This document shows positions 1-64,000 of a stretch of DNA of 64,000 bases, one piece after another. The stretch is from Clostridia bacterium (lineage in GTDB: Bacteria > Bacillota > Clostridia > Oscillospirales > CAG-272). Made by a program: the position numbers and the translations under genes. Below the pieces are notes generated by a model that searched no databases, had not been told where the DNA came from, and saw only the letters and a program-made list of their open reading frames with translations. Position 1 is the first letter of the stretch; each line of letters opens with the position of its first letter. The DNA lies in assembly GCA_017399145.1 (NCBI GenBank), contig JAFQEG010000011.1, positions 1 to 64,000 of the forward strand. Direction: 5' to 3'.

Positions 1-1446
1 TGAGGCAACGGTTGTTGATTTTTCAACATTTGCAAAGAGCTTATCTAAAAAGTCCTCGAGAGTGTCCTTATTTTCGGTAGCATAGAGTGCCAAAACTGCA
101 ACACCCCAAGCGCCACCCTCGCCTGCATTTTTCATAACTGTGATAGGTGCGCCAAGGGCTGCACTCATTGCGTTTGCGCCTACAAAGTCGGTTTTGAAGA
201 AGCCACCGTGGCCACAGATGTCGTTGATTTTTACGTTTTCCTCGGCAAGGACCTCCATACCGATACTCATAGCGCCTAGGGCAGAGTATAGCTGTAATTG
301 CATAAAGTTAGCAAGGGTAAGCTTGCCCTCCGGTCTTCTCATTACCATAGGTACGCCCGTTTCCATACCTACAATTGGCTCACCTGACAAGAAGTTATAG
401 CCGATAAGTCCGCCAACGTTTTCGTCGCTTTCAAGGGATTTTTCATAGAGTCTGTCGAAAAGCGTGCCCTTATTGATTGAGCCACCTGCAAGTGCGATAA
501 CCTCGTCGAAAAGGCTTGCCCATGCGTTAATTTCTGATGTAAAGTTATTTGCGTGTACCATTGCAACGCCCTTGCCTGATGGGGTAGCAACTACGTCAAT
601 TGATTCATTTACCTTGGAAAGTGGCTTATCTAAAACTACCATTGCAAAGGCAGACGTACCGGCGGAGACGTTACCTGTATGTACTCTTACTGCGTTTGTT
701 GCAACCATACCCGTGCCCGCATCACCCTCTGGTGGGCAAAGCTTACAGCCAGCCTTAAGTGTGCCTGTTGGGTCAAGCAAGAGTGCACCCTCGCTTGTAA
801 GTGTACCTGCATCTTGACCTGCCAAAAGTGGGGTAGGTAGCAAGGACTCAATATCTACGTTTAAGCCTTGCTTTGCAAGTAGCTGATTATATTTTTCGAT
901 TTTTTCCTTATCATAGCCTGTTTCTGTAACTGGTACCATACCGGCAGCATCACCAATACCAAGGACCTTTTTGCCTGTAAGTCTCCAATGGACGTAGCCG
1001 GCAAGGGTTGTTAAGAAGGTAACTCTGTCAACGTGGTCCTCCTTATTCAAAACTGCTTGATAGAAGTGGGAACCACTCCAGCGCTGAGGCATATTGAAGC
1101 CTAGTGCCTCGGTAAGCTCCTTTGCTGCCCTTGCTGTATTTGTATTTCTCCAAGTTCTAAATGGCACTAAAAGATTGTCGTCCTTATCAAAGGCAAGATA
1201 GCCGTGCATCATGGCAGAGATGCCTATGCTATCAAGCTGTTCAATTTTTGAGCCGTAGTCCTTGCATAGCTTTGCGTATGCGTCTTGAAGTCCTGCCCAA
1301 ACGTCCTCAAGAGAATAGGTCCAAAGACCGTCCTTTAGTTGGTTTTCCCATTCGTGGGAGCCTTGGGCTAAAGCTGTTGCGTTTTCGTCAATTAAAACTG
1401 CTTTAATTCTGGTAGAGCCAAATTCTACACCGAGTATTTTTTTCAT
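1..1446 (-). CDS. FGGY-family carbohydrate kinase (3' end outside window)
   Basis: The gene runs off the left edge; 482 codons are present and the C-terminus is missing. The N-terminus (MKKILGVEFGSTRIKAVLID) is the first phosphate-binding strand of the FGGY/actin-like ATPase fold, and a second nucleotide-binding element rich in Gly lies near the left edge (GHGGFF). Family members phosphorylate sugars such as xylulose, ribulose or related pentoses/hexoses in the cytoplasm. It is clearly a different gene from the xylB at 45625. The start at 1446 is preceded by GGAGG eight bases upstream and by a sigma-A promoter. The substrate cannot be named from sequence; the neighbouring glycosidase suggests pentose or hexose catabolism. 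Confidence 0.85.
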   Translation of the reverse strand, partial: MKKILGVEFGSTRIKAVLIDENATALAQGSHEWENQLKDGLWTYSLEDVWAGLQDAYAKLCKDYGSKIEQLDSIGISAMMHGYLAFDKDDNLLVPFRTWRNTNTARAAKELTEALGFNMPQRWSGSHFYQAVLNKEDHVDRVTFLTTLAGYVHWRLTGKKVLGIGDAAGMVPVTETGYDKEKIEKYNQLLAKQGLNVDIESLLPTPLLAGQDAGTLTSEGALLLDPTGTLKAGCKLCPPEGDAGTGMVATNAVRVHTGNVSAGTSAFAMVVLDKPLSKVNESIDVVATPSGKGVAMVHANNFTSEINAWASLFDEVIALAGGSINKGTLFDRLYEKSLESDENVGGLIGYNFLSGEPIVGMETGVPMVMRRPEGKLTLANFMQLQLYSALGAMSIGMEVLAEENVKINDICGHGGFFKTDFVGANAMSAALGAPITVMKNAGEGGAWGVAVLALYATENKDTLEDFLDKLFANVEKSTTVAS

Positions 1447-1480
1447 AATTCCTCCAAAAAAAGAAAGGTTATTTTTTTCA

Positions 1481-1509
1481 ATTGTATCATACTTTTTTTA
1501 TAAATTCAA
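1481..1509 (-). promoter_or_regulatory. sigma-A promoter of the FGGY kinase
   Basis: On the minus strand TTGAAT (1509-1504) is followed after exactly 17 bp by TACAAT (1486-1481), with TGA just before the -10 (extended -10). It sits about 35 bp upstream of the kinase start codon. Confidence 0.6.
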
Positions 1510-1517
1510 TTAAAGTG

Positions 1518-1546
1518 TTGAAATATTAGAAAATATATTTTATAAT
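1518..1546 (+). promoter_or_regulatory. sigma-A promoter of the GH-A lipoprotein gene
   Basis: TTGAAA (1518-1523), a 17-bp spacer, then a perfect TATAAT (1541-1546). It is back-to-back with the promoter of the divergent kinase, so the two genes share an intergenic control region of about 145 bp. Confidence 0.65.
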
Positions 1547-1591
1547 ATTAGTAGATATTAACAAAAAAATCAAGTCAAGAGGTAAAGATTT

Positions 1592-4500
1592 ATGAAAAAG
1601 CTAAGTATTTTACTAATAGCGCTTTTGTTGCTTGTATGCTTGCTTGCCTCCTGTGGCGGTGGGGACGCTCCACCTACAACGGAAACAGGTGGCGAACAGA
1701 CAGGTGACAGCGGAAACGAGGGTGGCGGTGGCAACACCGACGACTGTAATCACCAATACGGTGACTGGATTGTTAAGTATGAGCCTAAGTGTATAACAAG
1801 AGGCGAAAATTACAGAATTTGCGACCTTTGTGGAGATAAGGAAACTCAGTACACAATGGCAACCGGTCACACTGAGGAGATTGTGCCAGCGGTTGAACCA
1901 ACCTGCTCAAGCTATGGCTTTACTGAGGGTAAAAAGTGCTCAGTTTGTGATGCAGTAATCAAGGCGCAAACAAGACTTCCTATGTCTGACGACCACGATT
2001 ATTCCGAGATTAAAAAGATCATGCAAGTGCCAACCTTTTCTCAGGGTGGTAGGGCAACCTTTATGTGCAGTAAGTGCCTAGAGAGCACTGACCTTTCATT
2101 ACCACAGCTTAAGAACGAAAAGCTAACTAAGGACGATATTTACAACGTTGAGGCAAGTAGCATTTACAACCCTGCTGTTGACAACGTTTGGAAAATGTTT
2201 GATGGTAAAACCGACAGTGCCGGTGTTTACGCACAGGGTAGCGACTGGTTTGGCGACCTAGGTGACGTTTTAATTGTTACCTTAGACCAAGAGATTGTAT
2301 TAAAGGAGCTATACGTTTACGTTGCTGGTAACTGGACTACTGCAACTGTAAGAGTAAAGAATGCAAACGGTCAAGTCTTGATTAGCGAAAGTGTAAGGGC
2401 AAATGCCTCTGCTTACGGCGGACCCGGTGATAAGATTCAAGTATTCAAGGGTGAAAAGTACAGAGTATACACAATTGAGGTTGAAATTACCTCTCTTAAG
2501 GAAAGCTATCAAACCTTTAAGCTAACGGAGATTGAGGCTTGGGGAGCTAAGGAAGATACAAGAATTCTTAAAATGGACGACAACCATATTTGTGACCATA
2601 GAGAATTCGTTGAGCAAATGACTCCCTCTACCTGTGTAGCGAGAGGTACTGCTAGATATGCTTGCTACTGTGGTAAGACTGGTGATTACTACACACCAAA
2701 GCTTGTAAGAGAGTTTACGGAGCTTGTTTCTTATACAGCGCCTACCTGTACAAGTCCCGGTCAGGCTATTTACAATTGTAAATGTGGAACATACAAAAGA
2801 ACAATTGACCTTGACCCACTTGACCACGAATATCAAAGAGTAGTTGAATACACAAAGATGCCAACTCACTCCGAGGGTGGTAACGTTACACTTAAGTGTG
2901 TAAGATGCGACCTAACACAAAGCGTTGATTTGTCGCCATTGCCACTTGAGGCAGTTCAATACTTGCGTGTTGTTGAGGTTAAGGGTGGCACGGTTAAGCT
3001 TAAATTTAACCTTTATGGCGATTCTGCAAGCTATGAGGTAAGATATAGCGAAAACGAAATAACTAAGGATAACTACAATCAAGCAACTGCGATAAACGCA
3101 ACTATTTCAGGAAACAAGGAATACACAGTAACCTTTAATCTTGATGCAAGCCTTGATAAGTGCTACTACGTAGCAGTAAGACCTTATGCAGGAACAAACT
3201 ATGGCGAAATCTCAACTGTAAGAGTTGGTGGTGACAAGCTAATTCCTATTGATTATAGCCAAGCAACCGTATATCACGGTGAAATTCTAAATTCCTTTGA
3301 AAAGCTATTCGACGAGCAAGACGAGGGCTTTAGAACCGGCTCAACAATGCCAAGCTCTGCAATGTCAAGAATATTTACAAACACCTCTGACACCTTCTAT
3401 AATTTAAGACTTGCACCAATTGTTGACCTAGAAACACTTCACTACGTATCCTCTGCTTATCTATATTACACAGAGGCAGGCGCTAGTATTACAGTTAGAT
3501 GGAGCGACACTCCTGTTGACTTTATGGCTGAGGATAGCGCATGGGACGGCTACTATACCTTTACAGCTACCTCCGGTTGGAATAAAATTTCAATCAATGA
3601 GGATTCAAGATACATTCAAATTGTATTTACAGATGGCACAGCCCCCTGTGAGGCTATGATTTATGGCTATCAAAATGGTGATGGTGACCCTGTTTCAACA
3701 GAGAAGAAGGACTTGCCAACTATCAACGAAATGATGGGTATGTGTGGCTTTACCGCTATCGGTGGTGGTAATACACCTATTGATTCTGTAATTTGTACAT
3801 CTGTCTTGAGAGAATATCGTACCTTTGGTTGGTCCTACGATATTGAAAGCTATCCAGAAAAGACCTCTTACTTCTCAAATAGCTGGATGGGTAACTTCGA
3901 TAATGAGTATAGAAATTACTCACAGGCTGGCATTTTGCTAGTGCCTTGTATTCAATGGGACCTTGCAAATACTGCACTTTCCAATAAGATTGATGAAAAC
4001 GGCTTGCCTCTAAGAGATGGCGAGGGTAAGCTTGTTAAGGGCGACTACTGGACTAGATTTGATCCAATGACATACTTTATCTATGCTGACGGTATGTTTG
4101 GCTTTGCAGCAAGATATGGCACAAATAATTCACCTGCAATTCGTGAAATTGCAAACGCACACTCAAAGGATGCAGTACAAGAGGTAGGTCTTGGCTACAT
4201 TAAGTGGCTTGAATTAGGAAATGAGCCTGACGCTACATGGCATGGTGGTATTGTTAATTACTATTCTGCATATCAATTGGCTGCACTTACATCTGCCGGC
4301 TATGACGGACATTGTAGGACTCTTGTTTCAGAGCATTCAGCTGGTGGCTACCACTTCGGTGCTAAGAATGCTGACTCTCAAATGGGCGTTGCAATGGCAG
4401 GTATTTCTGCTACAAGCAATGAGTATATTACAGCTATGTGCTACTGGATGAAGGCAAATCGTGCCGATAGTAAGGTTGCAGTAGATGCATTTAACGTACA

Positions 4501-5227
4501 CCAATATATGTCTAAGCCAATTACAGTACAAGGCGACAAGACTCGTTACGTTGGTATGAGTCCTGAGGAGGCAGACCTACCTGGTATTCTTTCACAGCTT
4601 GTTTCTATTAGAAATAAGTACTACCCAGAAAAAGAGGTTTGGCTAACTGAGTTTGGTTGGGATACTAACCAAAGCTATGCAACTGTAAACTCAGCACACG
4701 CATACGGCAACTACACAGGAAGACAAGTACAGGCAATGTGGCTAACACGTGCTTACCTACTACTTTCTGCAACCGGTGTTGACAAGGCTACAATGTACAT
4801 GTGCGAGGATACAGGCGTTGAGACTGAATCCGTTGGTAAATTCGGCACCTCTGGTGTTATCGGCTACGAGTATGACGAAAACGGCAAGGTGGTTGAGGTT
4901 AAGAAGGATTCCTACTATTATTTATATACACTTAAGAATACTCTAGGTGGTTATAGCTTCTCACAAAAAATAGACACCTATAACGAAAACGTTATGGTAT
5001 ATGAGTATGTAAATGAAGCTGGCAAAACTGCTTATGCAGTATGGTGTCCAACCTCTGACGGTACAACAGTTGAAAATTACTGTCTAAGAGTAGGAGAGGG
5101 CAACGCAACTCTTGTTGAGGCTATATTCGGCAACATAAACGGTCACGAAACAGACCTAGAGGTTGACGAGTACGGCTACGTAACAGTAAACGTTTCCGAA
5201 AATCCTGTTTATATCGTTATGGATTAA
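1592..5227 (+). CDS. Large secreted lipoprotein, clan GH-A glycoside hydrolase with Cys-rich N-terminal modules
   Basis: The 1211-residue protein starts with a lipoprotein signal peptide (hydrophobic stretch, lipobox LASC, Cys at about 21) and an acidic Gly/Thr linker. Residues about 50-150 and 330-470 hold Cys-rich modules with CxxC pairs and GH/DH motifs that look like small zinc-ribbon repeats. Residues about 180-325 look like a discoidin-type (F5/8C) beta-sandwich, and about 470-550 like an Fn3-type domain. The C-terminal half is a TIM barrel: ELGNEPD carries the likely acid/base Glu (about 878) and LTEFGWDT the likely nucleophile Glu (about 1020), the paired Glu layout of clan GH-A (GH5/GH39-like). 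Role inferred: surface attack on a plant polysaccharide. The exact GH family is not certain. Start supported by AAGAGGT at 1577-1583. Confidence 0.8.
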   Translation: MKKLSILLIALLLLVCLLASCGGGDAPPTTETGGEQTGDSGNEGGGGNTDDCNHQYGDWIVKYEPKCITRGENYRICDLCGDKETQYTMATGHTEEIVPAVEPTCSSYGFTEGKKCSVCDAVIKAQTRLPMSDDHDYSEIKKIMQVPTFSQGGRATFMCSKCLESTDLSLPQLKNEKLTKDDIYNVEASSIYNPAVDNVWKMFDGKTDSAGVYAQGSDWFGDLGDVLIVTLDQEIVLKELYVYVAGNWTTATVRVKNANGQVLISESVRANASAYGGPGDKIQVFKGEKYRVYTIEVEITSLKESYQTFKLTEIEAWGAKEDTRILKMDDNHICDHREFVEQMTPSTCVARGTARYACYCGKTGDYYTPKLVREFTELVSYTAPTCTSPGQAIYNCKCGTYKRTIDLDPLDHEYQRVVEYTKMPTHSEGGNVTLKCVRCDLTQSVDLSPLPLEAVQYLRVVEVKGGTVKLKFNLYGDSASYEVRYSENEITKDNYNQATAINATISGNKEYTVTFNLDASLDKCYYVAVRPYAGTNYGEISTVRVGGDKLIPIDYSQATVYHGEILNSFEKLFDEQDEGFRTGSTMPSSAMSRIFTNTSDTFYNLRLAPIVDLETLHYVSSAYLYYTEAGASITVRWSDTPVDFMAEDSAWDGYYTFTATSGWNKISINEDSRYIQIVFTDGTAPCEAMIYGYQNGDGDPVSTEKKDLPTINEMMGMCGFTAIGGGNTPIDSVICTSVLREYRTFGWSYDIESYPEKTSYFSNSWMGNFDNEYRNYSQAGILLVPCIQWDLANTALSNKIDENGLPLRDGEGKLVKGDYWTRFDPMTYFIYADGMFGFAARYGTNNSPAIREIANAHSKDAVQEVGLGYIKWLELGNEPDATWHGGIVNYYSAYQLAALTSAGYDGHCRTLVSEHSAGGYHFGAKNADSQMGVAMAGISATSNEYITAMCYWMKANRADSKVAVDAFNVHQYMSKPITVQGDKTRYVGMSPEEADLPGILSQLVSIRNKYYPEKEVWLTEFGWDTNQSYATVNSAHAYGNYTGRQVQAMWLTRAYLLLSATGVDKATMYMCEDTGVETESVGKFGTSGVIGYEYDENGKVVEVKKDSYYYLYTLKNTLGGYSFSQKIDTYNENVMVYEYVNEAGKTAYAVWCPTSDGTTVENYCLRVGEGNATLVEAIFGNINGHETDLEVDEYGYVTVNVSENPVYIVMD

Positions 5228-5230
5228 TAA

Positions 5231-5260
5231 AAAAAGAAGCACCTCGGTGCTTCTTTTTTG
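5231..5260 (+). terminator. Rho-independent terminator after the GH-A lipoprotein
   Basis: Stem GAAGCAC / GTGCTTC around a CTCG loop, followed by a run of six T; it begins four bases after the stop codon. Confidence 0.85.
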
Positions 5261-5340
5261 TTGGGGACTGGGTAAGAGAAAAGAAAGGTAAATAAATGTA
5301 AACAAAAAAAGAAAGGTAAAAAAACAAAAGGAGTCCCCAA
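5261..5340. repeat. A-rich spacer bounded by a 9-bp inverted repeat
   Basis: TTGGGGACT (5261-5269) and AGTCCCCAA (5332-5340) are perfect inverted repeats enclosing an A-rich segment in which AAGAAAGGTAAA occurs twice. It could be a minimal repeat element or a long hairpin; function unknown. Confidence 0.35.
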
Positions 5341-5347
5341 AATGGAA

Positions 5348-5623
5348 TTATCTATTTAATGCGTATTTTATGGAAAGAATAACGAATATAACGACTGCGC
5401 TAAGAATTACGCCGGCTACAACTAGGAAAATTCCGTATAGGTAGTCCTTTGTGGTGTCCTTGTTGTTACACTTTATGCCACCGATTATAACCATTTCAAA
5501 GGGTAGGGCGCAAAGTAATACAGGCACTACAAATATAGCGAGTAGAATAAGGGCAGGGTTGCTAGACAAAGCACTTAGGCTTGATAGCTTATCTTGTATT
5601 TTAGTAACTATTTTCTGTTTCAT
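5348..5623 (-). CDS. Small two-helix membrane protein, unknown function
   Basis: A 91-residue protein with a basic N-terminus (MKQKIVTKIQDKLSSL), a first membrane helix at about 25-50, a short polar loop containing CNNKDTTKDY, a second helix at about 62-85, and a basic tail. A good ribosome site (ACGAGG) lies six bases before the start. No family was recognised. It is monocistronic between an upstream terminator and the divergent flavodiiron gene. The small size makes the call less sure than for its neighbours, but the two clean hydrophobic segments and ribosome site support a real gene. Confidence 0.6.
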   Translation of the reverse strand: MKQKIVTKIQDKLSSLSALSSNPALILLAIFVVPVLLCALPFEMVIIGGIKCNNKDTTKDYLYGIFLVVAGVILSAVVIFVILSIKYALNR

Positions 5624-5754
5624 AATTTCCTCGTTTAGTGTTAAAAATTTTTACGGCACTCTTGCCTTGTGTGATTATATTCTAGCACAAGTAAATCTAT
5701 TTGTAAATAGTCAAAAGTCCCGAAAACAAGACACTTTATTTTAAGAAAAAAATA

Positions 5755-5783
5755 TTGTAAATATAAATATACTATGATAAAAT
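5755..5783 (+). promoter_or_regulatory. Probable sigma-A promoter of the flavodiiron-rubredoxin operon
   Basis: TTGTAA (5755-5760), 17-bp spacer, TAAAAT (5778-5783), about 55 bp before the start codon. The -35 is only partly consensus. Confidence 0.45.
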
Positions 5784-5838
5784 ATAAATGAATAAAAGAG
5801 TAATTAAGGACTATAATAAATAAGAGAGAGGAATAAAA

Positions 5839-6984
5839 ATGGAAAACATTAAATATATTGGTGTAAACGACCATGAAATAGATTTGTTTGAGGGTCAATA
5901 CAGGGTGCCAAATGGTATGTCCTATAATTCCTATGCTATAATTGATTCCTGTGTTGCAATTATGGATAGCGTTGATTTAAGATTTAAGGATAAATGGCTT
6001 GAAAACATTGAAAATGCACTTGGGGGAATTGAGCCTAGCTATTTAGTTGTGCACCACGTTGAGCCTGACCATTCCGGCAGTATTGTTGCATTTATGAAAA
6101 AATACGAGAATGCAAAAATTGTAACAAGTCAAAGGGCACTTGGTATGATTAAAGCCTTTTATGGTGATGGTTATGAAAATAGGTGTGTGGTGATAAAGGA
6201 AAACGACACTCTTTCTCTAGGAAAGAGGGAATTGAGGTTTTTCTCAGCACCTATGGTCCATTGGCCCGAGGTTATGGTAAGCTATTTAAGCGAGGACAAG
6301 GTGCTATTTTCTGCTGATGGCTTTGGAAAATTTGGCGCACTTGATATAGAGGACGAGTGGGCTTGTGAGGCAAGACGATACTATTTTGGTATAGTTGGCA
6401 AGTATGGTGCGCAGGTACAAGCACTATTAAAAAAGCTAAGTGGCTTAGAAATAAATGCTATTTGTCCCTTGCACGGACCTGTTTTGAGGGAAAATCTTGG
6501 CTATTATTTAGATTTATACAACACCTGGTCAAGCTACAAGCCAGAAAAGGAGGGCGTGTTAATTGCCTACACCTCTGTTTATGGAAATACCGAAAAGGCA
6601 GTTATGATATTAAAGGATATGCTACTTGATATGGGGCTTTACGAGGTTTCCACCTGTGACCTTGCAAGAGAGGATATGCACGAGGCAATCGAGGACGCAT
6701 TTAAGTATGACAGACTTGTTTTGGCAACTACCACCTACAATGGTGATATTTTCCCATTTATGAGAGAATTTATAAACCATCTAACAGAAAGAAATTATCA
6801 AAATAGACGGGTTGCATTTATTGAGAATGGAAGCTGGGCGCCTGTGGCAAGCAAAATAATGAAGAGTATGCTTGAAGGGTGCAAAAATCTTACTATTTTA
6901 GACACAGGGATGACAATTATGTCCTCGATAAATAGGGAAGACCTGCAAAATATAAAGGCTCTTGCAAGGGAGCTTTGCAAATAA
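5839..6984 (+). CDS. Flavodiiron protein (A-type flavoprotein, FprA-like)
   Basis: 381 residues in the standard two-domain layout. The N-terminal metallo-beta-lactamase-like domain carries the diiron ligands HxExD..H, seen as [10 protein letters not shown] at about residues 73-82, with later His ligands in APMVHWPE and CPLHGP. The C-terminal flavodoxin domain begins at about 240 with the FMN phosphate loop [11 protein letters not shown]. The family reduces O2 to water or NO to N2O in the cytoplasm of anaerobes, receiving electrons from rubredoxin, which is encoded 19 bp downstream. This pairing strongly supports an oxidative-stress defence role and a strictly anaerobic host. Confidence 0.93.
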
Positions 6985-7003
6985 ATTTAAAGGAGGATTT
7001 AAA

Positions 7004-7162
7004 ATGAAGTACGTATGTGACGTTTGTGGCTGGGAATACGACGAAAAGACAGGTGCACCTGAATATGGAATTGCACCAGGCACCAAATTTGAGGATTTAC
7101 CAGAGGATTTTGAGTGCCCACTTTGTGGTGTTGACAAGTCGAATTTTTCAAAAGGTGAATAA
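7004..7162 (+). CDS. Rubredoxin
   Basis: 52 residues with the two CxxC knuckles that bind one iron: CDVCGWEYD near the N-terminus and CPLCGVDKS near the C-terminus, plus the usual Tyr/Trp core. The length is typical of the family. The start is fixed by AGGAGG at 6991-6996, seven bases before ATG 7004; an upstream in-frame ATG lies inside the previous gene and has no ribosome site. It is a small cytoplasmic electron carrier, and its position in the same transcription unit makes the flavodiiron protein its obvious partner. Confidence 0.95.
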
Positions 7163-7166
7163 AATT

Positions 7167-7197
7167 AAAGCTCGACTTAAAAAGTCGAGCTTTATTA
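7167..7197 (+). terminator. Terminator after rubredoxin
   Basis: A 12-bp stem (AAAGCTCGACTT / AAGTCGAGCTTT) with a 3-nt loop and a T-rich tail. Confidence 0.8.
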
Positions 7198-7226
7198 TTG
7201 AAAAGACTTGGTTTATTTGGTATAAT
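7198..7226 (+). promoter_or_regulatory. Strong sigma-A promoter of the cyclase-acetyltransferase pair
   Basis: TTGAAA (7198-7203), 17-bp spacer ending in TGG, perfect TATAAT (7221-7226): an extended -10 promoter. Its predicted start point near 7233 argues that translation begins at the downstream GTG rather than at ATG 7234. Confidence 0.7.
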
Positions 7227-7257
7227 AGGGTAAATGGATAAAAAGGGGGACGTGCTT

Positions 7258-7872
7258 GTGAAAATATACGATATTTCTCAAGAGGTTTTTAGTTGTCAGG
7301 TTTTTTCTGGTGACCCTGTGCCTAAAAAAACACAGATTTTATCAATTGAAAAGGGGGACGTGTGCAATTTAACAGAATTTAGTATGTGCGCACACAACGG
7401 TACCCATATAGATGCGCCCTATCATTTTATAAATGGTGGTAAGAGTGTTGACAAGCTAAGCCCTGAGTCCTTAGTGGGTCCTTGCTTTGTGGCTATACAT
7501 TCGGGTGTTGTCAGTGGTGATGATGCAAAAAAGATTATTGAAAAAGCAAGGGCGCTTGATAGCGAGTGTGCAAAAAGGATTTTACTAAAGGGGGATTTAG
7601 AGGTTTCTCTTGATGCATCACAGGTATTTGCCAAGGAAGGGATTTTGCTTTTAGGAAATGAGTCTCAAACGGTAGGTCCAAAAAATGCGCCTATGGAGGT
7701 GCACCTTGAGCTTTTAGGCAAGGAGATTGTGCTACTTGAGGGAATCCGACTAGGCGAAATAGACGAAGGCAAGTATTTTTTAAATGCTATGCCCTTGAAT
7801 TTAGGTGGGGCAGATGGTGCGCCCTGTCGTGCAATACTTATAGATTTTGAAGGGGAAGAAAATGACGGATAG
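7258..7872 (+). CDS. Cyclase-family metal hydrolase (kynurenine formamidase-like)
   Basis: About 204 residues. The motif HNGTHIDAPYHF near residue 45 matches the HxGTHxDxPxHF signature of the cyclase/arylformamidase superfamily, whose members are metal-dependent hydrolases of amides or lactones. A GTG start at 7258 is chosen because GGGGGA lies seven bases upstream, while the ATG at 7234 has no ribosome site and coincides with the predicted transcription start. The 3' end overlaps the next gene by 11 bp, suggesting translational coupling. The substrate is unknown; there are no tryptophan-catabolism genes nearby, so kynurenine is not implied. Confidence 0.82.
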   Translation: MKIYDISQEVFSCQVFSGDPVPKKTQILSIEKGDVCNLTEFSMCAHNGTHIDAPYHFINGGKSVDKLSPESLVGPCFVAIHSGVVSGDDAKKIIEKARALDSECAKRILLKGDLEVSLDASQVFAKEGILLLGNESQTVGPKNAPMEVHLELLGKEIVLLEGIRLGEIDEGKYFLNAMPLNLGGADGAPCRAILIDFEGEENDG

Positions 7873-8488
7873 AGAAAAAATACATTCAGGTGAGCTTTAT
7901 TATCCAAGTGGTGACGAGATAATGAATGAACAGCTTTCCTATGTGAATATGCAATATGATTTTAATATGACAAGACCTACCGAGCTTGACAAAAGAGAAG
8001 AAATGCTAAAGAAAATGTTTGCAGAAATAGGAGATGGCTGTTATATTGAGCCACCACTTCACGCAAATTGGGGTGGGCACCACGTTCATTTTGGAAAGGG
8101 AGTGTATGCAAATTTCAATCTTACTCTAGTTGACGACACTCATATTTACGTAGGAGACTATACTCTTTTTGGTCCTAACTGCGTAATTGCAACTGCATCT
8201 CATCCCATAGACCCCACACTTCGCCAAGAGGCGTATCAATATAATTTGCCTGTGCATATCGGCAAAAACTGTTGGCTTGGGGCAGGAGTAATCGTTTGCC
8301 CCGGTGTTACAATTGGCGATAACACAATTATCGGCGCAGGTAGTGTTGTAACTAAGGATATCCCCTCAGGCGTGGTTGCCTTCGGCAACCCTTGTCGAGT
8401 ACATAGAGAAGTGACCGAGCGTGACAAGGAATACTATTATAAAGATAGAAAAATAGATTACACCAAACTAAAGGGACCGACACATTGA
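7862..8488 (+). CDS. Sugar O-acetyltransferase (maltose/galactoside acetyltransferase family)
   Basis: About 208 residues. The N-terminal segment (MTDREKIHSGELYYPSG) is the typical Mac domain, followed by a left-handed beta-helix of hexapeptide repeats with HANWGGHHVHFG, a catalytic His in the ATASHPID segment, and VTIGDNTIIGAGSVVTKDIP. Members use acetyl-CoA to acetylate sugars such as maltose or galactosides. ATG 7862 is preferred over an upstream in-frame ATG because AGGGGAA lies just upstream and it gives the standard family N-terminus. It is co-transcribed with the cyclase gene. Its last bases are part of a direct repeat that brackets a 208-bp intergenic insertion. Confidence 0.9.
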   Translation: MTDREKIHSGELYYPSGDEIMNEQLSYVNMQYDFNMTRPTELDKREEMLKKMFAEIGDGCYIEPPLHANWGGHHVHFGKGVYANFNLTLVDDTHIYVGDYTLFGPNCVIATASHPIDPTLRQEAYQYNLPVHIGKNCWLGAGVIVCPGVTIGDNTIIGAGSVVTKDIPSGVVAFGNPCRVHREVTERDKEYYYKDRKIDYTKLKGPTH

Positions 8489-8697
8489 GGTAAAACCAAG
8501 ACCCACAAATAATACACACCACCCAAGCAATATTGTTTATTGCTTCCGTTTGAATAATAAGGTTGAAAAGCAAAGCTTTTCTCCATTTATGTGTGTCTTT
8601 ATTAGCGCTTTCTGCCCTCCACGTACAAAGTACGCGTCCACGGGCAGAAATCACAAATTTTTCCTCCCAATCTGTCTAGTCCCGCCAACACATTGAG
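8480..8697. repeat. Probable small insertion flanked by a 10-bp direct repeat
   Basis: ACACATTGAG occurs at 8480-8489 (covering the acetyltransferase stop codon) and again at 8688-8697, just before the terminator. The roughly 200 bp between has no gene and contains an imperfect hairpin at 8612-8647 (CTGCCC .. GTACAAAGTAC .. GGGCAG). The arrangement looks like a non-autonomous element with a target-site duplication that separated the gene from its terminator. Confidence 0.5.
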
Positions 8698-8702
8698 ATA
8701 AT

Positions 8703-8733
8703 AAAAAGCAACTCTTTCGAGTTGCTTTTTTTG
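8703..8733. terminator. Bidirectional terminator between convergent genes
   Basis: Stem AAAAAGCAACTC / GAGTTGCTTTTT with a TTTC loop, A-rich on the left and T-rich on the right, so it can serve both the plus-strand acetyltransferase and the minus-strand lipoprotein gene. Confidence 0.8.
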
Positions 8734-9867
8734 TTAGTATGGTAGCCAATCCGTAACCTCATGGCTAAGGATTTCGCCCTCTTGGGTGATTTTATAGGTT
8801 AGGTCGATTTCCTCGGCATCGTCCTGGGGTCCTGGGGTATCCTTTGCACCACTTAGAGAAATGGTGTAGTATTCGCCTGTGCCAAGATAGAGTGCATGCA
8901 AGGACAAAATATTCTCGGGGGATTTGTCAAGGTAATTTCTGTAATGATATTCTGCAAGGAAGCAAGCGGTTTGTCTGCTTATTGTGGCTAATTCCTCCTC
9001 CTCGAAGTAGTAAAGTGGTTCGACGTCGCCCTCTAAAATCTCGTCCTTATATTCTTTAATGCCTGTGATTTCTGTTTCATTTATATCATAAAAGGCAATG
9101 GTGTGGTATTCCTTTTTTGCACCACGATAGGTACCGTCACACTCATAGCTAATATAGCTTATGTGTGTGTCATTTAGCTTAATTTCTAAATTGGAAATGA
9201 TTGAATAGCCCTTAATACAGGTTGATTTATATAGGTCGTTTTCACTATCGTAGGTAAAGTCGCTTATGCTTAGTCTAAGATTGCCTAGGGCAATAAAGGA
9301 AAAGATTGATTCCTCGAGATAAGACCCGTTATAACGTCGCCAGCCATCGCCCTCGGGTAGGTAGTAGGACTCGTCGTAGATTGCATCAATTCCCCAAAAA
9401 TCGTCACCCAGTGTACGTATTTCCGTTCTTGTTATGCTACTATTAAAGTCACCATCAAGGCTATTTATTAGCTTAGAGTTATAGGTTGTGCCCTTTTTCG
9501 ATTTATAAAGACTTGCACCAAGAGTAAGGGAGCCATCCTCCTTTATAATAATTAGGTCGTGAAGGGTGGTAAGACTCTCATAGCCACTAATTGATTCAGC
9601 AAGTGCCTTATCTAGCTTTTCAAGCACAGGGTCAAGTGTATCGGGCTGTGGGTCGCTAGGCAATTCGGGAGTGGTATCCTCGACTAAGCCACCTTGAGTT
9701 GAGGTGTCAATTACTTGGCTATTAGTGTTTGTGCCTGTGTCAGTTGAGGTGTCCAGGGTTGTATTTGGAGTTGTGTCCTCGCTACCCATTTCGCTTTGTG
9801 GTGGTGCGACACAGCCACTCAAGATAAGTGCAAATAGCAACAAAAGAATTATACACAGCTTTTTCAT
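8734..9867 (-). CDS. Secreted lipoprotein of unknown function
   Basis: 377 residues with a clear lipoprotein signal: a basic start, a long Leu/Ile core and the lipobox LSGC with Cys at about 19. A Thr/Asp/Pro-rich linker follows to about residue 85. The remaining 290 residues look like a soluble, acidic beta-rich domain with no motif I recognise. Ribosome site AGGAGT lies seven bases before the start. It is downstream of, but separated by a terminator from, the lyase gene on the same strand. It is probably displayed on the outer face of the membrane; the function is not assignable. Confidence 0.75.
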   Translation of the reverse strand: MKKLCIILLLLFALILSGCVAPPQSEMGSEDTTPNTTLDTSTDTGTNTNSQVIDTSTQGGLVEDTTPELPSDPQPDTLDPVLEKLDKALAESISGYESLTTLHDLIIIKEDGSLTLGASLYKSKKGTTYNSKLINSLDGDFNSSITRTEIRTLGDDFWGIDAIYDESYYLPEGDGWRRYNGSYLEESIFSFIALGNLRLSISDFTYDSENDLYKSTCIKGYSIISNLEIKLNDTHISYISYECDGTYRGAKKEYHTIAFYDINETEITGIKEYKDEILEGDVEPLYYFEEEELATISRQTACFLAEYHYRNYLDKSPENILSLHALYLGTGEYYTISLSGAKDTPGPQDDAEEIDLTYKITQEGEILSHEVTDWLPY

Positions 9868-9925
9868 AAAATCACTCCTTTCATAAATAAAGACGGAAAA
9901 TATAAAAGGTAGGTTACAGGTTGAG

Positions 9926-9957
9926 AAAAATATGGTCGATTATCGACCATATTTTTT
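9926..9957 (-). terminator. Terminator after the heparinase-like gene
   Basis: Long hairpin AAAAATATGGTCGA / TCGACCATATTTTT with a 3-nt loop and T/A tracts on both sides; it touches the stop codon of the minus-strand gene. Confidence 0.75.
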
Positions 9958-11629
9958 ATTTTGTGCTGATAGATAGGTTAAATTCGCACACTCCTGTGGG
10001 TAAAATGTAGTCGATTAGGTATGCGTTAAACTTTACCCCGCCTATGTGGGTTTCTGCCTCGTGGATAGAAATATTTGGGATAAGCCCCTCCTTACATTCA
10101 AGGGTTGTGTCCTCGATAATTACCTTATTACCAACAATCCTTGGCTCGATTACGGAAACGAAGCGTTCTGTTATTACGCTTTCTTTAGTTAGAGTAAATT
10201 TGTCACAAAGTGCGATTTTGTCATCACTTAGTGTAAAGGTGCGCTCAGCCTTTTTAAGATAATCTTGACCGTAGCCGTTTGTAAAGTCCATTGATACAAC
10301 CGACATATTTTCGTTTACGTTTAGGTAAACGTTGTCACGACGGACACCATCTTGACCTACGCCGTCAAAAAATGGAATGTTGTGAGAAAAGGCAGAGGGG
10401 TTAAAGAAGGTATATCTTGCGTTTTCGTGGTAGCCAGTTTTGTATGGTCCTGCACCTAGGTCACAAAGGATTTGGTGATTGTTTCTTGCAAAAATGAAGG
10501 AGCCAACGTCGTTGTGGTTATGGCTTTCTCCGTTGTTGCCACCCTTTGTTGCAAAGCCATAGTGTGGTGTGCGCTTAACAAAATAAGCAGAGTCCTTCAT
10601 ATGATATGAGGCACTTTCCTCAATTTCGTTAGTTACGTATTCGGGACGGAAATAGAGAATACAACGAAGTAGGAAGTTTAGGTGGGTGTTGTCCTTTGCC
10701 ATAATTGCAAGCTTGATTGGTAGCTTTTCAACGTCTTCGCCGTAAATTGTCCTCAAAGCATGGGGTAGCCATACGGAATAATTTTGTACTCCTGCGCAGT
10801 CACTAAAGGAAACGATAACGTCACGTTGTAGAAACATTTTTTGCATAAAGGTTGCAATTTCCTTTACCTTAGGCACTTCAAACCAGTCAACCTTGCCATT
10901 TGTTAACTCCTTTTCTAAAAGTGCATAGGTTACAAAAAAGCCAAAGCCGAAGGACCAGTAGCCTGTACCCTCAACGCAAACTCCGTCGTCCTTGTAGGAG
11001 TCTAGGTAAACCTGCATAACGGAGTCAAGGCGACCTCTTTGCTGTAAAAAGATTTCGGGGCATTCGTACATTAAAACACCACCTACACCACCTGCGCAAA
11101 CTGCTGCCCAGTTGTTAGGGTGATTTTCCCAGAAATAGGTTCTTGTAAGGAATGGGTCTATGGTCCTGCGCTTTAATTCTGCGCTAATTCTGTCCTTTAG
11201 TAGCTGAGGAAAACGGTCCTCGAAAAGGTTTTTAACCTCGGCTAAGGCAAGGGCTGCGCTTGATGCAAAAATATCTATTAAGCCTATGTCGTAATCCTTA
11301 GGGGTCCTGTCGTAATAGCGATTGAAGTGTCCAAGGGGAGCCCAGGAATATTCCCCAAGATATGCCCAAACAATCTTTAAAAGATTGTCGTAATATTCCT
11401 CATTGTCGGGATAGATTAAGGAAAGCATTGAGGCTGTTTGTAGCTGGTCAAATTGCAATCTCCAAAGCCCGTTATCGTTATTTTCTAAAATTTCCTTAGC
11501 AGAGTGGGGGCGAGGCTCGGTCTTGAAGGCTTTTTCGTAAAGCTCCAAAACCTCCTGTCTGTGCTGAGCATAATCGTTGCTTGCACGCACCTTTTCCCAA
11601 AATTTTTTATCCTTAGCAAAATCTAACAT
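9956..11629 (-). CDS. Heparinase II/III-like polysaccharide lyase, cytoplasmic
   Basis: 557 residues without a signal peptide. The N-terminal half is a helical toroid (conserved HPNNWAAVCAGGVGG near 170), and the C-terminal half a beta-sandwich with the family hallmark ESHNHNDVGSF near residue 365, which supplies metal and catalytic His/Asp residues. Relatives eliminate uronic acid-containing oligosaccharides (heparin, alginate, ulvan or similar). The cytoplasmic location suggests action on imported oligosaccharides. Its own promoter and terminator frame it as a single-gene unit. The substrate cannot be told from sequence. Confidence 0.85.
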   Translation of the reverse strand: MLDFAKDKKFWEKVRASNDYAQHRQEVLELYEKAFKTEPRPHSAKEILENNDNGLWRLQFDQLQTASMLSLIYPDNEEYYDNLLKIVWAYLGEYSWAPLGHFNRYYDRTPKDYDIGLIDIFASSAALALAEVKNLFEDRFPQLLKDRISAELKRRTIDPFLTRTYFWENHPNNWAAVCAGGVGGVLMYECPEIFLQQRGRLDSVMQVYLDSYKDDGVCVEGTGYWSFGFGFFVTYALLEKELTNGKVDWFEVPKVKEIATFMQKMFLQRDVIVSFSDCAGVQNYSVWLPHALRTIYGEDVEKLPIKLAIMAKDNTHLNFLLRCILYFRPEYVTNEIEESASYHMKDSAYFVKRTPHYGFATKGGNNGESHNHNDVGSFIFARNNHQILCDLGAGPYKTGYHENARYTFFNPSAFSHNIPFFDGVGQDGVRRDNVYLNVNENMSVVSMDFTNGYGQDYLKKAERTFTLSDDKIALCDKFTLTKESVITERFVSVIEPRIVGNKVIIEDTTLECKEGLIPNISIHEAETHIGGVKFNAYLIDYILPTGVCEFNLSISTK

Positions 11630-11662
11630 AATTAACCTCTTTGTTGTGTAGCTTGTACCTTA

Positions 11663-11691
11663 ATTTTAGCATAGAGTCAAAGGGTTTGCAA
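11663..11691 (-). promoter_or_regulatory. Promoter of the heparinase-like gene
   Basis: On the minus strand TTGCAA (11691-11686), 17-bp spacer ending in TGC, TAAAAT (11668-11663): an extended -10 promoter 34 bp before the start codon. Confidence 0.6.
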
Positions 11692-11701
11692 CAGAAAAAG
11701 G

Positions 11702-11733
11702 AAAAAGAGGCTTAAAATTTAAGCCTCTTTTTT
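11702..11733 (-). terminator. Terminator after rtcB
   Basis: Stem AAAAAGAGGCTTA / TAAGCCTCTTTTT around AAAT; it lies just beyond the rtcB stop codon on the minus strand and has T-rich sequence on both sides. Confidence 0.75.
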
Positions 11734-11751
11734 TGTGTTGCAACAACCCCG

Positions 11752-12963
11752 CTACTTACCAGATGCCTTGAAATTGTATACAGGCTTAATTACCTTTACA
11801 ATTTCAACGGAAGGGGTAATTTGCGAAACGATTGCGTCCATATCCTTGTATGCCATAGGGGACTCGTCAAGAGTACCGGGGCAGATACAGGTGGTATAGA
11901 TGCCTTCCATTTGCTTTTGGTATTCCTCAAGGGTTAGAGTTTCCTTTGCGGTGCTTCTTTTTAAGAGTCTACCTGCACCGTGAGGGGCAGAGTAGTTCCA
12001 ATTTTCGTTGCCCTTACCTAGACAGATAAGCGCACCGTCACGCATATTGATAGGGATTAAAAGCTTTTCACCATTCTTTGCAGATACGGAGCCCTTTCTT
12101 AAAATCATTGACTCTGTGTCGATATAGTTATGAATGGTAGTAAAGCGCTCTAGCTGAGGTAAGCCTAAAACGTTTATAATGGTGTCGGCAATTGCTTGTC
12201 TATTTAGAGTTGCAAACTGTTGTACAAGCTTCATGTCGTGAATGTACATATCAAAGAGTTCGCCCTCAAGACAGCAAAGCTCCTTGGAAATAGGCTTGTT
12301 TGCATAGTCCTTTTTCATTTTGTCAATGGTGTCTGCTATTTCGTTTTTGGACTTACCCTGTGCTAGCATATCCTTAGTTACCTTGTCGGCTAAGGATTTA
12401 GGGAAGGTGCGTTGCATTTCGTAGGCTTGGTTGATGTAATATTCAGCAACCTCCTTGCCTAAACGTCTACTACCCGAGTGGATAACTAGGTATTTGCAAT
12501 CATCCTCGTCCTTGTCGATTTCAATAAAGTGGTTGCCACCACCAAGAGTGCCTAAGCCGAATAGCGCCTTTTCGCCCTCGATTTTATCGTAGCAATAAAG
12601 CTTTGTTATGTCGATTTTGTCAGTGTATTTGTGGTATGTTTTTCTGTTTGAGTTGCCTGAGGGGATATTTCTTCTTATACAGTCGTCAAGCTTTTTAAAG
12701 TCAATATCTACCTTGCCAAGACATACAGTTTCCATGCCACAGCCGATATCAACGCCTACCATTGAGGGCGATACCTTGTCCTTAATTGTCATAGTTGTAC
12801 CGATGGTACAGCCCTTGCCTGAGTGTACGTCAGGCATAATTCTAATTTTTGTTTCCTTAAAAGCCTCATCGTTACACACGTTCAAGATTTGCTTGTAAGC
12901 ATCCTCGGCTAGCAAATCGGTGTAGCAGATAGCTTGGTTATATTTGCCGTAAACTTCTATCAT
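11752..12963 (-). CDS. rtcB: RtcB-family RNA ligase
   Basis: 403 residues, close to the shorter RtcB subgroup. Landmarks in order: IMPDVHSGKG and GVDIGCGM (metal-binding Asp/Cys region), GGGNHFIEI and HSGSRRLG (metal-binding His residues), and YSAPHGAGRLLKRS near residue 330, which contains the His that is guanylylated during catalysis. RtcB joins 2',3'-cyclic phosphate or 3'-phosphate ends to 5'-OH ends using GTP and Mn2+, repairing nicked RNA such as cleaved tRNA. The ribosome site AAGGAGATGATATACC is very strong. It follows the slipin gene on the same strand. No archease or RtcA is visible. Confidence 0.94.
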   Translation of the reverse strand: MIEVYGKYNQAICYTDLLAEDAYKQILNVCNDEAFKETKIRIMPDVHSGKGCTIGTTMTIKDKVSPSMVGVDIGCGMETVCLGKVDIDFKKLDDCIRRNIPSGNSNRKTYHKYTDKIDITKLYCYDKIEGEKALFGLGTLGGGNHFIEIDKDEDDCKYLVIHSGSRRLGKEVAEYYINQAYEMQRTFPKSLADKVTKDMLAQGKSKNEIADTIDKMKKDYANKPISKELCCLEGELFDMYIHDMKLVQQFATLNRQAIADTIINVLGLPQLERFTTIHNYIDTESMILRKGSVSAKNGEKLLIPINMRDGALICLGKGNENWNYSAPHGAGRLLKRSTAKETLTLEEYQKQMEGIYTTCICPGTLDESPMAYKDMDAIVSQITPSVEIVKVIKPVYNFKASGK

Positions 12964-12992
12964 GGTATATCATCTCCTTTTTAATTATACTA

Positions 12993-13270
12993 GAGGGCGG
13001 ATTTAGAGTCATAGAACAAAAGGCGAGGAGGGGAAGCAACATAGTTTTCGATAATTGTTGCGTTTTACGAATCTAAGGTGGAAATTTTTTCAAAATTTCT
13101 TTTATTGTATTCGCCTTTTTAAGGGCGACTGCTACTCTGCCGTACACTAGTACGCCTACGGAAACCCCCAAAGCTCATTCTTCGCTTCGGGGAACCCCTG
13201 GCGACGACTACGCATTCACCCTTTCTCTGACCCAAATCTCCCTCTTAATTCAGTGTGTGAGGGCGGATTT
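12993..13270. repeat. Intergenic element flanked by 12-bp direct repeats, between slipin and rtcB
   Basis: GAGGGCGGATTT occurs at 12993-13004 and again at 13259-13270. The roughly 254 bp between has no gene. It contains AAAAGGCGA / TCGCCTTTT inverted arms at its left half, a GTACACTAGTAC palindromic core near 13142, and a block AACCCCCAAAGC .. CGGGGAACCCCT at 13163-13199 that recurs in inverse orientation at 43671-43707. This accounts for the whole 358-bp gap between the two genes apart from the rtcB ribosome site. It is best read as a small non-autonomous insertion inside an operon. Confidence 0.5.
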
Positions 13271-13321
13271 TATTAAATGGCAAAAGGGTAGGCACCTCAA
13301 AAGAGGAGCCCACCTCTTGAA

Positions 13322-14422
13322 TTACGCCTTTGGACCCTTGAGAATGGATACAAGGTCGGTAATTGCGCTTGACCCGCCACTTAGGTTGAGGGTGTCAACC
13401 TTTTCACAAATACGCTCAAGGTATTCAAGCTCCTTAAGCTTGTAAAGGGTTGCATTCTCGTCCATAAGCTTTGCGGTGTTAAGAAGTGAACGGGTTGAAG
13501 CAACCTCCTCACGTCTTGCAATTACGCTAGCTTGTGCCTTCTTCTCAGCCATAAGAACGGTATTCATAATGGATCTGATTTCGCCTGGGAGGATGATGTC
13601 CTTTACGCCAGCATCAACGAAGCTAACGGAAAGTGCCTCTTCCTTCTCAACAAGCTTGTCAAATACATACTTTGAGATAGCGTCCTTATTTTCGAGGATC
13701 TCGTCAAGCTTGTACTTGCCAACATAGTCACGCATAGCTAGCTGAGCACAAAGTCTGATTTGCTCCTCGTAGGAATCAACGTCGCTAATTGCCTTTACAA
13801 CGTCGCTAACGCGATAGTTGCAAACGAAATTGATGCGAACGTTTACCTTATCCTGAGTAAGGATCTCTTGGCAGGCAATATCCATTCTTTGAAGTCTTGT
13901 ATCAACTGTTCTAGCGAAAACTGATACAGTATTCTTCCAGAAGTAATATGTGCCAGGCTCAAGAACCTTAACAAACTGGTTGTCAAGGTATAGTAGTGCC
14001 TTTTGATAGGACTCAACAGACACCTTAGTGTAGTAGATCCCAGGGATCTTTGCTATGATTTGAGAAGGAACATCCTCAATCATAGTCTTTGATGTGTCGA
14101 AGAGCATAAGCTCTTCCTTGGCATCAGTTTTGAAGTAAACGTATCTGCCCTCCTTGAAGAAGCTAGTGCAGATACCATTTACAAAACGCATGCCATAGTG
14201 GCCGGCTGGCACCTCATATACGTTTACACTGTTCTTGATATCCTCATTAGCAAGAAGAGTATCAATTGAGCATCTGGATGATGAAAGTGCAGAATCGATG
14301 GGAACGATTTCTACCTCTCTTTGTCTCCAAAACTTATATGAGCCAGCGCCAAGTAGCTTTTCAAGCTTACCGTCCTTGAAAAGTAGGCCTCTTTGATTTT
14401 CGTTAATAACAAACTTTTTCAT
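13322..14422 (-). CDS. Slipin / SPFH (band 7) family protein
   Basis: 366 residues. Three related segments at about 4-32, 67-97 and 136-162 follow the pattern hxxxQxGLLFxxGxxxxxLxPGxYxFW, then comes a band-7 domain at about 165-310 (DIACQEILTQDKVNVRINFV) and a coiled C-terminal helix with KKAQASVIARREEVASTR. There is no obvious transmembrane anchor. SPFH proteins assemble into membrane-associated rings. Slipins encoded beside RtcB are known from bacterial RNA-repair gene neighbourhoods, and here rtcB is the next gene downstream. The ribosome site AAAGGAG precedes the start. Its actual role in RNA repair is inferred. Confidence 0.88.
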   Translation of the reverse strand: MKKFVINENQRGLLFKDGKLEKLLGAGSYKFWRQREVEIVPIDSALSSSRCSIDTLLANEDIKNSVNVYEVPAGHYGMRFVNGICTSFFKEGRYVYFKTDAKEELMLFDTSKTMIEDVPSQIIAKIPGIYYTKVSVESYQKALLYLDNQFVKVLEPGTYYFWKNTVSVFARTVDTRLQRMDIACQEILTQDKVNVRINFVCNYRVSDVVKAISDVDSYEEQIRLCAQLAMRDYVGKYKLDEILENKDAISKYVFDKLVEKEEALSVSFVDAGVKDIILPGEIRSIMNTVLMAEKKAQASVIARREEVASTRSLLNTAKLMDENATLYKLKELEYLERICEKVDTLNLSGGSSAITDLVSILKGPKA

Positions 14423-14459
14423 TTTTATTTTCTCCTTTATGTAAATTATTTTTGTATTT

Positions 14460-14760
14460 AAACGGCATTTAGCCGATATTAGCGAGCTAGGTCCCTTTAT
14501 ACCGAGGGCGGTACACTCGCTTAAGCAAGTAAGGGGCTAGGGCGGGGCAACTAGGCTTGGCCTTAGCACGTTACAAGCGGTATCCGCAAGGTAACAGGGC
14601 TCTTGGTATATCCTTAAGCAAGAGGGTAAGCAGAGTGATAGTGCAAACGGGCAACTATCACTCATGACTCAAGCCCTACATTTTATCCTGTCGGCAAGGA
14701 GCCTTAAGATAAATATGTAGGATTTGTAGCTAGCCCACTTGAAAAGGCAAAAGGGACTTT
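14460..14760 (-). ncRNA. Candidate structured ncRNA / slipin leader (about 300 nt)
   Basis: This gene-free block is richer in G+C than its flanks and packed with hairpins. Reading the minus strand: an 8-bp closing helix GTCCCTTT (14757-14750) with AAAGGGAC (14498-14491); CCTACAT..TTATC pairing with GATAAAATGTAGG; a perfect 10-bp stem GAGTGATAGT / ACTATCACTC (14633-14663); CTCTTG / CAAGAG; and a two-tier hairpin GTTAC-GCGG-ATA-CCGC-GTAAC near 14570-14600. It ends about 38 nt before the slipin start. The strand is inferred from both flanking genes and the neighbouring T-arm mimic. I do not recognise a described RNA class. Confidence 0.5.
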
Positions 14761-14829
14761 GCAAAAATCATGTTCATCATAAAAACTTTTAGGTTTTTTT
14801 TAAAGAATTTACTGTTCTTTACAATTCAA

Positions 14830-15016
14830 CTAATAGTTTGGGGTGCCACCAAGTGTTATGAGAACACCTTCGCGGAATCGAACCGCTAAAACTAGCAAGC
14901 TGACATACACAGGGGGATTTCCAATATGGCGCTATGCATAAAGGAACCAGTGCATCTCCGTGACGCTCGGTCGTTTTTTGACTCGTCAGCCAATCACCGG
15001 AACTGCCTTGCTGATA
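14830..15016 (-). ncRNA. Candidate Y-RNA-like / tRNA-mimic ncRNA
   Basis: On the minus strand, GCGGTTCGATTCCGC (14886-14872) is a textbook tRNA T-arm stem-loop. It is enclosed by TAGTTT / AAACTA (14894-14889 with 14839-14834) and followed by a hairpin GTGTT-CTCAT-AACAC. Upstream, AGCAA and GCTGAC (15012-15008, 14990-14985) both pair with the contiguous GTCAGCTTGCT (14904-14894), giving a long stem with a 17-nt bulge. No acceptor stem or anticodon arm fits a real tRNA. Y RNAs near bacterial RNA-repair genes carry a long stem plus a tRNA-like module, so that class is suggested; no Ro60 gene is visible here. Confidence 0.45.
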
Positions 15017-15018
15017 TA

Positions 15019-15047
15019 AGTATATGGCATAAAGTGGTAAAAATCAC
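15019..15047 (-). promoter_or_regulatory. Possible promoter of the ncRNA-slipin-rtcB unit
   Basis: On the minus strand GTGATT (15047-15042), 17-bp spacer, TATACT (15024-15019). The -10 is good but the -35 poor, which would fit a promoter needing an activator. It lies immediately upstream of the T-arm-containing RNA. Confidence 0.35.
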
Positions 15048-15109
15048 GGAAAAAAACTTGCGAAGACTAGGTTTTTTAAGATTTTTTCAACTTTTTTGAA
15101 AAAATTTGC

Positions 15110-15140
15110 AAAAAAAGAGCAGACAAAAAAGTCTGCTCAA
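15110..15140 (-). terminator. Terminator after the second WYL gene
   Basis: On the minus strand GAGCAGAC-TTTTTT-GTCTGCTC followed by TTTTTTTGC, a clear intrinsic terminator 35 bp beyond the stop codon. It separates the WYL pair from the RNA/slipin/rtcB unit. Confidence 0.85.
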
Positions 15141-15174
15141 GGGAAAAAACTATTGCTATTTAATATGTATATAG

Positions 15175-16098
15175 TTAATGAAGGCTTTTGAAAAGCTGAC
15201 GTTGGGTCTCTAGCCTTTTTTTAATTTCTGCCACAAAGGACCGAGAGGCAACGGCACGGATAGATGGGCCGAAGGATAAAACTCTTATAACAAGCTCGGT
15301 TTCGTCCTTTTCGTCATATTCAAGCCTGATAATGTATCTGTCATCGCTAACCCTTTCTGCTTGCTTTTTGAAATGGGCAAAGTGAAGCATTACCCTTTCA
15401 AGTGCGTTTCGCTTATCGAATACCTCAAGGACTAGGGTTTTTGTTTTCACCTTAGCAGAGGGATTAACAAACGAGGATGCGTAGCATAATTCACAGCTAG
15501 TTATTGAGGATAGATTAAACATCTGCATTTTTGAGTTGCTACTCCTTGCAATAAGACGGAATTTGTCGTCCTTTTCCGAATATTCAAGCCTTAGGGGGAC
15601 AACTATGGCAGTCATTTGGGTATCCTTCCTTGTGGTGATGGATAGCTTAAGACCGGAGTTTTCCTTAATTGCTTTAAGAATTTTGCGAAATACTGATATG
15701 TAAAACTGATTTTCGTAGTCGTCGCAATCGTCGTATTTGTCATAAATTTCAATGTCGCTAAGAGAGAAAAGTGGCTCGTAATTCCATAGCTGATATGGAA
15801 TTTCATCAAGGAAAAGCCTTATTCTTTTATCGTCGACTAGGGACCTTAGCCATCTTAATTGAAGGGTGGTTAGGGGAAGAGTGGGCTTATTTTTAAGGGT
15901 GGTTGTTAAATCCTTAGTAATAAAGGGCCAACGGTCCTCCTTAATTGCCTGTGAAATTTCAAGATAGCTATCCTCAAAGGCGTTTTCGGTAATGATTTCT
16001 TGAAGCTGTTTTTTGTCAATCGCTCCATTTTCAAGAATTGCATTTATTATTTTTGTTACTGTGCCATAATATGCACCATAAATTTCGTTGAAAATCAT
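15175..16098 (-). CDS. WYL-domain transcriptional regulator (second of pair)
   Basis: 307 residues. The N-terminal 130 residues are helical, without the usual strong DeoR-type helix-turn-helix. Residues about 140-225 have the Sm-like WYL fold (MTAIVVPLRLEYSEKDDKFRLIA, then NLSSITSCEL), and the C-terminus a WCX extension (VIRVLSFGPSIRAVA). WYL domains sense nucleic acid or nucleotide ligands in several stress, DNA-damage and RNA-repair regulators. The start codon overlaps the upstream WYL gene by 4 bp (ATGA), so the two are translationally coupled and may act as a heteromer. The locus suggests control of the RtcB unit, which is inferred. Confidence 0.82.
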   Translation of the reverse strand: MIFNEIYGAYYGTVTKIINAILENGAIDKKQLQEIITENAFEDSYLEISQAIKEDRWPFITKDLTTTLKNKPTLPLTTLQLRWLRSLVDDKRIRLFLDEIPYQLWNYEPLFSLSDIEIYDKYDDCDDYENQFYISVFRKILKAIKENSGLKLSITTRKDTQMTAIVVPLRLEYSEKDDKFRLIARSSNSKMQMFNLSSITSCELCYASSFVNPSAKVKTKTLVLEVFDKRNALERVMLHFAHFKKQAERVSDDRYIIRLEYDEKDETELVIRVLSFGPSIRAVASRSFVAEIKKRLETQRQLFKSLH

Positions 16099-17333
16099 TG
16101 TCCGTCGCCCTCCTCGTATAGCTTGTAGGTTTTTTCTAGGTCGTCGAAGAATTGCTTTTCAACTGCCTTGTTTTGGAAGCTTATGTCGGTTATACGTGTA
16201 ATAAAGGTGCGAATCCAAGGAATGATTTCATGACTATCGTAAATGTAGGCGCAAAATCTTGCGTGATTTTCGTCAATCATTTCCACAATTCCACAACGCT
16301 TTTCACGGAATAGTCTTCTATAAATATAGTCCTCGTCCTTATCAACAAATACAGTAAATTCCACACACTCGGTAGCCTCTATATTCTTTTTCATAGAAAC
16401 ACCCCAAATATGGTTGCGCATTTTTTGGAATTGGTCCAAAATTGCACCGAAAAATGGACACACCTCGCCTTGTGTAATACCCTTTATGTAGTCAACTCGC
16501 AAGGGGACCATCTTTTTTAGCATAAGGTCATAAGCCATTAGGTGCATACGTCCGTTTTGGGCACTGGAAAACACCTTGATTGGTACAACCTGCATTTGCT
16601 TTACTTCCTTGCCCTTGCTTTGAGTTTTAACTGTGATTTGTAGCTGTCTTCTTATTGAATCAAGGCACAAAAGTAAAATATCGCTATCAAGAGTCGAGGT
16701 GAGATAGTGATGCTTAAAGGCAAAGGGGGTGCTTACCTTTTCGTCCCTTTCAAGAATGAAAAAGCCTAAGGCACCTAGGGGAGAAACCTCGGAGAAGAAT
16801 GAAATTGCGTCGTAAAGGTCCTCAAGGCTTGGATCGGTGGACCTTTTATATTTTACAATCTTGCCAGATTTTTCTGCTATAAGCAAGCCTTGATTTACAT
16901 AATCCTTTAGCTTTTTTCTAAGAGTAGATTCGTCGAAAAGGTCGATTACACAAATTGTTGTGCTTTCAAGCTGTTTATTTATGCCCTCTAAAATTTCCTT
17001 GTGAGTTAGGGAAATGTCGGGGGAGTGTAGCAAATCAAGTATAAAAAAGTGAAGAATTATGTCGTTGTCTGTAAAGCTTTTAGACTTTAATGAGGCAAAC
17101 AAGGGGTTTGATGCTATGTTACGGCTATCTATGGATAGATAAACGCTCTTGCCGTCAAGCGTGCGCGAGGCACTCATATAGTTGCTTAGGTAGCTTTCGA
17201 TTCTGTGCTTTTCGTAGTCGTAGGACCTTGCACTTTTGCCTGTATATTCGTCTCTGTGCTTAAAGCCGTATATGTAAAATTCTCTCATATAATCACGAAT
17301 TTTTTCGTAATTCTTAATAAGCTCAGATGCCAT
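16095..17333 (-). CDS. WYL-domain transcriptional regulator (first of pair)
   Basis: 412 residues. The N-terminal part (MASELIKNYEKIRDYMREFY) leads into a winged-helix-like region at about 75-165 (LTHKEILEGINKQL, STLRKKLKDYVNQGLL), then a WYL core at about 240-330 (VVPIKVFSSAQNGRMHLMAYD, VPLRVDYIKGI) and a C-terminal WCX-type segment. The start at 17333 is preferred to an in-frame ATG at 17420: an AGGAAGGGGGGA ribosome site lies just upstream, and the longer form would start upstream of the promoter itself. It is divergent from mscL. Confidence 0.85.
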   Translation of the reverse strand: MASELIKNYEKIRDYMREFYIYGFKHRDEYTGKSARSYDYEKHRIESYLSNYMSASRTLDGKSVYLSIDSRNIASNPLFASLKSKSFTDNDIILHFFILDLLHSPDISLTHKEILEGINKQLESTTICVIDLFDESTLRKKLKDYVNQGLLIAEKSGKIVKYKRSTDPSLEDLYDAISFFSEVSPLGALGFFILERDEKVSTPFAFKHHYLTSTLDSDILLLCLDSIRRQLQITVKTQSKGKEVKQMQVVPIKVFSSAQNGRMHLMAYDLMLKKMVPLRVDYIKGITQGEVCPFFGAILDQFQKMRNHIWGVSMKKNIEATECVEFTVFVDKDEDYIYRRLFREKRCGIVEMIDENHARFCAYIYDSHEIIPWIRTFITRITDISFQNKAVEKQFFDDLEKTYKLYEEGDGQ

Positions 17334-17366
17334 TTTAATATCCCCCCTTCCTTGGTCTTTAAGTAT

Positions 17367-17395
17367 ATTATAAGTTATTTTGTCAATAAATTCAA
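17367..17395 (-). promoter_or_regulatory. Promoter of the WYL gene pair
   Basis: Minus strand TTGAAT (17395-17390), 17-bp spacer, TATAAT (17372-17367), 34 bp before the chosen start codon. A second -35-like TTGACA lies inside the spacer. Confidence 0.6.
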
Positions 17396-17435
17396 GGCTT
17401 GGAAAAGGGAAATGCTTCAATATTCGACTTTTCTC

Positions 17436-17464
17436 TTGACAATATTACAAAACAAATGTATAAT
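17436..17464 (+). promoter_or_regulatory. Consensus sigma-A promoter of mscL
   Basis: Perfect TTGACA (17436-17441), 17-bp spacer, perfect TATAAT (17459-17464), 35 bp upstream of the start codon. Confidence 0.8.
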
Positions 17465-17498
17465 TTTTTATGTAAAAATAAATTTAAGGAGAAAAACA

Positions 17499-18113
17499 AT
17501 GAAAAAGTTTTTTGAAGAATTCAAAAAGTTTATAACCCGTGGCAATGTTGTTGACATGGCTGTTGGTGTTATCGTCGGCGGTGCCTTCACAGGTATTGTA
17601 AACGGACTTAGCAACTACGTTTTAAAGCCAATTATTAACTGGATTTTGGCTTTGATGATTGGTAAGGACGGACTAAGTGGTGCTATTACTATGCTTTCAC
17701 CAGGATACGTTCTTGATGAAAATGGTGTAGCTACTGAGGTTATCGACCTTGCAAGCTCTATTTACATTGACTGGGGTTCATTCATTAGCGCTATTATTAA
17801 CTTCTTTATCATCGCATTCGTTCTCTTCGCAATCGTTAAGGTTATTAACGGCTTAAGAGAGGGTGGCGAGGAAGCTAAGAAGGCTAAGGAGGCTAAGCGC
17901 GCACTTAAGGCTGAGTTGAAGGAAAACGGCATCAACAAAAAGGACAAGGAAGCGGTTAATGCATACCTTGCAAAGAAGGAAGAAGAGGCTAAGGCGCAAG
18001 CTGAGGTAGAGGCTAAAGAGGCTGAGGAAAAGGCACGTCTAGAAAGACTTGAAAACCCAACCACCGAGGACCTACTTAAGGACATTCGTGAGCTACTTAA
18101 GAGCAAAAACTAA
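17499..18113 (+). CDS. mscL: Large-conductance mechanosensitive channel with extended C-terminal linker
   Basis: 204 residues. It has the N-terminal amphipathic helix and signature FKKFITRGNVVDMAVGVIVG, TM1 at about 15-45, a periplasmic-side loop, TM2 at about 88-112, and the family's closing helix TTEDLLKDIRELLKSK. Between TM2 and that helix is an unusual Ala/Lys/Glu-rich stretch of about 60 residues, making it longer than the usual 130-150. The channel opens on membrane tension to release solutes in osmotic downshock. AAGGAG at 17486-17491 and a consensus promoter fix the start at 17499. It is a single-gene unit with its own terminator. Confidence 0.93.
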   Translation: MKKFFEEFKKFITRGNVVDMAVGVIVGGAFTGIVNGLSNYVLKPIINWILALMIGKDGLSGAITMLSPGYVLDENGVATEVIDLASSIYIDWGSFISAIINFFIIAFVLFAIVKVINGLREGGEEAKKAKEAKRALKAELKENGINKKDKEAVNAYLAKKEEEAKAQAEVEAKEAEEKARLERLENPTTEDLLKDIRELLKSKN

Positions 18114-18126
18114 TTTATAGCTAATA

Positions 18127-18162
18127 AAACAGACAAGCACAAGCGTGCTTGTCTGTTTTTTT
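18127..18162. terminator. Bidirectional terminator between mscL and the anti-sigma gene
   Basis: 12-bp stem ACAGACAAGCAC / GTGCTTGTCTGT with an AAGC loop and T run, overlapping the stop of the convergent minus-strand gene. Confidence 0.85.
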
Positions 18163-18829
18163 ATGGTGTAACGGGAACTATGCTCAACACAATTTTTTCA
18201 ACCTCACTCCATTTCATATTCGGTATGGTTTGAAGTGAAAAATAATATCCGTCCTGTGTCCAATAAGCAGAGATAATATTGTAATTTTTTGTATAAAGTA
18301 TCTTACAATCACCTATATAAGCGATTTCGTAGCCTGCATGCTCCGTATTTATTGTCGGTGTACCGTTGCCAATTATACTTTGAGTTATAACCATAGAATG
18401 ACTATTCCTTTTCCATACCGTTTGCACAACGGAGTTAAGCCTTGATTGCTTGAAAATTTCGTATCCGTTTTCCTCAAAATAAGAGGGTTGATACTCAATC
18501 TCTATTTTATCAGGTAAAAGAGAGGGCTCGTCTACCTTAAAAAATACCGAAGAAAAGCTATCGTAAATCTCAACAAAAAAGTCAACAACCGGTGTGCGTA
18601 TTGCAGAAATGCTCATTATTAAACAAAGCGTAACAAGTGCAGCCACAAGAATAAGGAAAAATCTCTTTGACTTAAAGAAAGACTTACTCTTTTCCGTATC
18701 ATTTTTTATTCTTGCCCTAAAGTCCTCGTCTGCCTTTATAAAGGAATAGTCCAATGCATCAATTTCCTTAATTTCATTAAGGGTGCTTTCAAGCAAGCAT
18801 TTCTTTAGTGTATCTGAATAAATACTCAT
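18161..18829 (-). CDS. Membrane anti-sigma factor-like protein (DUF4367-type)
   Basis: 222 residues: a cytoplasmic N-terminal region of about 60 residues, one membrane helix (FFLILVAALVTLCLIMSISA) at about 57-77, and an extracytoplasmic domain (GYEIFKQSRLNSVVQTVWKR, GYYFSLQTIPNMKWSEVEKI) resembling DUF4367 domains found in Firmicute anti-sigma proteins. It overlaps the ECF sigma gene by 4 bp. Inferred role: hold that sigma factor at the membrane until a signal arrives. No zinc-binding ZAS motif was seen. Confidence 0.8.
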   Translation of the reverse strand: MSIYSDTLKKCLLESTLNEIKEIDALDYSFIKADEDFRARIKNDTEKSKSFFKSKRFFLILVAALVTLCLIMSISAIRTPVVDFFVEIYDSFSSVFFKVDEPSLLPDKIEIEYQPSYFEENGYEIFKQSRLNSVVQTVWKRNSHSMVITQSIIGNGTPTINTEHAGYEIAYIGDCKILYTKNYNIISAYWTQDGYYFSLQTIPNMKWSEVEKIVLSIVPVTP

Positions 18830-19368
18830 ATATCTAAATCCTTAAACCTTTTCTTTAATATTTTTTTGCCTCTTTTTATGCGTGTTTCAACGGTTTTGTG
18901 TGGAATACACATTATTTTTGAAATTTCCTTGGCGGTCTTGTCGAAAACTAAGTGCAGGGTTAAAACGTCCTTGTATTTTGGCGACAAGCTATCAATAAAT
19001 GAAAGTAGCGAGGAATGAATATCGTTTTCAATAACCTGGTTTTCCACGTTGTCCTCTGCTGATATATTAAAAAGTAGGTCAAGGCTAGCGGTCCTTTTCT
19101 TGCTTTTTGATTTGTTTAATTTTGTTGCCCTGTTTCGTATGCAAATAAATAGATAGGATTTCGTTTTGTCAAGGTCTTGGGTGGGAATTGAGCAATCATT
19201 TTTTATTATTTCCATAAATACGTCGTGGACAACGTCCTGTGCATCAGACTCATTTTTTACGTAGTAATATGCGATTTTTAGCATCCAATCTAAATGCTTT
19301 TCATATATTTCGCCAAAGATATCCCTTTGGTCGTTTGTTTCAATTAAAGATAAATAAAAAAGTAGCAT
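18826..19368 (-). CDS. ECF-type RNA polymerase sigma factor
   Basis: 180 residues with sigma region 2 (IFGEIYEKHLDWMLKIAYYY, DAQDVVHDVFMEI) and region 4 (SLSPKYKDVLTLHLVFDKTAKEIS, HKTVETRIKRGKKIL, a helix-turn-helix). This two-domain layout is the ECF/sigma-70 family. It is co-transcribed and translationally coupled with the downstream anti-sigma gene. The promoter upstream is sigma-A-like, so an autoregulatory ECF promoter is not obvious. The regulon is unknown; the divergent secreted-protein genes are possible but unproven targets. Confidence 0.9.
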   Translation of the reverse strand: MLLFYLSLIETNDQRDIFGEIYEKHLDWMLKIAYYYVKNESDAQDVVHDVFMEIIKNDCSIPTQDLDKTKSYLFICIRNRATKLNKSKSKKRTASLDLLFNISAEDNVENQVIENDIHSSLLSFIDSLSPKYKDVLTLHLVFDKTAKEISKIMCIPHKTVETRIKRGKKILKKRFKDLDI

Positions 19369-19395
19369 TTTTTCGTCCCTTAAGTATTTTTCTTA

Positions 19396-19424
19396 ATTAT
19401 ACAACACAATGCAAGATCCGTCAA
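19396..19424 (-). promoter_or_regulatory. Promoter of the sigma/anti-sigma operon
   Basis: Minus strand TTGACG (19424-19419), 17-bp spacer, perfect TATAAT (19401-19396), 27 bp before the start codon. Confidence 0.65.
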
Positions 19425-19475
19425 TATTATGCCAAAATATAAATTTTAAGAAAATTTTCAAAAAAGTGAAGGTTT

Positions 19476-19504
19476 TTGAAAAGAAAAAGACTTTTTAATT
19501 ATAG
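19476..19504 (+). promoter_or_regulatory. Possible promoter of the small secreted protein / RHS genes
   Basis: TTGAAA (19476-19481), 17-bp spacer, TTATAG (19499-19504), just before a strong AGGAGG site. The -10 is weak. Confidence 0.4.
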
Positions 19505-19528
19505 ATAAGAAAAAAGAAAGGAGGTAAA

Positions 19529-19951
19529 ATGGGTATGAAGGCACGTAATAGAGTAATTTCCTTTGTAATGCTTTGTGTAATGCTGTTTGCTTTGACAATG
19601 CAAGTGTGTGCAGATGCAATTGTGCCACGCTATAACAATGCTGATACCACCAATGAGACCTTTGCAATCGACTCAAACGGTGTTGCGACAGTATGGTATA
19701 CTTGTAACGGATATAGCAACAAAACCACTACTATCAAAGTAGAAACACAGCTTCAAAAGAAAACCTGGTGGTGGTATAACAATGTAGATGGTGCTTACTG
19801 GAAGGACGTAATTGATTATTATTGTTGTGCTGGCGAGCATTCAATACAGCTACCCCAAAGTGGTACATACAAAGCAATTGTAACCTATACCGTATATGGT
19901 AGCGGTGGCGTAGCAGATGTAATTACCAAAGAGCTAGAAGCAAGCTATTAA
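19529..19951 (+). CDS. Small secreted protein of unknown function
   Basis: 140 residues with a Sec signal peptide (basic start, hydrophobic VISFVMLCVMLFALTMQVCA, likely cleavage near residue 28). The mature part is about 110 residues, beta-rich and aromatic (KKTWWWYNNVDGAYW), with three Cys, and could be a small carbohydrate- or surface-binding fold. AGGAGG lies four bases before ATG 19529; ATG 19535 is equally possible. It sits 56 bp before the RHS protein gene on the same strand with no clear terminator between, so the two may be co-expressed. No family recognised. Confidence 0.7.
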   Translation: MGMKARNRVISFVMLCVMLFALTMQVCADAIVPRYNNADTTNETFAIDSNGVATVWYTCNGYSNKTTTIKVETQLQKKTWWWYNNVDGAYWKDVIDYYCCAGEHSIQLPQSGTYKAIVTYTVYGSGGVADVITKELEASY

Positions 19952-20007
19952 ATTCATTCGCAAATTAATCTATAAACAAAATGGGCAAAAGCCCAAGGAG
20001 GAAAAAT

Positions 20008-20673
20008 ATGAAAGAAAAAACATCAATCTCGTTAAAGTTATTCGCTTTTTTAATGTCGTTTTTAATTCTCGTAGTTTCCTTACCGAGCTATGCCTTTGCT
20101 ACTTTAATTCGTGAGAGTAGCAACGAGTCAGAGCAAAGCAATTCCGAAAAAGCCGAGGTAATCGTTTTAGAAGAGGAAAAAAGCCTGAGAGACGAAAATG
20201 TAAAACACTTTAAGCTGTCAGATGGCTCCACTAAGGCAGTGGTATATTCGCAAGCCGTACATTATCTTGATGAAAATGGTGCTTGGATAGATATTGATAA
20301 TGCCTTGACTCTTAATGGAAATGAATATACAACTAATAATAAAACAGAAATAAAGTTTGCAAACAAGTCAGGCTCAAACGGACTTGTTAGCATTAAGGAC
20401 GGAGATTACAAAATTGACTTTACTCCGTTAAATACAAATAAGGTGTCTGTGGTAATCGAAAATCCACAAAAAAATGATAGCAGAAAATTCGAGGACGTAT
20501 CAGCCTTAAGCAACCTAATATCTAAGGCTATTTACTCAAACGTTTACGAGGGCATAGACCTTGAATACATACTCATAGGCAACAAAATAAAGGAAAATAT
20601 AGTAGTAAATCAAAAAAGCGATAGCTATACATTTTCCTTTGAAATTAAACTAAATAAGCTAAGGCAGAGCTAG
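20008..20673 (+). CDS. RHS-repeat surface protein, N-terminal fragment (frameshifted)
   Basis: 222 residues ending prematurely. It has a signal peptide (about 1-34, FAFLMSFLILVVSLPSYAFA), then the conserved head of DNRLRE/RHS wall proteins (HYLDENGAWIDIDNALTL, YSNVYEGIDLEYILIGNKIK). After ..FSFEIKLNKL the frame runs into RQS-stop, while the sequence that should follow (KAELENNSIILSDYDTGAE) is present one frame over and leads into the next entry. One missing base near 20661-20663 (CTAAGG where CTAAAGG would restore the frame) explains it. AAGGAGGAAAAAT upstream fixes the start at 20008. Confidence 0.85.
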   Translation: MKEKTSISLKLFAFLMSFLILVVSLPSYAFATLIRESSNESEQSNSEKAEVIVLEEEKSLRDENVKHFKLSDGSTKAVVYSQAVHYLDENGAWIDIDNALTLNGNEYTTNNKTEIKFANKSGSNGLVSIKDGDYKIDFTPLNTNKVSVVIENPQKNDSRKFEDVSALSNLISKAIYSNVYEGIDLEYILIGNKIKENIVVNQKSDSYTFSFEIKLNKLRQS

Positions 20674-20741
20674 AAAACAACTCAATAATTCTGTCTGATT
20701 ACGATACAGGCGCAGAAATATATAAAATTCCTGCTCCATAT

Positions 20742-23700
20742 ATGCAGGATTCAAACGGTGAATATAGCAACGATGTTTCCTATACACTAACTCAAAATAG
20801 CAAGTGGAAGTATACTTTGACCGTTACAGCCAACACCGAATGGATAAACAACGAGGAAAGAGTATTCCCTGTAAGGATTGACCCAACTGTCCAATCGGGA
20901 ACACCGGTAATTGATACCTACGTTAGCTTGGAAAATAACGCTAGCAATTTTGCCTCCGGTGCTCTGTTGCTAGGAAATGCCTTTGGATATCCAGATAGCC
21001 GTATATTTGTTAAGGTTAATTCCTTGCCGACAATTCCTAGCGGTACAGCACTAATAGATGCAAAGCTATCTATGCAAGTAAATGTTTTAGGGTCATTCGA
21101 TGTAGGAGTATTTAAGGCAACAGGAAACTGGACCACAGGAGTAACTCATTCCTCGGCTCCTAGCTACATAAATGCTAATTCACCGCTTGATATAGTAACA
21201 ATATCTCAAAATGGCAGAACACTTTGGGATATAACAAAGCTATACAAGGAGTGGATGAATGGAGCTACTAACAATGGTGTGTGCTTAAAGGGAATAAATA
21301 TTGAAGGTGCATCTTCAGCTATAGGAGCAATAGTTCAAGCTTGTGAATCAACCAACTACTATGTGCCAAACATAGAGGTAACATATGTAAGTATGACAGG
21401 ATTAGAGGACTATTATAGCTATTATACAAGCTCGGCTGGAAGCGCAGGAATGGGTTATGTAAACGGATTTACAGGAAATTTATCCCTTGTACACCCTGTG
21501 ACTACAACTGCTGACGAAATAATGCCCTTTGGTCTTGGAATAACATACAATTCCAACTTAGGAACTTGGAAACTAAATATATACGAAAGTATTGAATACC
21601 AGGTTATAAGTGGATATCAACACTTCAAATGGACAGACGCAGACGGCACAGAGCACTGGTTTGCACCGGTGCTAAAAAGAGATTCGTTGGGCTTATTTGC
21701 GCCATACCAATACAACGAAAATGGAGAATTGGAAGAGGTAAGCACACCAACCGAGTTTTACGACCAAGACGGACTTGGCTTGAAGCTTACCTATACCCAA
21801 GAGGGTGTATATACCATAAGTGACGAGAAGGGTAACAGTAAGGTTATTGCAAACGGACTTGTGGTTCAGATATCTGACCAGTTTGGAAATGTAAGAAAAA
21901 TTGAAGAGCAGTCGGATGAAAGTATATTTGTTTCCCTGCTACCGAATGGAATGACTAGTCCAATAGTTCAGCTTGAAATAGAGCTAATAACAAATGGATA
22001 TACGGTACTAAATAGACAAACACTAGAGAAAGTATACGTATATTATGCAAACGGTGTAATATCGACAATAGAGCACTATCAAAATACGCATAAGTATGCC
22101 TCTGCAACCTACACCTATTCTCAGGGCAAGCTAACAAAGGCTTACGATACAATATCAAATATAGGAATTGAGTACGCCTATACAAATGGTAAGGTTACGC
22201 AAGCAAGACCACTTGTTGAAAAGGAAAACGAAACAATTTACGGAAACGCCGTTGGAATATCATATACCAATTTAGCTTCGTTGTACAGAACAGCAGGCAA
22301 GGATAATGTACTAAATAATAGTGACGATATCTTTACTAAATATGTATATGATAACAGAGGCAGAGTGGTAACAGCGTATAGCTATGACTTTAATGGCAAC
22401 ATATTGGGAGCCTCTAATTATGATTACACCGATATGTATGAGCAGGAGGATGTAGGTGCTAAGCAAAACAACAGACTTTCCTCCACAGCAACAACAGGTG
22501 CAAATGCTATAAATCTGTTGCAAAATCTTGACCTTGAGGATTTATCTGCCTGGGTAAAAAATAACATTGCAAATATATGCACCTATTCTTACCCAGAGGA
22601 TAAGTATGGCTTTACAAACGGAATGGTACATAAGCTAACAACACCTTCCTTTGGAACATATACGCAAGGGGTAAACCTTTCTGCGGGAGTATATACCTTG
22701 TCCTTATCTGTGTGCAAAAATCTTTTTGATACAGACCATTTTGCACTATGTGTATATGACGGAAGTAACAACATAGTAAAAATGACGGACAACCTATATT
22801 TAGGTGCAGCTAATAACGGAAAATGGTCAAGAGAATCTCTTACCTTTGAAATTACAACTGAAGGCACCTACCACGTTGGTGTAAATATGGGTGTAAATAG
22901 TAGCAGTAGCTACGTTTACATAGACAATGCAATGCTAGAGACAGGCGGTGGAGCAAGTCCCTTTAGCTTTTATGAGGATGGAAGCTTTACAACTGCTAAT
23001 GTCACTGCTTTTGGAACAAACGCAATAAAGGGAAACAATGCTGGAATGATGGGAAGTGCAGGAATTTCTCTCAACTCCAATCTTACAAATCAATCAAGAT
23101 ATAAAACCACTCATTTTCTTGACCCAAATAAAGTGGTGCAAACTGTTGCATTTTCCACTTGGGCTAAGGCTACAAATGCAGTGGCAAGCTCTAACTTAAG
23201 CAATAGCCCATCTCGCTTTGGTATAGGAATAACAGTAACATTTCAAAAAAAGGGTAGCACAGAGTCTTCGTATAGTACGTACAAAACAGAAACAATATTC
23301 GTGCCCGCCGAGCCAAGTGCTACCGATTGGCAACACCTTTGCAAGGTAATAACAATAGCACAAGACCAACAGTATTATGAATATGCATATAAACAAATAA
23401 AGCTTGAGGTAAGCCTTGTTTATGATTACAACGTAGGCTCAGCATATTTTGATAATGCTTCTCTCACCTTTGACGGAACCCAGTCCAAGTATGACTATAA
23501 CCAAATGGGCTATATTACCTCGGTACAGGACCAAAACGGAAACGTAACACAATATAGTTATGCCTCTAACCAAGTAGACTTAACATGTGTTACTGACAGT
23601 CAAGGAAGAGTACAAGAGTATGCGTATGGAAGCAATCACGTTGTAAACGCTTCGGGATATTCAGGTAGCTCCTCTACTGATGAATTTTATCACAGAAATG

Positions 23701-26258
23701 CCTTTGGACAGATCGAATGGACAACCGAGGGTACAGATAGCATAAACGACACAATATCTACAACCAGTTATTATTCTGGTATTCTTGATTCAAGCGAGGC
23801 GTATTTCACTAAGCCCAGTGAAATAATGGATTACAATGCAAGGTCAACCTATTACACTTATGACGAATATGGCAGAGTTTTAGGCGTAGCTGATGAAACT
23901 CTTGCAAGCAACGGAGAGTATAATGCAATTAAGTATATATACAATTCCTATGGTGAGCTAATAGGTGCAGTACCTGCAACCTATGATAAGCAAGATAACG
24001 TGCTAACAGAGGTAACAGGTGGTAAAAGAGTTGATTATGCTTATAACGATAAGCATATTTTATCTGAAATTATATCTCCCTCAACGGAATATAATATGGT
24101 GTATAACGACTTTAACGCCATATACCAAATACTAATAGGCAATACTGCAATAGCAACCTATGAGTACGTTCAAAATAACGGAAATCTCAAAAAGACAACA
24201 CTTGCAAACGGTGCGTATATTGAATATACCTACGACTCTGTTGACAGATTGGTGGGTGTGTGCTATAATGGAATTGAAGAGGCAAGATTTGTTTATTCCT
24301 CAAGTGGAAGCCTATCCTCAATAGTTGATGTAGATAATAGCACAACCTATTCCTACTATTATAGTGGTGCAGGTAAACTAATATCGGAAAGAATGTCAAA
24401 AGCAAACGGACTAGTATCTCAAAGGAGTTATGAGTATGATGAGCACGACAGACTTTCTAAAAGATGTGTAATTTACTTTGATGCTGAGTACTCAAAAGAA
24501 CAGACAGAAGAGTATTATTACAACACGGACGGAAACGTTGAAAGAATTGTACGAGGCGAAAGAAACGAGTGTGGCTTGGAATATACCTATGATGGCTTGG
24601 GCAGACTTAGCACACAAGTTAAAAAGGGAAGCGATTTCTTAACAACTCAGTATGAATACGCAAATCTCGATACTCACGTTAGCTCCATAATAACTAAGAC
24701 GACTACAAATGGAGAAAGTACCTCCTATGGCTACGATGATGTAGGAAATATAACGTCTATTACCTTGCCGACAGGTAAAAAAATAACCTATACCTATGAT
24801 AATACAAGCCAGCTTATAAGAGAGGATAACGAGCCACTTGGAGTAAGCTATAAGTATAATTATGACAGTGCAGGCAATCTTACCTCAGTTGAAGAATACG
24901 CATATACTGTAAAGAGTACAGCTTTAAGCGGAACTCCAACAAGTACTTATGCTTACACTTACGGCAATAGTAATTGGGGAGATTTGCTAACTAAATACAG
25001 AGGAGTGAGCAACACCTACGACCAATTAGGTAATCCACTTACCTATTACAACGGAACAAGCTATACCTTTACCTGGGACGAGGGAAGACAGCTTGCAAGT
25101 GCTACACTTAGTGGCTCAACCTTTACGTATAAGTATAATCAAGACGGAATCCGTGTAGAGAAAATAGCAAACGGAGTAAAGCATACCTATTACTTAAACG
25201 GCACTCAAATAGAAAGAGAAGTTCAGTCTGACACTACTACAGGCGAATTGATAAGAGACCTTCGCTATTACTACGATATAATGGGCATAGTGTCTCATAT
25301 TGAAATTTACGACAGTATAGGCACAAGAACTAAATACACTCTTGAAACTAACATTCAAGGCGACGTTGTAGCTATCTATACCGATGCACTCACAAAGGTT
25401 GCAAGCTATCGCTACGACGCTTGGGGCAAATGCACAGTATTGAATGCTAACGGAACAGAAAACACAAATGCAAGCTTTATCGGTAATATTAACCCATTCA
25501 GATACAGAGGTTACTATTACGATACAGACACAGGCTTCTATTACCTCAATAGCAGATACTATGATCCACAGGTTAAGAGATTTATCAACGCAGACGATAT
25601 TTATTACTTAGGCGCAAATAATGATTTACAGTCATATAATCTTTATGCATATTGTTCTAACAATCCCGTGATATATGTTGATTATAGCGGACATAGTGGA
25701 GTGTTGGCTGCAGTAGCGTCTTTGGTGTCTAATCCAGCGGTATTGTTAGTAGCAGCTGTCGCCGTTATTGCTTTGTGTGTTATTGCAACTCAACCAAATA
25801 AAAATACTGGAATAATGGTAAATCCAAATCCTGATTTAAATTTTTCTCCTGGTACAGTGGATCCATTTCCTAATATTGATAACAATTATCTTGAATCGTA
25901 TCCTAATCAAACTGAAAATACGAGCAATGGTACGATAATTGATCCGATACCTGAAATTGAAAAATCTCCTGTAACAACAACAGAAGCAACAAAACATATA
26001 CTAAATGAATTGCATCTTCCAACGAGTGGAAGAATAAGGTTCATTCCACCCAAACATGGTCAATTGATAGGAAATAAAAAAATCGGTTTTTTAGATAAGT
26101 TTGGAAATAGATGGGTATGGGGTTCCTCAAGAACAAAAGGAGAGCCACATGAGTGGGATGTTCAATTATCTAAAACAGGAAGAGTTCAGTTGGGCTGGCT
26201 TTCAAGAGATGGAAGTCATATTAATGTATCATGGAAAGGACATATTACTCATAAATGA
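20742..26258 (+). CDS. RHS-repeat polymorphic toxin with C-terminal Ntox17-like domain (5' part frameshifted)
   Basis: The open frame extends back to about 20667 and continues the preceding fragment; intact, the protein would be about 2,080 residues. Order (numbered from 20742): DNRLRE-type domain at about 40-215, many YD/RHS repeats at about 250-1600 (YTYDSVDRL, YDYNQMGYITSV), an intervening beta-sandwich region, the RHS core end YYDPQVKRFINADD with NLYAYCSNNP, a hydrophobic segment, then a toxin tip from about 1759 (LPTSGRIRFIPPKHG, EWDVQLS, GWLSRDGSHINVS) matching polymorphic toxin type 17, a predicted RNase. The gene overlaps a candidate immunity gene by 4 bp. The 3' end is more AT-rich, typical of exchanged toxin tips. 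Confidence 0.88.
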   Translation: MQDSNGEYSNDVSYTLTQNSKWKYTLTVTANTEWINNEERVFPVRIDPTVQSGTPVIDTYVSLENNASNFASGALLLGNAFGYPDSRIFVKVNSLPTIPSGTALIDAKLSMQVNVLGSFDVGVFKATGNWTTGVTHSSAPSYINANSPLDIVTISQNGRTLWDITKLYKEWMNGATNNGVCLKGINIEGASSAIGAIVQACESTNYYVPNIEVTYVSMTGLEDYYSYYTSSAGSAGMGYVNGFTGNLSLVHPVTTTADEIMPFGLGITYNSNLGTWKLNIYESIEYQVISGYQHFKWTDADGTEHWFAPVLKRDSLGLFAPYQYNENGELEEVSTPTEFYDQDGLGLKLTYTQEGVYTISDEKGNSKVIANGLVVQISDQFGNVRKIEEQSDESIFVSLLPNGMTSPIVQLEIELITNGYTVLNRQTLEKVYVYYANGVISTIEHYQNTHKYASATYTYSQGKLTKAYDTISNIGIEYAYTNGKVTQARPLVEKENETIYGNAVGISYTNLASLYRTAGKDNVLNNSDDIFTKYVYDNRGRVVTAYSYDFNGNILGASNYDYTDMYEQEDVGAKQNNRLSSTATTGANAINLLQNLDLEDLSAWVKNNIANICTYSYPEDKYGFTNGMVHKLTTPSFGTYTQGVNLSAGVYTLSLSVCKNLFDTDHFALCVYDGSNNIVKMTDNLYLGAANNGKWSRESLTFEITTEGTYHVGVNMGVNSSSSYVYIDNAMLETGGGASPFSFYEDGSFTTANVTAFGTNAIKGNNAGMMGSAGISLNSNLTNQSRYKTTHFLDPNKVVQTVAFSTWAKATNAVASSNLSNSPSRFGIGITVTFQKKGSTESSYSTYKTETIFVPAEPSATDWQHLCKVITIAQDQQYYEYAYKQIKLEVSLVYDYNVGSAYFDNASLTFDGTQSKYDYNQMGYITSVQDQNGNVTQYSYASNQVDLTCVTDSQGRVQEYAYGSNHVVNASGYSGSSSTDEFYHRNAFGQIEWTTEGTDSINDTISTTSYYSGILDSSEAYFTKPSEIMDYNARSTYYTYDEYGRVLGVADETLASNGEYNAIKYIYNSYGELIGAVPATYDKQDNVLTEVTGGKRVDYAYNDKHILSEIISPSTEYNMVYNDFNAIYQILIGNTAIATYEYVQNNGNLKKTTLANGAYIEYTYDSVDRLVGVCYNGIEEARFVYSSSGSLSSIVDVDNSTTYSYYYSGAGKLISERMSKANGLVSQRSYEYDEHDRLSKRCVIYFDAEYSKEQTEEYYYNTDGNVERIVRGERNECGLEYTYDGLGRLSTQVKKGSDFLTTQYEYANLDTHVSSIITKTTTNGESTSYGYDDVGNITSITLPTGKKITYTYDNTSQLIREDNEPLGVSYKYNYDSAGNLTSVEEYAYTVKSTALSGTPTSTYAYTYGNSNWGDLLTKYRGVSNTYDQLGNPLTYYNGTSYTFTWDEGRQLASATLSGSTFTYKYNQDGIRVEKIANGVKHTYYLNGTQIEREVQSDTTTGELIRDLRYYYDIMGIVSHIEIYDSIGTRTKYTLETNIQGDVVAIYTDALTKVASYRYDAWGKCTVLNANGTENTNASFIGNINPFRYRGYYYDTDTGFYYLNSRYYDPQVKRFINADDIYYLGANNDLQSYNLYAYCSNNPVIYVDYSGHSGVLAAVASLVSNPAVLLVAAVAVIALCVIATQPNKNTGIMVNPNPDLNFSPGTVDPFPNIDNNYLESYPNQTENTSNGTIIDPIPEIEKSPVTTTEATKHILNELHLPTSGRIRFIPPKHGQLIGNKKIGFLDKFGNRWVWGSSRTKGEPHEWDVQLSKTGRVQLGWLSRDGSHINVSWKGHITHK

Positions 26259-26644
26259 AAATTAGCGGATTTATTATTCATTATAAATATAATACTGCAA
26301 GATTAATTAAACGAATTAATAGCGTATGTGATAAATACGAAATAAAGTTGGAGCAGATACAAAAAGAGGATTATAGTTGGAAAATTGATAACTTTCAAAA
26401 ATCACATATAGATTTTAGTTGTGAAAAAGAAAAAATAGAACGCACTGTTTTATTGAAAATTTTTAATGAAATCATGCTCAAAGAACCATCCGAAATAGAA
26501 ATAGATGAACAATTTTTAAATTTGGAGTATTTTACCACAGCAGAACAATTTGGCTCTACAAAAGATAATGAGCAATTTGGAATATTTTTGACAGAGATTG
26601 ATAACGTGGAGACAGGTGACGGTTCCTCGTCTCCAAATGAATGA
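26255..26644 (+). CDS. Candidate immunity protein for the type-17 toxin
   Basis: 129 residues, cytoplasmic, no signal peptide. It starts in an ATGA overlap with the toxin gene, the standard toxin-immunity arrangement. It is a small helical/beta acidic protein (FIIHYKYNTARLIKRINSVC, EIEIDEQFLNLEYFTTAEQF). The last 13 or so codons (VETGDGSSSPNE) are encoded by the GGAGACAGG..GACGGTTCC repeat that fills the following intergenic region, so the native C-terminus may have been replaced when the repeat inserted. No named immunity family recognised; function is inferred from position. Confidence 0.7.
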   Translation: MKISGFIIHYKYNTARLIKRINSVCDKYEIKLEQIQKEDYSWKIDNFQKSHIDFSCEKEKIERTVLLKIFNEIMLKEPSEIEIDEQFLNLEYFTTAEQFGSTKDNEQFGIFLTEIDNVETGDGSSSPNE

Positions 26645-26925
26645 CATTTAATTAACTCAAAAAAGGGACAAGGGTGCCTTTTGGCACCCAGTGTCTTCAC
26701 AAAAGGTATGTCGATAATGGAGACAGGGGACGGTGGCGTGTCTTGACAAAACGTAAGACAGGGGACGGTTCCTCGTCTCCAAAGGATTGACAAATAATTA
26801 ACTAAAAAGGGACAAGGGTGCCTTTTGGCACCCAACGTCTCGACAAGCGACGGTGAAGTGAACCCCATTTAGTTTACAAAAAATAAAAAGACAGTGGAGA
26901 CAGGGACACTTCCTTGTCTCCATAA
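26611..26925. repeat. Intergenic repeat cluster (GGAGACAGGGGACGG family)
   Basis: Two diverged copies of a unit of about 145 bp: GGTTCCTCGTCTCCAAA at 26621 and 26767, and GTGCCTTTTGGCACCC hairpins at 26674 and 26818. Further partial copies of GGAGACAGGGGACGG occur near 26718 and 26894. The GGAGACAGG .. TCGTCTCC halves are self-complementary. Similar short palindromic repeats litter many Clostridia genomes. No gene is evident between 26645 and 27047. Confidence 0.7.
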
Positions 26926-26985
26926 TTTTTGTTTGGGATTGGGGCTTTACTTCGCAGGGGTTGAATTTTCACAGGAAGTACACTC

Positions 26986-27014
26986 TTGAAAATTAAATAT
27001 TATTATGCTATACT
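26986..27014 (+). promoter_or_regulatory. Promoter of the CotH-like lipoprotein gene
   Basis: TTGAAA (26986-26991), 17-bp spacer ending in TGC, TATACT (27009-27014): an extended -10 promoter 34 bp before the start codon. Confidence 0.65.
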
Positions 27015-27047
27015 GTTTTCAAAGAGTTAGTTCAAAAGGAGCATTTG

Positions 27048-29216
27048 ATGAAAAAAATACTACTTTTATTATTTATATTACTTGCACTTTGTCTTGCTTT
27101 GATATCCTGTGATTGTGAGCATAGCTTTGCCTCTGCTAACTGTCAAGCACCGAAAACCTGCACAAGCTGTGGGGCGACAGAGGGGGAAATTGGCACACAC
27201 CTGTGGGAAAACAGCACGTGCGAGAGCTTAGGAAGTTGCAAAATATGTGGTGTAACCGAGGAAAGGGACCTTGGGCATCAATGGTCGTCTCAGGTTTGCA
27301 CCTTGAATAAAATATGTAGAGTGTGCCAAAAGACAGAAAAGGGTCGTGACCATAGCTGGGACACAAAGGAGTGTCTTAAAACTCCAACCTGCCAAGAGTG
27401 TGGCGCTGTTGGAAATGAGATTTCTCACAATTGGATAGAGGCAAGCTGTATTTATCCTAAGCATTGTAGAGGCTGTGGCGAAATATTAGGCGAGGCACTA
27501 GGTCACGATTGGATTGTAAGCACCTGTAAGGAGCCAAAGGAATGCGGAAGATGTGGTCAGTCAACTACCGAGGATTTGCCTCATCAATGGACATTCATGG
27601 GCTGTGATGCGGAAAGAATTTGCACCGTTTGCGAAAATGGAGAGGGCTTTACATATGGGCATCGTTGGTCAAAGGCAACCTGCACAAGTCCTAGAGAATG
27701 TGAAAATTGCGATGAATCAAGAGGTAGCGCCCTAGGTCACGATTATGAGCTAGTTTTGAAAATAGAGCCAATATGCGAGGACGGAAAAGAGGTATATTCC
27801 TGTAAAAGATGTAAGGGAAGGACAGCATATAGTGGAGATAAAGCCCAATACGGCTACCATATTTGCAATACAGACGGTCTTTGTATTCAATGTAACAAGC
27901 AGTTTGATTTAGAGGAGATTGTGCTTGACTCTGTCCTTCTTACAAAGGAGCATTCCGTTAATTACTGTGGCTTGTTTAAGAGTGAAAATACCTCTGTAAA
28001 TATATATAAGCCTATAACCTATGAGGACGTGGGTATGCCTGTTATTGACATAGGTGGTAGCCTACCAACTGCAAAGGGCTATGTAAATACGGTTAACTTT
28101 ACTTATGAGTCCGATGGGCTTAGCTTTGATTGTATAGCTGAGATAAAGGTACAGGGTGCCTCAAGTGCAGGTAAGCCTAAGAAGAACTTTAATATAAAGC
28201 TATTTAAAGAGGACGGAAGTAAAAACAAGGTTAAGCTTGTAGATAGCTGGGGCAAGGAAAACAAATACTGTATGAAGGCTAACTACATTGATTATTCCCA
28301 AGCAAGAAACGTAGTATCGGCTAAAATCTTTGGAGAAATTGTAAGGTCTAGAAATGATGAATTAGCGGATACACCAAATGGTGGCGCAATTGATGGATTT
28401 CCAATCTTAGTTTACAATAATGGTGTATATCAAGGACTTTATACAATGAATATTCCAAAGGACAAGTGGATGTTTGATATGCACGATAGCGACGAAAAGA
28501 ATCAAGCTATATTTATGACTGAAACCTGGAATCAGGCTGTTTCCTTTAGAGAAATTTCAACAAGTGGCTTTGTCCTTGAATACGCATCAAACGAGGATAG
28601 CCTAGTTGATAATAGCACACAATGGGCATACGATAGCATTCGTGACCTAATTGAGTTTGTTTATAAAAACGACGGTGAGGATTTTAAAAACGGTATTCAT
28701 CAATATGCCGACATTGACAAGTGCATTGATTCAATGATATATACCTTCTTTATTTGTGCCGACGATAACACAAGTAAAAACATACTTTGGGTAACTCTTG
28801 ATGGCAAGGTGTGGTTTAGTAGCATGTACGATATGGACGGCACCTGGGGTATGAGATGGAACGGAAATATTGAATTCAACGAAAATACTCATCCAATATC
28901 TGCCCTTATTGATGGAAAGGGCTTAGCACCAGAGAGAAACCATTCTAATCTAAATCTTTTGTGGGAAAGAATTTACGTAAACTATTTTGACAGAGTTTGT
29001 CAAAGATATTACGAGCTAAGACAAGAAATTCTTACCTATGAAAACATCTCCCAAACCTTTGAGGCGTTCTTTGATGCAATTCCTGACGTTGTGCGTGAGG
29101 CAGAGAAGAAAAAGTGGACAGGTGTGCCAACGCAGAATATAAATCATTTGAATCAAATTCTAACCTTTGCAGAAAAAAGACTTGAGGTTATGGACAAAAT
29201 TTTACTTACTGATTAA
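27048..29216 (+). CDS. CotH-kinase-family lipoprotein with tandem CxxC repeats
   Basis: 722 residues. A lipoprotein signal (LALISC, Cys at about 22) is followed to about residue 290 by eight or nine repeats of roughly 29 residues with the pattern Cx4-5CxxCGx..xGHxW, each resembling a zinc knuckle. The C-terminal 400 residues are a CotH kinase domain: IKVQGASSAGKPKKNFNIKL near the start, NGVYQGLYTMNIPKDKWM, and the metal-binding SSMYDMDGTWG. CotH proteins are atypical kinases of spore coats and secreted proteins; the domain is also common in surface proteins of anaerobes. ATG 27048 is chosen for its AAAAGGAG site; a TTG one codon earlier is too close. It forms a single-gene unit. Confidence 0.87.
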   Translation: MKKILLLLFILLALCLALISCDCEHSFASANCQAPKTCTSCGATEGEIGTHLWENSTCESLGSCKICGVTEERDLGHQWSSQVCTLNKICRVCQKTEKGRDHSWDTKECLKTPTCQECGAVGNEISHNWIEASCIYPKHCRGCGEILGEALGHDWIVSTCKEPKECGRCGQSTTEDLPHQWTFMGCDAERICTVCENGEGFTYGHRWSKATCTSPRECENCDESRGSALGHDYELVLKIEPICEDGKEVYSCKRCKGRTAYSGDKAQYGYHICNTDGLCIQCNKQFDLEEIVLDSVLLTKEHSVNYCGLFKSENTSVNIYKPITYEDVGMPVIDIGGSLPTAKGYVNTVNFTYESDGLSFDCIAEIKVQGASSAGKPKKNFNIKLFKEDGSKNKVKLVDSWGKENKYCMKANYIDYSQARNVVSAKIFGEIVRSRNDELADTPNGGAIDGFPILVYNNGVYQGLYTMNIPKDKWMFDMHDSDEKNQAIFMTETWNQAVSFREISTSGFVLEYASNEDSLVDNSTQWAYDSIRDLIEFVYKNDGEDFKNGIHQYADIDKCIDSMIYTFFICADDNTSKNILWVTLDGKVWFSSMYDMDGTWGMRWNGNIEFNENTHPISALIDGKGLAPERNHSNLNLLWERIYVNYFDRVCQRYYELRQEILTYENISQTFEAFFDAIPDVVREAEKKKWTGVPTQNINHLNQILTFAEKRLEVMDKILLTD

Positions 29217-29218
29217 AG

Positions 29219-29253
29219 AAAAAAGCAAATCGCTAAAAACGATTTGCTTTTTC
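29219..29253 (+). terminator. Terminator after the CotH-like gene
   Basis: Stem AAAAGCAAATCG / CGATTTGCTTTT around CTAAAAA, T-rich tail. Confidence 0.8.
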
Positions 29254-29282
29254 TTGACTTGTTGGAATATAAATGATAAAAT
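29254..29282 (+). promoter_or_regulatory. Promoter of the first intracellular LRR gene
   Basis: TTGACT (29254-29259), 17-bp spacer ending in TGA, TAAAAT (29277-29282). Nearly the same architecture recurs at 30280. Confidence 0.65.
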
Positions 29283-29312
29283 AATAGTAATAACTCTAAG
29301 GGGGGTAAGAAA

Positions 29313-30248
29313 ATGGGAGATACAAGGAATGGTAACCAAAAGGAAAATATAGAAGAACTAATCGACTATTTGATATCAGAGCATAGAGATGAATTTGAGA
29401 TTGAGCTTTCAGAAAAGCTAAGGGGATTTGAGGCACAGCTTCGAGGTGAATTTAATCGCAGATTGGAGCTTATTAGGAAGGATCTTTCCGAAACCCTAAA
29501 GACACGAATTGAGCATATCAATAGAAATAGTCAGGTGATTGACACAAGGTCAGCTGATGCACGACCAGTTGTTGAGTGCGACTATTTAACCTATAAGGAA
29601 TCAACAGCGGGTCTTGTTATAACAGGCTTAAATGAAAAAGATTCAGATAAGGCTGACATTTACATTCCTTCTACTATTAATGGAAAAAAGGTTGTTGAGG
29701 TTGGCGCAGATGCCTTTTCAAAGAATTCTGCCATTGAAAAGGTTGTGATTGAAGACGGAATTGAGAAGGTGGGCGACCGTGCATTTTATGGTTGTGCAAG
29801 GTTGAAGGAAGTGGTTTTCCCCGATAGTGTAACTAAATTAGGCAGAGAGGCTATGTACACCTGTAAGAATCTTGAAAGGGTTAGACTGTCTAAGAAATTA
29901 ACTGCTTTGGAATATGGCATTTTGTATCAAACGGCGATAAAAAGCATTGAATTGCCAGAGGGCTTGCGAGAAATTGGCACTCTTGCATTATGTGGCTGTT
30001 ACAATCTAAGACAGGTGAATATTCCTAAGACTGTAACCACCATAAAAATGTACGCATTTCATTATTGCTTTAACAAAAAGGATGCGGTAGGTGAGATTTA
30101 CATTCCTGATAGCGTTGAAAAGATGGAAGCAAAAATTTTTGATGGTTGCGTAAATCTAACAATAAATTGTGAGGCTAAGCGCAAGCCTGCCGGTTGGGAT
30201 TCAGCTTGGAATCCTATAAATCGTCCTGTTAATTGGGGTGTAAAATAG
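29313..30248 (+). CDS. Cytoplasmic leucine-rich-repeat (BspA/LRR_5) protein with N-terminal coiled coil
   Basis: 311 residues, no signal peptide. Residues about 10-75 form a charged coiled coil (EELIDYLISEHRDEFEIELS), then a small lead-in domain (ESTAGLVITGLN..IYIPSTINGKKVVEVGADAF) and about five LRR_5 repeats (IEKVVIEDGIEKVGDRAFYGC) to about 285. It ends in a capping motif shared by its neighbours: NCEAKRKPAGWDSAW then NWG. BspA-type repeats usually sit in secreted adhesins; here they are cytoplasmic, suggesting a protein-binding scaffold. First of five tandem relatives; AAGGGGGG ribosome site. Confidence 0.85.
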   Translation: MGDTRNGNQKENIEELIDYLISEHRDEFEIELSEKLRGFEAQLRGEFNRRLELIRKDLSETLKTRIEHINRNSQVIDTRSADARPVVECDYLTYKESTAGLVITGLNEKDSDKADIYIPSTINGKKVVEVGADAFSKNSAIEKVVIEDGIEKVGDRAFYGCARLKEVVFPDSVTKLGREAMYTCKNLERVRLSKKLTALEYGILYQTAIKSIELPEGLREIGTLALCGCYNLRQVNIPKTVTTIKMYAFHYCFNKKDAVGEIYIPDSVEKMEAKIFDGCVNLTINCEAKRKPAGWDSAWNPINRPVNWGVK

Positions 30249-30252
30249 TACA

Positions 30253-30279
30253 AAAAAGCAGACGAGTGTCTGCTTTTTA
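30253..30279 (+). terminator. Terminator between LRR genes 1 and 2
   Basis: Stem AAAAGCAGAC / GTCTGCTTTT with a GAGT loop. Confidence 0.75.
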
Positions 30280-30308
30280 TTGACTTTGTGCCTTAAGGGT
30301 GATAAAAT
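30280..30308 (+). promoter_or_regulatory. Promoter of LRR genes 2-5
   Basis: TTGACT (30280-30285), 17-bp spacer ending in TGA, TAAAAT (30303-30308); same element pattern as the promoter at 29254, suggesting co-expression of the cluster. Confidence 0.65.
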
Positions 30309-30333
30309 TAAATTATAAGGGGGTGCTTCATTT

Positions 30334-31260
30334 ATGAAAATTGAAAACGGTTGTCTTGTCTTAGAGGGAGAAACGGTTATATCTAGTCAATTTAAGGGCT
30401 GTGAGGATTTGACAGAGGTAGTCGTTTGCGACTACGTAAAGAGAATAGAGGAAAACGCCTTTTCAGGGTGCACAAATTTAAAAAGAGTAGTATTACCAAA
30501 GGGGCTTGAGTACATTGGTGACAACGCCTTTTGCTGTTGCGAAAAAATTGAAGAAATTGAAGTGCCTGACACGGTAAAGTATATCGGAGTGGGAGCCTTT
30601 TCAGGGTGCGAGGAATTGAAATATTTAATCTTGCCACCGTATATTGAAAAAATACCCGATAATCTTTGTAGCTATTGCTTTAATCTTATAGGAATAACTG
30701 TTCCAAATGGGGTTCGTGAAATTGGGAAGAGAGCATTTTCTGCTTGTTGGGAAATGGAAAGGGCAGAATTGCCACAGGGTCTTGAAAAAATAGATGACCA
30801 AGCCTTTTTCGGTTGCAGAGTGTTAAAGGAAATTTCCTTACCTGAATCACTTACAAAAATAGGCGGTGGAGCATTTGAGGACTGTTATGAGCTGAAAAGC
30901 ATTAAAATACCGGTGGGTGTTCAGGTGTTAGAGGAAAGTATCTTTGCAGGGTGCTATGAGCTTGGGGTGGTGACTCTTCAAGAGGGCTTAGAGGAAATTG
31001 GCAGAAATGTATTTTCTACTTGTCGAAAGCTCTATGATATTCGCTTGCCAAGGACACTTACGAAAATTGACGATTATGCCTTTGAATATTGTCAGGGGCT
31101 AAAGGAAATTTTTATACCCTCAGGTGTGAAGCATATGGGCTTTTGCGTATTTTGGGAAAGCCACATAGACGTATATTGCGAAGTAGAGGAAGAGCCTAAG
31201 GGCTGGAGCGAGGGCTGGGCTTGCTCTCTTGACACATGTAGATGGGGAAATAAGGAATAG
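30334..31260 (+). CDS. Cytoplasmic BspA-like LRR protein 2
   Basis: 308 residues, starting directly in LRR_5 repeats (MKIENGCLVLEGETVISSQF) with no signal peptide and no coiled coil. About eleven repeats of 23 residues follow the pattern LppxLxxIgxxAFxxCxxLxxIxIP (for instance LKRVVLPKGLEYIGDNAFCC). The C-terminal cap is YCEVEEEPKGWSEGW then CRWGN, as in its paralogues. The next gene starts 1 bp after this stop codon, so genes 2-5 look like one operon. Probable protein-interaction scaffold; the partner is unknown. Confidence 0.83.
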   Translation: MKIENGCLVLEGETVISSQFKGCEDLTEVVVCDYVKRIEENAFSGCTNLKRVVLPKGLEYIGDNAFCCCEKIEEIEVPDTVKYIGVGAFSGCEELKYLILPPYIEKIPDNLCSYCFNLIGITVPNGVREIGKRAFSACWEMERAELPQGLEKIDDQAFFGCRVLKEISLPESLTKIGGGAFEDCYELKSIKIPVGVQVLEESIFAGCYELGVVTLQEGLEEIGRNVFSTCRKLYDIRLPRTLTKIDDYAFEYCQGLKEIFIPSGVKHMGFCVFWESHIDVYCEVEEEPKGWSEGWACSLDTCRWGNKE

Positions 31261-31261
31261 T

Positions 31262-32764
31262 ATGGAAAAAATAATTATTGATGGCTTTGAATGTACCTAC
31301 ACAGAAAAAACAGTAGAGGGTGTGTCTGTTTTGTCTATTGTTGACCCTGAGGGCACAAGGGAAAGACTTGATATACCAAGAGAAATAAATGGTAGTTTTG
31401 TGGTTGAAATTAAGGCAGGGGCAATTGCCGGCGGGAAGCTAAAGAAAATATTTATACCAAATACCATTGAGGAAATTGAGGACTATGCATTTTCTAAATG
31501 CACAGACGTTGAGGAATACATAGTCGAGGAAAATAGTCAGTATTTTGAATGCCTTGATGGGGATTTGTACGAAAAGGATTTAGTCAAGCTAATAAGGGTG
31601 GCAAGGCACAAGGACACAAAGGAATTTTTTGTGCCTTTCGAGGTAGAGGAAATAGGACCCTGTGCATTTTCTAACACTAGCTACGAGCATATTTTTGCAG
31701 GGGAGAGTGTTAAGAAAATAGGCAAGGGTGCATTTTCCTATTGCGAAAGCCTTTCCACCGTTGAAATATGCGACTTAACCGAGGAAATTGGCGAAAAAGC
31801 CTTTGTAGGGTCAAGAAGGCTAAAGAAAATAGGGGTAGGCAAAAACAACCCTTGCTTTATGGACTCTGACGGTGTTTTATATACAAGGGACCAAAGGCAA
31901 ATTCTTTGCTTTCCTGCGGGCTTAAAGGAAATAAAATTGCCAACAGCTGTTGAGAAGATAGGTGACTACGCATTTTTCTGTGCCCTTGGACTTAAGAAAA
32001 TTTCCTTGCCTAAGAGTGTTAAGCATATAGGAAAAAGTAGCTTTGAGTCCTGCCGAAATCTTTGTGAGATTGAGATAAAGGGAAGAATTGATTACGTAGG
32101 CAAAAGTGCCTTTATTGATTGTAGGAAATTAAAAAAGCTAGAATTTTTAAAGGGCGAAATGGTAATTGAGGAAAAGGCGTTTAAGGATTGCGAGTGCCTT
32201 GAGGAAATTGTCTTGCCCGAGGGCTTGTGCAAAATTAGTGACAGTATGCTTCAGGACTGCCGTGTACTTAATAAGGTTACATTGCCTACAACTCTTGTAG
32301 AAATTGGCGCTTACGCATTAGGTGGTTGTTACAAGCTTGAGTCAATTGACTTGCCTAAGGACTTGATAAAAATTGGCGAGGGTGCCTTTGGCTTTACAGG
32401 ACTTACCGAGGTAACAATTCCTAAGGGAATTAAGGTGATTGAAAAGAGTACCTTTTCTGTATGCCACGCATTAAAGAAGGTTACCTTGCCTAGTGGTATT
32501 GAGAATATTGATGATGCCGGATTTATTTGTAGTGGACTTGAGGAAATCGAATTGCCAGAGGGACTTTTAAGGATTGGTGGGCTTGCATTTTTTGATTGTG
32601 CACAGCTTAAGTCAGTTAAAATACCTAAGGGAGTGGCTGAAATTAAGAATGGCGCATTCCAAGCCTGTAACAAGGACCTAGTAATTTATTGTAACGAAAA
32701 GGAAAAGCCACAAGAGTGGGGACCACAATGGTGTGGTGATTGTAAAATAGTATTTGAGGAGTAG
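31262..32764 (+). CDS. Cytoplasmic BspA-like LRR protein 3
   Basis: 500 residues and the largest of the five. It starts MEKIIIDGFECTYTEKTVEG (lead-in domain), followed by LRR_5 repeats to about 480 in two blocks, separated by an acidic segment (EEYIVEENSQYFECLDGDLY) and a second similar one near 200 (FMDSDGVLYTRDQRQILCFP), both resembling the Asp-rich turns of this repeat class. The C-terminal cap YCNEKEKPQEWGPQW is retained but the final Trp-Gly is lost. No signal peptide. ATG 31262 is favoured because it follows the previous stop with a GGAA ribosome site; an upstream in-frame ATG lies inside that gene. Confidence 0.82.
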   Translation: MEKIIIDGFECTYTEKTVEGVSVLSIVDPEGTRERLDIPREINGSFVVEIKAGAIAGGKLKKIFIPNTIEEIEDYAFSKCTDVEEYIVEENSQYFECLDGDLYEKDLVKLIRVARHKDTKEFFVPFEVEEIGPCAFSNTSYEHIFAGESVKKIGKGAFSYCESLSTVEICDLTEEIGEKAFVGSRRLKKIGVGKNNPCFMDSDGVLYTRDQRQILCFPAGLKEIKLPTAVEKIGDYAFFCALGLKKISLPKSVKHIGKSSFESCRNLCEIEIKGRIDYVGKSAFIDCRKLKKLEFLKGEMVIEEKAFKDCECLEEIVLPEGLCKISDSMLQDCRVLNKVTLPTTLVEIGAYALGGCYKLESIDLPKDLIKIGEGAFGFTGLTEVTIPKGIKVIEKSTFSVCHALKKVTLPSGIENIDDAGFICSGLEEIELPEGLLRIGGLAFFDCAQLKSVKIPKGVAEIKNGAFQACNKDLVIYCNEKEKPQEWGPQWCGDCKIVFEE

Positions 32765-32767
32765 AAA

Positions 32768-33487
32768 ATGGATAACGAAAGACTTGAAAAGATTAGTGAG
32801 AAAATTGATGTGCTTCAAAGGGAATTTGAAGAAAGGCTAGCGGACTTAAGGAATGAGCTTGCATCGGCTCTTAAGGACGAGGAGACAAGGTATCAAGCGC
32901 CTATCGAGGGAACCTCTTGCAAGGGCGAATACGTAATGTCTCTTGAGGACAATATATATGATTTTCGTAAAATATCAAGGGGTGTTGTTATAGCCGGATT
33001 TAATACTAAATTTGAGGGTGGCGACATTGTGATACCTACAAAAATTGGTGAATATCCAGTAGTTGAGGTACAGGAAGACGCCTTTAAGGGTTGTGACAAT
33101 ATAACTGGTGTTAAAATTGCAAATGGTATAACTGTTATAAGAGAAAAATCCTTTGCCTATAGTAACTACATAAAGACCTTGGAAATTCCAGAAACAGTAA
33201 CAGTAATTGAGGATAATGCCTTTGCCGGCTGTAATAGCCTTATAGAGGTTACCTTGCCAGGTAGCATTAAGTCCATTGGAGAAAAGGCATTTTATCACTG
33301 TGAAAGCCTAGCAAGTGTTTATATTCCAAAAAGCGTTGAGAGTATTGGAAAAAATGCGTTCTATATGGATAATGAGCTTAAGGTGTATTGTGAAGCTGAA
33401 AGCAAGCCAGAGGGCTGGGACGAAAATTGGCTCGGCACAGGACTAACTCCAGAAAAGAAGCGCAAAAAAGCAGTTTGGGGAATGTAA
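32768..33487 (+). CDS. Cytoplasmic BspA-like LRR protein 4 with coiled coil
   Basis: 239 residues. The N-terminal coiled coil (NERLEKISEKIDVLQREFEE) is followed by the lead-in domain (DFRKISRGVVIAGFNTKF, VIPTKIGEYPVVEV), about four LRR_5 repeats (IKTLEIPETVTVIEDNAFAG) and the cap YCEAESKPEGWDENW .. AVWGM. The ribosome site GAGGAG overlaps the end of gene 3, 3 bp away, indicating an operon. Domain order matches proteins 1 and 5. Confidence 0.83.
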   Translation: MDNERLEKISEKIDVLQREFEERLADLRNELASALKDEETRYQAPIEGTSCKGEYVMSLEDNIYDFRKISRGVVIAGFNTKFEGGDIVIPTKIGEYPVVEVQEDAFKGCDNITGVKIANGITVIREKSFAYSNYIKTLEIPETVTVIEDNAFAGCNSLIEVTLPGSIKSIGEKAFYHCESLASVYIPKSVESIGKNAFYMDNELKVYCEAESKPEGWDENWLGTGLTPEKKRKKAVWGM

Positions 33488-33500
33488 GGGGGAGATTAAA

Positions 33501-34079
33501 ATGACATACGATACTAAGGATAGCGAAGGACTATCAACAAAACAAAACGAGGGTGTGGCTGACATAATTAAAAAAATTGACAAGCTAGAGGGAGAGCTAA
33601 TTGCCATTATTAAAGAAAAAACTGCAACCTTAAAAAAGCAGATTGTGGAAGGTGGCATATCCGTGGCAACAGTTACACTTGATGAGGAAGAGAATATTTT
33701 TGATATTCTTGAGGTGTCAAAGGGTGTTGTTATCTTAGGATTAATTGATAAGCAAAAGGGAATCAAAAGCCTTGTGATTCCAGAAAAAATAAGAAATAAA
33801 AAGGTGATTAGAATAGAAGACAATGCTTTTGCAGGCAATAGAAGCATAGAAAGAGTTGAATTGCCAGCTTGTCTTGAAGCAATAGGTGAAAAGTCATTTT
33901 ATGGCTGTGCACAGTTAAAGCACGTGTTAATACCTAAGAGTGTTTTGCAAATAGGTTGGGCAGCCTTTACCTCGATTTCTAGTGATGCGAGAATTTATTG
34001 CGAGACAGAAAAAAGACCACAGGGTTGGAAAAGTGATTGGTATGATTGGGCAAGCGAAAGAGTTCGTTGGGGAATGTAA
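33501..34079 (+). CDS. Cytoplasmic BspA-like LRR protein 5 with coiled coil
   Basis: 192 residues, the shortest member. It has an N-terminal coiled coil (IIKKIDKLEGELIAIIKEK), the same lead-in domain (ILEVSKGVVILGLIDKQKG), only two or three LRR_5 repeats, and the cap YCETEKRPQGWKSDW .. RWGM. AGGGGGAG ribosome site. Together, the five paralogues share ends but vary in repeat number from about 2 to 18, which looks like expansion and contraction of one scaffold. Confidence 0.82.
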   Translation: MTYDTKDSEGLSTKQNEGVADIIKKIDKLEGELIAIIKEKTATLKKQIVEGGISVATVTLDEEENIFDILEVSKGVVILGLIDKQKGIKSLVIPEKIRNKKVIRIEDNAFAGNRSIERVELPACLEAIGEKSFYGCAQLKHVLIPKSVLQIGWAAFTSISSDARIYCETEKRPQGWKSDWYDWASERVRWGM

Positions 34080-34081
34080 TA

Positions 34082-34111
34082 AAAAAAGAAGGCGATTTGC
34101 CTTCTTTTTTT
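34082..34111. terminator. Bidirectional terminator between the LRR operon and dus
   Basis: Stem AAAAAAGAAGGC / GCCTTCTTTTTT around ATTT; symmetric A and T tracts serve both convergent genes. Confidence 0.85.
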
Positions 34112-35102
34112 ATTGGTTATTTAAAAATTCTGTAAGGATTCGGTTTATTTCCTCAAGGGTGGTGGCAGAATTGATTTGTGCACGGGCACTTGCGGAGCCG
34201 ACAGCACCCTTTAGGTACCAAGCGATTTGCTTACGAGCTTCGCATATTGCAATTCTTTCACCCTTTTCCTCAACCATTAAGGAAACCTGTGCAAGGGCAA
34301 CCTTAACTCTTTGTTGAATTGTTGGGGGAGTGTAGCTTTTTCCACTTAAGAGACACTTTATTTCCTCAAAAATAAAGGGGTTACCCATAGCGCCACGACC
34401 TACCATTACACTATCTGCCCCCGTTTGGTTTATCATATCTATTGCGTCCTTGCCACAAAAGATATCGCCATTTCCAATAACGGGGATTGAAACTGCGTCC
34501 TTAACTGCCTTTATGTAGGACCAATCTGCGCTTGGCTCGTACATTTGCGCTTTTGTCCTTCCGTGGACTGCAATTGCAGAGGCACCACAGCCCTCGGCTA
34601 TTTTGGCAATTTCAACACAGTTGATTTTATCCTTGTCCCAGCCTGCACGGATTTTTACTGTAACAGGCAAGGCAGAGCTTTTAACACAGGCGGTTATTAT
34701 TTCCTTAACTAGCTGTGGGTTATTCATTAAGGCACTTCCGTCGCCGGCAGAAACGATTTTCTTCACGGGACAGCCCATATTTATATCAATATAAGAGGGA
34801 AGTGGCTCTAAAAAGCCACGAGGAGTGTCGATATTTTCCGGATTGTAAAGACCTCTTGACAAAAGGTAGGCGCTTTGCGCCATAGAGCTTGGCTCGTGAC
34901 CAAAGATTTGTATGCCATAGGGCACGTCGTCCTCTTTTGTGTATATAAGAGTTGCAGTTTTCTTGTCGTTAAACTCCATAGCACGGGCACTTACCATTTC
35001 CGAAACCGTAAGGTCGGCACCATAGTGCCTTGCTATTTTCCTAAAGGGGTAATCCGTAACTCCTGCCATAGGAGCCAAAATTATTTTGTTTTTAAAGTCC
35101 AT
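34110..35102 (-). CDS. dusB: tRNA-dihydrouridine synthase (DusB-like)
   Basis: 330 residues with the Dus TIM-barrel signature: KIILAPMAGVTDYPFRKIA (FMN-binding), IDINMGCPVKKIVSAGDGSAL with the catalytic Cys of the MGCP motif, VKIRAGWD, AIAVHGRTKAQ, VIGNGDIFCGKD and VGRGAMGNPF. The enzyme reduces specific uridines in the tRNA D-loop using FMN and NADPH in the cytoplasm. AAGGAG lies just upstream of the start. It is divergent from the Fic gene. The DusB subgroup is chosen from general similarity of Firmicute Dus proteins and is less sure than the family. Confidence 0.92.
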   Translation of the reverse strand: MDFKNKIILAPMAGVTDYPFRKIARHYGADLTVSEMVSARAMEFNDKKTATLIYTKEDDVPYGIQIFGHEPSSMAQSAYLLSRGLYNPENIDTPRGFLEPLPSYIDINMGCPVKKIVSAGDGSALMNNPQLVKEIITACVKSSALPVTVKIRAGWDKDKINCVEIAKIAEGCGASAIAVHGRTKAQMYEPSADWSYIKAVKDAVSIPVIGNGDIFCGKDAIDMINQTGADSVMVGRGAMGNPFIFEEIKCLLSGKSYTPPTIQQRVKVALAQVSLMVEEKGERIAICEARKQIAWYLKGAVGSASARAQINSATTLEEINRILTEFLNNQ

Positions 35103-35120
35103 TTTTGACTCCTTTCGGTG

Positions 35121-35149
35121 TTGATTTTTTCACTGTAATGTGGTACAAT
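35121..35149 (+). promoter_or_regulatory. Promoter of the Fic gene
   Basis: TTGATT (35121-35126), 17-bp spacer ending in TGG, TACAAT (35144-35149): extended -10, 33 bp before the start codon. Confidence 0.55.
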
Positions 35150-35181
35150 ATTAGTAGCAAATATAGAAAGGGGAAAGTGCT

Positions 35182-35784
35182 ATGTTAGAAAACAAGCTCG
35201 GAATAACAAGCTCGGCTGAATTAGCTATTGAAGAAGAGAAAATAAGCAAAAGAAAAGCTAAGCTTATGTTTGAAAATGGATACCTAGACAGCCTTGAGGC
35301 AGGTACCTTTTCCTCTCTTGCAAAAATCCACAAATATCTTTTTGAGGACGTTTATGAATTTGCAGGGAAAATTCGTACAGTAAACATAGCTAAGGGTAAC
35401 TTTAGATTTGCCCCCCTTATGTATTTACAGGTGTCGCTTGATAATATCGATAAGATGCCACAGGACAGCTTCGAGCAAATAGTTGAAAAATATGTGGAAA
35501 TGAATATTGCCCATCCATTCCGTGAGGGGAATGGCAGAAGCACAAGAATTTGGCTTGATTTGATGCTTAAAAAATCAATTGGAAAGGTTGTAGATTGGAG
35601 CAAAATTGACAAAGAGGATTATCTTTTGGCAATGGAGCGCAGTCCCATTCGAGATATTGAAATTAAGCACGTTTTGAAAAATGCCCTCGTTGATGACACG
35701 GGCAACAGAGATGTGTATATGAAGGGTATTGATACAAGCTATTATTATGAGGGCTATACCTCATATAAAACCGAAGACGTATAA
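35182..35784 (+). CDS. Fic-domain AMPylase, class III (self-inhibited)
   Basis: 200 residues. The Fic motif HPFREGNGRSTR is intact near residue 113: His is the catalytic base, with the Glu-Gly-Asn-Gly-Arg anion-binding turn. The flap region (GKIRTVNIAKGNFRFA) lies upstream. Close to the C-terminus SYYYEGY matches the inhibitory motif (S/T)xxxE(G/N), whose Glu blocks productive ATP binding, so this is a one-protein self-inhibited class III Fic like that of Neisseria meningitidis, which modifies DNA gyrase/topoisomerase. No separate antitoxin gene is present, consistent with this. Targets here are unproven. Confidence 0.92.
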   Translation: MLENKLGITSSAELAIEEEKISKRKAKLMFENGYLDSLEAGTFSSLAKIHKYLFEDVYEFAGKIRTVNIAKGNFRFAPLMYLQVSLDNIDKMPQDSFEQIVEKYVEMNIAHPFREGNGRSTRIWLDLMLKKSIGKVVDWSKIDKEDYLLAMERSPIRDIEIKHVLKNALVDDTGNRDVYMKGIDTSYYYEGYTSYKTEDV

Positions 35785-35988
35785 AGCGGTTAGTTTTGCT
35801 TTTATACCGATTTGTATTCATCGTAAAATAAAGCCTTCCCCTTGAGGGCACCCTTTAGGGCGTGCCTTGTGCAGAAAGGGGGACCACTTCAACTTAACAA
35901 TAAACAATAGCAAGCCTTGTAAAGTGGTGGATGAGGTGTAGTATAAAGCAGTTAGTTTTGCTTTTGTACCGATTTGTATTCGTCGTAA
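35781..35988. repeat. 46-bp direct repeats flanking a 116-bp insertion
   Basis: 35781-35826 and 35943-35988 are 46-bp direct repeats differing at three positions; the right copy encodes the last residues of the small Cys protein gene (YDEYKSVQKQN). Between them lies a GC-richer segment with CCTTCCCCTTGAGGGCACC and a TAAAGTGGTGGATGAGG end, resembling short intergenic repeats of gut Clostridia. Likely an insertion or a tandem duplication carrying a small element. Confidence 0.6.
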
Positions 35989-36128
35989 TATTTGTAGTAC
36001 GGGCAGGTTTGGTTTTTGTTTGTTATGTAGTGAAGATATTCGTCCTCGTCTAGGTTTATTTTGCAGTAGTATTCTTCAAATTCCTCGTCGTAGTCGTAAT
36101 ATTCACAGGATTCACAGATGTTTGGCAT
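35952..36128 (-). CDS. Small Cys-containing acidic protein (DUF6472-like)
   Basis: 58 residues: MPNICESCEYYDYDEEFEEY begins with a CxxC pair; two more Cys (YYCKINLD, NQTCPYYKY) complete a likely four-Cys metal site, and the rest is rich in Tyr, Asp and Glu. It matches my recollection of the DUF6472 family widespread in Clostridia, of unknown role. ATG 36128 is chosen because AAAGGATAT lies upstream; an in-frame ATG nine codons earlier falls within the terminator of cysS. Its 3' end is duplicated by the adjacent repeat. Confidence 0.75.
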   Translation of the reverse strand: MPNICESCEYYDYDEEFEEYYCKINLDEDEYLHYITNKNQTCPYYKYYDEYKSVQKQN

Positions 36129-36142
36129 TTTATATCCTTTCA

Positions 36143-36169
36143 AAAAGAGGTGCAAGCACCTCTTTTTTT
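36143..36169 (-). terminator. Terminator after cysS
   Basis: Stem AAAAGAGGTGC / GCACCTCTTTT, T-rich on the minus strand side, touching the cysS stop codon. Confidence 0.75.
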
Positions 36170-37607
36170 ATTGATTTACTGTATAGGTTGTGCCCTCACG
36201 GGTGTCCTTAATGGTAACGCCCATTTCGGTTAGCTGAGCTCTTATTTCGTCGGCACGGGCAAAGTTTTTCTCCTTCTTTGCGTTTGCTCTTTCCTCGATA
36301 AGTGCTTCAATTTTTGATTTTAACTCAGGGTCAATATCAGCCTGTGGGTTTTCTGCTTCCTTTGGGGCTTGTTGCGAAAATGCCTTTGCACCCTCAACAA
36401 GATTTAATGAAAGCACGTAGTCGATTTGATTAATTGCCTCAAGCTTAGATTTGTCGCTTACCTTAGCCTTTAGTATGTTATAAATGGTAGTTATACCTAG
36501 GGCAGTATTAAGGTCGGAGCCTACAACCTGGATAAATTGCTTTTTGGATTCCTCAACGAAGGCTGTATCAATCTCGCCCTCGTCCTTCAAGGATGCGATT
36601 CTGCGAAGTAGCTTTTCATAGGTTGCTTGAGCTTGGTCAAGGGCAGGGTATGAAAATACAAGTGGCTTTCTATAATGGGATTGCAAGCAGAAAAATCTGT
36701 ATGCAATTGGGTTATAGCCCTTAGACTCAATCAAGGAAACGGTCAAGAAGTCGCCCTTTGACTTACTCATTTTACCTGTTTCGTCGTTTAGGTGATGTAC
36801 GTGGAACCAGTAGTTACACCATTTTTCGCCTGTGTAAGCCTCGCTTTGCGCGATTTCGTTTGTATGGTGTGGGAAAATGTTATCAACACCACCGCAGTGA
36901 ATATCAAGCTTTGTGCCTAGGTGCTTCATACAAATAGCAGAGCACTCAATATGCCAACCAGGGTAGCCAACTCCCCATGGGCTATTCCATTTTAACTCTT
37001 GGTCGTCGAACTTTGATTTTGTAAACCAAAGAACAAAGTCACTCTTATTCTTTTTGCTTGTGTCCTCGGTAACGTCATCACGGACACCAACCATTAGCTC
37101 CTCTGGATTGTGGCCTGTTAGTGCGTAATAGTTTTCAACACGTGAGGTGTCAAAATAAACGTTGCCGTCGGCAATATAAGCATAGTCCTTGTCAAGTAAG
37201 CCCTGCACCATTTCGATAAAGCTATCAATACAATGGGTAGCAGGCTCAACAATGTCGGGGTACTTTATGTTTAGCTTTCTGCAATCGCTAAAGAATGCGT
37301 CCTTATAAAACTCGGCAATTTCCAAAACTGTCTTTTTCTCACGCTTTGCGCCCTTAAGCATTTTGTCCTCGCCAGTGTCGCCATCACTTGATAGGTGACC
37401 TACGTCGGTAATATTCATTACACGGGTAACGTCGTAGCCATAGAAGCGAAGAAATTTTTCAAGCACGTCCTCCATAATGTATGAGCGAAGGTTGCCTATG
37501 TGGGCAAAGTGGTAAACGGTAGGACCACAGGTGTACATTTTTACCTTGCCTTCTTCGTTTGGTACAAATTCGTCAACCTTTTTTGTAAGTGTGTTATATA
37601 TTTTCAT
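36168..37607 (-). CDS. cysS: Cysteinyl-tRNA synthetase
   Basis: 479 residues with class I synthetase motifs: MYTCGPTVYHFAHIGNLRSY (HIGN form of HIGH; the Cys is a zinc ligand), ECSAICMKHLG with further zinc ligands, and the KMSKSKGD loop near 268. The C-terminal region contains the anticodon-binding helices (EALIEERANAKKEKNFARAD). It charges tRNA-Cys in the cytoplasm. The start overlaps the end of the CPBP protease gene by 14 bp, so they are probably co-transcribed. Essential housekeeping gene; high confidence. Confidence 0.97.
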   Translation of the reverse strand: MKIYNTLTKKVDEFVPNEEGKVKMYTCGPTVYHFAHIGNLRSYIMEDVLEKFLRFYGYDVTRVMNITDVGHLSSDGDTGEDKMLKGAKREKKTVLEIAEFYKDAFFSDCRKLNIKYPDIVEPATHCIDSFIEMVQGLLDKDYAYIADGNVYFDTSRVENYYALTGHNPEELMVGVRDDVTEDTSKKNKSDFVLWFTKSKFDDQELKWNSPWGVGYPGWHIECSAICMKHLGTKLDIHCGGVDNIFPHHTNEIAQSEAYTGEKWCNYWFHVHHLNDETGKMSKSKGDFLTVSLIESKGYNPIAYRFFCLQSHYRKPLVFSYPALDQAQATYEKLLRRIASLKDEGEIDTAFVEESKKQFIQVVGSDLNTALGITTIYNILKAKVSDKSKLEAINQIDYVLSLNLVEGAKAFSQQAPKEAENPQADIDPELKSKIEALIEERANAKKEKNFARADEIRAQLTEMGVTIKDTREGTTYTVNQ

Positions 37608-38406
37608 GATTAAAACCTCTGTAATTGATAAAGATAAATATTAACTCGCCAACTGTGATTACAGCCGAGAGAATAAAAACGTAAAGTGGAATACTAACTC
37701 CTGCCACAAGAAGTGACATTAAATTAAAGGCTAGGTGGAATAGCATGCTTGCAAGAAGGGACCCGGTCCTGAAGTAAATTATACACATTACGGCGCCACA
37801 AATTGTTGCATAGATAAGGCCTATCATTCCGTTGTGCATTAAGCCAAATACTAGGCTACTAAGGATAACTGCCAGCCACGAGGGCATTATCTCTCGCAAT
37901 TTCTTTGCAATAAGACCTCTAAAAAGAATTTCCTCGCAAATAGGGGCAACTATACAAACGGCTATTGTCTCAATTGCCCTGTTGCCAATACCAAAGGTGG
38001 AATTTTCCTCAAAGGAGGTAAACCAAGAGCTTGGTGCAAAAAGCTGAAGTAGCATTAAAACAAGATTGATAACAAACATAAAGCTTGCACCGAAAAGTAG
38101 CATATTATAGCAAAGGGACACACGACAAGGACCTAATTTAACTCGGTCTAGCATGGACACTCCCTTGTGTCTGTACAAAAGACCCATAACCACAACAAAG
38201 ATAGCGCCACTTAAGCCACTAACTGCCGTTGCGTAGGGCATAAATAAATCTAAAATCTTTTCCGTTGAAAAGCCGGGGTTAGCAATCGAAAGAGAGGAAA
38301 CAACAAACGAGGTAACAATAGTAGTTATTCCGTACCAAATACCGAAATAAACAACGCACTTCAATATTCCTAGCAAAAAGCTACGAATTGTTACATTTTT
38401 CTTCAT
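37594..38406 (-). CDS. CPBP-family intramembrane glutamic protease
   Basis: 270 residues with about seven to eight membrane helices. The ABI/CAAX motifs are present: EEILFRGLIAKKLR (the EExxxR motif) near 156-170, FGLMHNG near 188-195, and FHLAFNLM near 227. These residues form the active site of Rce1-like proteases. Bacterial members act in bacteriocin immunity, signal processing or membrane-protein turnover; which one applies here is unknown. GGAGG lies seven bases before the start. The promoter is at 38468-38440, and the gene is co-transcribed with cysS. Confidence 0.9.
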   Translation of the reverse strand: MKKNVTIRSFLLGILKCVVYFGIWYGITTIVTSFVVSSLSIANPGFSTEKILDLFMPYATAVSGLSGAIFVVVMGLLYRHKGVSMLDRVKLGPCRVSLCYNMLLFGASFMFVINLVLMLLQLFAPSSWFTSFEENSTFGIGNRAIETIAVCIVAPICEEILFRGLIAKKLREIMPSWLAVILSSLVFGLMHNGMIGLIYATICGAVMCIIYFRTGSLLASMLFHLAFNLMSLLVAGVSIPLYVFILSAVITVGELIFIFINYRGFNHENI

Positions 38407-38439
38407 ATTTTCCTCCTTCTTGATATCTTAATTAAATAT

Positions 38440-38468
38440 ATTATAAATACTCTAATAAAAAAAGTCAA
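38440..38468 (-). promoter_or_regulatory. Promoter of the CPBP-cysS operon
   Basis: Minus strand TTGACT (38468-38463), 17-bp spacer, perfect TATAAT (38445-38440), 34 bp before the start codon. Back-to-back with the rimP promoter. Confidence 0.7.
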
Positions 38469-38486
38469 TAAATTTATAAAAAAATA

Positions 38487-38515
38487 TTGCAATTTGGAAA
38501 AATGCGTGTTATAAT
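38487..38515 (+). promoter_or_regulatory. Promoter of the rimP-nusA-infB operon
   Basis: TTGCAA (38487-38492), 17-bp spacer ending in TGT, perfect TATAAT (38510-38515): extended -10. The predicted start point near 38522 excludes any translation start before that position. Confidence 0.7.
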
Positions 38516-38532
38516 ACAGGTGCATACAAGGG

Positions 38533-38562
38533 CGAGAGAGTGGTTTTCACTCTCTCTTTTAT
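38533..38562 (+). promoter_or_regulatory. Terminator-like hairpin in the rimP leader
   Basis: GAGAGAGTG / CACTCTCTC around GTTTT, followed by TTTT, lying about 12 nt after the predicted transcription start. An intrinsic-terminator-like hairpin in front of rimP-nusA is known in other bacteria and would permit NusA-responsive attenuation; that role here is inferred. Confidence 0.55.
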
Positions 38563-38594
38563 ATGTCAAAAGCGATATAAAAGGAGTGATTTAC

Positions 38595-39056
38595 ATTAAG
38601 TCGGCTAAAAACATTGTAGGCATTGTTTATCCTATTGTTGAGGAGGTTGCATCCTCCCTTGGCTACTCCGTCTGGGACGTGGAATACGTAAAAGAGGGCA
38701 CTGAGTGGTTTTTAAGGATTACAATTGATTCAGATGAGGGCATTGGCATTGAGGATTGCGAGAAAATGTCACGTGCAATTGACCCTGTCCTTGACGAAAA
38801 GGACCCTATCGAGGGTTTTTATAGGCTTGAGGTTTCCTCACCCGGACTTGAGAGGGACATAAGGACTGATAAGCATCTTGAGTGGAGTGTTGGTCAGGTT
38901 ATTGAGGTTAAGCTTTATGCACCTATTGATGGCTGTAAGCTTGCAAGAGGCACTCTTTATAGCTTTGACTCGGAAAAAATCGTCCTAAAGGACGAGAGTG
39001 AAATAGTTATTCCAAGAAAAAATATTGGAAAAATGAATATCTATTTCGAATTTTAA
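38595..39056 (+). CDS. rimP: Ribosome maturation factor RimP, probable ATT start
   Basis: About 153 residues beginning (M)KSAKNIVGIVYPIVEEVASS, the normal RimP N-terminus, then WDVEYVKEGTEWFLRITIDS, SRAIDPVLDEKDP and YRLEVSSPGLERDIRT, all hallmark segments of this 30S assembly factor. Downstream of the promoter the only in-frame start candidates are GTG 38586, which lies inside the AAAGGAG ribosome site itself, and ATT 38595, eight bases after AAGGAG. ATT gives the proper N-terminus and spacing. First gene of the nusA-infB operon, 37 bp before nusA. Confidence 0.88.
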   Translation: MKSAKNIVGIVYPIVEEVASSLGYSVWDVEYVKEGTEWFLRITIDSDEGIGIEDCEKMSRAIDPVLDEKDPIEGFYRLEVSSPGLERDIRTDKHLEWSVGQVIEVKLYAPIDGCKLARGTLYSFDSEKIVLKDESEIVIPRKNIGKMNIYFEF

Positions 39057-39093
39057 ATTGTTTATTAAATAAGAAGATAAAAAGGAGACTAAA

Positions 39094-40158
39094 ATGAATA
39101 AGGAGTTTTTTGAGGCACTTAATCTTTTAGAAAAGGAACGTCATATTCCTAAGGCTTACATGATTGAAAAGGTTGAGGCTGCCTTGGCAACAGCTTGTAG
39201 AAGAGAGCTTGGTACTACTAACATTACAGTAGTTATCGACCCTGAGAAGGAAGACGTAAAGGTTTACCGTAAGTACAAAATCGTTGCAGAGGTTGAGGAC
39301 CCAGCAACAGAAATTACTAAGGAGCAAATTGAAGAGCTTGAGGCAAAGCAAAAGGCCCTTGGTATTAAGCACAAGGTTCGCTCACGTCGTCGCTCAATCG
39401 GTAGTGACTATGAGTACGAGCTTCACACAAAGGAATTTAGAAGACTTAGCGCACAAAGTGCTAAGCAGGTAATCATTCAAGGTATTCGTGAGGCTGAAAG
39501 AAGCTATCAGGTTAAGGAATACGAGGATAAGAAGGGCGAAATGCTATCTTGTATCGTTACTAAGGTTGAGGATTCAACAGGTAACGTTGTAGTTGACACA
39601 GGTATTTCACAGGCTGTTTTGCTAAAGAGTGAGCAAATCCCTGGCGAGGTGCTAAAGGTTGACGATAGAATTAAGGTGTTTGCAACACAGGTAAATTCAG
39701 AGGCGAAGGGTCCTTTGGTTAGCTTGACACGTGTTCATCCATCACTTGTTAAAAGACTTTTTGAGGCTGAGGTGCCTGAAATTGTTGATGGTACAATCAC
39801 AGTAAGAGCTATTTCTCGCGAGGCAGGCTCAAGAACAAAGATTTCAGTTCAATCAAGAGACCCTGAGGTTGATGCAGTTGGCTCTTGCATTGGTAACAGA
39901 GGCTCAAGAATTTCTATTGTAGTAGACGAATTAAAGGGCGAAAAGATTGACGTTATTCCATATAGCGATGATATTTGCGAATACGTTAAGAGCGCACTTT
40001 CGCCTGCTACTGTTAAGAGTGTTGAGCTACTTGGAGACAGACAAACAAGAGCTATTGTAGCGCCTGACCAGCTTTCACTTGCTATCGGTAAGATGGGTCA
40101 AAACGTTCGTCTTGCTGCTAAGCTTACAGGCTGTAAGATAGATATTAAGAGCGAGTAA
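39094..40158 (+). CDS. nusA: Transcription termination/antitermination factor NusA
   Basis: 354 residues: the N-terminal RNA-polymerase-binding domain (MNKEFFEALNLLEKERHIPK), an S1 domain at about 130-200 (GEMLSCIVTKVEDSTGNVVV), and two KH domains (PEVDAVGSCIGNRGSRISIV, and RAIVAPDQLSLAIGKMGQNV with the GxxG loop). The length is normal for the Firmicute form, which lacks the acidic repeats of Proteobacteria. It binds RNA polymerase and nascent RNA to modulate pausing and termination, and probably regulates its own operon through the leader hairpin. Confidence 0.97.
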   Translation: MNKEFFEALNLLEKERHIPKAYMIEKVEAALATACRRELGTTNITVVIDPEKEDVKVYRKYKIVAEVEDPATEITKEQIEELEAKQKALGIKHKVRSRRRSIGSDYEYELHTKEFRRLSAQSAKQVIIQGIREAERSYQVKEYEDKKGEMLSCIVTKVEDSTGNVVVDTGISQAVLLKSEQIPGEVLKVDDRIKVFATQVNSEAKGPLVSLTRVHPSLVKRLFEAEVPEIVDGTITVRAISREAGSRTKISVQSRDPEVDAVGSCIGNRGSRISIVVDELKGEKIDVIPYSDDICEYVKSALSPATVKSVELLGDRQTRAIVAPDQLSLAIGKMGQNVRLAAKLTGCKIDIKSE

Positions 40159-40201
40159 TCGCTTGCCAATTCAAGGCTTTGCCTTGAAAAAGGGGGATAA
40201 G

Positions 40202-40477
40202 ATGGAAAATAAGGTTAAGAAGGTTCCCATGCGCAAATGCTTAGGCTGTATGAATTCCTTTCCTAAAAAGGAGCTTGTTCGTGTGGTTAGAACACCAGAG
40301 GGACAGGTTGTGCTTGATAAAACAGGCAAGCAAAACGGAAGAGGTGCATATATTTGCAAATGCAAGGAATGTCTTAAGAAGGCTATAAAATCAAAGAGAA
40401 TAGGCCGTAGCTTAGAGGTTGAAATTCCCACCGAGCTAGAAGAGGCACTTCAAAGGGAGCTTGAGGAAATTGACTGA
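40202..40477 (+). CDS. rnpM: RNase P modulator RnpM (YlxR family)
   Basis: 91 residues with the YlxR signature VPMRKCLGCMNSFPKKELVR followed by KQNGRGAYICKCKECLKKAI; the Cys residues and basic surface fit an RNA-binding fold. YlxR of Firmicutes has been reported to bind RNase P RNA and was renamed RnpM. It occupies its conserved position between nusA and ylxQ. ATG 40202 follows GGGGGATAAG; an in-frame ATG at 40163 lacks a ribosome site. Confidence 0.92.
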   Translation: MENKVKKVPMRKCLGCMNSFPKKELVRVVRTPEGQVVLDKTGKQNGRGAYICKCKECLKKAIKSKRIGRSLEVEIPTELEEALQRELEEID

Positions 40478-40781
40478 TAAATTCTTATTTATGCTAGGAC
40501 TTGCAAGAAAGGCAGGGTCCGTTATAATTGGCACTGAGCTAGTGACTAAGAATCTCGCTAGCGGGAAAATTAAGCTGGTTATATATACACAAAATTCTTC
40601 TGCTAATACTGAAAAAAAGGTTACCGACAAGTGTAGGTTTTACGGTGTAGAGTGTGTTAAGATAGCTCACGATTCAGACACCATAAGCCACGCAGTTGGA
40701 AAAAGTGGAAGCGTGTGTGTGCTAGGCATAACTAACGAAAGCTTTTCTACACAGCTTAAATCCCTTATACTTAACATTTAA
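40470..40781 (+). CDS. ylxQ: L7Ae-family RNA-binding protein YlxQ
   Basis: 103 residues: (M)TDKFLFMLGLARKAGSVIIG is the L7Ae/L30e-like start, with GKIKLVIYTQNSS and a C-terminal VGKSGSVCVLGITNES. It binds kink-turn RNA in related proteins. A TTG start at 40470 is most likely (family N-terminus, GAGG upstream), overlapping the end of rnpM by 8 bp; a TTG at 40461 is the alternative. It lies 18 bp before infB in the conserved operon order. Confidence 0.9.
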   Translation: MTDKFLFMLGLARKAGSVIIGTELVTKNLASGKIKLVIYTQNSSANTEKKVTDKCRFYGVECVKIAHDSDTISHAVGKSGSVCVLGITNESFSTQLKSLILNI

Positions 40782-40799
40782 AGAAACGAGGTATAGTAT

Positions 40800-43577
40800 A
40801 TGGCACGTATTAAAGACTTTGCAAAGGACTTAGGTCTTGATATAAAGGATGCTCTTGCTCTTATCGAAAAATATGGACTTGGACAAAAGCAACAGGCTGG
40901 AAATATTGAGGACGAGGAAATCGGAATATTTCTTAGCAAATACACATTTGAGAATCAAGCAACAGGCTTGATGGAAAAGTATCTTCTAGGTGAGCTTACT
41001 ATTGGTGGCAAGAAAAAGGCGATCAAGAAGGAAGAGCCAAAGCCAGAGGTTAAGGTTGAGCCTAAGGCTGAAAAGAAGGAAGAAAAGAAGCCTGAGCCAA
41101 AGGTTGAAAAGAAGGAAGAGCCTAAGGCCGAGGTTAAGGCTGAGCCAAAGCCAGAAAAGAAGGAAGAGCCTAAGGCTGAGGTTAAGGCTGAAAAGAAGGA
41201 AGAGCCAAAGCCAGAGGTTAAGGTTGAAAAGAAGGAAGAGCCTAAGGTTGAGGTTAAGGTTGAAATTAAGGCTGAAAAGAAGCCTGAGCCTAAATTTGAC
41301 AATAAGTTCGAGAAAAAGCCTGAAAGACAGGACAATCAAAGACAAGGTGGAAATCAACAATTCCCACAAAAGAATGGCTTTGAAAAGAAATTTGACAACA
41401 ATAACAAATTCGACAATAAGAGAAACGACGGCAAATTCGAAAACAAGTTCGAAAAGAAGTTTGACAACAATAACAAATTCGACAATAAAAAGAATAACAA
41501 TAATTTCGGCTTCGGCAAGGACGAGGGCGAAAAGAAAACCTACAACGTTATGCCTAAGACTAAAAAGCCTGAAAGCAACGTTGTTGAGATTAAGACAAAG
41601 ACAGGCGCAACTCGTCTAGTTGATACTCGTTCATCTAACGTAAATCTTTCTAAGTATGACGAAAAGTTTGATGCTTACGAGGAAGAGAATGAAAGACTAA
41701 AGGGTGGCAGTGGCAACCGTCAAAAGCTAAAGAAGCAAAACAACAAGGATAACTTCGGTACAAAGAAGGAAAAAGAGCGTCTAGCTATGGAAAAGCTTAA
41801 GAGAGAGGCTTTTGAAAAGGCTAAGAATACTCAGCTTTCTGTAACAGTGCCTGATGAAATTACCGTTGGCGAGCTTGCTACAAAATTTAAGGTTAACTCT
41901 GGTGAGATTATCAAGAAGCTTATGCTTATGGGCGTTATGGCATCTGTTAACCAAACAGTTGACTACGATACTGCTTACCTAATCGGTGACGAGCTTGGTA
42001 TTAAGGTTTCTAAAGAGGTTGTAGTTACAATTGAGGAAAAGCTATTCGAGGAAATCGAGGACGCACCAGAATCACTTAAGGAAAGAGCTCCTGTTGTTTG
42101 CGTTATGGGTCACGTTGACCATGGTAAAACCTCACTTCTTGATGCAATTAGACATACTCACGTTACAACCGGTGAGGCTGGTGGTATTACTCAGCATATC
42201 GGTGCTTACAGAGTAAATATTAATGGTAAGGACATTACCTTCCTTGATACCCCAGGTCACGAGGCATTTACTGCTATGCGTCTTCGTGGTGCTATGGCAA
42301 CTGATATTGCTATTATCGTTGTTGCAGCAGATGACGGAATTATGCCTCAAACAGTTGAGGCTATCAACCATGCTAAGGCTGCAGGCGTTGATATCGTTGT
42401 TGCTATCAATAAGATGGATAAGCCAACTGCAAATCCTGAGAATATTAAGCAGGAATTGACAAAGTACGACCTTGTTCCCGAGGAATGGGGTGGCGATATT
42501 ATGTGTATTCCTGTATCTGCACACACAAAGATGGGTATTGATGACCTTCTTGAAAGTGTATTGCTTATTGCCGAGGTTAAGGAGCTTAAGGCAAATCCAA
42601 ATAGACTTGCTAAGGGTATTGTTATCGAGGCTAAGCTTGATAAGGGAAGAGGACCTGTTGCTACAATCCTTGTTCAAAATGGTACACTTAAGTCCGGTGA
42701 CGTTGTTATTGCAGGTACTGCAGTAGGTCACGTAAGAGCGATGACTGACCACAATGGTAAGTCACTTAAGCTTGCTGGTCCATCTGTACCTGTTGAAATT
42801 ACCGGTCTTTCCGAGGTTCCACAGGCAGGTGACGAGTTCAATGCCGTTAAGGACGAAAAGATGGCAAGAGAATTGGCTGAGCAAAGAAAGGCTAAGGCTA
42901 AGGAAGAGGTATTCAAGGCTAATGCTAAGGTTAACCTTGACGACCTATTTGCTCAAATTAGCGATGGTGCTAAGGAAATTAGCATAATCGTTAAGGCAGA
43001 CGTGGGTGGAAGTGCAGAGGCTGTTAAGGCTTCGCTTGTTAAGCTTTCTAACCCTGAGGTTAAGGTTAGCGTAATCCATACTGCCGTTGGTGGTATTACC
43101 GAGGGTGACGTTATGCTTGCAGCAGCATCAAATGCTATTATTGTTGGTTTTAACGTACGTCCTGACAAGAGCGCTATCGACTCTGCCGAAAGACAAGGCG
43201 TTGATATTAGAACTCATAGAATTATCTATGAAATTATAGAAGAAATTGAAGCTGCCATGAAGGGTATGCTAGCACCTACCTATAAGGAGGTAATCAATGG
43301 TCACGCAGAGGTGCGTCAAACTATTAGAGTACCAGGTGTGGGCACAATCGCAGGTAGCTACGTACAAGACGGTAAGATTACAAGAACATCCCTAATAAGA
43401 ATCATTCGTGACGGTGTGGTAATTGCAGAAGACAAGATTTCTTCATTGAAGAGATTCAAGGACGATGCAAAGGAAGTAGCAAGCGGTTACGAGTGTGGCG
43501 TTGGCTTAGATAAGTTTAATGACATTAAGGAAGGGGATATACTAGAAGCTTACGAAATGCAAGAGGTTGCGAGATAA
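40800..43577 (+). CDS. infB: Translation initiation factor IF-2 with long Lys/Glu/Pro repeat region
   Basis: 925 residues. After a short N-terminal IF2 helix domain ([20 protein letters not shown]), residues about 75-165 are low-complexity [12 protein letters not shown] repeats and about 165-240 a Phe/Asp/Asn/Lys-rich stretch ([10 protein letters not shown]). The second IF2N domain ([20 protein letters not shown]) and GTPase follow: [16 protein letters not shown] (G1), [12 protein letters not shown] (G3), NKMDKP (G4), SAHTKMG (G5), then domains II-IV. It places fMet-tRNA on the 30S subunit. The usual rbfA does not follow; the operon ends here with an intergenic repeat and a terminator. Confidence 0.97.
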
Positions 43578-43745
43578 CGCAATAAACTTCGAAATGTGTC
43601 GTTGCTCCGCACCCACAACCTCGACGTACGCAAAGTACGTCATCATCTGTCAGCTCCGGTGCGCCGTGGGAGGGGTTCCCCGAAAGCTCAACGAGGTTTT
43701 GGGGGTTCACGAGAATTTCTTGATTCTTGTTCATCTCGCCGTTAG
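43578..43745. repeat. Intergenic GC-rich element with GTAC hairpin after infB
   Basis: No gene. It contains the hairpin GACGTAC-GCAAA-GTACGTC (43623-43641) and a block at 43671-43707 whose reverse complement (AACCCCCAAA .. CGGGGAACCCCT) matches 13163-13199. It therefore looks like a relative of the element between slipin and rtcB. It separates infB from its terminator, as the element at 8480 does for the acetyltransferase. Confidence 0.5.
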
Positions 43746-43751
43746 GTAATA

Positions 43752-43793
43752 AAAAAGCTCGACTTTTAACGAGGTCGAGCTTTTTATATCTGC
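43752..43793 (+). terminator. Terminator of the infB operon
   Basis: Stem AAAAAGCTCGAC / GTCGAGCTTTTT with a 10-nt AT-rich loop, about 175 bp after the infB stop. Confidence 0.75.
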
Positions 43794-43832
43794 GACGGAA
43801 TAAGTGCGATTTGTCATAAAGAGCCGTAACGA

Positions 43833-43870
43833 AAATGGTCAAGGACCTCTTGAGTCCTTGACCATTTTTT
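43833..43870 (-). terminator. Terminator of the xylA-xylB-LRR operon
   Basis: Stem AAAATGGTCAAGGAC / GTCCTTGACCATTTT, 7-nt loop, with A/T tracts on both sides; lies just after the stop codon of the minus-strand LRR gene. Confidence 0.75.
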
Positions 43871-43879
43871 TATTGTTAA

Positions 43880-45607
43880 TTATACCAAAGATGGTGTAAA
43901 GAAAATTGCAGAATCGCTAGATGATTGGTTATGCAAATAGAGTATATTGCCGTCAACTATTAGGTAAGCACAGCAATAAAGCTGAATGTTTGGGAATGCG
44001 GTAAGTCCCGTGACTTTCATTTCAAAGATATCGAAATCCTTGTCTGAAAAATCAACGGTTGCTACCTTACTAAGGAATTTGCCGTTTTCTTTGTCGTAAA
44101 GAGTGCCCTCGAATTTACCCGCGGTGCTCTCGTCGGTTGAGTCAACCTTTTCAACTGCTGCAAGTAAGCCAAAGCTGATTTTACCGAAAAGCTCCTCGTA
44201 TTCATCAATTAAGTCCTTGGTTACAACGAAGGATTGCATAATGCTTCCGTTATAGCTTGATGCTGAGAAGCCACGGAAGCTAAACAGTGGAGCAAGTGTG
44301 GAAACGGGAACCTGCTTTCCACATTGTTCTCTTGTGCAAAGCTGACCGAGCGAGCAGGTGCTTACAAATTTATCCCCAACAAAGGTAGGAACGATTTCTT
44401 CTGTAAAATCATGACCGTCGTAAAGTGTTTCACAGTAAGGACAGTTGTAAACGAGTAAGCATTTTCCGCTAAAGGTTTTACCTGCAGGCACGGTGCCGTT
44501 TGTCTTGTATGCTACGTATTCATCATAGGTACAAGGGGTTGCAGTTGAAAAATAACCATTGTCAGTTGTTGTTGAAGCAAAGTTGACAAGGTCTTGGTAA
44601 TTATCGCCGGCATAGAAAAGTACACCGGAGCCTGAGCCGTTTAGCTTAAGCATAGAAAGATAAAAAACTCCATTTCCCATAGAGGTTATGTTGGACATGG
44701 AAATAGATGATAGCTTGGAACAATTGTTAAACATTTTGTTTCCAATGACCGAGCAACGAATACGCACGGATTCGAGAGATTTGCAATTCTCAAAAACCTG
44801 TGAATCGATAGACGTAACGCTTGCAGGAATATCAACAGATGTTAATCCGGCTTGGTAAAATACGAATTGTGCGAGAGTTGTCAAGGTTTCAGGAAGCGTA
44901 ATTGATTTAAGGGAAGAGCAGTTTTTAAATGCTCTTAATCCTAAGGTTACAAGTCTATCTCCACCTGTGAACGAGGAAAGGGATGTGCAACCATCAAAAC
45001 AGCTTTCCTCAATTGTAGTTAAGTAGTTTGAATATCTAACCGATACAAGAGCTGTGCAATTTTGAAATGCTTTTGTAGAACTAAATTCGGTTAATGAGTC
45101 GGGGAGAATTATTTCTTCTATCGACGTATTTTGATAAAACGAATAATCACCGATTGTAGTAACACCTTGTGGAATCTTTACGTAAACGGTCTTGTCAATG
45201 CCATCTGTTACTTTGAAGTTTCTGTCCTCCATTGAGGTAAAGCCAACAGGGACTTCGAGTTTGTAAACGCTACTGTAATCGTAGGAAATGCCTGTTGCAG
45301 ATTTCAAAGCAGTAAAATCAAGCTCTGATCTCTTTGAGGAAAAAACCGTATCTGTACATTTTAAAATGTAGTAGGCAGGATAGGTTGTGTAAATGGTTGT
45401 GGTTTCTTGAGTATCGGGGTCGGTAACCGTATGCTTTAGCATAACGCGAGAGGTTGTGTCGAAGGTAACGGTGCCGTCGGTTGTGGTTTTAGGAGAAAAT
45501 CCTAAATCCTGAGTTTCTGTCCACTCTAAAACCTCTGCGCTTGCAGTAATTGCAAACGCACAAAGAAAGCAAGAGAGAACGAGTGTGAAAAGTAAAAGCT
45601 TTTTCAT
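43880..45607 (-). CDS. Secreted BspA-like LRR protein
   Basis: 575 residues with a Sec signal peptide (MKKLLLFTLVLSCFLCAFAI, likely cleaved after TASA near 24). About eight LRR_5 repeats at 110-330 (TSIEEIILPDSLTEF, SLKSITLPETLTTLAQF) are followed by a CxxC-type Cys module (VYNCPYCETLYDGHDF, CTREQCGKQ) and a C-terminal beta domain (about 440-575). Unlike the five LRR proteins at 29313-34079 this one is exported. ATG 45607 is chosen for its AAAGGAG site. It begins 17 bp after the xylB stop, so it may be read from the xylA promoter, suggesting a surface adhesin or binding protein linked to xylan use. Confidence 0.83.
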   Translation of the reverse strand: MKKLLLFTLVLSCFLCAFAITASAEVLEWTETQDLGFSPKTTTDGTVTFDTTSRVMLKHTVTDPDTQETTTIYTTYPAYYILKCTDTVFSSKRSELDFTALKSATGISYDYSSVYKLEVPVGFTSMEDRNFKVTDGIDKTVYVKIPQGVTTIGDYSFYQNTSIEEIILPDSLTEFSSTKAFQNCTALVSVRYSNYLTTIEESCFDGCTSLSSFTGGDRLVTLGLRAFKNCSSLKSITLPETLTTLAQFVFYQAGLTSVDIPASVTSIDSQVFENCKSLESVRIRCSVIGNKMFNNCSKLSSISMSNITSMGNGVFYLSMLKLNGSGSGVLFYAGDNYQDLVNFASTTTDNGYFSTATPCTYDEYVAYKTNGTVPAGKTFSGKCLLVYNCPYCETLYDGHDFTEEIVPTFVGDKFVSTCSLGQLCTREQCGKQVPVSTLAPLFSFRGFSASSYNGSIMQSFVVTKDLIDEYEELFGKISFGLLAAVEKVDSTDESTAGKFEGTLYDKENGKFLSKVATVDFSDKDFDIFEMKVTGLTAFPNIQLYCCAYLIVDGNILYLHNQSSSDSAIFFTPSLV

Positions 45608-45624
45608 TTTATTCTCCTTTTTCA

Positions 45625-47097
45625 TTAAAATTGCTTATATACGTTTTTGAGAGAGGGGTAAAGCTTTTTCCAAAGCTGATATTTTTGCTCGTATTTTTGG
45701 GTGAGGGCTTGGTCGGGGGCTGTTTCGTCCTTTATTTTAATTAGCTTTTGTGTGGCTTCCTCTACGGTATTATATTCGCCACAGCCTACCATTGCAAGGA
45801 TTGCACCACCGTAGGAGGGACCCTCCTCAATTTCTGTGCGAAGCACAGGAATACCAAGAACATTTGCCAAGATTTTGCGCCAAAGCGGACTCTTTGCGCC
45901 ACCACCACAGGCGGTGGTTTTTTCTATTTTGATGCCTGCCTCCTTAGCAATTTCTACGCAATCACGAAGGGCAAAGGCAACACCCTCTAAAACGGAAAGT
46001 GTCATTTGACATCTTTTTGTATTTGGTCGCATTCCTATAAATGCACCACGGGCATCGGTATCGTTATGGGGACTTCTTTCACCCATTAGGTAAGGCAAGA
46101 ATAAAACCTCGTTTTCGCCAAGGTAAGCATCGCACTCTGATTCCTCTTTCCTAAAATCGGTTGTGCCGAGAACATCCTCAACCCACCACTTATTACAGGA
46201 TGCAGCAGAGAGAATACAGCCCATTAGGTGATATTTGCCGTTTGAGTGGCAGAAGCTATGAAGTGCATTTGAGGAATCAACAAAGAAGTTATCTTGAGAT
46301 ACAAAAACAGTACCACTTGTGCCAAGGGAAATATTACAGCTACCATTATTTACAGTGCCTGTACCAACGGCAGCGCCGGCATTATCACCTGCGCCTATTA
46401 CGATTGCTACGTCCTTGTCAAGACCTAGCTTTTTGGCAAGGTCGGTCTTGAGTGTGCCGATTTTCTCGCTTGATTCGTAAAGTGAGGGTAGCATTTTTTC
46501 TGTAACTCCACAGATTTTTAGCATTTCCTTATTCCAGCATCTGTTTTCAACGTCTAAAAGTAGCATACCTGAAGCATCGGAAAAATCCGTTGCAAAGGAC
46601 CCACTTAGCATATATGCAAGGTAGTCCTTAGGTAGCATAATTTTTTCGATTTTCTCAAAGATTTCAGGCTCGTTTTCCTTAACCCATAAAATTTTTGGTG
46701 CAGTAAAGCCTGCAAAGGCAATATTTGCCGTATATTCGGATAGCTTTTCCTTGCCGATTACTGTGTTTAGGTATTCGGTTTCCTTAAATGTACGACCGTC
46801 ATTCCAAAGAATAGCAGGACGCAAAACCTTATCGTTTTTGTCAAGAATTACAAGTCCGTGCATTTGTCCACCAAAGGAAATACCACGAACTCTTGATTTA
46901 TCGGTGTCCTCTAGCAATTCAACCATGCCATCAAGAGTAGAAGTGTACCAATCCTCTGGGGATTGCTCGCTCCAACCACTTAGCGGGTAGACAACGGGGT
47001 ATGAGCGAGCCACTGATTTTAATATTTTACCATCGGCACTAACTAGTGATAGCTTAACTGATGAGGTGCCTAGGTCTATTCCTATATAAGTATTCAT
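45625..47097 (-). CDS. xylB: Xylulokinase
   Basis: 490 residues of the FGGY family: MNTYIGIDLGTSSVKLSLVS (phosphate 1), GISFGGQMHGLVILD (the GQMHG sugar-binding motif typical of xylulokinase), AILWNDGRT, GAGDNAGAAVGTGTV, and TTACGGGAKSPLWRKILANV (adenosine motif). It phosphorylates D-xylulose to xylulose-5-phosphate, which feeds the pentose phosphate pathway. It lies 9 bp after xylA, whose product it consumes, with AAGGT as ribosome site. Confidence 0.95.
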   Translation of the reverse strand: MNTYIGIDLGTSSVKLSLVSADGKILKSVARSYPVVYPLSGWSEQSPEDWYTSTLDGMVELLEDTDKSRVRGISFGGQMHGLVILDKNDKVLRPAILWNDGRTFKETEYLNTVIGKEKLSEYTANIAFAGFTAPKILWVKENEPEIFEKIEKIMLPKDYLAYMLSGSFATDFSDASGMLLLDVENRCWNKEMLKICGVTEKMLPSLYESSEKIGTLKTDLAKKLGLDKDVAIVIGAGDNAGAAVGTGTVNNGSCNISLGTSGTVFVSQDNFFVDSSNALHSFCHSNGKYHLMGCILSAASCNKWWVEDVLGTTDFRKEESECDAYLGENEVLFLPYLMGERSPHNDTDARGAFIGMRPNTKRCQMTLSVLEGVAFALRDCVEIAKEAGIKIEKTTACGGGAKSPLWRKILANVLGIPVLRTEIEEGPSYGGAILAMVGCGEYNTVEEATQKLIKIKDETAPDQALTQKYEQKYQLWKKLYPSLKNVYKQF

Positions 47098-47106
47098 TTT
47101 TATACC

Positions 47107-48423
47107 TTAATTGAAAAGAATTTGATTGATAACGCCCTCTAGGTATTCTTGCTTACCACTACCTGGAAGTGAAGCCTTACCAAGACCCTCTGCGTAAGCT
47201 GAGATTTCCTCAAGCGTTGCATTACCTGAAAGAATCTTCTTGCCGATTTCGGTATTGTAGTAGCTTGAATATCTTTGCGCCTTAAACTCGTCAATGCGTC
47301 CGTCCTCGATAAGCTCGCAAGCCTTCAAAAGACCGAGAGCAAAGGTATCCATACCAAGAATAAAGCCGATAAACATATCCTCATAGGTATATGATGGACG
47401 TCTATTCTTTGCGTCGAAGTTGAAGCCACCAGTCAAGCCACCTGCCTTTAGTACCTCGTACATACACATAGTAGCAGAGTAAACGTCAAATGGGAATTCG
47501 TCTGTGTCCCAGCCTAGTAGGTAGTCGCCTTGGTTTGCGTCAATTGAGCCAAGCATACCATTGATTGCGCTAATTCGAAGGTCGTGCTCAAAGGTATGAC
47601 CTGCAAGGGTTGCGTGGTTAGCCTCAATATTCATCTTAAAGTCCTTATCAAGACCGTGTGCCTTCAAAAAGCCTATTGCAGTTGCTGCATCGAAGTCGTA
47701 TTGATGCTTCATTGGCTCCTTTGGCTTTGGCTCGATATAGAAGTCACCTGTAAAGCCTATTTTTCTGCCATACTCAACTGCCATCTTCATTAGGCGAGCA
47801 ATATTGTCCTGCTCAAATTTAACGTCGGTGTTTATAAGAGTTTCATAGCCCTCACGACCACCCCAGAATACGTAGCCACGACCACCGAGCTTAACTGTTA
47901 GGTCAAGTGCCTTCTTAACCTGTGCGCAAGCAAAGGCAAAAACCTCGGCGCTATTGGAGCTACCTGCACCGTTACAGAAGCGAGGATTTGAGAACATATT
48001 AGCTGTGCCCCAAAGACACTTAATGCCTGTACCCTTCATCTTTTCAAGAATGTAGTCGGTGATTTCGTCAAGACGTCTGTTAGTTTCGTTAATATCCTCT
48101 GCCTCGGGAACGATATCAACATCGTGGAAGCAGAAATACTTAATGCCTAGCTTTTGCATAAACTCAAAGCCTGCATCTACCTTAGCTCTTGCGTGCTCCA
48201 TTGTGCCGTACTCACAGCCGAAGGATTTGTTAGCAACGCCACGACCAAACATATCTGTGCCCTCTGCACAAAGATTGTGCCACCAAGCCATAGCAAAGGG
48301 AAGATGCTCGGACATTTTCTTGCCCATAACTACGCGCTCAGGGTCGTAATACTTAAAGGCAAGTGGGTTTTTGCTCTTAGGACCCTCGTATTTGATTTGT
48401 GGAATTGATTCGAAAATTGACAT
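47107..48423 (-). CDS. xylA: Xylose isomerase
   Basis: 438 residues, standard length. Signature segments: [18 protein letters not shown], the catalytic [38 protein letters not shown] (metal-binding Glu) and [18 protein letters not shown]. It interconverts D-xylose and D-xylulose with Mg/Mn/Co. The start at 48423 follows AAGGAGATTTATT; a longer in-frame start upstream would overlap the promoter. Probably controlled by the divergent AraC protein. Confidence 0.97.
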
Positions 48424-48451
48424 AATAAATCTCCTTAAAAAATATTTTTCT

Positions 48452-48480
48452 ATTATAATCTTAATATATATAGGTTGCAA
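48452..48480 (-). promoter_or_regulatory. Promoter of the xylA operon
   Basis: Minus strand TTGCAA (48480-48475), 17-bp spacer, perfect TATAAT (48457-48452). The candidate AraC operator at 48503-48525 lies just upstream of the -35, a typical activator position. Confidence 0.65.
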
Positions 48481-48502
48481 TTTCTATTCATTAGTGATAT
48501 AA

Positions 48503-48525
48503 TTATAATCATAAATTAAGATTTT
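48503..48525. promoter_or_regulatory. Candidate AraC operator, copy 1
   Basis: A 23-bp sequence whose perfect reverse complement occurs at 49300-49322. It lies between the divergent xylA and araC-type genes. A motif present in both promoter regions of the locus is the expected pattern for the local regulator's binding site. Confidence 0.55.
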
Positions 48526-48535
48526 GAGGTGCAAA

Positions 48536-49300
48536 ATGGTAATATATGAAGAATTTAGGTCTTACTTAAATTATGAAACCTTTGAGCGAGATGACGAAAA
48601 TATAACCTTCGACCTTCATTTGCATAATAGCTTTGAGATATTTTACGTAATGGAGGGGGAGGTAATAGTTACTATTGAGGGGTGCGATTATTCGGTTTTG
48701 AAGGGACAGGCTATAATGATTTTACCTAACAGAATTCACTCCTACAAAACTCCTGATAAATCAAAAAGTCGTGTTCACATCTTTGCAAATAACTATATAA
48801 GCTCCTTTTATCACAAGGTAAAGGACAAAACACCGAAAAATCCGGTTTTTGATTTGGATTTTTCTGTTTTAGAGGAGCTTCACGCAGAGGGGGCAGACAA
48901 GTATCTTTTGAAGTCGATTTATTACAAAATCGCACATATTTTTAACAAAAGCACCGCCTTTGTTGAAAGAAAAAGCAAAAGCGCCGACAACTACGTTAGG
49001 ATTCTTACATATATATCAAAGCATTATCAAGAGCCGATTACGGCAATTGACATGGCAAAAGAATTAGGCTACGACCACAGATACGTAACGTCTCTTATCA
49101 AAAAGGGATTGAAAACCACCTTTAGATCATTGTTGAATGAGCATAGAATTTCCTTGGCTCAGCATCTTTTGACAACGGAAAACAAAAGCATTTCCCAAAT
49201 TGCATATGAGTGTGGGTACGAAAGCCTTTGCTCATTTAATAGGAATTTTAAGGAAATAACAGGCATAACGCCTAAGGAATTTAGACAAGACAGAAGTTAA
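48536..49300 (+). CDS. AraC-family transcriptional regulator of the xylose locus
   Basis: 254 residues. The N-terminal cupin (FDLHLHNSFEIFYVMEGEVI, MILPNRIHSYKTPD) is a sugar-sensing fold; the C-terminal double helix-turn-helix (ITAIDMAKELGYDHRYVTSL and SISQIAYECGYESLCSFNRN, FKEITGITPKEFR) is the AraC/XylS signature. ATG 48536 follows GAGGTG. It is divergent from xylA-xylB and upstream of the GH31-GH3 pair, so it likely activates both in response to xylose or a xylo-oligosaccharide. Confidence 0.92.
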   Translation: MVIYEEFRSYLNYETFERDDENITFDLHLHNSFEIFYVMEGEVIVTIEGCDYSVLKGQAIMILPNRIHSYKTPDKSKSRVHIFANNYISSFYHKVKDKTPKNPVFDLDFSVLEELHAEGADKYLLKSIYYKIAHIFNKSTAFVERKSKSADNYVRILTYISKHYQEPITAIDMAKELGYDHRYVTSLIKKGLKTTFRSLLNEHRISLAQHLLTTENKSISQIAYECGYESLCSFNRNFKEITGITPKEFRQDRS

Positions 49301-49332
49301 AAATCTTAATTTATGATTATAAATTTATGATT
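49300..49332. promoter_or_regulatory. Candidate AraC operator, copy 2, with an extra half-site
   Basis: 49300-49322 is the exact reverse complement of 48503-48525. AATTTATGATT occurs at 49308-49318 and again at 49322-49332 (14-bp period), so the site upstream of the GH31 gene has a tandem half-site. No convincing -35/-10 pair is visible just downstream, which fits an activator-dependent promoter. Confidence 0.5.
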
Positions 49333-49389
49333 GTTGAATTGCTTTAGGTATGATTATGGTTTAACATAGGAATAGATAGGGGGATTTTT

Positions 49390-51375
49390 ATGCTTAAGAT
49401 AGATAACAACGGACTTATTAGATTTTTTGATGGCGAGCTTGTAAGAATTGAGCCTTGGGGCAAAAACTCCTTACGTGTAAGGGCAACACCTATTGGCAGG
49501 CTTGACAATGAAGCAAGAGCCTTGCTTGACATAAACGAGGAAAAGGCAGAGATTGAAATTCTTGAAGATTGTGCCACTATTAAAAACGGAAACGCAAGGG
49601 CAGAAATAGACAAAAACGGAAAAATTACCTTCTACAATCAAAGGGGAGAAAAATTGCTTGAGGAAGCATTAAGGCTAAACCCATTAAAGACTCCTGCAAG
49701 ATTTTTTAAGGGTAACCATTTGGGAAAATATCAGCTTACTATGACCTTTGAGTCAAATCCAGAGGAAAAAATATTTGGAATGGGTCAGTATCAGCAAGAG
49801 CTTTTAAACCTAAAGGGTGCTGTTTTGGAGCTAGCACACAGAAATTCGCAGGCTAGCGTGCCCTTTTATTTATCTAGCCTTGGCTATGGCTTTCTTTGGA
49901 ATTTGCCAGCTATTGGCGAGGCTATTTTTGGCACTAACCTGACAAAATTTAAGGCAGAGTCAACTGACGTATTAGACTACTTAATAATAGTAGAGGACAC
50001 TCCTGCAAAAATAGTTGAGAGGTATATGGAGGCAGTAGGTAAGCCACCTAAAATGCCTGAGTACGCACTAGGGCTTTGGCAATCTAAGTTGCGTTATAGC
50101 ACTCAAGAGGAGCTAATGAGCGTTGCAAGGAAATATAAGGAGCTTGGTATTCCACTTTCCGTTATAGTTTGCGACTTTTTCCATTGGCCTCATCAAGGGG
50201 ATTATCGCTTTGACTATGATTATTTCCCAGACCCCCTTGCTATGACTAAGGAGCTTGCACAAATGGGCACAGAGCTTATGGTGTCCGTTTGGCCTACCGT
50301 TGAAAAGGGTGGCGAAAGCTACGAGGAAATGCTTGAGGGTGGTATGCTTATTAAGAATGACAGAGGCTCATTTATGCAAATGGATTGCGTACAGCCGGCT
50401 GTATTCTATGATGCGACTAACCCAGATGCAAGACAATACGTTTGGAATAAGATAAAGAAAAATTATTACGATAAGGGTATTCGCCTTTTCTGGCTTGATG
50501 AGGCTGAGCCTGAATATATGACCTATGATTTTGACAATCATAGATACTACAAGGGCCATTGTGCCGAGGTGGGAAATGTTTACCCCGTTGATTATCTAAA
50601 GGGCTTTTATGAGGGACTTATAGAGGCAGGGGAAAAGGAGCCTATTTGTCTTATTCGTTGTGCTTGGGCAGGTAGCGCAAAATATGGTGCTCTTGTTTGG
50701 AGTGGCGATATTATGCCAACCTTTGAGGCGTTAAGATGTCAAATTAGAGCCGGGCTTAATATGGCAATTGCTGGCATTCCTTGGTGGACTACCGATATTG
50801 GAGGCTTTGACGAGGGTGATCCTGACGACGAGGACTATCGTGAGCTTGTTGTAAGATGGTTTGAGTATGCAACCTTCTTGCCTGTCCTTCGTATGCACGG
50901 CTATCGTGCGCCATATATTCCTGCAAGGGAAGGAGCAACGGGTGCCGGTCAATGCTTTAGTGGTGGAGATAACGAGCTTTGGTCCTATGGCGAGGACAAT
51001 TTCCAAATAATGAAGGACTACGTTTTCCTAAGAGAAAGACTAAGACCTTATCTAAAGGAAATTATGGATGTAGCCCACAAGCAGGGTACACCACCTACAA
51101 GGCCACTATTTTATGATTTTCCAACCGACTTAAAATGTTGGGAAATTGAGGACCAATTTATGCTTGGTAACGACCTTTTAGTTTGTCCTGTATGCTATTT
51201 AGGAAAGCGACAAAGAGAGGTGTATTTACCAAGTGGAAGCTCTTGGATTGATGCATTCTCTGGCGAGGAAATTCAAGGGGGAGTGTCTATAATTGTTGAT
51301 GCACCTATTGAGAAAATACCTGTATTTATAAGAAAGGGTAGCGAGCTTACTACTGAGCTATTTAAGGGAGAGTAA
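49390..51375 (+). CDS. GH31 alpha-xylosidase-like glycosidase
   Basis: 661 residues, no signal peptide, so cytoplasmic. An N-terminal beta-sandwich (to about 200) precedes the (beta/alpha)8 barrel: YALGLWQSKLRYSTQEELMS, VIVCDFFHWPHQGDYRFDYD, and RLFWLDEAEPEYM with the nucleophile Asp, typical of YicI-like alpha-xylosidases, then LVWSGDIMPTFEAL and IGGFDEGDPDDEDYRELVVR. Such enzymes release alpha-xylose from xyloglucan oligosaccharides. The GH3 gene starts 1 bp after the stop codon. Free xylose would be used by XylA/XylB nearby. Confidence 0.92.
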   Translation: MLKIDNNGLIRFFDGELVRIEPWGKNSLRVRATPIGRLDNEARALLDINEEKAEIEILEDCATIKNGNARAEIDKNGKITFYNQRGEKLLEEALRLNPLKTPARFFKGNHLGKYQLTMTFESNPEEKIFGMGQYQQELLNLKGAVLELAHRNSQASVPFYLSSLGYGFLWNLPAIGEAIFGTNLTKFKAESTDVLDYLIIVEDTPAKIVERYMEAVGKPPKMPEYALGLWQSKLRYSTQEELMSVARKYKELGIPLSVIVCDFFHWPHQGDYRFDYDYFPDPLAMTKELAQMGTELMVSVWPTVEKGGESYEEMLEGGMLIKNDRGSFMQMDCVQPAVFYDATNPDARQYVWNKIKKNYYDKGIRLFWLDEAEPEYMTYDFDNHRYYKGHCAEVGNVYPVDYLKGFYEGLIEAGEKEPICLIRCAWAGSAKYGALVWSGDIMPTFEALRCQIRAGLNMAIAGIPWWTTDIGGFDEGDPDDEDYRELVVRWFEYATFLPVLRMHGYRAPYIPAREGATGAGQCFSGGDNELWSYGEDNFQIMKDYVFLRERLRPYLKEIMDVAHKQGTPPTRPLFYDFPTDLKCWEIEDQFMLGNDLLVCPVCYLGKRQREVYLPSGSSWIDAFSGEEIQGGVSIIVDAPIEKIPVFIRKGSELTTELFKGE

Positions 51376-51376
51376 T

Positions 51377-53485
51377 ATGGCAAATGTAAGAGAAAAATAC
51401 AAAAAGGAATTTGAGGACCGTGCAAGGGCGCTAGTGTCACAAATGACTCTTGAGGAAAAGGTTTCTCAAATGATAAACAAGACGCCTGAGATTGAGCATC
51501 TAGGCATTAAGGAATACGACTGGTGGAACGAGGCACTACACGGAGTTGCAAGGGCTGGAGTGGCTACTGTGTTTCCACAGGCTATTGCCCTTGGTGCTAC
51601 CTTTGATACAACTCTTGTTGAAAGAATTGCTGACGTAATTTCAACCGAGGCAAGAGCAAAATACAATGCCTCACAAAGAGTTAAGGACTATAAGGGCTAC
51701 AAGGGACTTACCTTCTGGTCTCCTAACGTAAATATTTTCCGCGACCCTCGTTGGGGCAGAGGTCACGAAACCTATGGAGAGGACCCATATTTGACCGCAA
51801 GAGTTGGCGTTGCATTTATAAACGGATTACAGGGCTACGACGAGAAATATCTAAAATCTGCCGGCTGTGCTAAGCACTTTGCAGTACACTCTGGTCCTGA
51901 GGGCATAAGAAGTAGCTTTAATGCTAAGGTTGGTCAAAGGGATTTGTGGGAAACCTATTTGCCTGCCTTTGAGGCTTGTGTTAAGGAAGCACAGGTTGAG
52001 GGCGTTATGGGTGCTTACAACAGAACAAACGACGAGCCCTGTTGTGGAAGTCCGACGCTCTTAAAGGGTATTTTAAGAGATAAGTGGGGCTTTGACGGTT
52101 ACGTTACCTCTGACTGTGGAGCTATTGCGTATTTTCACGATTATCACAAGGTGACAAATGAGCCTGTTGAATCGGTTAAGCTTGCAGTTGAAAACACCTG
52201 TGATTTAAACTGTGGCTGTATGTATCAGCATGCTGTCAATGCAGTAAAGAGCGGATTGCTTGACGAAAAATACGTTGACGAGTGTCTTGTTAGATTATTT
52301 ACAACCAGAATGAAGTTAGGCGAGTTTGACGAAAGCACTCCTTGGGACAATATTCCTTACTCAGTTGTTGCTTGTCCCGAGCACAGGGCTTTAGCACTTG
52401 AAAGCGCAAAAAAGAGCATTGTGCTTTTGAAAAATAATGGTGCTTTGCCTCTTGATAAGAAAAAAATTAAGTCTATTGGTGTAATTGGACCTAATGCAAA
52501 CAACCGAGTTGCACTTCAGGGTAACTATCACGGTACTGCCACAAGATACGTAACTGTCCTTGAGGGAATACAGGATTTTTGCGAAAAAGAGGGGATACGT
52601 GTCTATTTTTCAGACGGCTGTGACCTTATAAGACCTAGCGTTGAGTGGTACGAAAACGACCGACTTGACGAGGTAAGAGAGATTTGTCGTGAATGTGACG
52701 TTGTAATTGGTGTTTTTGGCCTTGACGAAACACTAGAGGGCGAGGAAATGGCTGGTGGTCTTGGTATGCAGGGCGACAAGCCGGATTTAAAATTCCCTGG
52801 TATTCAAAACCAAATAATGAAGGAAATTTCAAGCAATGCAAAGAAGTCAATTCTTGTGTCGCTAACAGGTAGCGCTATGGATTTAAGTCAGCAGGACAAG
52901 GATTACGATGCTATAATTCAGGGCTGGTATCCCGGCGAAAAGGGTGGTGAGGCAATCGCTAAGGCTATTTTTGGCGAATACTCCTTTGAGGGTAAGCTAC
53001 CTATTACCTTCTATAAAAGCACTGAGGACGTGCCTAATTTTCTCGATTACTCTATGAAGGGTCGTACATATAGATATATTGAAACCGAGCCACTTTACCC
53101 CTTTGGCTATGGCCTTTCCTATAACGACTACGTGGTTGAAGCTAAGCTAGAGGGCAATATGGAAAATGGCTTTGAAATTGATGCAACTGTTGAAAATAAG
53201 GGTGCTTATGACGGTAGCGAGGTTGTACAGGTGTACATCAAAGCATTAAGAGAAAATGCACCTAATTTTAGCTTAAAGGCCTTTGAAAGAGTAGAATTGA
53301 AGGCGAGGGAGAAAAAAGCTGTTAAGATACGTCTTAACTCTGAGGCTTTTGCCTTGTACAATGAGGCGGGCAAGTTAGAATTAACTAAGGGAGTATATGA
53401 GGTTTACGTAGGAAACAGACAACCCGACTCTCGCACTAGTCAGCTTTTGCCAACGGAAATTAAGAAATTCACTATTGAAATCTAA
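51377..53485 (+). CDS. GH3 beta-xylosidase/beta-glucosidase-like
   Basis: 702 residues, no signal peptide. Landmarks: EYDWWNEALHGVARAG (common in beta-xylosidases of GH3), FWSPNVNIFRDPRWGRGHET, KHFAVHSGPEG, and GFDGYVTSDCGAI with the nucleophile Asp. The second alpha/beta domain (AKKSIVLLKNNGALPL) and a C-terminal fibronectin-like domain (about 590-690) follow. It probably removes beta-xylose or glucose from imported oligosaccharides together with the GH31 enzyme, with which it forms an operon. Specificity between xylosidase and glucosidase is inferred. Confidence 0.92.
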   Translation: MANVREKYKKEFEDRARALVSQMTLEEKVSQMINKTPEIEHLGIKEYDWWNEALHGVARAGVATVFPQAIALGATFDTTLVERIADVISTEARAKYNASQRVKDYKGYKGLTFWSPNVNIFRDPRWGRGHETYGEDPYLTARVGVAFINGLQGYDEKYLKSAGCAKHFAVHSGPEGIRSSFNAKVGQRDLWETYLPAFEACVKEAQVEGVMGAYNRTNDEPCCGSPTLLKGILRDKWGFDGYVTSDCGAIAYFHDYHKVTNEPVESVKLAVENTCDLNCGCMYQHAVNAVKSGLLDEKYVDECLVRLFTTRMKLGEFDESTPWDNIPYSVVACPEHRALALESAKKSIVLLKNNGALPLDKKKIKSIGVIGPNANNRVALQGNYHGTATRYVTVLEGIQDFCEKEGIRVYFSDGCDLIRPSVEWYENDRLDEVREICRECDVVIGVFGLDETLEGEEMAGGLGMQGDKPDLKFPGIQNQIMKEISSNAKKSILVSLTGSAMDLSQQDKDYDAIIQGWYPGEKGGEAIAKAIFGEYSFEGKLPITFYKSTEDVPNFLDYSMKGRTYRYIETEPLYPFGYGLSYNDYVVEAKLEGNMENGFEIDATVENKGAYDGSEVVQVYIKALRENAPNFSLKAFERVELKAREKKAVKIRLNSEAFALYNEAGKLELTKGVYEVYVGNRQPDSRTSQLLPTEIKKFTIEI

Positions 53486-53489
53486 AAAG

Positions 53490-53526
53490 TAAAAAGGAAA
53501 ATTCCAAAACGGAATTTTCCTTTTTC
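53490..53526 (+). terminator. Terminator of the GH31-GH3 operon
   Basis: Long stem AAAAAGGAAAATTCC / GGAATTTTCCTTTTT with an AAAAC loop. Confidence 0.85.
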
Positions 53527-53534
53527 TTTAACTG

Positions 53535-54110
53535 AATTAACGGAGTATTTCCAATCAATCAACAGCTCCCGGGGTTTGTACACACAGGTCAAAATATACC
53601 ATTTACGAACATAAAAGTTAAGCTAAAACGAACTGGCGACCCGTGCGGGAATTGACACCGGAGTTTGTACACACAGGTCAAAATATACCATTTACGAACA
53701 TAAAAGTTAAGCTAAAACGAACTGGCGAGCTGTGCGGAAATTAGTCCCGGGGTTTGTACACACAGGTCAAAATATACCATTTACGAACATAAAGGTTAAG
53801 CTAAAATGAACTGGTGATCCGTGTGGGAATTGACACCGGAGTTTGTACAAAGGGTAGCTTAACGGAGTATTTCCAATCAATCAACAGCTCCCGGGGTTTG
53901 TACACACATGTCAAAATATACCATTTGCGAACATAAAGGTTAAGCTAAAAATGAACTGGTGAGCCGTGTGGGAATTAGTCCCGGGGTTTGTACACACATG
54001 TCAAAATATACCATTTGCGAACATAAAAGTTAAGCTAAAACGAACTGGCGACCCGTGCGGAAATTGACATCGGGGTTTGTACACACAGGTCGCTTAGCGG
54101 AGTGTTTCCA
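53535..54110. repeat. Array of 89-90-bp tandem repeats in two blocks
   Basis: GTTTGTACACACA-type unit starts occur at 53574, 53663, 53752 and 53841 (89-bp period), then after a short break at 53896, 53986 and 54075 (90 and 89). Each block is introduced by ACGGAGTATTTCCAATCAATC, and a variant (GCGGAGTGTTTCCAATCAAG) closes the array near 54097. Whole units are near-identical, including CAAAATATACCATTT and ACGAACATAAAAGTTAAGC, with alternating ends (TTGACACCGG or TTAGTCCCGG). No open reading frame spans it. Confidence 0.9.
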
Positions 54111-54138
54111 ATCAAGCAAGCATTCGAAATGTAAGCAA

Positions 54139-54174
54139 AAAAGAAGCCCATGGCTTTTTGCCAAGGGCTTCTTA
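54139..54174 (-). terminator. Terminator after the XRE regulator
   Basis: Stem AAGAAGCCCATGGC / CCAAGGGCTTCTT with an internal mismatch and TTTTTG loop, touching the stop codon of the minus-strand gene. Confidence 0.7.
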
Positions 54175-54384
54175 TTTGTAACGCTCAGGATTACTTGTTT
54201 CGCCTAGAAGGTAATCAATGCTAGTGTTGTAAAACCTAGCAAGCTTAATTAGAATGTCGGTTGGAATGTCGTTTTCGCCAGTTTCATACTTGGAGTAGCC
54301 TGTTTGGGACATACCAAGCATTTTTGCGATTTGTGTTTGGGTAAGGTCCTTGTCTTCGCGTAAATCACGGATACGCTTATACAT
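54172..54384 (-). CDS. XRE-family helix-turn-helix regulator
   Basis: 70 residues, almost entirely a single HTH_3 domain: IRDLREDKDLTQTQIAKMLG then MSQTGYSKYETGENDIPTDI and LARFYNTSIDYLLGET. Such stand-alone Cro/CI-like proteins act as local repressors or transition-state regulators. ATG 54384 is chosen because AGAAAGGA then lies about ten bases upstream; an ATG three codons earlier would be inside that site. The upstream region has a GTACAA direct repeat that may be its own operator. Confidence 0.9.
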   Translation of the reverse strand: MYKRIRDLREDKDLTQTQIAKMLGMSQTGYSKYETGENDIPTDILIKLARFYNTSIDYLLGETSNPERYK

Positions 54385-54434
54385 AAAAAACATCCTTTCT
54401 AAATTTTATAAGGCTTTAGACTTGCGAAAAATCT

Positions 54435-54456
54435 AAGTACAACTCTATTGTACAAT
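54435..54456. promoter_or_regulatory. Candidate XRE operator
   Basis: AAGTACAACT (54435-54444) and the perfect palindrome ATTGTACAAT (54447-54456) share GTACAA at a 13-bp period, about 50-70 bp upstream of the XRE start. Together with the AT-rich flanks this suits an autoregulatory site. The rest of 54460-54710 shows nothing I recognise. Confidence 0.35.
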
Positions 54457-54713
54457 ATGAAATTATGCGTTTTTTGTTTTTAACCTAAAAAATCCTAAGC
54501 TTTTTTGAAATTTCGCATAACGTGTTGATTAAATCAACATAAAATGGCAAAGATGAGCTGCGGTGGGGGACGAGTGGGCAAAAAACCGTAAAATTTCCCC
54601 AAAAAGACCCTTCATAATGATGTTCTAACCCTATTATAGCACCTACGGTGGAATTTTGCAAGCAAAACAAGACAGAGTGTAGAATTAAAGACTATTTTAT
54701 AGTATGTAAAAGA

Positions 54714-54742
54714 TTGACATAAAATAAACCTTGTGATAAAAT
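54714..54742 (+). promoter_or_regulatory. Promoter of the GH92 gene
   Basis: Perfect TTGACA (54714-54719), 17-bp spacer ending in TGA, TAAAAT (54737-54742): extended -10. Confidence 0.7.
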
Positions 54743-54804
54743 AGATATGAAAAACGTGTAAATTTAAGACACAGGGTAAAGAAAAATAGGATTAAGGTGA
54801 GAAT

Positions 54805-56829
54805 ATGGAATATTTAAGCTACGTCAATACAAAAATGGGGACAAATAACAATCAACGATTTTCAACGGGAAACGCACTTCCTTTGTGTCAGCTACCCTTT
54901 GGTATGGTGTCCTTTTGCCCTCAAACGGAAAGGCAAGAGGATAAAAAGGGTTGGTTTTATAATCCTAATTTGCCATTTATGGAGGGAATTAGGCTTACTC
55001 ATCAGCCTAGCCCCTGGATTGGGGACTATGCAACGATTTTGTTTATGCCTCAATGCGACGTAATAGGAAACACCCCAGGGAGTGTCTGGTCAAGCTTTTT
55101 GGAAAATGAGTGTGTTTTAAGACCTGATTATATCAAGGTAAGGCTACTAAGACCTAAATGCACCCTTGAGGTAGTGCCTAGTCAAAGATGTGGTGTATTT
55201 AAGCTAGATTTTGAAAGAGATATGACCCCTTATTTTTCTATGCTTACCACTGAGGGAAAAATAGAGGTGGTTGGCAATAATTATGGTCACGACGTTGTTA
55301 CTATTCAACTAGAGGGCACAGGGCAAGCCGACGCACCCGGCTTTAAGGGGTATTTAGTAGTTAGGTGTAAGGACTTTGATTCAAGCAAGCTAACAGTCGT
55401 TGAAAAAGAGGGCAAAAAAGCAATTCACATTCCACTATTTAAGAAAAATGTTGAGGTACGTGTAGGACTTTCCTATTTAAGCTTCGATCAAGCCCTTTTA
55501 AATATGGAAAGGGAAATTGACAAAAAATCACTTGAGGAATTGAAAAAAGAGGCTAGTGAGGCTTGGGAGGAAAAGTTATCAAGAATAAAAATAGAGGCAG
55601 ACGAAAATACCTTAAAAACCTTTTATTCTTGCATGTATCGTGTATTCCTATTTCCACACAAGGCATACGAAATTGACGAAAGTGGCCGTCCTGCCCACTA
55701 TGCGCCTAAGCAAATGACTAAGAAGATGGGTGTTAGATACACGGGTAGTGGCTTTTGGGATACATATAGGACTCAATTTCCATTGCTTTCTATGATTGCC
55801 AAGGAAGAGTATAAGGAAATATTAAAGGGCTTTATAGTAGATTACAGGGACGGTGGCTGGTTGCCTAGATGGAGTGCAATGGGTGAGGTTGGCTGTATGC
55901 CTAGCACACTTATCGAGCCGATTATTGCCGATGGCGCTATTAAGGGCCTTTTAGATGATGAGGATTTATACGACGGATTTTTAGGTATGGCTAAAAACGT
56001 TTTGGAAAGGTCCTTAGAGCCTATTTATGGCAGACGAGGAATGGACGATTTTGTAAAATACGGATACGTCCCCTCGGATTTATACAGAGAAAGCGTTAAT
56101 TTGACTGTTGATTTCTCTTATGGTGATTATTGTGTCGGCACGGTGGCAGGCATTATTCTTAATAAGTATGCACAGCTAAACGAGGATAGTGACCAAAGAG
56201 ATAAAATCAATATGAATGCCTTGCTTCTTGCAAGAGATTTGAATAAGGAATGCCTAAGGAGGGCGACCTCATACAGAAGGCTATATGACGAGAAAAGTGG
56301 CTTTATTGTGCCTAGGGATAGCGAGGGCAACTTTAAAGTGGACTTCGATCCCTATGAGTGGAGTGGCGATTATACGGAAAGCTGTGCTTGGCAGGGACTG
56401 TTTTCCCCGGTCCACGACCTTGAGGGCTTAGCTAAGCTAATGGGTGGCGAGGACAAGCTTCTTAAAAGGCTTGACGACCTAGTTAATGCAGAGGCAGACT
56501 TTAGAGTAAGCGGATATGGTGGGGAAATTCACGAAATGACGGAGTTGGCAAGGGGACAGCTAGGACAGGTTGCAATATCTAATCAGCCAAGCTTTCACAT
56601 TCCATTTATCTATGCTTACTTTAAGCAAGCTGTAAAAACAAGACAATTAGTAAAGGATATTACTAAAAGAATGTTTTCCTGGGATAAGGGCTTCCCAGGG
56701 GACGAGGACAACGGTAGCATGGCATCCTGGTACGTGCTTGCTAGCATAGGAAGATACCCAATTTGCCCAGGCAAGGATAAGCTTGTTAAGTACAAGCCAC
56801 TTGTAAAAATTATCGAGATTAAGGAATAA
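54805..56829 (+). CDS. GH92 alpha-mannosidase-like protein
   Basis: 674 residues, no signal peptide. It starts YVNTKMGTNNNQRFSTGNAL, the usual GH92 beginning, then RYTGSGFWDTYRTQFPLLSM, GGWLPRWSAMGEVGCM, SYGDYCVGTVAGIILNKYA, and the catalytic-region AWQGLFSPVHDLEGLAKLMG, ISNQPSFHIPFIYAYFKQA and GDEDNGSMASWYVLASIGRY. GH92 enzymes are calcium-dependent exo-alpha-mannosidases, mainly alpha-1,2. Lack of an export signal suggests action on imported mannose oligosaccharides. Ribosome site AAGGTGAG. Single-gene unit with strong promoter and terminator. Confidence 0.93.
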   Translation: MEYLSYVNTKMGTNNNQRFSTGNALPLCQLPFGMVSFCPQTERQEDKKGWFYNPNLPFMEGIRLTHQPSPWIGDYATILFMPQCDVIGNTPGSVWSSFLENECVLRPDYIKVRLLRPKCTLEVVPSQRCGVFKLDFERDMTPYFSMLTTEGKIEVVGNNYGHDVVTIQLEGTGQADAPGFKGYLVVRCKDFDSSKLTVVEKEGKKAIHIPLFKKNVEVRVGLSYLSFDQALLNMEREIDKKSLEELKKEASEAWEEKLSRIKIEADENTLKTFYSCMYRVFLFPHKAYEIDESGRPAHYAPKQMTKKMGVRYTGSGFWDTYRTQFPLLSMIAKEEYKEILKGFIVDYRDGGWLPRWSAMGEVGCMPSTLIEPIIADGAIKGLLDDEDLYDGFLGMAKNVLERSLEPIYGRRGMDDFVKYGYVPSDLYRESVNLTVDFSYGDYCVGTVAGIILNKYAQLNEDSDQRDKINMNALLLARDLNKECLRRATSYRRLYDEKSGFIVPRDSEGNFKVDFDPYEWSGDYTESCAWQGLFSPVHDLEGLAKLMGGEDKLLKRLDDLVNAEADFRVSGYGGEIHEMTELARGQLGQVAISNQPSFHIPFIYAYFKQAVKTRQLVKDITKRMFSWDKGFPGDEDNGSMASWYVLASIGRYPICPGKDKLVKYKPLVKIIEIKE

Positions 56830-56837
56830 CAGGTATA

Positions 56838-56884
56838 AAGAGATAACAAATCGGTTCGTTTCCGAAATGTTATCTCTTTTTTCT
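56838..56884 (+). terminator. Terminator after the GH92 gene
   Basis: Stem AAAGAGATAACA / TGTTATCTCTTT enclosing a smaller TCGG..CCGA hairpin, then a T run. From 56885 to 56999 I see nothing recognisable. Confidence 0.8.
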
Positions 56885-56999
56885 ATGGTGAAAACTGGGG
56901 CAAAAAACTGAAACTGTCGAAAAAAACAGGGACTGTTACATTTGGCTTGGCAAAAAAGTTCCAAATTCGTGAACATTTGAAAAAATAGCTAAAACAATG

Positions 57000-57028
57000 T
57001 AGACAACCCAAAATTTCTGTGATAAAAT
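57000..57028 (+). promoter_or_regulatory. Possible promoter of the FtsK-like operon
   Basis: TAGACA (57000-57005), 17-bp spacer ending in TGA, TAAAAT (57023-57028). This would give an untranslated leader of about 225 nt (57035-57259) with no recognised riboswitch. A second TATAAT at 57042 lacks a good -35. Confidence 0.45.
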
Positions 57029-57259
57029 TAAGCTGTGCTAATATAATATGCAAAAAAGACGCATTGAAAAATGGGCTGAATAATCGGCTAGAATGGAAAA
57101 AATCAAGAAAATAGCAAGTTGCAGAAAAACGAACTTTTGTCACCCTGTTGTTCGAAAATTATGAATATTCACCCCGAAAGACGGTCCAAAAGGATGGTTC
57201 AGTCACCAGTGGGGAAATAAAAACAGAGTGAAAATAACTAGCGAAGGAGGCATTTAGGA

Positions 57260-60200
57260 ATGGATATAAAAACCTTTATCAAGGACGCAAACGAAGAATA
57301 TGTCAAAATGAAAAGTGACCTTGAGGTTGAAAGAAAGACCCTTTCCGAGGCACTCAAGAAGGCAGAGGACGCTCTAAACAATGAAAGAGAGCGCTTTAGG
57401 GCTGAGGAAAAGGAGCTTCTTAGCGTTTTAGATGCTACCAAAAAGGAAAGAATCGGCGAGATTGAAAGAATTGCTACCGAAAAAATGGATATTCTTAAAG
57501 CCGAAAAGGATAAGATAATAAATAGCGAGGCCTCTCGTAGGCAAAACGTTGAAAATGCCTACAAGGATAGATTTGAGGGACTTGAATCTGAGCATAATGA
57601 AAGACTAGAGGAGCTTAAGAGAAGATACGAAACTCGCAAAAATCTCGCTAAGCGAGAGTACGAGGAATTAAGACAGGACCTAGAAAGCTCATCGGCTGTG
57701 CACGGGGATATGGACGCTATGCTTGCAAGTCAGCAAAATCGTGACCTGCTAGAGAAAATCGATGAGATTGAGGACAGAAACGTTTTGCTTCGTGCATCTA
57801 TCAAGGAGGAGCTTGAAAGCTATAGCGAAAAGCTAACTGAGTATTTAAATCTTAAGGATTTCACCTTTGAGCCACCCTCGAAAAAGGACCTTTTAGAAAG
57901 AGCAAATAGGTATTACGAAAGCTTAGATGAGCTAAACGTATACAAGGCTAAGCTTCAAAAATCTCAGGGCTGTGATGCCCTTGTTGAGTACAACAAGGCA
58001 ACCCTTGAGGAGGCGAAGAAGGAATTTGAAAAGAGCCTTCAGGAAATCGACGAATGGTATTTGCAGGAGCTTGAGGGCGAAAATCGCAAATACACAAAGG
58101 AAAAGAATATCCTAGAAAATCAAAAGAACAATTCTGATGTTGAAAAGCCTGAAATTGCCGAAAGAATCGCTCAAATTGACAAGGAGCTAAAGGAAATTGA
58201 GGAATCTCTAATTGCTGAAAGTGGCAAGATTATGGAGGACTTGTCAAAAAGCGAGGGCGCTAAGACCAGAATGTTTAACATGATTAAGGCAGAGGAGCTA
58301 AGAGTACAGGAGGAAGGACTTCAAAAGGCTAAGGAAAGGCTTGATGAGTTTGTTAAGAGTCAAGATAAAAGGCTTGAGGACCTACTAAACAGAATCAAGA
58401 AGGATTTACAAGAGATAATTGGTAGTGGCAAAGACTTTTCCGTAGGTCAAATAAGAGACGGAAGGGTACGGACCGCCTTGCCGAAGTCAATTGCAATAGG
58501 TAGATGTGGCACAACTCTTGCACAATGTGAGCTTGTGGAAAGGCTTTACGGTAAGAGTGGGTTAGAAATACCTGCTACCGTAAGCGTTGACGTTTTAGGT
58601 GGCGAGGCATTAATCTTTACCTCGGACAACGAGGAATATCTTGACAGAATTATGGGTGGTATTACTCTTAAATTCTTAGAGGAATTTCCCAAGGAAAGCC
58701 TAGGGGTTAGAATTATTTCCTCTGAAAGAGAAATATTTAACTCAATTGCTAGTGGAATAGCAGAGAATGAAAAATCAACAATTATCAATAAGGACCCACA
58801 CCCAGCCCTTACCTTTGCTGATGCAGAGTCAAACAGAATTGCATCTAAGCTAGGCGGGGAGATAAAAAATGCCTTCGACCTTTACGAAAAAGAAAAGGGC
58901 AGAGTCATCACTCTTGTTGTTATTCGTGATGGCATTGAGGAAATCCTAGGGGATAAGGAAATGCTAGCGATTCTTAGAAAGCTTCTTTCTGAAAGAGGAA
59001 GAAATTCCGGAATTAGATTTATAATTGCTTGCAAGAATACCGAGGAATTAAAGGACCTTTACGAGAGTGGACTTTCTATTTCTATTAAGGGCGAGGACGT
59101 GCTTTATGGCGAGGAAAAAATTGACATTTGCACTATTCCAAATCAAGATATATCATTCTTTATAAAGGGTGTTTTTTCCGATATAGCATCTCTTAACGAG
59201 GGCTTTGCAGGTGGCGATATTCCTCTTGCTAGCTATTGTGCTAGCCTTGACGAGTTAGACAAGACAGAAAAGGAAGCTAAAAAAAACCAAGTCAATAAAG
59301 CCTTTTCAATAGATGGAAGAATTACCTATGAGGATTTGGGCTTTAACAGTCCTTTTGAGGAAATGGGCGAGGAGTTTGACTTGCCTATTGGCGCAACAGA
59401 AAATGGAATTGCCACAATTAGCTTTGATTGCGGAAATAAGGGTGGACAGAATACAGGTGGACTAGTTGTTGGTGCAACTGCTACCGGAAAATCCTCCCTT
59501 CTTAATAGTCTTGTTGTAGAGGGCTGTAAGAAATATTCCCCTAAGGACCTTGAATTGTGGCTTTTGGACTTTAAAAAAGAGGGCGCAGTAAACGGATATG
59601 TCGACTCAAAAATCCCTCATATTAAGGTGCTTAAGCAGGGTGCTAACGAGGACGATATTTATTATATCCTAAGCAACCTATGTGTGGAAATTGAGAGGAG
59701 AAGGGACCTCTTTGAAGCAACAGGGGCAGGGATAAGACAAGAGAAATTTAAAAACGTATTTGAATATAATGAATTTGTAAGGAAAAATGATGGCTACGGC
59801 GACACTCTACCTAGAATTGTATTGATTGTCGATGAGGTGCAGGAGCTGTTTCAAAATAAGGAAAACAGCCTAATTGCAGAAATTATGACAATGCTAGCGA
59901 CAATTACGGTAAGAGGTCGATGTATGGGTATCCATACGGTTATGATTGGAAACGGGATATGTCCCGATGATTTTGCTTTTAGAAATGCTTACATTAATCA
60001 CATTAAGTGTAAGGTAAGCTTTAGAATGAGTGAGGGTGCATTGAGAGAAGCACAGCTAGGCAAGGAATTTGAGGAAATTAGTCAAGAAATTTCCACCTTA
60101 CAGCCTGGTCAAATGTACGTTTCGCTTGGAAACAACATAGTTAAAGCAAAGACTCCTTATGTTAATAGTCAGTGCCTTGAGGAATATCTTGAAGAGATAC

Positions 60201-61048
60201 GCAAGAATTTTAAGAATGTAGAAAATAGCAAGAATGACTACTCGTGGTTTATGAAAAATCCAATTTATTCACAAGAGGGCACCTCCCTTGTGATTGGAGA
60301 ATGCTTTTACACAGGTAAGCCTGTATATGCAACCTTCAATGATAAAAGGTCGTCACTGGCTGTATTAAGTAAAAATGAGGACGTTCAGTCCCGTATTCTT
60401 TCCTCTATTTTAATAGGGGTAAGTGAGGTAAAGGGGGCAAGGGCGCTTTGCTGTAATGGTGCTAGCATATACGAGGCACTATTTCATAAAACTATAAAGG
60501 AAAGGGCAGGACTAAGCGTAAGAGGCTACGAGAAAACTGATTTTGCCGAGATGATTAAGGACGCATATAGCGAGCTTGTAAGCAGACAAAACAGTAATCA
60601 GAAAAATGATGCACCTTTATTTGTAATAATCAATGGCTTATCAAGGCTTACTCAATTAGACGGAAGAATATCTAATAACGAGGGACCTAGATTTGCCTCA
60701 TCCTCAATCGATAATATTCTTGGAAATAAAATGGGCTTTGTTGTTAGTCAACCACAGGACCATAATATTAGTGTAAGACAGGCTTGTCAGGACTTGATTA
60801 CACAGGGCACAGAGGTTGGTATTTACGTTGTTATCTCTGCGGATAGCATAGAAAATTGCACTGAGCTTGTTTCAAAATGTCAGGACGTGGTTGCTACAAA
60901 TGATATTTTAGAGGATTTTGACCTTGAGGGCTGTGGACTTGGCAGACTTGTGCCATTTCTTTCAAAAATAGAAAAGGATGAACACGAAAGCGTGATTTTT
61001 ACACGTGGCAATAGCATCGACAAAATAAAACCTATCATCTTTGGATAA
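57260..61048 (+). CDS. Coiled-coil FtsK/SpoIIIE-type ATPase (type VII secretion EssC-like)
   Basis: 1262 residues. Residues 1 to about 400 are charged coiled coil (YVKMKSDLEVERKTLSEALK), with no membrane helix. Three FtsK/HerA-like modules appear to follow: about 420-690, degenerate; about 700-1000, active, with Walker A GATATGKSS (738-746) and Walker B RIVLIVDEVQEL (Asp 858, Glu 859); and about 1020-1262, degenerate (LAVLSKNEDVQSRI where a P-loop would be, then PLFVIINGLSRL). One active plus inert modules recalls EssC/EccC of type VII secretion. GAAGGAGGCATTTAGG fixes the start. It leads an operon of related and small helical proteins. Secretion is inferred; a DNA or protein translocase with another role is possible. 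Confidence 0.78.
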   Translation: MDIKTFIKDANEEYVKMKSDLEVERKTLSEALKKAEDALNNERERFRAEEKELLSVLDATKKERIGEIERIATEKMDILKAEKDKIINSEASRRQNVENAYKDRFEGLESEHNERLEELKRRYETRKNLAKREYEELRQDLESSSAVHGDMDAMLASQQNRDLLEKIDEIEDRNVLLRASIKEELESYSEKLTEYLNLKDFTFEPPSKKDLLERANRYYESLDELNVYKAKLQKSQGCDALVEYNKATLEEAKKEFEKSLQEIDEWYLQELEGENRKYTKEKNILENQKNNSDVEKPEIAERIAQIDKELKEIEESLIAESGKIMEDLSKSEGAKTRMFNMIKAEELRVQEEGLQKAKERLDEFVKSQDKRLEDLLNRIKKDLQEIIGSGKDFSVGQIRDGRVRTALPKSIAIGRCGTTLAQCELVERLYGKSGLEIPATVSVDVLGGEALIFTSDNEEYLDRIMGGITLKFLEEFPKESLGVRIISSEREIFNSIASGIAENEKSTIINKDPHPALTFADAESNRIASKLGGEIKNAFDLYEKEKGRVITLVVIRDGIEEILGDKEMLAILRKLLSERGRNSGIRFIIACKNTEELKDLYESGLSISIKGEDVLYGEEKIDICTIPNQDISFFIKGVFSDIASLNEGFAGGDIPLASYCASLDELDKTEKEAKKNQVNKAFSIDGRITYEDLGFNSPFEEMGEEFDLPIGATENGIATISFDCGNKGGQNTGGLVVGATATGKSSLLNSLVVEGCKKYSPKDLELWLLDFKKEGAVNGYVDSKIPHIKVLKQGANEDDIYYILSNLCVEIERRRDLFEATGAGIRQEKFKNVFEYNEFVRKNDGYGDTLPRIVLIVDEVQELFQNKENSLIAEIMTMLATITVRGRCMGIHTVMIGNGICPDDFAFRNAYINHIKCKVSFRMSEGALREAQLGKEFEEISQEISTLQPGQMYVSLGNNIVKAKTPYVNSQCLEEYLEEIRKNFKNVENSKNDYSWFMKNPIYSQEGTSLVIGECFYTGKPVYATFNDKRSSLAVLSKNEDVQSRILSSILIGVSEVKGARALCCNGASIYEALFHKTIKERAGLSVRGYEKTDFAEMIKDAYSELVSRQNSNQKNDAPLFVIINGLSRLTQLDGRISNNEGPRFASSSIDNILGNKMGFVVSQPQDHNISVRQACQDLITQGTEVGIYVVISADSIENCTELVSKCQDVVATNDILEDFDLEGCGLGRLVPFLSKIEKDEHESVIFTRGNSIDKIKPIIFG

Positions 61049-61082
61049 TCGTTAGATTTAAAAGGGATTGGTATGATAATTA

Positions 61083-62027
61083 ATGGAAAACAATAATTTT
61101 AATATGAATAACAATGATTTAAAGGACTTGGGCTTTTTTGACTTTGTGCCAAAGGGTAAGAATCAGTATACATCAATACCCTTCGGCTTTAAGGAAAATG
61201 GAATTGTAGCCCTTGACCTAGATGAATGGAAAAATGGTGGAATGCTTACGTTAGCAGAGGACATAGATGAGATAGAAGCATTGCAAGAGGCTATTCTGTT
61301 AATGGGCTGTATGAAGTATTCACCAGATGACCTAAGGGTTATGGCTATTAGTAAAAATAGCTCCCTTGCAAGTAATTTGAAGAAATGGGACCTTCCTCAC
61401 ACTATAAGCACTATTTGTGTTGGGAATTACTATGACTTTGCAATGGCGCTTGAAAATCTTTTGAATTTTATTAAAAGACGAGACCAAAAGCTACAAATAC
61501 TAGGAAAAATAAATAACATTCAGGTGGAAAATATCTTTGAGTTTAATAAAATCGCATTAGAAGACTCAAAAAATTCAATAGCGCCAATGGAAAGAGTAAT
61601 GGTCTTTATTGACGACATATACGACATTATTGATACCGCTAGCAAAGAAAGTGATAAAGACGAAATTATGGAAAGGCTAGCCCAGGTTATAATAAGCGGT
61701 AAGGATGTAGGCGTTTACCTAGTGGCAGGCGCAACACCTAGGGCACAGCTAGACTATAAAATAACTAAGTCGGTTGCCCCTTATGTAAGTACTCTTGGCA
61801 CCTTTAGGTTGGAAAATGGACTTGAGGCAGAGTTAAGCCTAGGTGGGGACCTTGAGGGTCACACAGAGGATATAGAGGGATTAGCCAAGGGTCAGCTTTT
61901 TTTGGTGGCTAGCTGTGAAAACGGTAAGAAAAAAAGCCTAGTTAAATTAGCAAAATATGACACCTTGCAAAGAGAGGAATACGTAAGCGCAATAAAGGAC
62001 AATTACTTCTTCTTTCAAAATAATTAA
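61083..62027 (+). CDS. Degenerate FtsK/SpoIIIE-like ATPase-fold protein 1
   Basis: 314 residues resembling a single FtsK module without catalytic residues: the expected P-loop position reads GGMLTLAEDIDEIEALQEAI, followed by LMGCMKYSPDDLRVMAISKN (equivalent to the KYSPKDLELWLLDF segment of the larger protein), RRDQKLQILGKINNIQVENI and a Walker-B-like RVMVFIDDIYDII. It is likely a structural subunit. In-frame stops immediately upstream force ATG 61083; the AAAGGGA site is 16 bases away and better suits a short overlapping ATG reading frame at 61073, so initiation may be weak or coupled. Confidence 0.7.
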   Translation: MENNNFNMNNNDLKDLGFFDFVPKGKNQYTSIPFGFKENGIVALDLDEWKNGGMLTLAEDIDEIEALQEAILLMGCMKYSPDDLRVMAISKNSSLASNLKKWDLPHTISTICVGNYYDFAMALENLLNFIKRRDQKLQILGKINNIQVENIFEFNKIALEDSKNSIAPMERVMVFIDDIYDIIDTASKESDKDEIMERLAQVIISGKDVGVYLVAGATPRAQLDYKITKSVAPYVSTLGTFRLENGLEAELSLGGDLEGHTEDIEGLAKGQLFLVASCENGKKKSLVKLAKYDTLQREEYVSAIKDNYFFFQNN

Positions 62028-62038
62028 GGGGGATGGGT

Positions 62039-63022
62039 ATGAGCTTTTTTAGTAGAAAAAGAGAAAAATCACAACTCGACGCTAAAAGACTTGAGGGTGT
62101 AGGCACAAACGAAATAAATCGTGATGGATACTGTCCGCTAGTGTGCAAAATACCGGTTGGTCTTTGCGAAAACGAGATTTACAATTTGGACTTTAGTAGC
62201 GAAAGAGACGCTTGTGCGTCTTATATGATAACAGGAAACAGGGATTCAATAAAGGGACTATTAGACGCAATAATTATAAATGGATCCTTGAAATATACAC
62301 CAGGTGAGGTTTCCTTTAGGCTTTATGATACAGAGTCTTATGGAATGCTAGACCCATATGAAAATGCAAGACTTCCACATATCACAAGAATAGGGTCACA
62401 TATAGGCGAAAACGAGGCTGTTCACGAGCTATTTAGACTAGCTGACGTAATAAAAAAGCGTGGCGAGCTTTTTAAGTCTCTTGGTGAAAAATGTGGGGTA
62501 GAAATCAATAATATTTGTGAATATAATTCCTATGCTAAGACCCAAGAAAAGGGCACCTTCAAGCATAAGAAGAGAATTATAGCTGTACTTAACGGAATTA
62601 GAAAAATTTTAAATTCTCCTCAAGCAGACGAAAGATATGTAAAGCAGGTATGCTATCTTGTTGAGAATATAGCAAAAAGAGGGTCAGCCCTAGGTGTGCA
62701 TTTGATTTTGACAAGCACAGCCTTTTCGAATAGCGAGATTGACAAGCTACTACAAAGCACCTTTGTACAAAGGGCACAGGGAAGAGTGGTCCTTGCGCAA
62801 GAAAAGAGTGAGGCTAAAAGGTTAGACTTTGGTAAGGCCTTTGCTAAGAGAATAAAGGAAATAGCAAGGTTAGGTAAGGGACAAGGCCTTGTGACAGTTG
62901 ACGGAAAACGGGTAAGCCTTGTTGATATAGCAACCCTTACACCACTAGAGGAATATATTGAAATGGTAAGCGACTCTGTCTTCTTCTATGAAGAAAAAAC
63001 CGAGAAGCTAAGTAAAAAATAG
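62039..63022 (+). CDS. Degenerate FtsK/SpoIIIE-like ATPase-fold protein 2
   Basis: 327 residues, again one FtsK-like module: YMITGNRDSIKGLLDAIIIN in place of the P-loop, GSLKYTPGEVSFRLYDTESY, VIKKRGELFKSLGEKCGVEI, and KKRIIAVLNGIRKIL as a Walker-B relic without the acidic pair. ALGVHLILTSTAFSNSEIDK matches the sensor-like segment of FtsK domains. GGGGGAT five bases before ATG 62039 supports that start over an ATG two codons earlier. Ends 10 bp before the next gene. Probably assembles with the active ATPase. Confidence 0.7.
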   Translation: MSFFSRKREKSQLDAKRLEGVGTNEINRDGYCPLVCKIPVGLCENEIYNLDFSSERDACASYMITGNRDSIKGLLDAIIINGSLKYTPGEVSFRLYDTESYGMLDPYENARLPHITRIGSHIGENEAVHELFRLADVIKKRGELFKSLGEKCGVEINNICEYNSYAKTQEKGTFKHKKRIIAVLNGIRKILNSPQADERYVKQVCYLVENIAKRGSALGVHLILTSTAFSNSEIDKLLQSTFVQRAQGRVVLAQEKSEAKRLDFGKAFAKRIKEIARLGKGQGLVTVDGKRVSLVDIATLTPLEEYIEMVSDSVFFYEEKTEKLSKK

Positions 63023-63032
63023 GGAAAAGAAA

Positions 63033-63278
63033 ATGACTAAGAATGGCAAGCAAGAGGCGATAGCCTTGATAAACGCACTGAGGACCTGCAAGGATTCGGC
63101 AGATGACGGAATAAAGAGTGCTTATTACAAAAGCGAGGATTTGCTTTGGGAGGATAAGCAACGTGCTGTTTTTGATAGAAATATTGAGCAGGTAATTAGT
63201 ATTGCGATAAATGGAATAAACCTACTTGACAGATATGCCAATGAAATGGAATTGATGGTTAAGGAGGGTGACAAATGA
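63033..63278 (+). CDS. Small helical protein 1 of the FtsK-like operon
   Basis: 81 residues, all-helical and acidic, no signal peptide: QEAIALINALRTCKDSADDG, then YYKSEDLLWEDKQRAVFDRN and a closing helix NGINLLDRYANEMELMVKEG. Size and helix-turn-helix hairpin layout recall WXG100 proteins; there is a LLWED turn but no strict WxG. It overlaps the next gene by 4 bp. Candidate substrate, chaperone or partner of the ATPases; function not assigned. Confidence 0.65.
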   Translation: MTKNGKQEAIALINALRTCKDSADDGIKSAYYKSEDLLWEDKQRAVFDRNIEQVISIAINGINLLDRYANEMELMVKEGDK

Positions 63279-63556
63279 GCGAGGCTGATAGAATAGATAT
63301 GGACGTGTCAGTTGAGGATTTGGCTTCTGTAAGAGAGCACATAAGCCTTTGCTCAAGAGCATTTTCCACAGCTACTCAAAAAATAGAGGAATATTCAAAA
63401 AACGGAAACGAAAAATATAGCATGTCCAAGGACACTAACGAAAAATCAATGGAGATTTTAGGTGCTACTGCAATGGGAATAAACGGCTTAGCTATACATT
63501 TAAGCAAGCTTGAGGATTACGTTAAGGAATACTTAAGCTGTAAGTATGAGGGGTAG
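63275..63556 (+). CDS. Small helical protein 2 (WXG100-sized)
   Basis: 93 residues, all helix: VEDLASVREHISLCSRAFST, a loop with NGNEKYSMSKDTNEKS, then ATAMGINGLAIHLSKLEDYV ending KEYLSCKYEG. The length equals that of ESAT-6/WXG100 proteins but the central Trp-x-Gly is absent. ATGA overlap with the previous gene shows tight coupling in the operon. Confidence 0.65.
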   Translation: MSEADRIDMDVSVEDLASVREHISLCSRAFSTATQKIEEYSKNGNEKYSMSKDTNEKSMEILGATAMGINGLAIHLSKLEDYVKEYLSCKYEG

Positions 63557-63560
63557 GTGC

Positions 63561-63842
63561 ATGACCTTGAAGAAAATGAAGAAAACCTCCTTAGAGCTTC
63601 AATTAATTGAGGCAAGCGAAGCCTTTGAAGCACTAAAGCAAGCCTATTCCACAGACTCCTGGAGTGATTCGGTTAAGGAATCCTATGGAAGATTGCTTGA
63701 CCAACAAGAGATAGTGCTTGAAAAATTAAACGACTATACCGAGGCTAAAAGAGATCTTGTGCAGGACGTAGACCTAGAGGATGTTGACAAGCTAATCCAG
63801 TTAGCAAAGGGCGTTTGCGATCAGGCAGGTGACATTAAATGA
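63561..63842 (+). CDS. Small helical protein 3 (WXG-like turn)
   Basis: 93 residues: ELQLIEASEAFEALKQAYST, a turn DSWSDSVKESYG (Trp-Ser-Asp, reminiscent of WxG), then helix RLLDQQEIVLEKLNDYTEAK and QLAKGVCDQAGDIK. No signal peptide. ATG 63561 follows GAGGGGTAGGTGC; an in-frame ATG five codons earlier lies in the preceding gene. Overlaps the next start by 4 bp. Confidence 0.65.
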   Translation: MTLKKMKKTSLELQLIEASEAFEALKQAYSTDSWSDSVKESYGRLLDQQEIVLEKLNDYTEAKRDLVQDVDLEDVDKLIQLAKGVCDQAGDIK

Positions 63843-64000
63843 GTAAAAGAAATAATCGTGCCTGTGTTAGCCTAGTTGCAATAGGAAGATTTTACAGTAT
63901 GCTTTTAGCCTACAAGAGTGCCCTTGAGGGGGTCCTTCGTGAGGTAGGCGTAAGGGAAGAATACCTAGGTCAAATAGAAAAGGACAAAAAAGCACTAGAA
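63839..64000 (+). CDS. Operon continuation, partial protein
   Basis: Only the first 54 codons lie in the window: MSKRNNRACVSLVAIGRFYS, then MLLAYKSALEGVLREVGVRE and EYLGQIEKDKKALE. It looks helical, beginning in an ATGA overlap with the previous gene, so the FtsK-like operon continues beyond the window. No family can be assigned from this piece. Confidence 0.6.
   Translation, partial: MSKRNNRACVSLVAIGRFYSMLLAYKSALEGVLREVGVREEYLGQIEKDKKALE

Follow-up and report, generated by a model that had tools for sequence, protein, structure and literature searches.

EssC-like ATPases in which an N-terminal coiled coil replaces the FHA and membrane parts, in which only D2 is active, and which have WXG100 proteins as neighbours have been described both in extended Type III-A CoCoNuTs and in operons that stand alone (PMC11090510, in the part available to us). 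We found a protein with the same domain layout at the head of an operon that begins near the end of the window, the whole stretch of 64,000 nucleotides from a gut bacterium analysed here. The initial annotation had suggested that this might be a new assembly; the architecture of the lead protein is not new, as the same features are already given in the available part of that paper. It had also let the feature end at position 64,000; the feature genes, all on the forward strand, span 57260-63842 in the window, and the operon then continues to about contig position 71466. With a probability of about one half, we read the locus as a stand-alone soluble coiled-coil EssC-like FtsK ATPase of the CoCoNuT/Ter TerY-P group joined to a chaperone-peptidase module, forming a cytosolic conflict machine.

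The lead ATPase and the separate inert modules

The lead gene (57260..61048, forward strand) encodes an FtsK-type ATPase of 1262 residues (PF01580, E 1.7e-16), which domain comparisons, coiled-coil and hydropathy tests and a tree divide into a coiled coil (about 1-400), a degenerate FtsK domain D1 (about 404-660), an active-looking D2 (about 690-1000) and a degenerate D3 (about 1002-1262). Residues 1-400 are 44% charged, hold three prolines and give a heptad signal of 0.957, whereas 500 shuffles reached 0.790 at most. The peak hydropathy of the protein is 1.32, below the threshold of 1.6 over 19-residue windows that we used for membrane segments. A motif scan found a single Walker A, GATATGKS at residue 738 in D2, where both EssC-size proteins tested have two; the Walker B of D2 reads IVLIVDEVQ. 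When compared with D2 by hhalign, D1 reached 96.5% (score 72.5, against at most 19.2 in 60 shuffles) and D3 95.1% (score 62.4, against at most 18.7 in 60 shuffles). Judged from these sequence comparisons, D1 and D3 are genuine but degenerate FtsK domains. A PADLOC search matched mad8 to the lead (E 4.7e-9) and to the C43 paralog (E 1.9e-16); its remaining matches were weak or coiled-coil.

Two further genes encode FtsK modules without Walker A, each identified by its match to the lead profile, motif scan and tree. The first (61083..62027, forward strand, 314 aa) matches the profile with E 5.4e-30, over a region read past the stop at the gene end, and has Asp-Asp at the place of Walker B; in the tree it groups with the lead D2 (support 86/74) on a very long branch. 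The second (62033..63022, forward strand, 329 aa; E 2.8e-25) lacks Walker B as well, and both motifs are likewise absent from its ortholog in genome G022. At locus L029, a separate single-module FtsK gene groups with that locus's own lead, which suggests that separate module genes originated repeatedly. Those described here elaborate on a known motor architecture.

These results bear out most of what the initial annotation had claimed for these genes: an EssC/EccC-related lead with one active and several inert FtsK modules, a soluble coiled coil of some 400 residues in place of the membrane and FHA region, and two separate genes for inert modules. Its proposal to check the FtsK/EssC domains is likewise answered by profile comparison, which supports FtsK domains.

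Small proteins, effector candidate, chaperones and peptidases

Three small genes follow on the forward strand. The first (63033..63278, 81 aa) has a WED motif and is WXG100-like by size and motif place; the second (63275..63556, 93 aa) has no tryptophan motif and a strong ribosome site; the third (63546..63842), with a WSD motif, encodes 98 residues from its first ATG and 93 from the ATG at 63561, the likely start, which is favoured by a better-placed ribosome site. WxD is thus present in two of the three and WxG in none, and all three are free of proline (the third counted from 63561). The first has no Pfam match, and none of the three gave a WXG100 match. The gaps before these genes and the next one are 10, -4, -11 and -4 bases, and the earlier description of three coupled genes of WXG100/ESAT-6 size with no WxG proved correct. 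To place the motif, we scanned proteins of up to 450 aa in 17 coiled-coil FtsK clusters for W-x-D/G at residues 25-62. Ten of the 12 motifs found were kept, all WxD and spread over five loci; the two dropped lie in a PP2C gene (L086) and a PurA-looking gene (L119). The script overlooked two plasmid proteins, with WQD in L086 and WKD in L087. At L031, a cluster distant from its ATPase has one WSG beside WYD and WDD, which counts against a strict WxD rule. In two membrane-EssC loci the script gave three WxG motifs, two of which were dropped as unrelated genes, and it overlooked a WQG protein.

Next comes a coiled-coil protein of 395 aa that ends in a C39-like cysteine peptidase domain, on the forward strand from 63839 to contig position 65026; when the PDB was searched with the C39 alignment, designed TIM barrels were the only matches, and we took them as noise. 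On contig C7 there follow a 147-aa gene (65038-65481), a coiled-coil protein of 223 aa (65492-66163), a GrpE-like protein of 444 aa (66182-67516), an Hsp70 of 518 aa (67545-69101), four HslV-like genes, a to d (69198-71466), and a GH39 glycosidase (71469-72788). Gaps in the operon range from -11 to 34 bases, the exception being 96 bases ahead of the preferred HslV a start, and from this spacing we infer co-transcription. By hydropathy, none of the 16 operon proteins has a membrane window, and none matched VWA, kinase or PP2C/phosphatase; HslU had no match in the operon. The initial annotation had named a complete known system beyond position 64,000 as a result that would speak against it; the downstream operon genes, now inspected, hold neither such a system nor a membrane component.

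The Hsp70 (PF00012, E 5.9e-33) is apparently lidless, and its nucleotide-binding domain has intact phosphate and adenosine motifs, which presumably serve their usual roles here. The GrpE-like protein is a probable exchange factor by profile comparison: it matches the GrpE profile at 71% by hhalign (score 36.3, against at most 24.4 in 200 shuffles), and at 58.5% once the GrpE of locus L115 joins the profile, both matches being above all controls run. The Pfam GrpE model (PF01025) gives no match to it.

The HslV-like proteins match HslV 1m4y (E 2.1e-9), with sequence homology across the whole domain and a score under the NCBIfam cut-off. Copy a carries a serine nucleophile, and paralogs b, c and d lack it. 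Among the active-type copies, the serine after the methionine and the equivalents of Asp17 and Lys33 are invariant in four of four; we take these residues to have their catalytic roles in copy a. Since copy c keeps the aspartate, the label "incompetent" rests on the missing serine. In two other genera, HslV-like genes adjoin one kinase, two VWA genes and one PP2C gene.

Two enzyme families unrelated to each other, the FtsK-type and the HslV-like, thus each have one active and several inert members here. Against the G022 orthologs, dN/dS is 0.19 for the second inert module and 0.13-0.18 for HslV b-d; HslV a gives no ratio because synonymous sites are saturated. By these ratios, the second inert module and HslV b-d are maintained by purifying selection; the first inert module has no ortholog, hence the result covers these four only. 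Decay of the inert genes was set aside, given intact reading frames and the low ratios for the same four. Together, the one-active, several-inert sets and purifying selection on all four testable inert copies suggest mixed rings.

Family placement and related loci

In the tree, the lead D2 falls outside the EssC D1, EssC D2 and SpoIIIE clusters, as do all 17 coiled-coil FtsK leads tested. The window group (10 rows) is separated from the plasmid relatives L086 and L087 with support of 96/88, so that an exclusive clade shared with them is not supported. The set of 17 was defined after removing L120 and L121, which are SpoIIIE-like with membrane windows; L087, L114 and L115 were retained, their one window each above threshold lying, by position, inside folded domains.

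The ATPase, coiled-coil protein, GrpE-like protein and Hsp70 keep the same order in three of three orthologous loci, all of which share the glycosidase; the hairpin-sized genes and C39 occur in only one. The form with HslV-like genes is confined to two genomes, and the Hsp70 form to three genomes of one genus, plus L115. Genome G026 (L028) has no HslV-like genes, inert modules, hairpin-sized genes or C39, which implies that none of these is essential. L115, from another family, joins an FtsK gene, an 85-aa protein, an Hsp70 and a true GrpE (PF01025, E 4.6e-18); its FtsK reading frame has no coiled coil. A C39-type domain was assigned in 4 of the 17 loci, above the Pfam cut-off in L029, below it in L005 and L116, and in L114, where Pfam gives no match, through similarity to L029 (E 4e-14). 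Absences in L027, L114, L115 and L032 are soft, as these loci stop at contig ends.

A scan of the named genomes with profile A1 matched only G022 and G026. Profile A6, which has no PDB match, was found in 1 of 394 genomes of the order, its own; the carriers G022 and G026 are outside that sample as listed. Distant ATPase matches came from two records of a plasmid collection and one of a phage collection. A phage origin was set aside, the viral scan yielding one weak match to D2, in a large contig. One plasmid record is a VWA/WXG100/FtsK/CARF/VWA/PP2C/kinase locus and the other a TerD locus, in agreement with the associations in the available part of PMC11090510.

Several relatives have further neighbours. 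The ATPase locus L006 has a membrane protein with surface-type repeats next to it, and repeat proteins lie near other relatives; both would suit export. Integrase or recombinase genes adjoin L006, L116 (by similarity to L006) and L085 (by eye). From motifs read by eye, effectors vary, zincin-like in L085 and ParB-like in L087 and L117; that of L086, without a Pfam match, may be REase-like by analogy with the available part of the CoCoNuT paper.

Possible functions and comparison with known systems

In the reading that we favour, the ATPase would form a ring in the cytosol, with inert modules that may replace or cap catalytic positions. The FtsK modules might recognise the WxD proteins and the helical N-terminus of the effector, by analogy with EssC and WXG100 proteins; the Hsp70, with the GrpE-like protein, would load or remodel clients, and the HslV-like proteins could build a mixed chamber with a single type of cutting subunit. 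Such an assembly would be an intracellular conflict or quality-control machine, not a secretion channel. A bolder form, which we hold to be rather unlikely, has the type VII-related ring serve as motor for degradation in the cytosol: Hsp70 and the GrpE-like protein would hand clients to the mixed ring, to be threaded into a mixed proteasome-type chamber of one cutting and three structural subunits. Self-compartmentalising proteases known so far are fed by AAA+ unfoldases; if this form were true, an FtsK/HerA-type motor would drive a proteasome-type peptidase instead. An FtsK-type motor with Hsp70, GrpE-like and HslV-like proteins in one operon is a different, testable pairing, and it bears on the role that soluble EssC-like ATPases with WXG100-like neighbours would have if unable to span a membrane.

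Reduced type VII-like secretion is a possible, if unlikely, alternative: the WxD and C39-like proteins would leave through a membrane channel, Hsp70 keeping substrates unfolded and the HslV-like proteins clearing unsecreted ones. LXG loci have hairpin-sized proteins and then a coiled-coil protein whose C-terminal part is an enzyme domain, an order that this operon resembles; the varied effectors of L085, L086, L087 and L117 and the membrane protein beside L006 point the same way, and the CoCoNuT authors also favour secretion, through a different mechanism (PMC11090510, part available). This alternative has to contend with the absence of membrane windows across the operon and the loss of hairpin-sized genes and effector from two of the three orthologous loci. 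Moreover, models of EssB and YukD matched in none of the 29 genus genomes (our own being 76% complete); the YukD negative is weak, as that model seems insensitive here and missed a ubiquitin-like-looking gene in L034 (by eye).

That the ATPase translocates or processes DNA in the manner of FtsK/HerA, the other genes being passengers, appears improbable. The FtsK_SpoIIIE domain is present and, among solved structures, the lead profile also matches the DNA translocase FtsK (E 8.7e-23), but EccC chains (we take 4nh0 to be one) and YukB chains outscore it, D2 lies outside the SpoIIIE cluster, a domain search of the window proteins gave no match to the gamma DNA-reading domain, and its partners in the operon resemble chaperones and peptidases. 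Nucleic acids are targeted by the conflict systems that have related ATPases, according to the part of PMC11090510 available, which speaks for this alternative. We are equally doubtful of a chance neighbourhood, that is, a coiled-coil FtsK cassette that happens to lie beside HslV-like genes and a Hsp70/GrpE-like stress operon unrelated to it. Gene content does differ among loci, and integrase or recombinase genes flank some of them; against this stand the gene order kept in all three orthologs, the short gaps described above and the recurrence of Hsp70 and GrpE with an FtsK gene in L115.

The operon can be compared with several known systems. Its HslV-like proteins are related in sequence to HslV/proteasome-type Ntn hydrolases and have catalytic-type residues in one copy, but the nucleophile is serine where HslV has threonine, three paralogs have none, and the operon has an FtsK-type ATPase and no HslU match. 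Unlike the FtsK/SpoIIIE DNA translocases, the lead has no membrane helices. With T7SSa to T7SSj the operon shares homologous FtsK modules and small WXG100-sized proteins (PMC11217815, in the part available); it departs from them in an ATPase without membrane segment and outside the EssC clusters, and in WxD instead of WxG, and the initial view that it is unlike T7SSa and T7SSb is upheld by these traits and the EssB result. An Hsp70 and GrpE operon module also belongs to the predicted conflict systems with GAP1-N2 GTPases, which are GTPase-centred where ours has an FtsK-type ATPase (PMC7159879, in the part available). In the literature consulted, we did not find chaperone and protease partners of this motor type described, nor TerY and HslV together. 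The closest likeness is to the CoCoNuT EssC-like group, as far as the available part of PMC11090510 describes it: an N-terminal coiled coil of more than 200 residues without a membrane helix (by hydropathy), three ATPase domains with Walker motifs in the central D2 only, WXG100-sized partners, and an effector-like protein of coiled coil and enzyme domain. Here the effector is C39-like rather than REase-like, the VWA/TerY-P flanks, optional in that group, were not found, and two inert FtsK genes, Hsp70/GrpE-like and HslV-like genes are added. The motor architecture is already described, and its chaperone and protease partners are the unusual part.

Gene content and setting of the operon

The genes that the initial annotation described were found in the same place when the sequence was re-read. 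They open a run of 15 genes on one strand, from 57260 to about 71466 of contig C7. The window covers positions 1-64000 of this contig, which extends to 74962 in a genome of 1.83 Mb (76% complete). Intergenic gaps in this run range from -11 to 34 bases, except for 96 bases before the first HslV-like gene (a), given its preferred ATG. A GH39 glycosidase gene (71469-72788, Pfam) starts 2 bases after the run and lies 3' of the operon in all three orthologous loci. Upstream, at 49390-56829, the genes look by eye like glycoside hydrolases.

Full-length orthologs of the lead ATPase occur in three of 29 genomes of the genus; the named records that bear them are two Clostridia MAGs from roe deer gut. 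All three loci contain the ATPase, a coiled-coil protein, a GrpE-like protein, an Hsp70 and the GH39 glycosidase. The G022 locus carries the ATPase, the second separate FtsK module (inert2), the 223-aa coiled-coil protein, the GrpE-like protein, Hsp70, four HslV-like genes and GH39, and the G026 locus the ATPase, a shorter coiled-coil protein, the GrpE-like protein, Hsp70 and GH39.

The ATPase, its inert modules and the small proteins

The lead protein (57260-61048) behaves as a coiled coil over residues 1-400 and has its only Walker A motif in D2. D1 and D3 are FtsK domains in degenerate form that score far over shuffled controls in profile comparison; the same comparison found no FtsK relation for the coiled coil. 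With a profile built from 12 leads and modules, the best relatives of solved structure were EccC and YukB chains, above the DNA translocase FtsK, itself a strong match. In an unrooted tree of 51 rows, EssC D1, EssC D2 (EssC rows being labelled by size and two domains) and SpoIIIE each formed one starred cluster of 10 rows, and all 17 coiled-coil FtsK leads fell outside these clusters; the branch that divides EssC together with SpoIIIE from the other rows had support of 94/89, slightly under the starred threshold. The lead, its G022 and G026 orthologs, the paralog on contig C43 and both inert modules formed one group (95/88), joined next by L030-L032 (96/88). Since the same tree gave no exclusive clade of this group with the CoCoNuT/Ter plasmid relatives (L086, L087), membership rests on architecture and context, and on that basis the lead probably belongs to the group of coiled-coil EssC-like ATPases. 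The PADLOC model mad8 matches both ATPases of the genome (57260-61048, E 4.7e-9; L006 9225-12377, E 1.9e-16), which may connect them with another defence system.

A motif scan found no Walker A in inert1 or inert2, and the G022 ortholog of inert2 misses the same motifs. The inert2 pair, like the lead, is under purifying selection, with dN/dS of 0.19 and 0.17 respectively (rough ratios, as dS exceeds 1). For inert1, neither the G022 nor the G026 locus has an ortholog; in the tree it sits on a very long branch, and its position is unsure. The separate single-module FtsK gene of L029 has retained its Walker motifs and clusters with the lead of that locus (100/98), suggesting at least two origins of such modules.

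Two of the three small proteins carry WxD at the position of WxG in WXG100 proteins. A W-x-D/G scan gave 12 cases, two of which were dropped (a PP2C gene in L086 and a PurA-like gene in L119); the ten retained, from five of the 17 coiled-coil FtsK loci, were all WxD. The scan missed WQD and WKD proteins of the plasmid loci L086 and L087, and L031 has one WSG exception in a cluster away from the ATPase. Only one of the seven small proteins of the genome's two loci reached a WXG100 model (87 aa, C43 locus; E 2.6e-5, below cut-off); matches over cut-off were found elsewhere, for example in L086 and in genomes G005, G002 and G009. In the third small gene (63546-63842), the initial ATG overlaps the preceding gene, and an internal one at 63561 has a better ribosome site; the annotated reading frame may therefore begin 5 codons too early.

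Downstream chaperone and peptidase-like genes

The Hsp70 (518 aa) has intact nucleotide motifs, and from its length and match range it seems to be devoid of the helical lid. Its identity is 91% with G022 and 81% with G026, versus 68% and 44% for the ATPase. Profile comparison makes the 444-aa protein GrpE-like (71% against a first GrpE profile, 58.5% after addition of the GrpE of L115, an FtsK locus of another family, with all controls lower), but Pfam has no GrpE match for it. Its gene (66182-67516) encodes a middle region of acidic Pro/Asp/Glu/Val/Thr repeat whose length differs greatly among the three orthologous genomes.

The HslV-like proteins are relatives of true HslV, with a match to 1m4y at E 2.1e-9. 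With its start chosen by ribosome site, protein a begins with Met, then Ser. All four active-type copies share Ser, Asp and Lys at the positions typical of proteasomes. Proteins b-d do not have the Ser, c retains the Asp, and all three are conserved (dN/dS 0.13-0.18). At E up to 1e-6, 117 of 329 phylum genomes (own included) have matches, mostly HslV-sized, the best of the others scoring 48.5 bits versus 306 for the own copy; the HslV-like group itself is rare (3/394 genomes of the order, own included, and 3/246 of the family).

The 395-aa protein combines a coiled-coil-like N-terminus with a C39-like domain (PF13529, E 9.4e-5, 23.4 bits; cut-off 24). Domains of this kind occur in four of the 17 coiled-coil FtsK loci, with invariant Cys and His: here, in L029 (over cut-off), in L116 (under) and in L114, placed by similarity to L029 without a Pfam match.

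Related loci and known systems

The genome has a second coiled-coil FtsK locus (L006, contig C43, 4048-13437), with an integrase directly upstream. Its ATPase is 1050 aa long and is accompanied by four small proteins (83-95 aa), a coiled-coil protein of 459 aa that contains a hydrophobic stretch, and a membrane protein with InlB-type repeats. In L029 (1-14762) the coiled-coil FtsK and its separate module are found with a WDD region fused to the C39-like peptidase; the locus also encodes very long proteins with repeats. L030, L031 and L032 have a coiled-coil FtsK near proteins with common repeat regions, several of which in L031 and L032 start by eye with a zinc-ribbon-like CxxC. L085 (MT836827.1, 584-9636), a human gut scaffold deposited as phage, contains by eye an E1/ThiF-like protein, a coiled-coil FtsK ATPase, a fusion of a hairpin-like WND region with a metallopeptidase-like HELGH domain, and a serine recombinase-like gene.

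Besides FtsK, L115 encodes a helical protein of 85 aa, an Hsp70 and a true GrpE; because no coiled coil lies in frame before its 822-aa FtsK ORF, it is a looser relative. In genomes G351 and G363, which represent two further genera of the family, the genes that follow the HslV-like ones are TerY-P-like (L112 5134-9957 and L113 8998-13676): a kinase, a pair of VWA proteins and a PP2C phosphatase. No coiled-coil FtsK match is listed for either genome. L116 has in a row FtsK, small proteins, the C39-like protein and genes similar to those kinase, VWA and PP2C genes. The content of these loci connects the parts of the operon to the Ter/CoCoNuT universe.

We tentatively propose that the operon encodes a motor-chaperone-peptidase mechanism, at a probability of about 0.4. 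A secretion role is a somewhat less likely reading. PMC11217815 describes T7SSa-T7SSj, with an ATPase that is membrane-bound wherever its available text says so.

The feature that the initial annotation described is real, and its suggestion of a possible new assembly holds in part. The lead architecture is already known: in the accessible portion of PMC11090510, coiled-coil EssC-like ATPases are active in D2 only and have WXG100 partners, with stand-alone operons credited to Anantharaman 2012. The operon is a new form of this known kind, through its separate inert genes and most of all through its chaperone and HslV-like partners. Among the matches listed, mostly the top 10-20 papers, no paper joined FtsK with Hsp70/GrpE and HslV-like genes (titles, abstract starts and term counts, with subscription papers and preprints largely outside). 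Hsp70 and GrpE do occur in GTPase-centred conflict systems, according to the part of PMC7159879 available.
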